From positions 1-15,130 of the forward strand of contig JAIRLL010000089.1 of the NCBI GenBank assembly GCA_031259505.1: a stretch of 15,130 nucleotides of DNA, read 5' to 3'. The position numbers and the translations under genes were made by a program. The notes under the pieces are model-generated. The model did no database searches. It was not told the DNA's origin and saw nothing but the letters and a program-made list of their open reading frames with translations. The stretch is from Tannerella sp. GTDB lineage: Bacteria; Bacteroidota; Bacteroidia; Bacteroidales; Tannerellaceae. The first letter of the stretch is position 1; each line of letters opens with the position of its first letter. Shown in pieces: positions 1 to 15,130 of this stretch.

Positions 1-2051
1 GCTCCGCCGGCGGCTTCATAGTCCACCCATGCGAGGGCGTCGGCGGCGGGCAGGCCGGCTTGCCTGGCCAGTACCATCAGCACGTGCATCTCGTCGCCAT
101 AGTAGCCGGCCCACGACGGGGGAGGCTTCGGCGAGCCGTCTTCGTTGCGGAAGTTAACGTCGAAGATCTCTTTCCATGTCGTGAAGTAGCGAATCTCCCC
201 AGTCTCCGTCCACGTGCCGATGACGGGCCAGTTCATGGGAGCATATTCGGGCGGGAAGTCCGCGCCGCCGTTGAGCGATGAGAGCGCCAGGGTAAGGATG
301 CGATCGCGCATGACCGAGCCGTCGTCGCCGGCGTTCTGCCGGATGGCGTGATCGAGCGACCAGGCCATGTAAGCGTATTGCCATGGGAAAGAACTGATGG
401 CCGCTTCGCCGCGACGCTCTGTGCCGAAGGGGAGGAAGCCCAGGGGACTTGGATGAGCGTCCGAGTATTCGTCCGCCGCTTTGAGGTTGTTGTTCATTAT
501 GGCCGTGAAGTACGCCTTGTACCGGTGGTCGTCCGGCAGGTAATTGGCGGCGTCGGTGATGTCGCGGAAGCGCCACGCCCAGCCGCGCATCTGATTCTGC
601 CAGATGAGCCCCTTCTCACCGAGACGGCCGTCGTATCCGGGGTTCGAGGCCAGCACTGCATGGTTGGCATAGTGCAGCATTTCGTCATTGTAATAGCGGT
701 CGCCGGTGACGAGGTACGGGACGCAGGCCAGCGACGGGACATGAGCGCCGTCGGGGTTGTTCGTGGTGCCGCGGAGGTTGTTCAGCGGCTTGTTGTCGCC
801 CCACGCACGCTTGTCGAGCCAGTAGTCGGGCCGCTCGTCCACCGTTACGATCTCCGACGGATCCTGACGGGTGAAATGTCCGCTCCACGAGCCGGCCAGA
901 TCGCCGTTCACCAGCATGTACCCGCGCAACGTGGCGGTCCTGTGGACGATGTACTGCGCCGTCCAGTCGGGGTACGGCCCGATGTCCTCGCGCCCGCCGC
1001 CGGTAGGCATGTACATCGTCATCCTGCCGAAGTTCAGAATGTCGAAGCGTTCACCCTGCCCGCGATTGATCGTATGCGTCGGGTTTTTCACCGTCGGCAT
1101 ATAGGCGGGCACAGCGCCGGCGGCGATGAAAGGCGCGAAGTCGGGCACGACGGCAGCTTCGGTAAGGCCGTCTGTCGCGAACGTTCGTCGCCAGCGCGTG
1201 GCATAGGGGTGGTACAGCACACGCTCCCAGGCGACGTTTTCCTGCGCGCCCGAAAAGCAGACGGGATACGAGCCGAAGGTGTCCGACGCGCTGCCGACGA
1301 TGGCGACTTCGCCTGCCTGCGCGCCCGAAGTGAGACGGATGTAATTGCCCGTTTCCAGCCCGTTGTTTACGGAGGTGGAGGTGCAGCCGTCCGTGGTGAG
1401 CGGATTCGTCCCCGGCGTTGCCGCGTCGCGGTGGAAGACGTTCAGGCCGTTCAGCGTGATGTCCACGCCGTAAACTATGCCGTCGGCTGTGGCGACGTCG
1501 CGAACGTTCTCGACCGTCACGTCCACGCGCGCCGTGCCGTCGTTGTATATCCGCACGTCCCAGATGTTGGAAAGGAAGGGATGCTCCGCGTCGCCGTTAC
1601 GGGGGATGTCCCGGACGCGATATTCGCGGACTAACGGGCCGTCGAGCCATACGTCCTGCGCGGAGGCCGCGAGCGTGGAGGTGTAATGCGCGTCCCCGAT
1701 GGTCAGATCGAGCAGGGCGGCGGGCGCAACGGGCGTAAACGAGCCGGTGGCCGCCGCCGCTTCACGGATGTCATAGGTCCCGATGGCGGCGACTTTGGCC
1801 GTCAGGATGGCGTAACGGATAGAGCCGTCCGCCCAGCGGTTTTTGACGTCGGTCTGCGTCGGGAGCGTGCCGACGGCCAGAGCGTCGCGCGCCTGTCCCG
1901 ACGGCAGTACGACGCCAAACGTAGCCCATCCCGCCGAAGTGAAAGCATACTGCGCCAACGCCCCGCCTCCGTGAAGCAACGTCGCTCCGGCATCGCCTGA
2001 GACTATTCCCAGGCAAGCGCTCAACACATATAAAAAACATTTTTTATTCAT
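1..2051 (-). CDS. Secreted protein, PcRGLX/YetA-like N-terminal region (C-terminus outside window)
   Basis: An open frame without stops runs from an ATG at 2051 to the left edge and shows 683 residues. The N-terminus (MNKKCFLYVLSACLG) has a short hydrophobic stretch. It could be a lipoprotein signal (LSAC, Cys13) or a type I signal cut after AGA (residue 23), so the protein is probably exported. Residues 35-180 have the spacing and motifs I associate with the PcRGLX/YetA-like N-terminal barrel: a GVVLP segment near 46, RWADGSIRYAIL at 72-83, WLDGPLV at 135-141, and VRIYNDGTARVDVTVEN at 166-182. Residues 430-680 are rich in Trp, Tyr and amphipathic helices (HVPSLACVPYLVTGDRYYNDEM), as in alpha/alpha-barrel lyases and hydrolases. 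Rhamnogalacturonan exolyase (PL26) relatives share this architecture, but I cannot identify catalytic residues. The existence of the gene is secure, the family is a recollection, and the substrate is unknown. Codons are clearly GC-rich compared with the regulators at 8.6-10.3 kb. Confidence 0.7.
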   Translation of the reverse strand, partial: MNKKCFLYVLSACLGIVSGDAGATLLHGGGALAQYAFTSAGWATFGVVLPSGQARDALAVGTLPTQTDVKNRWADGSIRYAILTAKVAAIGTYDIREAAAATGSFTPVAPAALLDLTIGDAHYTSTLAASAQDVWLDGPLVREYRVRDIPRNGDAEHPFLSNIWDVRIYNDGTARVDVTVENVRDVATADGIVYGVDITLNGLNVFHRDAATPGTNPLTTDGCTSTSVNNGLETGNYIRLTSGAQAGEVAIVGSASDTFGSYPVCFSGAQENVAWERVLYHPYATRWRRTFATDGLTEAAVVPDFAPFIAAGAVPAYMPTVKNPTHTINRGQGERFDILNFGRMTMYMPTGGGREDIGPYPDWTAQYIVHRTATLRGYMLVNGDLAGSWSGHFTRQDPSEIVTVDERPDYWLDKRAWGDNKPLNNLRGTTNNPDGAHVPSLACVPYLVTGDRYYNDEMLHYANHAVLASNPGYDGRLGEKGLIWQNQMRGWAWRFRDITDAANYLPDDHRYKAYFTAIMNNNLKAADEYSDAHPSPLGFLPFGTERRGEAAISSFPWQYAYMAWSLDHAIRQNAGDDGSVMRDRILTLALSSLNGGADFPPEYAPMNWPVIGTWTETGEIRYFTTWKEIFDVNFRNEDGSPKPPPSWAGYYGDEMHVLMVLARQAGLPAADALAWVDYEAAGG

Positions 2052-2067
2052 ATCGACAATTTTACTA

Positions 2068-2289
2068 TTAACCCGAGTTCGGTATAAAAAATAGCCGTTT
2101 ATGGCTTACATATCAATAGAAAACGATGTGAAATGAACGGTTTCGTCCGTCTGGACATACACCGTGAATGTCCTGCGGACAATTGAAAGGGCGTATGATT
2201 CATTTTTCTATTGATATGTATCTCTTACGGAGAATCAGTTCGTTTATTTTTAGCCGGAGAACATTTTTCTTATCCCGAACTCAGGTTAA
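2068..2289. repeat. Nested inverted repeat (long palindromic element)
   Basis: Two sets of arms nest around the same centre. The inner arms, 2107-2123 and 2204-2220, are a perfect 17-bp inverted repeat (TACATATCAATAGAAAA and its complement) around 80 bp. Inside it, ATGAA/TTCAT (2133-2137, 2199-2203), GTCCG/CGGAC and GGACAT/ATGTCC pair in the same order. The outer arms, 2068-2083 and 2274-2289, match at 14 of 16 positions. The 80-bp core holds no convincing gene. It could be a MITE-like or other hairpin-forming mobile repeat, or a structured RNA. The element lies just upstream of the secreted-protein gene and its right arm runs into the 42-bp tandem repeat. Confidence 0.75.
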
Positions 2290-2477
2290 GAAAGCGCCTC
2301 GAAGACCTTCGGAACGGTTTCTTGGCGTTAAGAAAGTACCTCGCAGGCCTTCGGAGCGGTTTCTTGGCATTAAGAAAGTACCTCGCAGGCCTTCGGAACG
2401 GTTTCTTGGCGTTAAGAAAGTACCTCGCAGGCCTTCGGAACGGTTTCTTAGCGTTAAGAAAGTACTTTGAAGGCTTC
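2286..2477. repeat. 42-bp tandem repeat, four units plus a decayed fifth
   Basis: Units start with TTAAGAAAG at 2286, 2328, 2370, 2412 and 2454, exactly 42 bp apart. The middle units differ at one or two bases, while the first (2286) and last (2454) are more diverged, as expected at the edges of an array. Every unit junction carries the dyad TTTCTT-N6-AAGAAA, and the units also contain CCT-CGC-AGG and the palindrome AGGCCT. Because 42 is 14 codons, reading frames stay open on both strands. A 100-residue plus-strand frame with a repeated KKVPRRPSERFLGV-like unit is therefore not good evidence for a protein. Confidence 0.9.
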
Positions 2478-2489
2478 CCGTGGCAGTGC

Positions 2490-2541
2490 GAAGCCACCGC
2501 TCCCGGAGGTTATGTCTCGTGGAGAGCGGTGGCTTCTTTTA
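2490..2541 (+). terminator. Strong hairpin with T tract (intrinsic terminator-like)
   Basis: GAAGCCACCGCTC at 2490-2502 is the exact complement of 2524-2536, a 13-bp GC-rich stem with a 21-nt loop, followed by TTTTAT on the plus strand. It lies 40 bases past the stop of the minus-strand PII-like gene and could protect the end of that operon. However, the T tract is on the plus side, so by standard rules it terminates transcripts leaving the tandem-repeat region. The segment GTGGC at 2480-2484 can pair with 2493-2497 and would compete with the main stem. Confidence 0.65.
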
Positions 2542-2576
2542 TGCTGCCGGACGGTGTGCGGGGCGTGGGTGCGCCG

Positions 2577-2870
2577 TCAGATGGTCTTCTCGATGTGCCA
2601 CACGAAGGCGCGCAGTCCGAGGCGGTCGGCTTGCACGTCGAGGCTGTGCAGTGCGTCGAGGAGGGGATCGACGGCGCTGTCGTCGACTACGGTGATGATG
2701 GCCGAACACATCGAAGGCCATGCGTGCGAGCCGTAGTGCGGTTCGCCTGTTTTGGAGCCGCGTCCCTGCACGTGTTCGAAGAAGGTGTATCCGCGGCAGT
2801 TCAGGCGGTCAAGCGTGGCGATGATGCGTTCGCACAGCGCCTGGTCGAAGGTGATTAATACGGATTTCAT
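2577..2870 (-). CDS. PII-like protein of an RND efflux operon
   Basis: This 97-residue cytoplasmic protein has the length and feel of a trimeric PII/CutA-like ferredoxin fold: beta strand MKSVLITF, helix 9-22 (ALCERIIATLDRL), then a long loop VQGRGSKTGEPHYGSHAWPS at 34-53, strand SAIITVVDD at 56-64, helix 66-78 and C-terminal LRAFVWHIEK. The loop occupies the place of the PII T-loop and is the most distinctive part. I recall near-identical loop wording in Bacteroidales proteins annotated as nitrogen regulatory protein P-II. The ATG is 11 bases after the pump stop codon, so it is the last gene of the efflux operon. A role as a small-molecule or metal sensor acting on the pump is inference. It lacks the canonical GlnB nucleotide and uridylylation motifs in recognisable form, so I would not call it glnB. 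Confidence 0.85.
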   Translation of the reverse strand: MKSVLITFDQALCERIIATLDRLNCRGYTFFEHVQGRGSKTGEPHYGSHAWPSMCSAIITVVDDSAVDPLLDALHSLDVQADRLGLRAFVWHIEKTI

Positions 2871-2881
2871 TGTGTTTCGTT

Positions 2882-5800
2882 TTATTTTTTATTTTTGATG
2901 ATATACTGTTTGTGCGTGTCGAAATAGGTCTGCATTGCGCGCTGTTTGCGCAGGCGTCGCCGTCCTCGACGGATGCCGAATCCTGCGAAGACGCAGTAGA
3001 GCACGGGTATGAGCACGAGCGTGAGTATGGTGGAAAGGGTCAGTCCTCCGATGACGGAGATGCCGAGCGGCCGCCACATTTCGGCGCCCTGCCCTGTTCC
3101 GACGGCCATGGGAATCATTCCGAGGATGGTGGTGAGCGTGGTCATGAGCACGGGTCGCAGACGGCTTCGTCCGGCGACGACTACGGCGCGGAGGGCGCTC
3201 AGTCCCCTTTCACGGCAGAGCGAGATGTAGTCGATGAGCACGATGCCGTTTTTCACCACGATGCCGACCAGCATGATGGCGCCCAGAAGGCTCATCACGT
3301 TGAGCGATGTGCGCGTGGCAAAGAGCATAAACAGGATGCCGCTGAAGGCAAAGGGCAGCGAGAACATGATGATGAAGGGGTAGGTGAGCGATTCGAACTG
3401 CGCGGCCATGACGATGAATACGAGGACGACGATCAGGAAGCCGAGCGTGAACAGGTCGCGAAACGAGTCCATCTGGTCTTCGTAGGAGCCGGCAATCTGT
3501 ATGGTCACGTCGCCAGGCTTGTCGATTGTGTCGATGATTCGCCGCCCTTCTTCGACGACGGTGCTCAGGGCGCCGGCCGAGACGATGGCCGAGACGGTGA
3601 CGATGCGCTGCCGGTCTTTGCGTTCGATGGTGGGCGGTGCGAACCGTTCGACGACGACGCCGAGGTCGCGCACACGCATCGCCTGTCCGCGACTGTTGTA
3701 TATCAGGATATTTTCCAGGCTCTCCAGTTCGGTGCGAAATTCGGGTGCGTAGCGTACGACGATGTCGTACTCGCTGCCGTCTTCGCGATACTGCGAGGCG
3801 GTGGCGCCGTTGAAGCGGTTGCGGACGAACGTCCCCGCGGTGGAAAGGTTGACGCCGTGCATGGCGAGTTTTTCCCTGTCGAAATCGATCTGATATTCGG
3901 GCTGATAGTCGCTGCGGCTGATGATGACTTCCGAGACGTCTTTCATCTGCAGCAACTGTTCCCTGAAGGTGGTAGCGATGCGGTCGGTCACGTCCATGTC
4001 GTAGCCGTAGATCTCGAAGTCGGCCGTGTTTTCTCCTCCCATGCTCATGCCGCCGCCGGCAATGACCTGCGTTTCTTTAAATTCGGGATAGGCACGCAGG
4101 TCCCGGCGCATCAGGTCGCAGATTTCCGCAAGCGAGCGGTTGCGGTCGCCCGGGTCGCAGAGCGAGATGTTGAACGAGATGATGTGCGTCCCGTTGTCGC
4201 TCATCGAAGCGAAGGTATTGTCGTCGCCGGCCTGCCCCACGGTATAGTTGCAGACGGTCATCTCGCCTCGAAATTTCTCCTGCCAGTCGCGCGTGATTTT
4301 CGAGGCAAGTTCATGGGCAATCTCCTTGCGCGTGCCGACGGGCAGTTTGAGCGTGGCGGCGATACGGGCATTGTCCTGCATCGGGAAAAATTCGGACGTG
4401 ATGCCGCTCAGGCAAAACAGACTGGCGATGAAGAGCAGCAGACAGCCGGCGATGACGAGCGTGCGGTGGCGGACAGCCCATCCCAGTATGCGCGCATATC
4501 CGTTGTCGACGCCGTCCAGCCCGTGTTCCACCGGTTTGTAGAGGAAGCGGAACGCCCGCGTCTGTTTCTTCTGAAGCTTGAGGAAGAGCGAGCAGAGCAT
4601 GGGTGTGAGCGTGAGCGAACATACGAGCGAGATGAACATGATCACGCACATCATCCACCCCAGTTCCTTGAAAAGGACGCCGGTCATTCCGGTAATCATC
4701 GTCAGGGGGAAGAAGACGGCGATCATCGTCAGAGTCGAAGCGATGACGGAGAGCGCCACCTCGCTGGTGCCGTGCACGGCTGCCTGCCGCGGTTCCGAGC
4801 CGCGTTCGATGTGCGTTGTGACGTTTTCGAGCACCACGATGGCGTCGTCCACCACCATTCCGATGGCAATCGAGAGCGAGGAGAGCGAGATGATGTTCAG
4901 CGACGAGCCTGTAATGCCCAGATAGATGAATGAAGCAATCAGCGACAGGGGAATCGTGATGGCGATAATCAGCGTCGCCCGCCAGCGTCCGAGGAAGATA
5001 AAGACGACGAGCACCACGAACAGCAGCGCGTAGAGGATAGTCTCCGTCAGGCTGTCGATGGTGTTGTGAATATTGTCGGACGTATCGACGATGATGCCCA
5101 GGCGGACGTCGCTCGGCAGGTTTTTCTGCAGTTCGGGCAGCATGTTCGTGACCGCGGTCGCAATTTCCACCGAGTTGGCGCCGGACTGTTTCTGTACGAT
5201 AATCATGGCGCCCTGCACGTTGTTGTTGTACACCTCCTGCGCGCGTTCTTCGATCGTGTCCACAATCCGTGCGACGTCGCTCAGGTAGATGTTGGCTCCG
5301 CCGTATGAACCGACCACGATACCTTCCATCTGCCGTGCGTCGCGAAACTCGCCTTCGATGCGCAGCGGATAGGTCTCGTTTCCGATGTCGAAGTGTCCGC
5401 CCGGGATATTTCTGTTTTCCGCCCCGATGACGGCGCTGATGGATTCGATCGTCAGATTGTAGGCTTCCAGCTTGTTGGGGTCGCAATACACCTGTATTTC
5501 GCGCTGCGGAGCGCCTGCGATGGATACCGTGCCGACGCCCGGCACACGGCCGAGGGGGTTGGCCACGAGGTCGTCCAGTATCTTGTAGAGCGCCGACCGG
5601 CTCTCTTCGGCCTGTACGGACAGCAGCAGGATGGGAATCATGTCCGTGCTGAACTTGAAGATGATGGGGTTTTCGACGTCGTCGGGCAGCATGGAGGCCA
5701 CCATGTCGAGTTTGTCTCTCACGTCGTTTGTCAGCACGTCGATATCGTAGCCGAATTCGAACTCCAGCGTCAGCAAGGACAGGTTTTCCGAAGAACGGGA

Positions 5801-6043
5801 AGTCAGATGCTTCAGGTTGCTGACCGAATTGAGCGTGTTTTCGAGCGGGCGCGTCACGTTGTTTTCAATATCCGACGCGCTTGCCCCCGGATAATATGTA
5901 AGTACCATAATCGTATTGGTCTCGATATCGGGCAGCAGGTCGATGGGCAGCCTGCTGAGCGAAAAGAGGCCGAATATCACCACTGCAATGAAGCAGAGCG
6001 ACGTCATAACCGGTTTTTTAACCGCACTTTCGTATAGGCTCAT
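2882..6043 (-). CDS. RND multidrug efflux pump, inner-membrane permease (HAE1/AcrB-type)
   Basis: This 1053-residue protein has the usual length of an AcrB-family proton antiporter. TM1 is at about 13-30. The first periplasmic porter half follows, with the family motif [22 protein letters not shown] at 39-60. TM2-TM6 cover about 335-485, then a linker, TM7 at about 528-546, the second porter half, and TM8-TM12 at about 865-1020. The proton-relay residues are present: Asp399-Asp400 in [14 protein letters not shown] (AcrB D407/D408) and Lys931 in [14 protein letters not shown] (AcrB K940). Acidic residues in TM4 and drug-type rather than metal-type context favour HAE1 over the CzcA group. It pairs with the fusion protein 6 bases upstream and the outer-membrane factor before it. 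The substrate cannot be read from sequence. A highly basic tail ([11 protein letters not shown]) faces the cytoplasm near the PII-like gene product. Confidence 0.95.
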
Positions 6044-6049
6044 GATCGT

Positions 6050-7075
6050 TTAATTGTTTTCAGCTTCCACTTCTACTTCCATGCCGTCGATCAGTTGCGA
6101 CTGTCCGGCGATTACTGCCTGCGAATTGTTTTCGACACCCGAAATCAATTCGTATTCGCTGCCCATCCGGCGTCCGAGTTCTACCTTGCTGTAGGTTACG
6201 GCGCCGTTTTTATAGACAAAGATATACCGGTCGCCCGAGCCGGCCTGCTTGACTACGGCGAGGTCGGGAACGACGACGCGGTTTTCGGTTCCGAAATTCA
6301 GCGTCACGCGGGCAAACATGCCCGGACGTACCTTCATGTCGCGGTTGCCCATCTGTATTTCGACGGGGAACGTGCGGGTTGCCTGGTTGACTGTCGGATA
6401 GATGAGACTTATCCTGCCCTCGAACACTTCATCGGGATACGTATCCAGTTTCACCGTCGCCGGCGCGCCCTTGACGACCTTCGGGAAATAGGTCTCGGAG
6501 ACGTTGATTACCAGTTTGACGGGCACGATCTGTTCGACCGTCAGGATAGGCTGCGCACCGCCGTACATGTCGCCGTCGTCGTAGTTGCGGGCTGTGACAA
6601 TGCCGTTGACGGGGCATGAGAGGGCTGTGTTTTCCAGCAAATTGTTGTAGGATGTTTCCCTCACGTCGAGCGCCGTCTTGGCAGCATCCCATTCCGATTT
6701 GGAAATGCCTCCCACTTTGTACAGTTCGTCGATGCGCGAAAATTCGATACGCTGGTTTTCGAGTTGCAGTCCGATTTGCTTCAGATTGGCGGCATCCATC
6801 TGTACAAGTTTTTGCCCCTTGACGACACGGTCGCCCACTTCCACGAATATCTTCGAAATACGTACCGGAGTGGAGGGGGCGATGTGATTCGTCACTTCGG
6901 CTTCTACCGTAGCGGTATATTCCCGGGTCTGGTCTACCGGACGGACGGTCACGAGAGCCAGTTTGACTTTGGGCTTTTCGACCGCAGCGCTTTCCTGCTG
7001 CGTCCCTTTGTTTCCCGAACATGCACTTAACAGTGCGACAACGAGCAATGTTGTCAGTTTGATTCCTTTTTTCAT
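6050..7075 (-). CDS. RND periplasmic adaptor (membrane fusion protein), lipoprotein
   Basis: This 341-residue AcrA/HlyD-type adaptor bridges pump and outer-membrane channel. I chose the ATG at 7075 because it gives a clean lipoprotein signal, MKKGIKLTTLLVVALLSAC, with lipobox LSAC and lipidated Cys19. An in-frame ATG at 7111 would overlap the preceding gene by 20 bases and put 12 polar residues before the signal. The order fits the family: lipoyl half-motif (VRISKIFVEVGDRVVKGQKLVQMD), a short alpha-hairpin around LYKVGGISKSEWDAAK, the second lipoyl half (CPVNGIVTARNYDDGDMY), then beta-barrel and membrane-proximal domains (VRPGMFARVTLNFG, VVVPDLAVV). The gene starts 16 bases after the outer-membrane factor and ends 6 bases before the pump. 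Confidence 0.93.
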   Translation of the reverse strand: MKKGIKLTTLLVVALLSACSGNKGTQQESAAVEKPKVKLALVTVRPVDQTREYTATVEAEVTNHIAPSTPVRISKIFVEVGDRVVKGQKLVQMDAANLKQIGLQLENQRIEFSRIDELYKVGGISKSEWDAAKTALDVRETSYNNLLENTALSCPVNGIVTARNYDDGDMYGGAQPILTVEQIVPVKLVINVSETYFPKVVKGAPATVKLDTYPDEVFEGRISLIYPTVNQATRTFPVEIQMGNRDMKVRPGMFARVTLNFGTENRVVVPDLAVVKQAGSGDRYIFVYKNGAVTYSKVELGRRMGSEYELISGVENNSQAVIAGQSQLIDGMEVEVEAENN

Positions 7076-7091
7076 TGTTATGTTAATGTTA

Positions 7092-8459
7092 TTATTTGAT
7101 TCTTTCTTCATTTCCCAGCACCTTGTCCAGGTCTGCCCTGGCCACCAGGTAGTCGTAGATGGACTGATTATAGACGAGTTGCGCCTGCGTAAGCGCCACT
7201 TCCGAATCGTTCAGTTCGAGGATGGTGCCTTTCCCGACTTCGTAGCGTTTTTGAGCAATCAGGCGTCCCCTCTCCGCCTGCAGGATGCTTTCCTTATTGC
7301 TGGCAACCTGTTCCGAACTGGCGCTCATGCTGTTCAGGCAACTGGCGACCTGCATCTGCAACAGCCGTTCCGTGTTCAGGCGCGTTTCTTCCAGTTGCCA
7401 CATTTGTATCTGCGCCCTTTTCAGTTTGGGGAAATTGCTTGCCCGGAAGAGGGGTATGGTCAGCGTAAGTCCTGCCGTGGAATAGGGAAACCAGTTGTAG
7501 TCTCTTATCCGGAAGTGATCGCTCAGCGACGTATACATGTAGTTGAACGAAGCGCTGACCGTCGGCATGAAATTCGTTTTCTGGAGTTTCATGTTCAGGA
7601 GCAGCATTTCGGCGTTGAGGTCGATTTGTTTCAGGTCGCTGTTGTTTTCCAGGGAGAGCGACCTGTCCGTCATTTCGTTGGCAAACAGACCGGTTTCGTA
7701 GTTTTTCAGGTTTCCTTCGGCTTCGAATTCCGTATCTTTTTCAAGTCCCATCAGTACTTTCAACTGAAGTTTGGCAAGCCTTACGCCGTTTTCGGCCGAG
7801 ACGACGCTGGGTTTGAGACTTCGCATCTGGACTTCCGACCGGATTTTATCGTATTCGCTGACCATTCCCTGCCTGTACATCTCGTTTACGACGTTGAAAT
7901 TGGCTTCTGCCTGACGGTAGCTTTGCTGCAGCACCTCGTAGCTGTCCTGCGAGAGCAGCAGTTGGAAATAGGCTTTCGTTACCTGATTCACCATGTCCAG
8001 CTTTGACGCACGCGACTTTTCAACAGCCAGATCTACATCGGTCTGTGTCAGGTTGATGCTTTTATAGAGCGCCGGCGCGAAAACAGGCAGGCTGACGGCG
8101 AAGCCTCCGTTGTACGAATTGTCGATACCCATCTGAAACGTCTGGCTTTCTCCGCCAAAGTCCATCACCACCGTTTGTTTTTTAAGCGTCCGGCTATAGC
8201 CGCCCGTGAGGGATACATCGGGAAACAGCCCTGCGTAGGCTTCCCTGTTCGATTCTTTTTTCACTTCGATTTCGCGGTCGGCCACCTTAATCACAGGATT
8301 CTCGGACAAAGCAATGTCGATCGCCTGCGTCAGGCTGATTTTTAACGGTTCCTGATTCTCGCGTGACGAATCTCCGCTTTCCGCCGAAACAAAAACCGGT
8401 GCACAGAGAAGAATCATCGCCATGGAACCCAACGTTTTGTTGTTGAATATACGTGCCAT
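7092..8459 (-). CDS. TolC-like outer-membrane efflux protein (OEP family)
   Basis: This 455-residue protein is of the usual OEP length. A signal peptide with cleavage after VSA (residue 26) precedes two repeated OEP halves. The first begins ISLTQAIDIALSENPVIKVADREIEVKKE and contains PDVSLTGGYSRT. The second contains MPTVSASFNYMYTSL, then LTIPLFRASNFPKLKRAQ and the closing YEVGKGTILELNDSEVALTQAQLVYNQSIYDY. Long heptad-rich helices (for example SQDSYEVLQQSYRQAEANFNVVNEMYRQG) should form the periplasmic tunnel. It is the first structural gene after the TetR gene, 98 bases downstream, with an A-rich leader and no strong Shine-Dalgarno sequence. The trimer should complete the pump encoded by the next two genes. 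Confidence 0.93.
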   Translation of the reverse strand: MARIFNNKTLGSMAMILLCAPVFVSAESGDSSRENQEPLKISLTQAIDIALSENPVIKVADREIEVKKESNREAYAGLFPDVSLTGGYSRTLKKQTVVMDFGGESQTFQMGIDNSYNGGFAVSLPVFAPALYKSINLTQTDVDLAVEKSRASKLDMVNQVTKAYFQLLLSQDSYEVLQQSYRQAEANFNVVNEMYRQGMVSEYDKIRSEVQMRSLKPSVVSAENGVRLAKLQLKVLMGLEKDTEFEAEGNLKNYETGLFANEMTDRSLSLENNSDLKQIDLNAEMLLLNMKLQKTNFMPTVSASFNYMYTSLSDHFRIRDYNWFPYSTAGLTLTIPLFRASNFPKLKRAQIQMWQLEETRLNTERLLQMQVASCLNSMSASSEQVASNKESILQAERGRLIAQKRYEVGKGTILELNDSEVALTQAQLVYNQSIYDYLVARADLDKVLGNEERIK

Positions 8460-8557
8460 TTTCTTTTGTTTTTATATATTTAGTATGTATTGTTATTTGT
8501 ATATGCAGACAGACAGAACGGAAAAATATTGTGCGAACATGCAAAAAAAATCTGTTT

Positions 8558-9202
8558 TCATATATTTTCCTGTATTGTTTCAATCCGGCTGAAAGGCCGT
8601 TGCTGCAGTAAGTCGTAGTATCCTCTGGTGATGTACCGTGTAAGCACTTTACGCCCGTTGTCGGTACATATTCCTCTGATGAAAAGCAAAAAGAATGTGT
8701 TGTGAACCTCTTCGTGCGTATACATTTTAAACACTTCGGACGGCGGCGACATTTTCACGAGTTCTCCCACCATCAGGGCAATCATATCGTAATTAATCTC
8801 CGGCATAAAAACGCCTTCATTCACACCGCGCTTCAGCAGCGATATCATCCGGCTCAACATCTTCTTTTTATTTACGGCCTGCGTCGCCACAGCGCCCGGA
8901 TAGCGCTGCATGTCCTTGTAAAAAGCGTCGCAAACCGAACTCATCTGTATCTTTTGATTAAACAGCAGGATGATGTCCAGAGCGGTATTCGCTTCGACTT
9001 CCAGCCTGTCCAGACATGTGTCGATACGCAAATACTCCGCTTCCAGTATCTTGACGAGCAGCGACTCCTTGTTTTCAAACGATTCATACAATGTCCGTTT
9101 CGACACACCCGCTTCTTCGGCTATGTCGCTCATACTCACCTTTTTTATTCCGTTTCTGGAAAAAAGGCGTTTCGCTGTTGTTATGATTTGTTCCTTCAAC
9201 AT
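8558..9202 (-). CDS. TetR/AcrR-family repressor of the efflux operon
   Basis: This 214-residue protein has an N-terminal TetR helix-turn-helix at about 5-50 (IITTAKRLFSRNG, then VSMSDIAEEAGVSKRTLYESFENKESLL), including the recognition helix VSKRTLYESF. The rest is a helical ligand-binding and dimerisation domain with no close recognisable relative. It heads the efflux operon in the same direction, so it probably represses its own promoter and the pump genes and is released by a pump substrate. Its promoter is on the minus strand at 9253-9284, and a palindromic candidate operator lies just upstream at 9289-9304. Repression of the pump is inferred from position and family. Confidence 0.92.
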   Translation of the reverse strand: MLKEQIITTAKRLFSRNGIKKVSMSDIAEEAGVSKRTLYESFENKESLLVKILEAEYLRIDTCLDRLEVEANTALDIILLFNQKIQMSSVCDAFYKDMQRYPGAVATQAVNKKKMLSRMISLLKRGVNEGVFMPEINYDMIALMVGELVKMSPPSEVFKMYTHEEVHNTFFLLFIRGICTDNGRKVLTRYITRGYYDLLQQRPFSRIETIQENI

Positions 9203-9252
9203 TACTCACTGTTAAAACATCGCCGCAAAAGTAGGCGTTATAAAGTAAACTG

Positions 9253-9284
9253 CAAAGGTATCATTTGTTACATTATTAGTCAAA
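9253..9284 (-). promoter_or_regulatory. Bacteroides-type promoter of the TetR/efflux operon
   Basis: On the minus strand TTTG (9284-9281) is followed after 20 bases by TACCTTTG (9260-9253). This matches the Bacteroidetes primary-sigma consensus TTTG, 19-21 bases, TAnnTTTG. Transcription would start near 9246, leaving a leader of roughly 45 bases before the TetR ATG at 9202. Confidence 0.75.
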
Positions 9285-9288
9285 ATTG

Positions 9289-9304
9289 AAACATGCTTAT
9301 GTTT
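9289..9304. promoter_or_regulatory. Candidate operator palindrome between tetR-like and araC-like genes
   Basis: AAACAT-gctt-ATGTTT is a perfect inverted repeat with 6-bp arms in AT-rich DNA. It abuts the upstream side of the -33 element of the TetR promoter (9281-9284) and lies about 70 bp upstream of the AraC-gene -7 element. A TetR dimer site is the natural reading. An activator site used by the AraC protein is equally possible from position. Confidence 0.4.
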
Positions 9305-9371
9305 TTCACAACTTTTTTTCTGAACAAAAAGAAAAAATGCTTGGCAAAAAGCAAAATCAGGATATAATCAT

Positions 9372-9379
9372 TATCTTTG
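9372..9379 (+). promoter_or_regulatory. Bacteroides-type -7 element before the AraC-family gene
   Basis: TATCTTTG matches TAnnTTTG exactly and lies 22 bases before the ATG at 9402, which would give a very short leader. No TTTG is found at the expected distance upstream, so this promoter may depend on an activator. Confidence 0.5.
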
Positions 9380-9401
9380 CAAAGTTATTATTATTTTCAC
9401 T

Positions 9402-10307
9402 ATGAATCCGGAATTAGCGCAGAATATAGAACTTTTAAATAAGGCGACTGTTTATTTTGATAATTTTCAGGACGATATCCTGATTGCGGAATTTAATCAT
9501 TCGCCGAATGGAGCAACCGGGCCGATACTTTTTCCTCCGCCGTCGCGCCACGAAGCGCTGACATTTCTGGGCGTCATGACCGGCGAACTCGGCATTTCGG
9601 TTGATTACAGTCCGTATAACATTCCTGCCAACGGGATTGTCTGGATCATGCAGACTCATATCATGCAGGTCACGGGTATTGCACAGGGTACGAGAGTGTG
9701 GATGTTGCAACTCACCAAATCATTCATGGACGACAATATACAGCACAGATTCGGCAGTACGCCGATGATTTCGTACATGCAGTTGAAAAAGTATCCGTAC
9801 AGCCTTTTCGAGCCGGAAGAATTTAAATCGCTTTACGATCATCTGCAAACCATCAGGGACAAATTCAAGTTAAACGCACATTCGTTTCAGAAAGAAGTGG
9901 TTAAGATATATCTTAAAGCTTTTGCCCTGGATATGGCTCATTTTTTCTTCAGGAAGAAAGACAACTTTCTCGTACCGCAGTTGACGCGAAAAGAAGAATT
10001 GTTCGCCGATTTCCTTTCGCTGCTGACGGAACACTGCAAAACGCAGCACGAAGTGTCGTTTTATGCCGGCAAGCTTTGTATTACACCTCAATACCTCTCC
10101 CTGATACTAAAAGAACAGAGTGGGCGTACGGCCAGCCAGTGGATACAGAACGCGCTGGTAGTCGAAGCGAAAAGAATGTTGAAAATGTCGCGCACGAGTA
10201 TACAGGAAGTCGCTGACAACCTGAATTTTCCTGACCAGTCCACGTTCGGCAAGTTTTTCAGGAAACACGCAGGCCTTTCGCCGCTCGCCTTCCGCAAATA
10301 CAGGTGA
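9402..10307 (+). CDS. AraC-family transcriptional regulator
   Basis: This 301-residue protein ends with a two-helix-turn-helix AraC domain. The first HTH is about 218-240 (SFYAGKLCITPQYLSLILKE), followed by TASQWIQNALVVEAKRML at 243-260. The second HTH is about 265-290 (TSIQEVADNLNFPDQSTFGKFFRKHAG), with the typical terminal SPLAFRK. The N-terminal 200 residues are a ligand or dimerisation domain, possibly cupin-like (VDYSPYNIPANGIVWIM near 67-83), without a confident family. It is transcribed away from the efflux operon with a shared 199-bp control region, and it converges with the DUF4249 gene (54 bases apart). It could regulate the pump, the receptor/lipoprotein pair, or other genes. Its codons are AT-richer than those of neighbours to either side. 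Confidence 0.92.
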   Translation: MNPELAQNIELLNKATVYFDNFQDDILIAEFNHSPNGATGPILFPPPSRHEALTFLGVMTGELGISVDYSPYNIPANGIVWIMQTHIMQVTGIAQGTRVWMLQLTKSFMDDNIQHRFGSTPMISYMQLKKYPYSLFEPEEFKSLYDHLQTIRDKFKLNAHSFQKEVVKIYLKAFALDMAHFFFRKKDNFLVPQLTRKEELFADFLSLLTEHCKTQHEVSFYAGKLCITPQYLSLILKEQSGRTASQWIQNALVVEAKRMLKMSRTSIQEVADNLNFPDQSTFGKFFRKHAGLSPLAFRKYR

Positions 10308-10361
10308 CTGTGCGCCGCAGTCCAGTGAATCCTCGAACTTGCCTGGGGGTTTGTTTTCCAG

Positions 10362-11267
10362 TTATTTTCCTTCAGATTCCGGTACAACGGCTTCCATTTT
10401 AGCGGTAGAAAATGCGGTGAAATAGCCTGTGCCGCCGTTGCTGATATTCGTTTCGATATTGGAGGGCGGGCCGCCGAAGAACGGATTTTCGCCGTTTTTC
10501 TCCCGCTGGCACTGGCTGACAAAGTTGAAGTAGCCCTGCTCTATACGGCTAAGCAGCAACGCAATTCTGTATCCGGGACGAACGAAGAAAGTGGTATCTA
10601 TCTCCACGTTGTCGCCAAAAGCTGAGAAGTCGCTGTCCATGTCGTCGAAATACCACAGTGCGACGTCGTGAAAGTACTGTCCGTTCATGCTTTCGTCTGA
10701 AAATACGGTGAGGTCGGTGATATGGTGCGTCGCGATTGTGTCGTTGATGACAAAGCGCGCCAGATAACAGTCGGCGGAAGGCGCGTCCTGTGCGAACAGG
10801 TTCAGCGCGTAATGTCTGTATCCCATGATGGTCAGCGGCTTGATCGAGATGGAGTCGATGACGGCGGGCTGCGGCATGACGGTCGAAGCGCTGTACGTTT
10901 CCACGACGCCGTCTCCGTCGAAATCGACTTCCACATTCAATGTGTACGTTGTGCCGGGCATGGCGGCCATCGGCCTTACGGTCAGGTAAAGACCTTCCTC
11001 GTCGGGGCTTTCGGTCAGGTCGAAAATCTGATTGTCCGACGAATGTATGCTTGCCACGGCGTGCGGGACGGGCATATTCTGCTTTTCGTCGAAGTAGGGC
11101 GACGAGCCGGATATCCTGACTTGCTGGTATGCCAAATCTTCCGTCAGGCAACCGTATATCACGATGACGGGCTTCGAATCGCCCGTTTCGATGTCGAACG
11201 GCGCGGTACAGGCGCTCATACTCAGAAGAGTGCACAGGGTCAATGCGGATTTTGCGGTGCGTGTCAT
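10362..11267 (-). CDS. DUF4249 outer-membrane lipoprotein
   Basis: This 301-residue protein has a lipoprotein signal ending in lipobox MSAC (Cys20: TLLSMSAC-TAPF), followed by a beta-rich body. The DUF4249 signature is visible at the start (KPVIVIYGCLTED after the Cys) and especially near the C-terminus: NPFFGGPPSNIETNISNGGTGYFTAFS. DUF4249 lipoproteins are found in Bacteroidota directly beside a TonB-dependent receptor with a carboxypeptidase-like N-terminal domain, as here (6-base gap). The likely role is a surface lid or accessory component of the receptor. No substrate can be inferred. The length is slightly short for the family, but both ends are present. Confidence 0.9.
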   Translation of the reverse strand: MTRTAKSALTLCTLLSMSACTAPFDIETGDSKPVIVIYGCLTEDLAYQQVRISGSSPYFDEKQNMPVPHAVASIHSSDNQIFDLTESPDEEGLYLTVRPMAAMPGTTYTLNVEVDFDGDGVVETYSASTVMPQPAVIDSISIKPLTIMGYRHYALNLFAQDAPSADCYLARFVINDTIATHHITDLTVFSDESMNGQYFHDVALWYFDDMDSDFSAFGDNVEIDTTFFVRPGYRIALLLSRIEQGYFNFVSQCQREKNGENPFFGGPPSNIETNISNGGTGYFTAFSTAKMEAVVPESEGK

Positions 11268-11273
11268 GGCCGT

Positions 11274-13586
11274 TTAAAATTTGAAGTTGTACGTGAGGGA
11301 CGGAACGATGCCGAACAGATACATCATTTCGGCATACGGCAGTCCGGTGGCGGCGTCCTGAAGATAAGTTATAATCCACGGATTCTTTTTGTTGTAAGCG
11401 TTGAAGAGCGAGACGTTCCATTCGCTTTTCCAGCGTTTTCCCGAATTTTTGTCGGGCGAGAACGTGAAGGAGAGGTCCAGACGGTGATAGTCGGGACGAC
11501 GGTATTCGTTGCGTCCCGAATAGATCGGGAAATATTCGCCCTGAATATTGAAGCGCCCCGAAGGATAGGTCGTCGGGTTGCCGGTCGCATATATCCATAT
11601 TGCCGACAGGGAGCACTTTCGCGAGAGGTCATAGCTGGCTGCGATATTCAGCGAATGTGTCTTGTCGAAGGGCGCCAGATACGCCTTGCCGCGATTGATG
11701 GCGGGGATTGTGCGTTCGGAACGCGACAGGGTGTAGTTGACGAAGCCGGTCAGCGGTCCCGTGTTTTTTCTGACCATAAATTCCGCGCCGTATGCCTGCC
11801 CGTTGCCGGTGCGTATCTGCCCGTCCAGTTTGTCGTTCAGGAGGAGTTGCGCATGTTCGGCAAAGTCAATGACGTGTTTCAGTTTTTTATAGTACAGTTC
11901 GACGGAAGTCTCGTATTCGTCATTTTTCAGATTGTGGAAATAGCCCAGAGCAAACATGTCCGCTTCCTGCGGCTTGACGTTGGGGCCGGCCGAGAACCAT
12001 ATGTCCATGGGCGAACCTGCGGCAGAATTGTTTGCCAGTTGAATGAATTGCACATTGTGTGCATAATTGGCTTTGATGGACGACGAGCCGCTCAGTTTCA
12101 TCACCATGCCGACACGCGGTTCAAAAGCGGAATACGTATTGTATATTTTTCCCGCTCCGTATACCGTGGAGTCGATGGACCGGTAATTTGCATCATAGTT
12201 GAATACGGTCGCCCTGCCGACGTTTTGAAACAGTGACCAGCGGACGCCATATTTGACGCTGAAACGAGCCGAAATCTTCTGTTCGTTCGATGCGTATATG
12301 CTGTGTTCCAGCGCCCTGTTTCCCGGGATAGCGATGTTGTCAAAGCCTTTTACGGCGACCATGCCGGGGTTGAACGAATGAACCGCAGTCGACAGGCCAT
12401 AGTTCAGATTCCATAAATCGCTGATCGGCCTGCTGAAATCGAATCGCAGAGACCAGTCCGCGATGGATGATTTCCATGAAGCCTGCGCGCCTTCCAGCTT
12501 CGACTCCAGTCCGTAATCGTAGTTTGAGAAGCAGAAGGATATGCTGGAAAAAAAATTGTCCGAAAAGATGTGCGACCAGGCCATCGTGGCCGAGGCGTTG
12601 CCGTAGTCGAAGGAGCCGAGGTTTGCGCCGAAATGGTCTTTCCCGTAATAGCCGCTCAGTTCCAGCCGGTCTTTTCCCGAAAGGCGGTGCGTCACCTTGC
12701 CGTTCATGTCGTAGAAATAGACGGATGCCGACCGCAAGTCTTTATTCGGCGACATTTTGAGGAACAGGTCTGCATAGCTGCGCCGCCCGCCGACCATCCA
12801 CGACGTGTTTTCGCCGACGGGCGATTCCATCATCAGGCGGCTCGATATGAGTCCGATGCCGCCCGTTGCGCCGAACCTGGCGGGTATTTCGGCTTTGGTC
12901 TGTATGTCGAGGAGCGACGACAGGCGTCCGCCATGTTTTGCCGGAATATCGCCCTTGTAGAGCGACAGGCCGCGAAGCACGTCGTTGTTGAATACCGAAA
13001 AGAATCCCAGCAGGTGCGAGGCGTTGTAGACGACGGCATTGTCGAGCAGAATCAGGTTCTGGTCAGGCGAGCCGCCCCGCACGCTGAAGCCCGAACTGCC
13101 TTCCGACACGGTCTGTACGCCCGGCAGCAGCTGTACGGCCTTAAGCACGTCCACTTCGCCCAGCAGCGCCGGCATGCGTTTGATTTCGCCTGCGGTCAGC
13201 TTCTCCACGCCCATATGCAGCGTGGTGACCCGTTCGTCGCGCGCCTGCGACGTGACGGTGACTTCGTACAGTTGCGTATTGCCTTCCAGTCTGAAATCGA
13301 CCGTCTGTCCGCCGCTGCCGGCGATTCTTACCGCGATGTCTTTCTGATAATATCCGAGATACGACGCAGTGAGCGTGTGCACGCCTTCGGGCAGCAGGAG
13401 GGCGTATGTCCCGTCGACAGCCGTAAGCGTGTGGATACCTGTCCCTTTAACAAATACCGCCGCTTCGACGAGCGGCTCGTCCGTGACGCTGTCCGCCACC
13501 CGGCCGGATATGCGCGCGTGCTGGGCGGCAGTCGCCAGGCTCACAGATACAAGCAGAATTGATACAGTATATTTTCTCGTTTTCAT
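11274..13586 (-). CDS. TonB-dependent receptor with carboxypeptidase-regulatory-like domain (DUF4249 partner type)
   Basis: This is a 770-residue outer-membrane receptor. I chose the ATG at 13586 because it begins a proper signal peptide (MKTRKYTVSILLVSVSLATAAQ). The in-frame ATG at 13661 adds 25 residues without signal character and lies upstream of the likely promoter. Domains: carboxypeptidase-regulatory-like beta domain about 24-102 (ISGRVADSVTDEPLVEAAVFVKG...DGTYALLLPEG); plug about 118-230, with MPALLGEVDVLKAVQLLPGVQ, GFSVRGGSPDQNLILLDNA at 166-184, and KGDIPAKHGGRLSSLLDI; then a 22-strand barrel ending in a terminal aromatic (TYNFKF). These plug motifs are those of receptors that partner DUF4249 lipoproteins, and one follows 6 bases downstream. 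The pair probably imports an unidentified nutrient or peptide-like ligand, powered by TonB. The barrel is complete. Confidence 0.93.
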   Translation of the reverse strand: MKTRKYTVSILLVSVSLATAAQHARISGRVADSVTDEPLVEAAVFVKGTGIHTLTAVDGTYALLLPEGVHTLTASYLGYYQKDIAVRIAGSGGQTVDFRLEGNTQLYEVTVTSQARDERVTTLHMGVEKLTAGEIKRMPALLGEVDVLKAVQLLPGVQTVSEGSSGFSVRGGSPDQNLILLDNAVVYNASHLLGFFSVFNNDVLRGLSLYKGDIPAKHGGRLSSLLDIQTKAEIPARFGATGGIGLISSRLMMESPVGENTSWMVGGRRSYADLFLKMSPNKDLRSASVYFYDMNGKVTHRLSGKDRLELSGYYGKDHFGANLGSFDYGNASATMAWSHIFSDNFFSSISFCFSNYDYGLESKLEGAQASWKSSIADWSLRFDFSRPISDLWNLNYGLSTAVHSFNPGMVAVKGFDNIAIPGNRALEHSIYASNEQKISARFSVKYGVRWSLFQNVGRATVFNYDANYRSIDSTVYGAGKIYNTYSAFEPRVGMVMKLSGSSSIKANYAHNVQFIQLANNSAAGSPMDIWFSAGPNVKPQEADMFALGYFHNLKNDEYETSVELYYKKLKHVIDFAEHAQLLLNDKLDGQIRTGNGQAYGAEFMVRKNTGPLTGFVNYTLSRSERTIPAINRGKAYLAPFDKTHSLNIAASYDLSRKCSLSAIWIYATGNPTTYPSGRFNIQGEYFPIYSGRNEYRRPDYHRLDLSFTFSPDKNSGKRWKSEWNVSLFNAYNKKNPWIITYLQDAATGLPYAEMMYLFGIVPSLTYNFKF

Positions 13587-13593
13587 TGCGGGG

Positions 13594-13601
13594 CAAAGAT
13601 A
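13594..13601 (-). promoter_or_regulatory. Bacteroides-type -7 element of the receptor operon
   Basis: On the minus strand TATCTTTG matches TAnnTTTG and ends 8 bases before the ATG at 13586. Translation would then begin at or very near the transcript start, so either the leader is almost absent or the element is fortuitous. No TTTG is found at the -33 position. Confidence 0.4.
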
Positions 13602-13631
13602 CGAACAATTAATAAACCGTGCGTGCAGAAA

Positions 13632-13733
13632 TTTGCTTTCAGTGAAATTTATACTGCGCACGGAACGGAGGAATCACCTGTCCGTTACCTGAAACAGATG
13701 GGAAACTTCAGTTATTTATTTTGCTTTCAGGTA
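13632..13733. promoter_or_regulatory. Repeated TTTGCTTTCAG sites and 9-bp inverted repeat upstream of the receptor
   Basis: The 11-mer TTTGCTTTCAG occurs at 13632-13642 and again at 13720-13730. The second copy overlaps one arm of a perfect inverted repeat, TACCTGAAA (13686-13694) with TTTCAGGTA (13725-13733), 30 bases apart. The sites lie about 30 to 140 bases upstream of the receptor -7 element, a normal place for regulator binding. No regulator is identified. Confidence 0.35.
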
Positions 13734-13861
13734 TAAAGTGGCAGAAGTGTTTGCCTGAACGACAAAACGGCAGCAGCAATCATTGGACAGTTTTTTTTAT
13801 TGATGACTGTTTAATTTCACCTGTTTCGTTTCCATGCAAAAAAGGTCGATAAGACGCTGCC

Positions 13862-13961
13862 CTGCGTCAAGGCATGACGCAGCGTTACGTCAAGGCAGGA
13901 CGTAGCGTTACGTCAAGGCAGGACGCACCGTTGCGTCAAGGCATGACGCAGCGTTGCGTCA
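13862..13961 (+). repeat. 23-bp tandem repeat forming successive hairpins
   Basis: Four 23-bp units start at 13864, 13887, 13910 and 13933, with a 6-base stub to 13961. Each unit is a small dyad around a 7-base loop (AAGGCAT or AAGGCAG). Unit 1 pairs CTGCGTC with GACGCAG. Unit 2 pairs TACGTC with GACGTA, a compensatory A-T for G-C change. Unit 3 has one A/C mismatch at that pair, and unit 4 pairs TGCGTC with GACGCA. In unit 2 the stem extends to 11 pairs with two G-T wobbles when read as plus-strand RNA (13881-13891 with 13899-13909). No gene overlaps it. Confidence 0.85.
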
Positions 13962-14025
13962 CAGATGCTCCATAGACAGTTATATTTTTGCAGAATCTTT
14001 GTTTTCTGATGTTCGACTGTTTCCG

Positions 14026-14068
14026 TCGGAGTGAAAGGATTCGAACCTTCGACCCTCTGCTCCCAAAG
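14026..14068 (-). other. 3' fragment of a tRNA-Pro(UGG) gene, probable attachment-site core
   Basis: Read on the minus strand, 14067-14061 is the anticodon loop TTTGGGA (anticodon UGG). It is followed by the 3' anticodon stem GCAGA, variable loop GGGTC, a complete T-arm (GAAGG-TTCGAAT-CCTTT, 14050-14034), the 3' acceptor strand CACTCCG and discriminator A at 14026. The 5' half is missing. The base at 14068 would still fit the stem, and beyond it the sequence ACAC does not match the expected complement of the stem. No CCA is encoded. Partial copies of a tRNA 3' end that break in the anticodon arm are the usual trace of integrase-mediated insertion into a tRNA gene. Confidence 0.8.
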
Positions 14069-14113
14069 GTGTGGAATTAATTCATTTAATCAGCGAGTTA
14101 TCGATTGAAATAT

Positions 14114-14138
14114 TTAATTTGCTATTAATTTGCTATTA
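14114..14138. repeat. 11-bp direct repeat beside the tRNA fragment
   Basis: TTAATTTGCTA occurs twice in tandem (14114-14124, 14125-14135), with TTA starting a third copy. It lies 46 bases from the tRNA-like fragment on its broken side. Integrase arm sites or excisionase sites often look like this, but the repeat is short and AT-rich, so function is unproven. Confidence 0.5.
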
Positions 14139-14141
14139 TGG

Positions 14142-14169
14142 GGCGGGAGACCTCATTAATGAGGCCGCC
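14142..14169. terminator. Palindrome after the ORF6N-tail remnant, possible terminator
   Basis: CCTCATTAATGAGG (14151-14164) is a perfect 14-bp palindrome. It is flanked by GGCGG (14142-14146) and CCGCC (14165-14169), giving a bulged hairpin of about ten pairs. It begins 9 bases after the stop at 14179 in the minus-strand direction, where a terminator is expected, but no clear T tract follows. Confidence 0.4.
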
Positions 14170-14178
14170 TATATTCAT

Positions 14179-14352
14179 TCACATCTGTACGCGACGAATG
14201 TGCAATTCGGCCAGCGTCTGATTGATAAGTTCCAGTTGCGCCCGTGTATCTTCGTGGATGTCGTTGTAGTCTGCAAAAACTTCGTCGATATAGGCTTTCA
14301 GTTCGTTTATTTCGTGTCTGTATTGTTTTAAATTGGTTGTTTGCCTGTTTCT
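14179..14352 (-). pseudogene. Out-of-frame tail of an ORF6N-type protein (remnant, no start codon)
   Basis: Just after the stop of the ORF6N gene, the +1 frame reads as a plausible protein to a stop at 14179-14181. Its clear part is LKQYRHEINELKAYIDEVF followed by ADYNDIHEDTRAQLELINQ and TLAELHIRR. The frame is open back to 14415 but contains no ATG, GTG or TTG, so it is not a free-standing gene. From memory, this helical ELKxYIxEVFxDYNDIxEDTRxQLELI ending is the usual C-terminus of a second kind of ORF6N-domain protein in Bacteroidales. The stretch could be the remnant of such a gene joined to the present one, or a tail lost by a frameshift. Codon choice (GAC, GAA, CTG) fits real coding on this strand better than the opposite-strand frame. 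Confidence 0.5.
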
Positions 14353-14908
14353 ATTCTTTTCTGTCTTCGTCTGTTTTGCGTTTGACGGTGTGTTTGAACT
14401 TGAATACGGCGAAATTCAGTTCGATGCTTGTTTCCGTGTCTGTTGCTTTCAGGTCGTCGCTCAGGATGTCGGCGATGATTTCACCGCCTTTTTGCATGAG
14501 CGATTTTTGTTTAAAATCTTCGGCTGTTTCCGAGAGTTCGGAGACGGTGCGGGCAAGTTCTCTTATTTTGGCGAACGTCTCTACTATGGCGATAGTGGTT
14601 TGCGTCGCCTTGGGGCTTTTCAGGATGGTGGCGAGCATGTACAGGCCTTTTTCGGTGAAGGCTTTGGGCAATGCCGGAGAGAACTTTACTTTTGGGTTAT
14701 CGAAATTTTCGATAACCTCCTTTTTCTCTTCCTGACTTAACTCCAGTATGTATCCGTCCGGAAATTTGTCGGGATTGTTTTTAACTGCTTCGTTGATACG
14801 CATTGTTTCTACGCCGTACAATGCGGCCACGTCGCTGTCAAGGATGACCTTCCGGTTGCGGATGGTCAGGATTCTGTCGTTTACGTCGCTGAATTTTACT
14901 GTTTCCAT
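14351..14908 (-). CDS. ORF6N-domain protein (phage antirepressor-like)
   Basis: This protein has 185 residues from the ATG at 14908. An in-frame upstream ATG at 14947 would overlap the preceding gene and adds 13 residues unlike the family. Residues 5-95 match the ORF6N DNA-binding domain: ILTIRNRKVILDSDVAALYGVETMRINEAVKNNPDKFPDGYILEL, then LPKAFTEKGLYMLATIL. Residues 96-150 are helical with a coiled-coil look (TIAIVETFAKIRELARTVSELSETAEDFKQK), and the C-terminus ends in basic residues. ORF6N, like KilA-N and BRO-N domains, occurs in phage and mobile-element proteins and is thought to bind DNA. The gene begins 7 bases after the small beta-rich protein, in the same direction. With the tRNA-Pro fragment nearby it suggests mobile DNA. 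The role is unknown. Confidence 0.85.
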   Translation of the reverse strand: METVKFSDVNDRILTIRNRKVILDSDVAALYGVETMRINEAVKNNPDKFPDGYILELSQEEKKEVIENFDNPKVKFSPALPKAFTEKGLYMLATILKSPKATQTTIAIVETFAKIRELARTVSELSETAEDFKQKSLMQKGGEIIADILSDDLKATDTETSIELNFAVFKFKHTVKRKTDEDRKE

Positions 14909-14915
14909 GATATAT

Positions 14916-15130
14916 CTATTGCCTGGTGAAAACGAGTGACAGGCCATCTTCGCCTGTTAATATCAGTTTGTTTCCCGATATTTCTCCGGAGACTGTTTCG
15001 CCGTCTACCGTAATCATAACAACCGGCGGGTCGTATACGTATGTTCCGTAGGTTTTTTCCTCGTCGCCATAGGCTTTGTCGATATAGACAATTGTCACTG
15101 TCGACGCTCCAAATTCAAGCTGAAACGTAC
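14916..15130 (-). CDS. C-terminal part of a small beta-rich, probably exported protein (start outside window)
   Basis: The frame is open to the right edge and shows 71 residues ending at a stop at 14916-14918. A GTG at 15098 could be read as a start, but the frame continues upstream with sensible sequence (TFQLEFGASTVT), so I treat this as the end of a larger protein. It is built of short alternating strands: GTYVYDPPVVMITVDGETVSGEISGNKLILTGEDGLSLVFTRQ. This pattern is typical of the lipocalin-like small lipoproteins of Bacteroidota, in which a stretch like TYxYxxPxVxIxxDGxxxxG ends with LxLxxxDGxxLVFxR. The signal peptide, if any, is outside the window. No function can be assigned. It lies 7 bases upstream of the ORF6N gene. 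Confidence 0.7.
   Translation of the reverse strand, partial: TFQLEFGASTVTIVYIDKAYGDEEKTYGTYVYDPPVVMITVDGETVSGEISGNKLILTGEDGLSLVFTRQ

Follow-up and report, generated by a model that had tools for sequence, protein, structure and literature searches.

A tRNA-Pro(UGG) attachment site in a Tannerella contig, possibly used by two mobile elements in succession

The DNA analysed here (the window) is a stretch of 15,130 nucleotides that makes up the entire contig C402 of a Tannerella genome, and it carries a 43-nt 3' fragment of a tRNA-Pro(UGG) gene flanked on both sides by sequence of mobile-element type or possible mobile-element type (Table 1). The explanation with a somewhat better than even chance of being right is a tRNA-Pro(UGG) attachment site used twice, by two different mobile elements in succession. 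The first would have been a temperate-phage-type element, whose tyrosine integrase used the extreme 3' terminus of RNA genes and which entered tRNA-Pro(UGG). The integrase-side arm directly behind the tRNA sequence is present in the window and would be what this older element left there; the element would then have decayed, with loss of its integrase gene. A second element, with an integrase crossing over in the anticodon loop, would later have entered the same tRNA gene and rebuilt the tRNA at its own far end, beyond the right edge of the window. The break point and an arm-like repeat suggest that the 43-nt 3' piece and the old arm were thereby moved to the near end of the later element. The fragment would thus be the attR of that element, with no present role except perhaps as an excision partner. 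Two events are proposed because a 43-nt core is atypical of the integrase family on the left, because fragments with a break at the anticodon occur often, and because the right flank holds the arm-like repeat. The 3'-end and anticodon-loop types of integrase differ in where they cut the same tRNA gene, which would let a later element occupy a used site and sever the old arm from its tRNA.

Table 1. Features around the tRNA-Pro(UGG) fragment, in window coordinates.
Feature	Position	Strand	Basis or remark
Chromosomal TonB-dependent-receptor-type gene left of the scar	11274..13661	-	85% identity and conserved gene order in G025
Scrap DNA	13617..13852	.	dispersed repeat (13651-13720) and gene piece (13721-13785)
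23-bp tandem repeat array	13853..13967	.	repeat search; outermost copy overlaps the arm relic by a few bases
Integrase-side (P') arm relic of an older phage-type element	13959..14025	-	motif ATAACTGTCTAT at 13972-13983; motif offset 42
Attachment core: displaced 3' portion of tRNA-Pro(UGG), tRNA positions 31-73	14026..14068	-	42/43 identity to four relatives
Putative distal end of the later element, or else scrap DNA, reaching the contig end	14069..15130	.	no counterpart upstream of the receptor in relatives' fetched loci
11-bp tandem direct repeat TTAATTTGCTA, 2.3 copies, candidate arm-type sites of the later element	14114..14138	.	repeat search
C-terminal scrap of a second ORF6N-type gene, other frame	14182-14349		sequence comparison
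ORF6N-domain gene, sole PF10543 match in its own genome	14351..14947	-	domain search

The tRNA-Pro(UGG) fragment and its break point

Read on the minus strand from 14068 to 14026, the fragment comprises the anticodon loop with TGG, the 3' anticodon strand, the T arm, the 3' acceptor strand, and the discriminator A. A search of 61 genomes confirms it as a genuine tRNA-Pro(UGG) 3' piece covering tRNA positions 31-73, as the initial annotation had proposed: it is identical at 42 of 43 positions to intact genes in G010, G025, G031, and G059 (E about 7e-15 to 9e-15), and the alignment to relatives' genes begins exactly at position 31. The single mismatch, a T for C in the acceptor strand, is shared by none of the 43 rows of relatives' intact genes, which include five loci fetched twice. 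The gene is called intact in all 29 of the relatives' stored loci, with further rows that have no locus. The range first assigned to the fragment, up to 14181, was too long, as 14069-14181 is not tRNA. The 5' half, which had been described as missing, is indeed absent from the 1062 nt between the fragment and the contig end. No tRNA is called anywhere in the window by ARAGORN or Rfam, as is expected of only half a gene, and Rfam at a loose E-value returns four weak matches in 13900-14300, none of them a tRNA. An exact search with the 43 nt gave no copy in genome contigs and none in viral contigs, and matches in phage and plasmid records were limited to tRNA-Pro and ORF6N-type pieces. Two other origins were considered and rejected. 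The first, an intron in the anticodon loop, lacks a 5' exon up to the contig end; against the second, a native half-gene left from an ancestral tRNA at the neighbouring receptor operon, stands the absence of any tRNA-Pro call from the 11 receptor loci retrieved from relatives, some of which have just a few hundred bases upstream (one locus has a tRNA-Leu and one a tRNA-Val).

The fragment reaches the 3' terminus of the tRNA gene, as the displaced 3' fragment of a tDNA-integrated island should, and its other end falls where such fragments commonly break. With a first pair of patterns, tRNA-Pro(UGG) fragments broken at the anticodon were found at no fewer than 10 of 120 viral loci (among the matches listed) and at 1 of 39 genome loci, leaving aside two further rows merely cut by locus edges; a second pattern set gave 38 of 112 loci. 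Across the merged set of 48 fragments (47 viral, 1 genomic), identity to the tRNA 5' half ends 0-7 nt 5' of T32 in every case, and in the window it ends after 1 nt. All of the patterns require TTTGGG onward, and breaks further 3' lie outside the sample. This agreement bears out the proposal that the break lies at an integrase crossover subsite.

The genome is a 2.65-Mb assembly in 417 contigs, 80.8% complete, and the relatives used for comparison are Tannerella-labelled MAGs, presumably of termite-gut origin to judge from their isolate codes. The tRNA genes Pro(GGG) and Pro(CGG) are found in the assembly, while Pro(UGG) is missing and a second copy of the fragment of such length was not found; at this completeness and contig number the absence of tRNA-Pro(UGG) copies means little. 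Neither the intact tRNA-Pro(UGG), nor the later integrase, nor the far end of the element is present in the assembly, the contig ending at 15130, about 1 kb to the right. An anticodon-loop integrase was not recovered in the genome, where the two PF00589 genes are XerD- and XerC-like. When the tRNA-Pro surroundings of G025 were compared with the genome as a 7-kb query, the far end alone matched a contig. Several relatives' contigs (L042, L051, L053, L058, L060, and others) stop a few hundred bases 3' of tRNA-Pro(UGG), as would be expected of a variable integration site.

The left flank and its integrase family

Comparison with relatives identifies the sequence directly left of the fragment (13959-14025) as an integrase-side arm belonging to a phage integrase family that they carry. 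Its motif lies 42 nt beyond the tRNA end, a distance of 41-44 nt being found in 13 other arms, and with a scoring matrix built without the window none of the 818,790 background positions, taken from 30 other loci, reaches the window's score. In an earlier shuffle test on 34 distinct tRNA-Pro flanks, the best score was reached by 1 of 2000 shuffles and the second best by 0 of 2000. The window also matches the anchor string at 12 of 12 bases, a match that is not independent because G004 and the window itself supplied the anchor; the arms of G035 and G000:C140 match just 9 of the 12. Similarity to relatives' arms stops at 13959, at the 23-bp repeat array. The integrase start expected 130-151 nt past the RNA end is absent, and since the array stands in its place the arm is a relic only. 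The intact RNA gene of an attL is likewise wanting, the tRNA 5' half being absent from the window. The array (13865-13961) is matched at 79% identity in G021:C198.

In G004 and G028 a frame matching phage integrases (the match was tested for G004) begins shortly after an intact tRNA-Pro(UGG), and the G004 protein finds matches in 15 of 295 genomes. In all 11 same-genus loci an RNA gene has its 3' end 130-151 nt ahead of the integrase start; in four more distant loci an RNA gene lies upstream in three (tRNA-Leu, tmRNA, and tRNA-Pro(UGG)) and none is called in G080. The 13 same-genus arms, which are these 11 loci plus those of G009 and G007 (the G007 contig stops inside its arm), follow tRNA-Pro(UGG) in 3 cases, tRNA-Pro(GGG) in 4, tmRNA in 5, and tRNA-His in 1. 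One integrase family with one arm design thus occupies four RNA-gene targets in one genus (L356-L364, L329, L330, L322, L325). By its gene content G033:C173, which carries an endolysin and a tape-measure-like protein along with the family integrase, marks the family as phage-like. Decayed members occur: in G009 the integrase is cut, by eye, to its first 7 codons, and the window's own genome holds a degraded family integrase with two stops after a tmRNA gene (L363, G000:C140, 119-439). A second core copy, to mark the far end of a related element, was not found in G033:C173 1-28500 by exact patterns and blastn, nor in G279:C56 5000-82000 or G269:C114 with 2-3 mismatches allowed. On viral contigs, 21 of the 35 rows found for the family integrase were looked at. 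A called RNA gene precedes the integrase in 6 of them and a tmRNA end truncated at the edge of the locus in 2; the sequence is too short in 3 and shows nothing recognisable in 2, and the other 8 are of attP type. The RNA core is short in all eight attP-type loci (about 9-20 nt by eye), and TAGAC/GTCTA sites occur 2-5 times within 150 nt 5' of the core in six of them and not at all in two. Because these cores are short, the left family does not readily give a core of 43 nt, a comparison drawn with integrases about 36-42% identical to that of G033 and with an attP sample that holds none from this genus. The viral contig L404 has three consecutive tRNA-Pro(UGG) genes upstream of a related integrase, and in L035 (G031:C243) what appears by eye to be the start of a second integrase family, apparently frameshifted, lies a few hundred nt after tRNA-Pro(UGG).

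The strongly supported left arm also lends itself to an explanation by this phage family alone, which is unlikely but the best of the alternatives. The fragment would then be a broken attL of the 3'-end family, its 5' half lost by deletion or rearrangement, and the right flank would be chromosomal scrap with a common ORF6N gene. Decay within the family, as in G009 and G000:C140, is consistent with such a history, as are the rearranged local chromosome and the chromosomal position of ORF6N in G005. Two observations speak against a single phage: the break coincides with the point at which all 48 comparison fragments lose identity, and an arm-like tandem repeat stands at the expected place in the right flank.

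The right flank and the receptor operon

To the right of the fragment, TAATAGCAAAT occurs twice near -70, and 3 of 1000 shuffles hold an 11-nt direct repeat in 120 nt. Tandem repeats of period 10-12 starting at -95 to -66 are found in 6 of the 40 distinct fragments with enough upstream sequence, as against 86 of 8000 random positions (1.1%) and 0 of 129 intact-gene upstreams. The closest look-alike is L489, with GCAAGTAAATA twice at -73. An element extending to the right, as first proposed, is plausible, and the later anticodon-loop element would be its likeliest form; the arm-like repeat and the break at a crossover site speak for it, but plain alignment of the right flank to the flanks of the other fragments is not above shuffles, 122 of 500 reaching the score. 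The ORF6N genes were rejected as evidence of an element, being widespread (among the 8000 entries scored) and chromosomal in G005. The smaller ORF6N piece looks as if a deletion had fused two tandem genes.

Against the reading with two successive elements stand the failure to recover an intact tRNA-Pro(UGG) and an anticodon-loop integrase, the low share of comparison fragments that bear such repeats, and the wide and chromosomal occurrence of ORF6N genes. Because tRNA-Pro is not found beside the operon in relatives, a rearrangement or a chimeric contig must also be added to it. With element-type DNA perhaps on both sides, the arm, core, and right flank might alternatively belong to one element, in an attP-like or tandem-array junction, or the right flank might be a secondary chromosomal target of ectopic integration. 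Tandem and secondary-site integration have a precedent in SGI1, in the part of that report available (PMC2297512), but the first 934 nt of the right flank contain none of the left family's TAGAC/GTCTA sites, whereas most attP-type loci bear them, and the cores of those loci are short. Such a junction is improbable.

The receptor operon is chromosomal, as its synteny shows. Eight window proteins, from a PG0541-type protein to the receptor, are collinear with G025:C29 at 79-93% identity, and DNA similarity to G025 stops at 13616. A phospholipase A1 gene (PLA1, PF02253) lies upstream of the receptor in G025, and a look-alike frame is seen by eye at that place in G010. The PLA1 gene of the window's own genome lies on C205, a contig with its first bases reading into the start of an InsA-type (IS1) transposase. 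Given the end of similarity at 13616 and the position of PLA1 by an IS1-type end, the adjacency seen in G025 is broken on both sides. The usual neighbour of the receptor being on another contig, rearrangement is probably involved and the host boundary would lie nearer 13617. The initial annotation was thus right to regard the operon as host DNA, and its boundary has to be moved away from the edge of the fragment. Within the scrap DNA that follows, the dispersed intergenic repeat is 77-90% identical on five other contigs of the genome, and the gene piece is a scrap of a gene that in G001 and G028 forms an ORF of about 570 aa (84-86% DNA identity, with an in-frame stop). Elsewhere in the window, a 42-bp tandem repeat of 4.3 copies with several frames open lies at 2285-2465, and a 683-aa open frame at 3-2051, of about 64-65% GC and with no Pfam or NCBIfam match, is not found in the G025 stretch.

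These observations bear on the model first put forward, a single element on the right with native host DNA from the left edge of the fragment onward. The break point, the orientation, and the syntenic operon are all compatible with it, but the 67 nt to the left, which it assigns to the host, hold another phage family's arm motif at the family's offset and at a score unmatched in the background, and the operon's neighbour in relatives sits elsewhere in the genome. A single right-hand element with host DNA directly to its left is accordingly disfavoured, with a marginally smaller chance than the attP-like or ectopic junction. Least probable of all is a chimeric join made in assembly, at the scar or close to it. 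A 417-contig assembly, the mosaic sequence at 13617-14068, and neighbours split between contigs might suggest one, but a random join there would not place the tRNA piece and the arm in register.

Comparison with known integration systems

Displaced tRNA fragments are usually read by a simple rule, with the element on one side and the host on the other. If two elements did use the site in succession, this rule would misplace the boundary here, because the supposed host side bears the arm of an older phage. The related loci form a small natural experiment, in which a phage integrase lineage changes its RNA-gene target and keeps its arm sites; as one lineage and one arm design follow at least four RNA genes within the genus, target switching is directly testable. 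The joint reading, in which the scar is a two-layer record and one integrase lineage with one arm design has settled after at least four RNA genes in one genus, is given an even chance. Among the titles and abstracts listed in the literature, none concerns this locus or a tRNA-Pro gene hit twice.

Anticodon-centred sites and displaced 3' fragments are of well-known kinds; in the available part of the Islander report, 2083 islands are anticodon-centred and a 3' fragment is present in 3760 of 3919 islands (PMC4383910). Like the displaced tDNA fragments of the A subsite described there, the window fragment ends at the discriminator and is broken at the anticodon loop, and its broken side faces the supposed element. 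It differs from that signature in that the intact cognate gene and the integrase were not recovered and in that the host side bears the arm of another phage. The attL sites of the MARRKKE..PHLNDCGGDL phage integrase family of Tannerella-labelled MAGs share with the window an arm motif at equal offset from the tRNA end, while the window has neither the integrase gene nor the tRNA 5' half. The IMG/VR tRNA-Pro(UGG) fragments L489 and L434 have an equal break and tandem arm-like repeats 5' of the core; unlike the window, they carry an additional period-11 repeat 3' of the core, and in L489 an open frame close 3' of the core is a candidate for its own integrase. What appears to be new is the second layer, on the side taken for host, together with the use of a single arm design at four RNA-gene targets within one genus. 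All parts are of known kinds, yet the order in which they would have been laid down is unusually readable.
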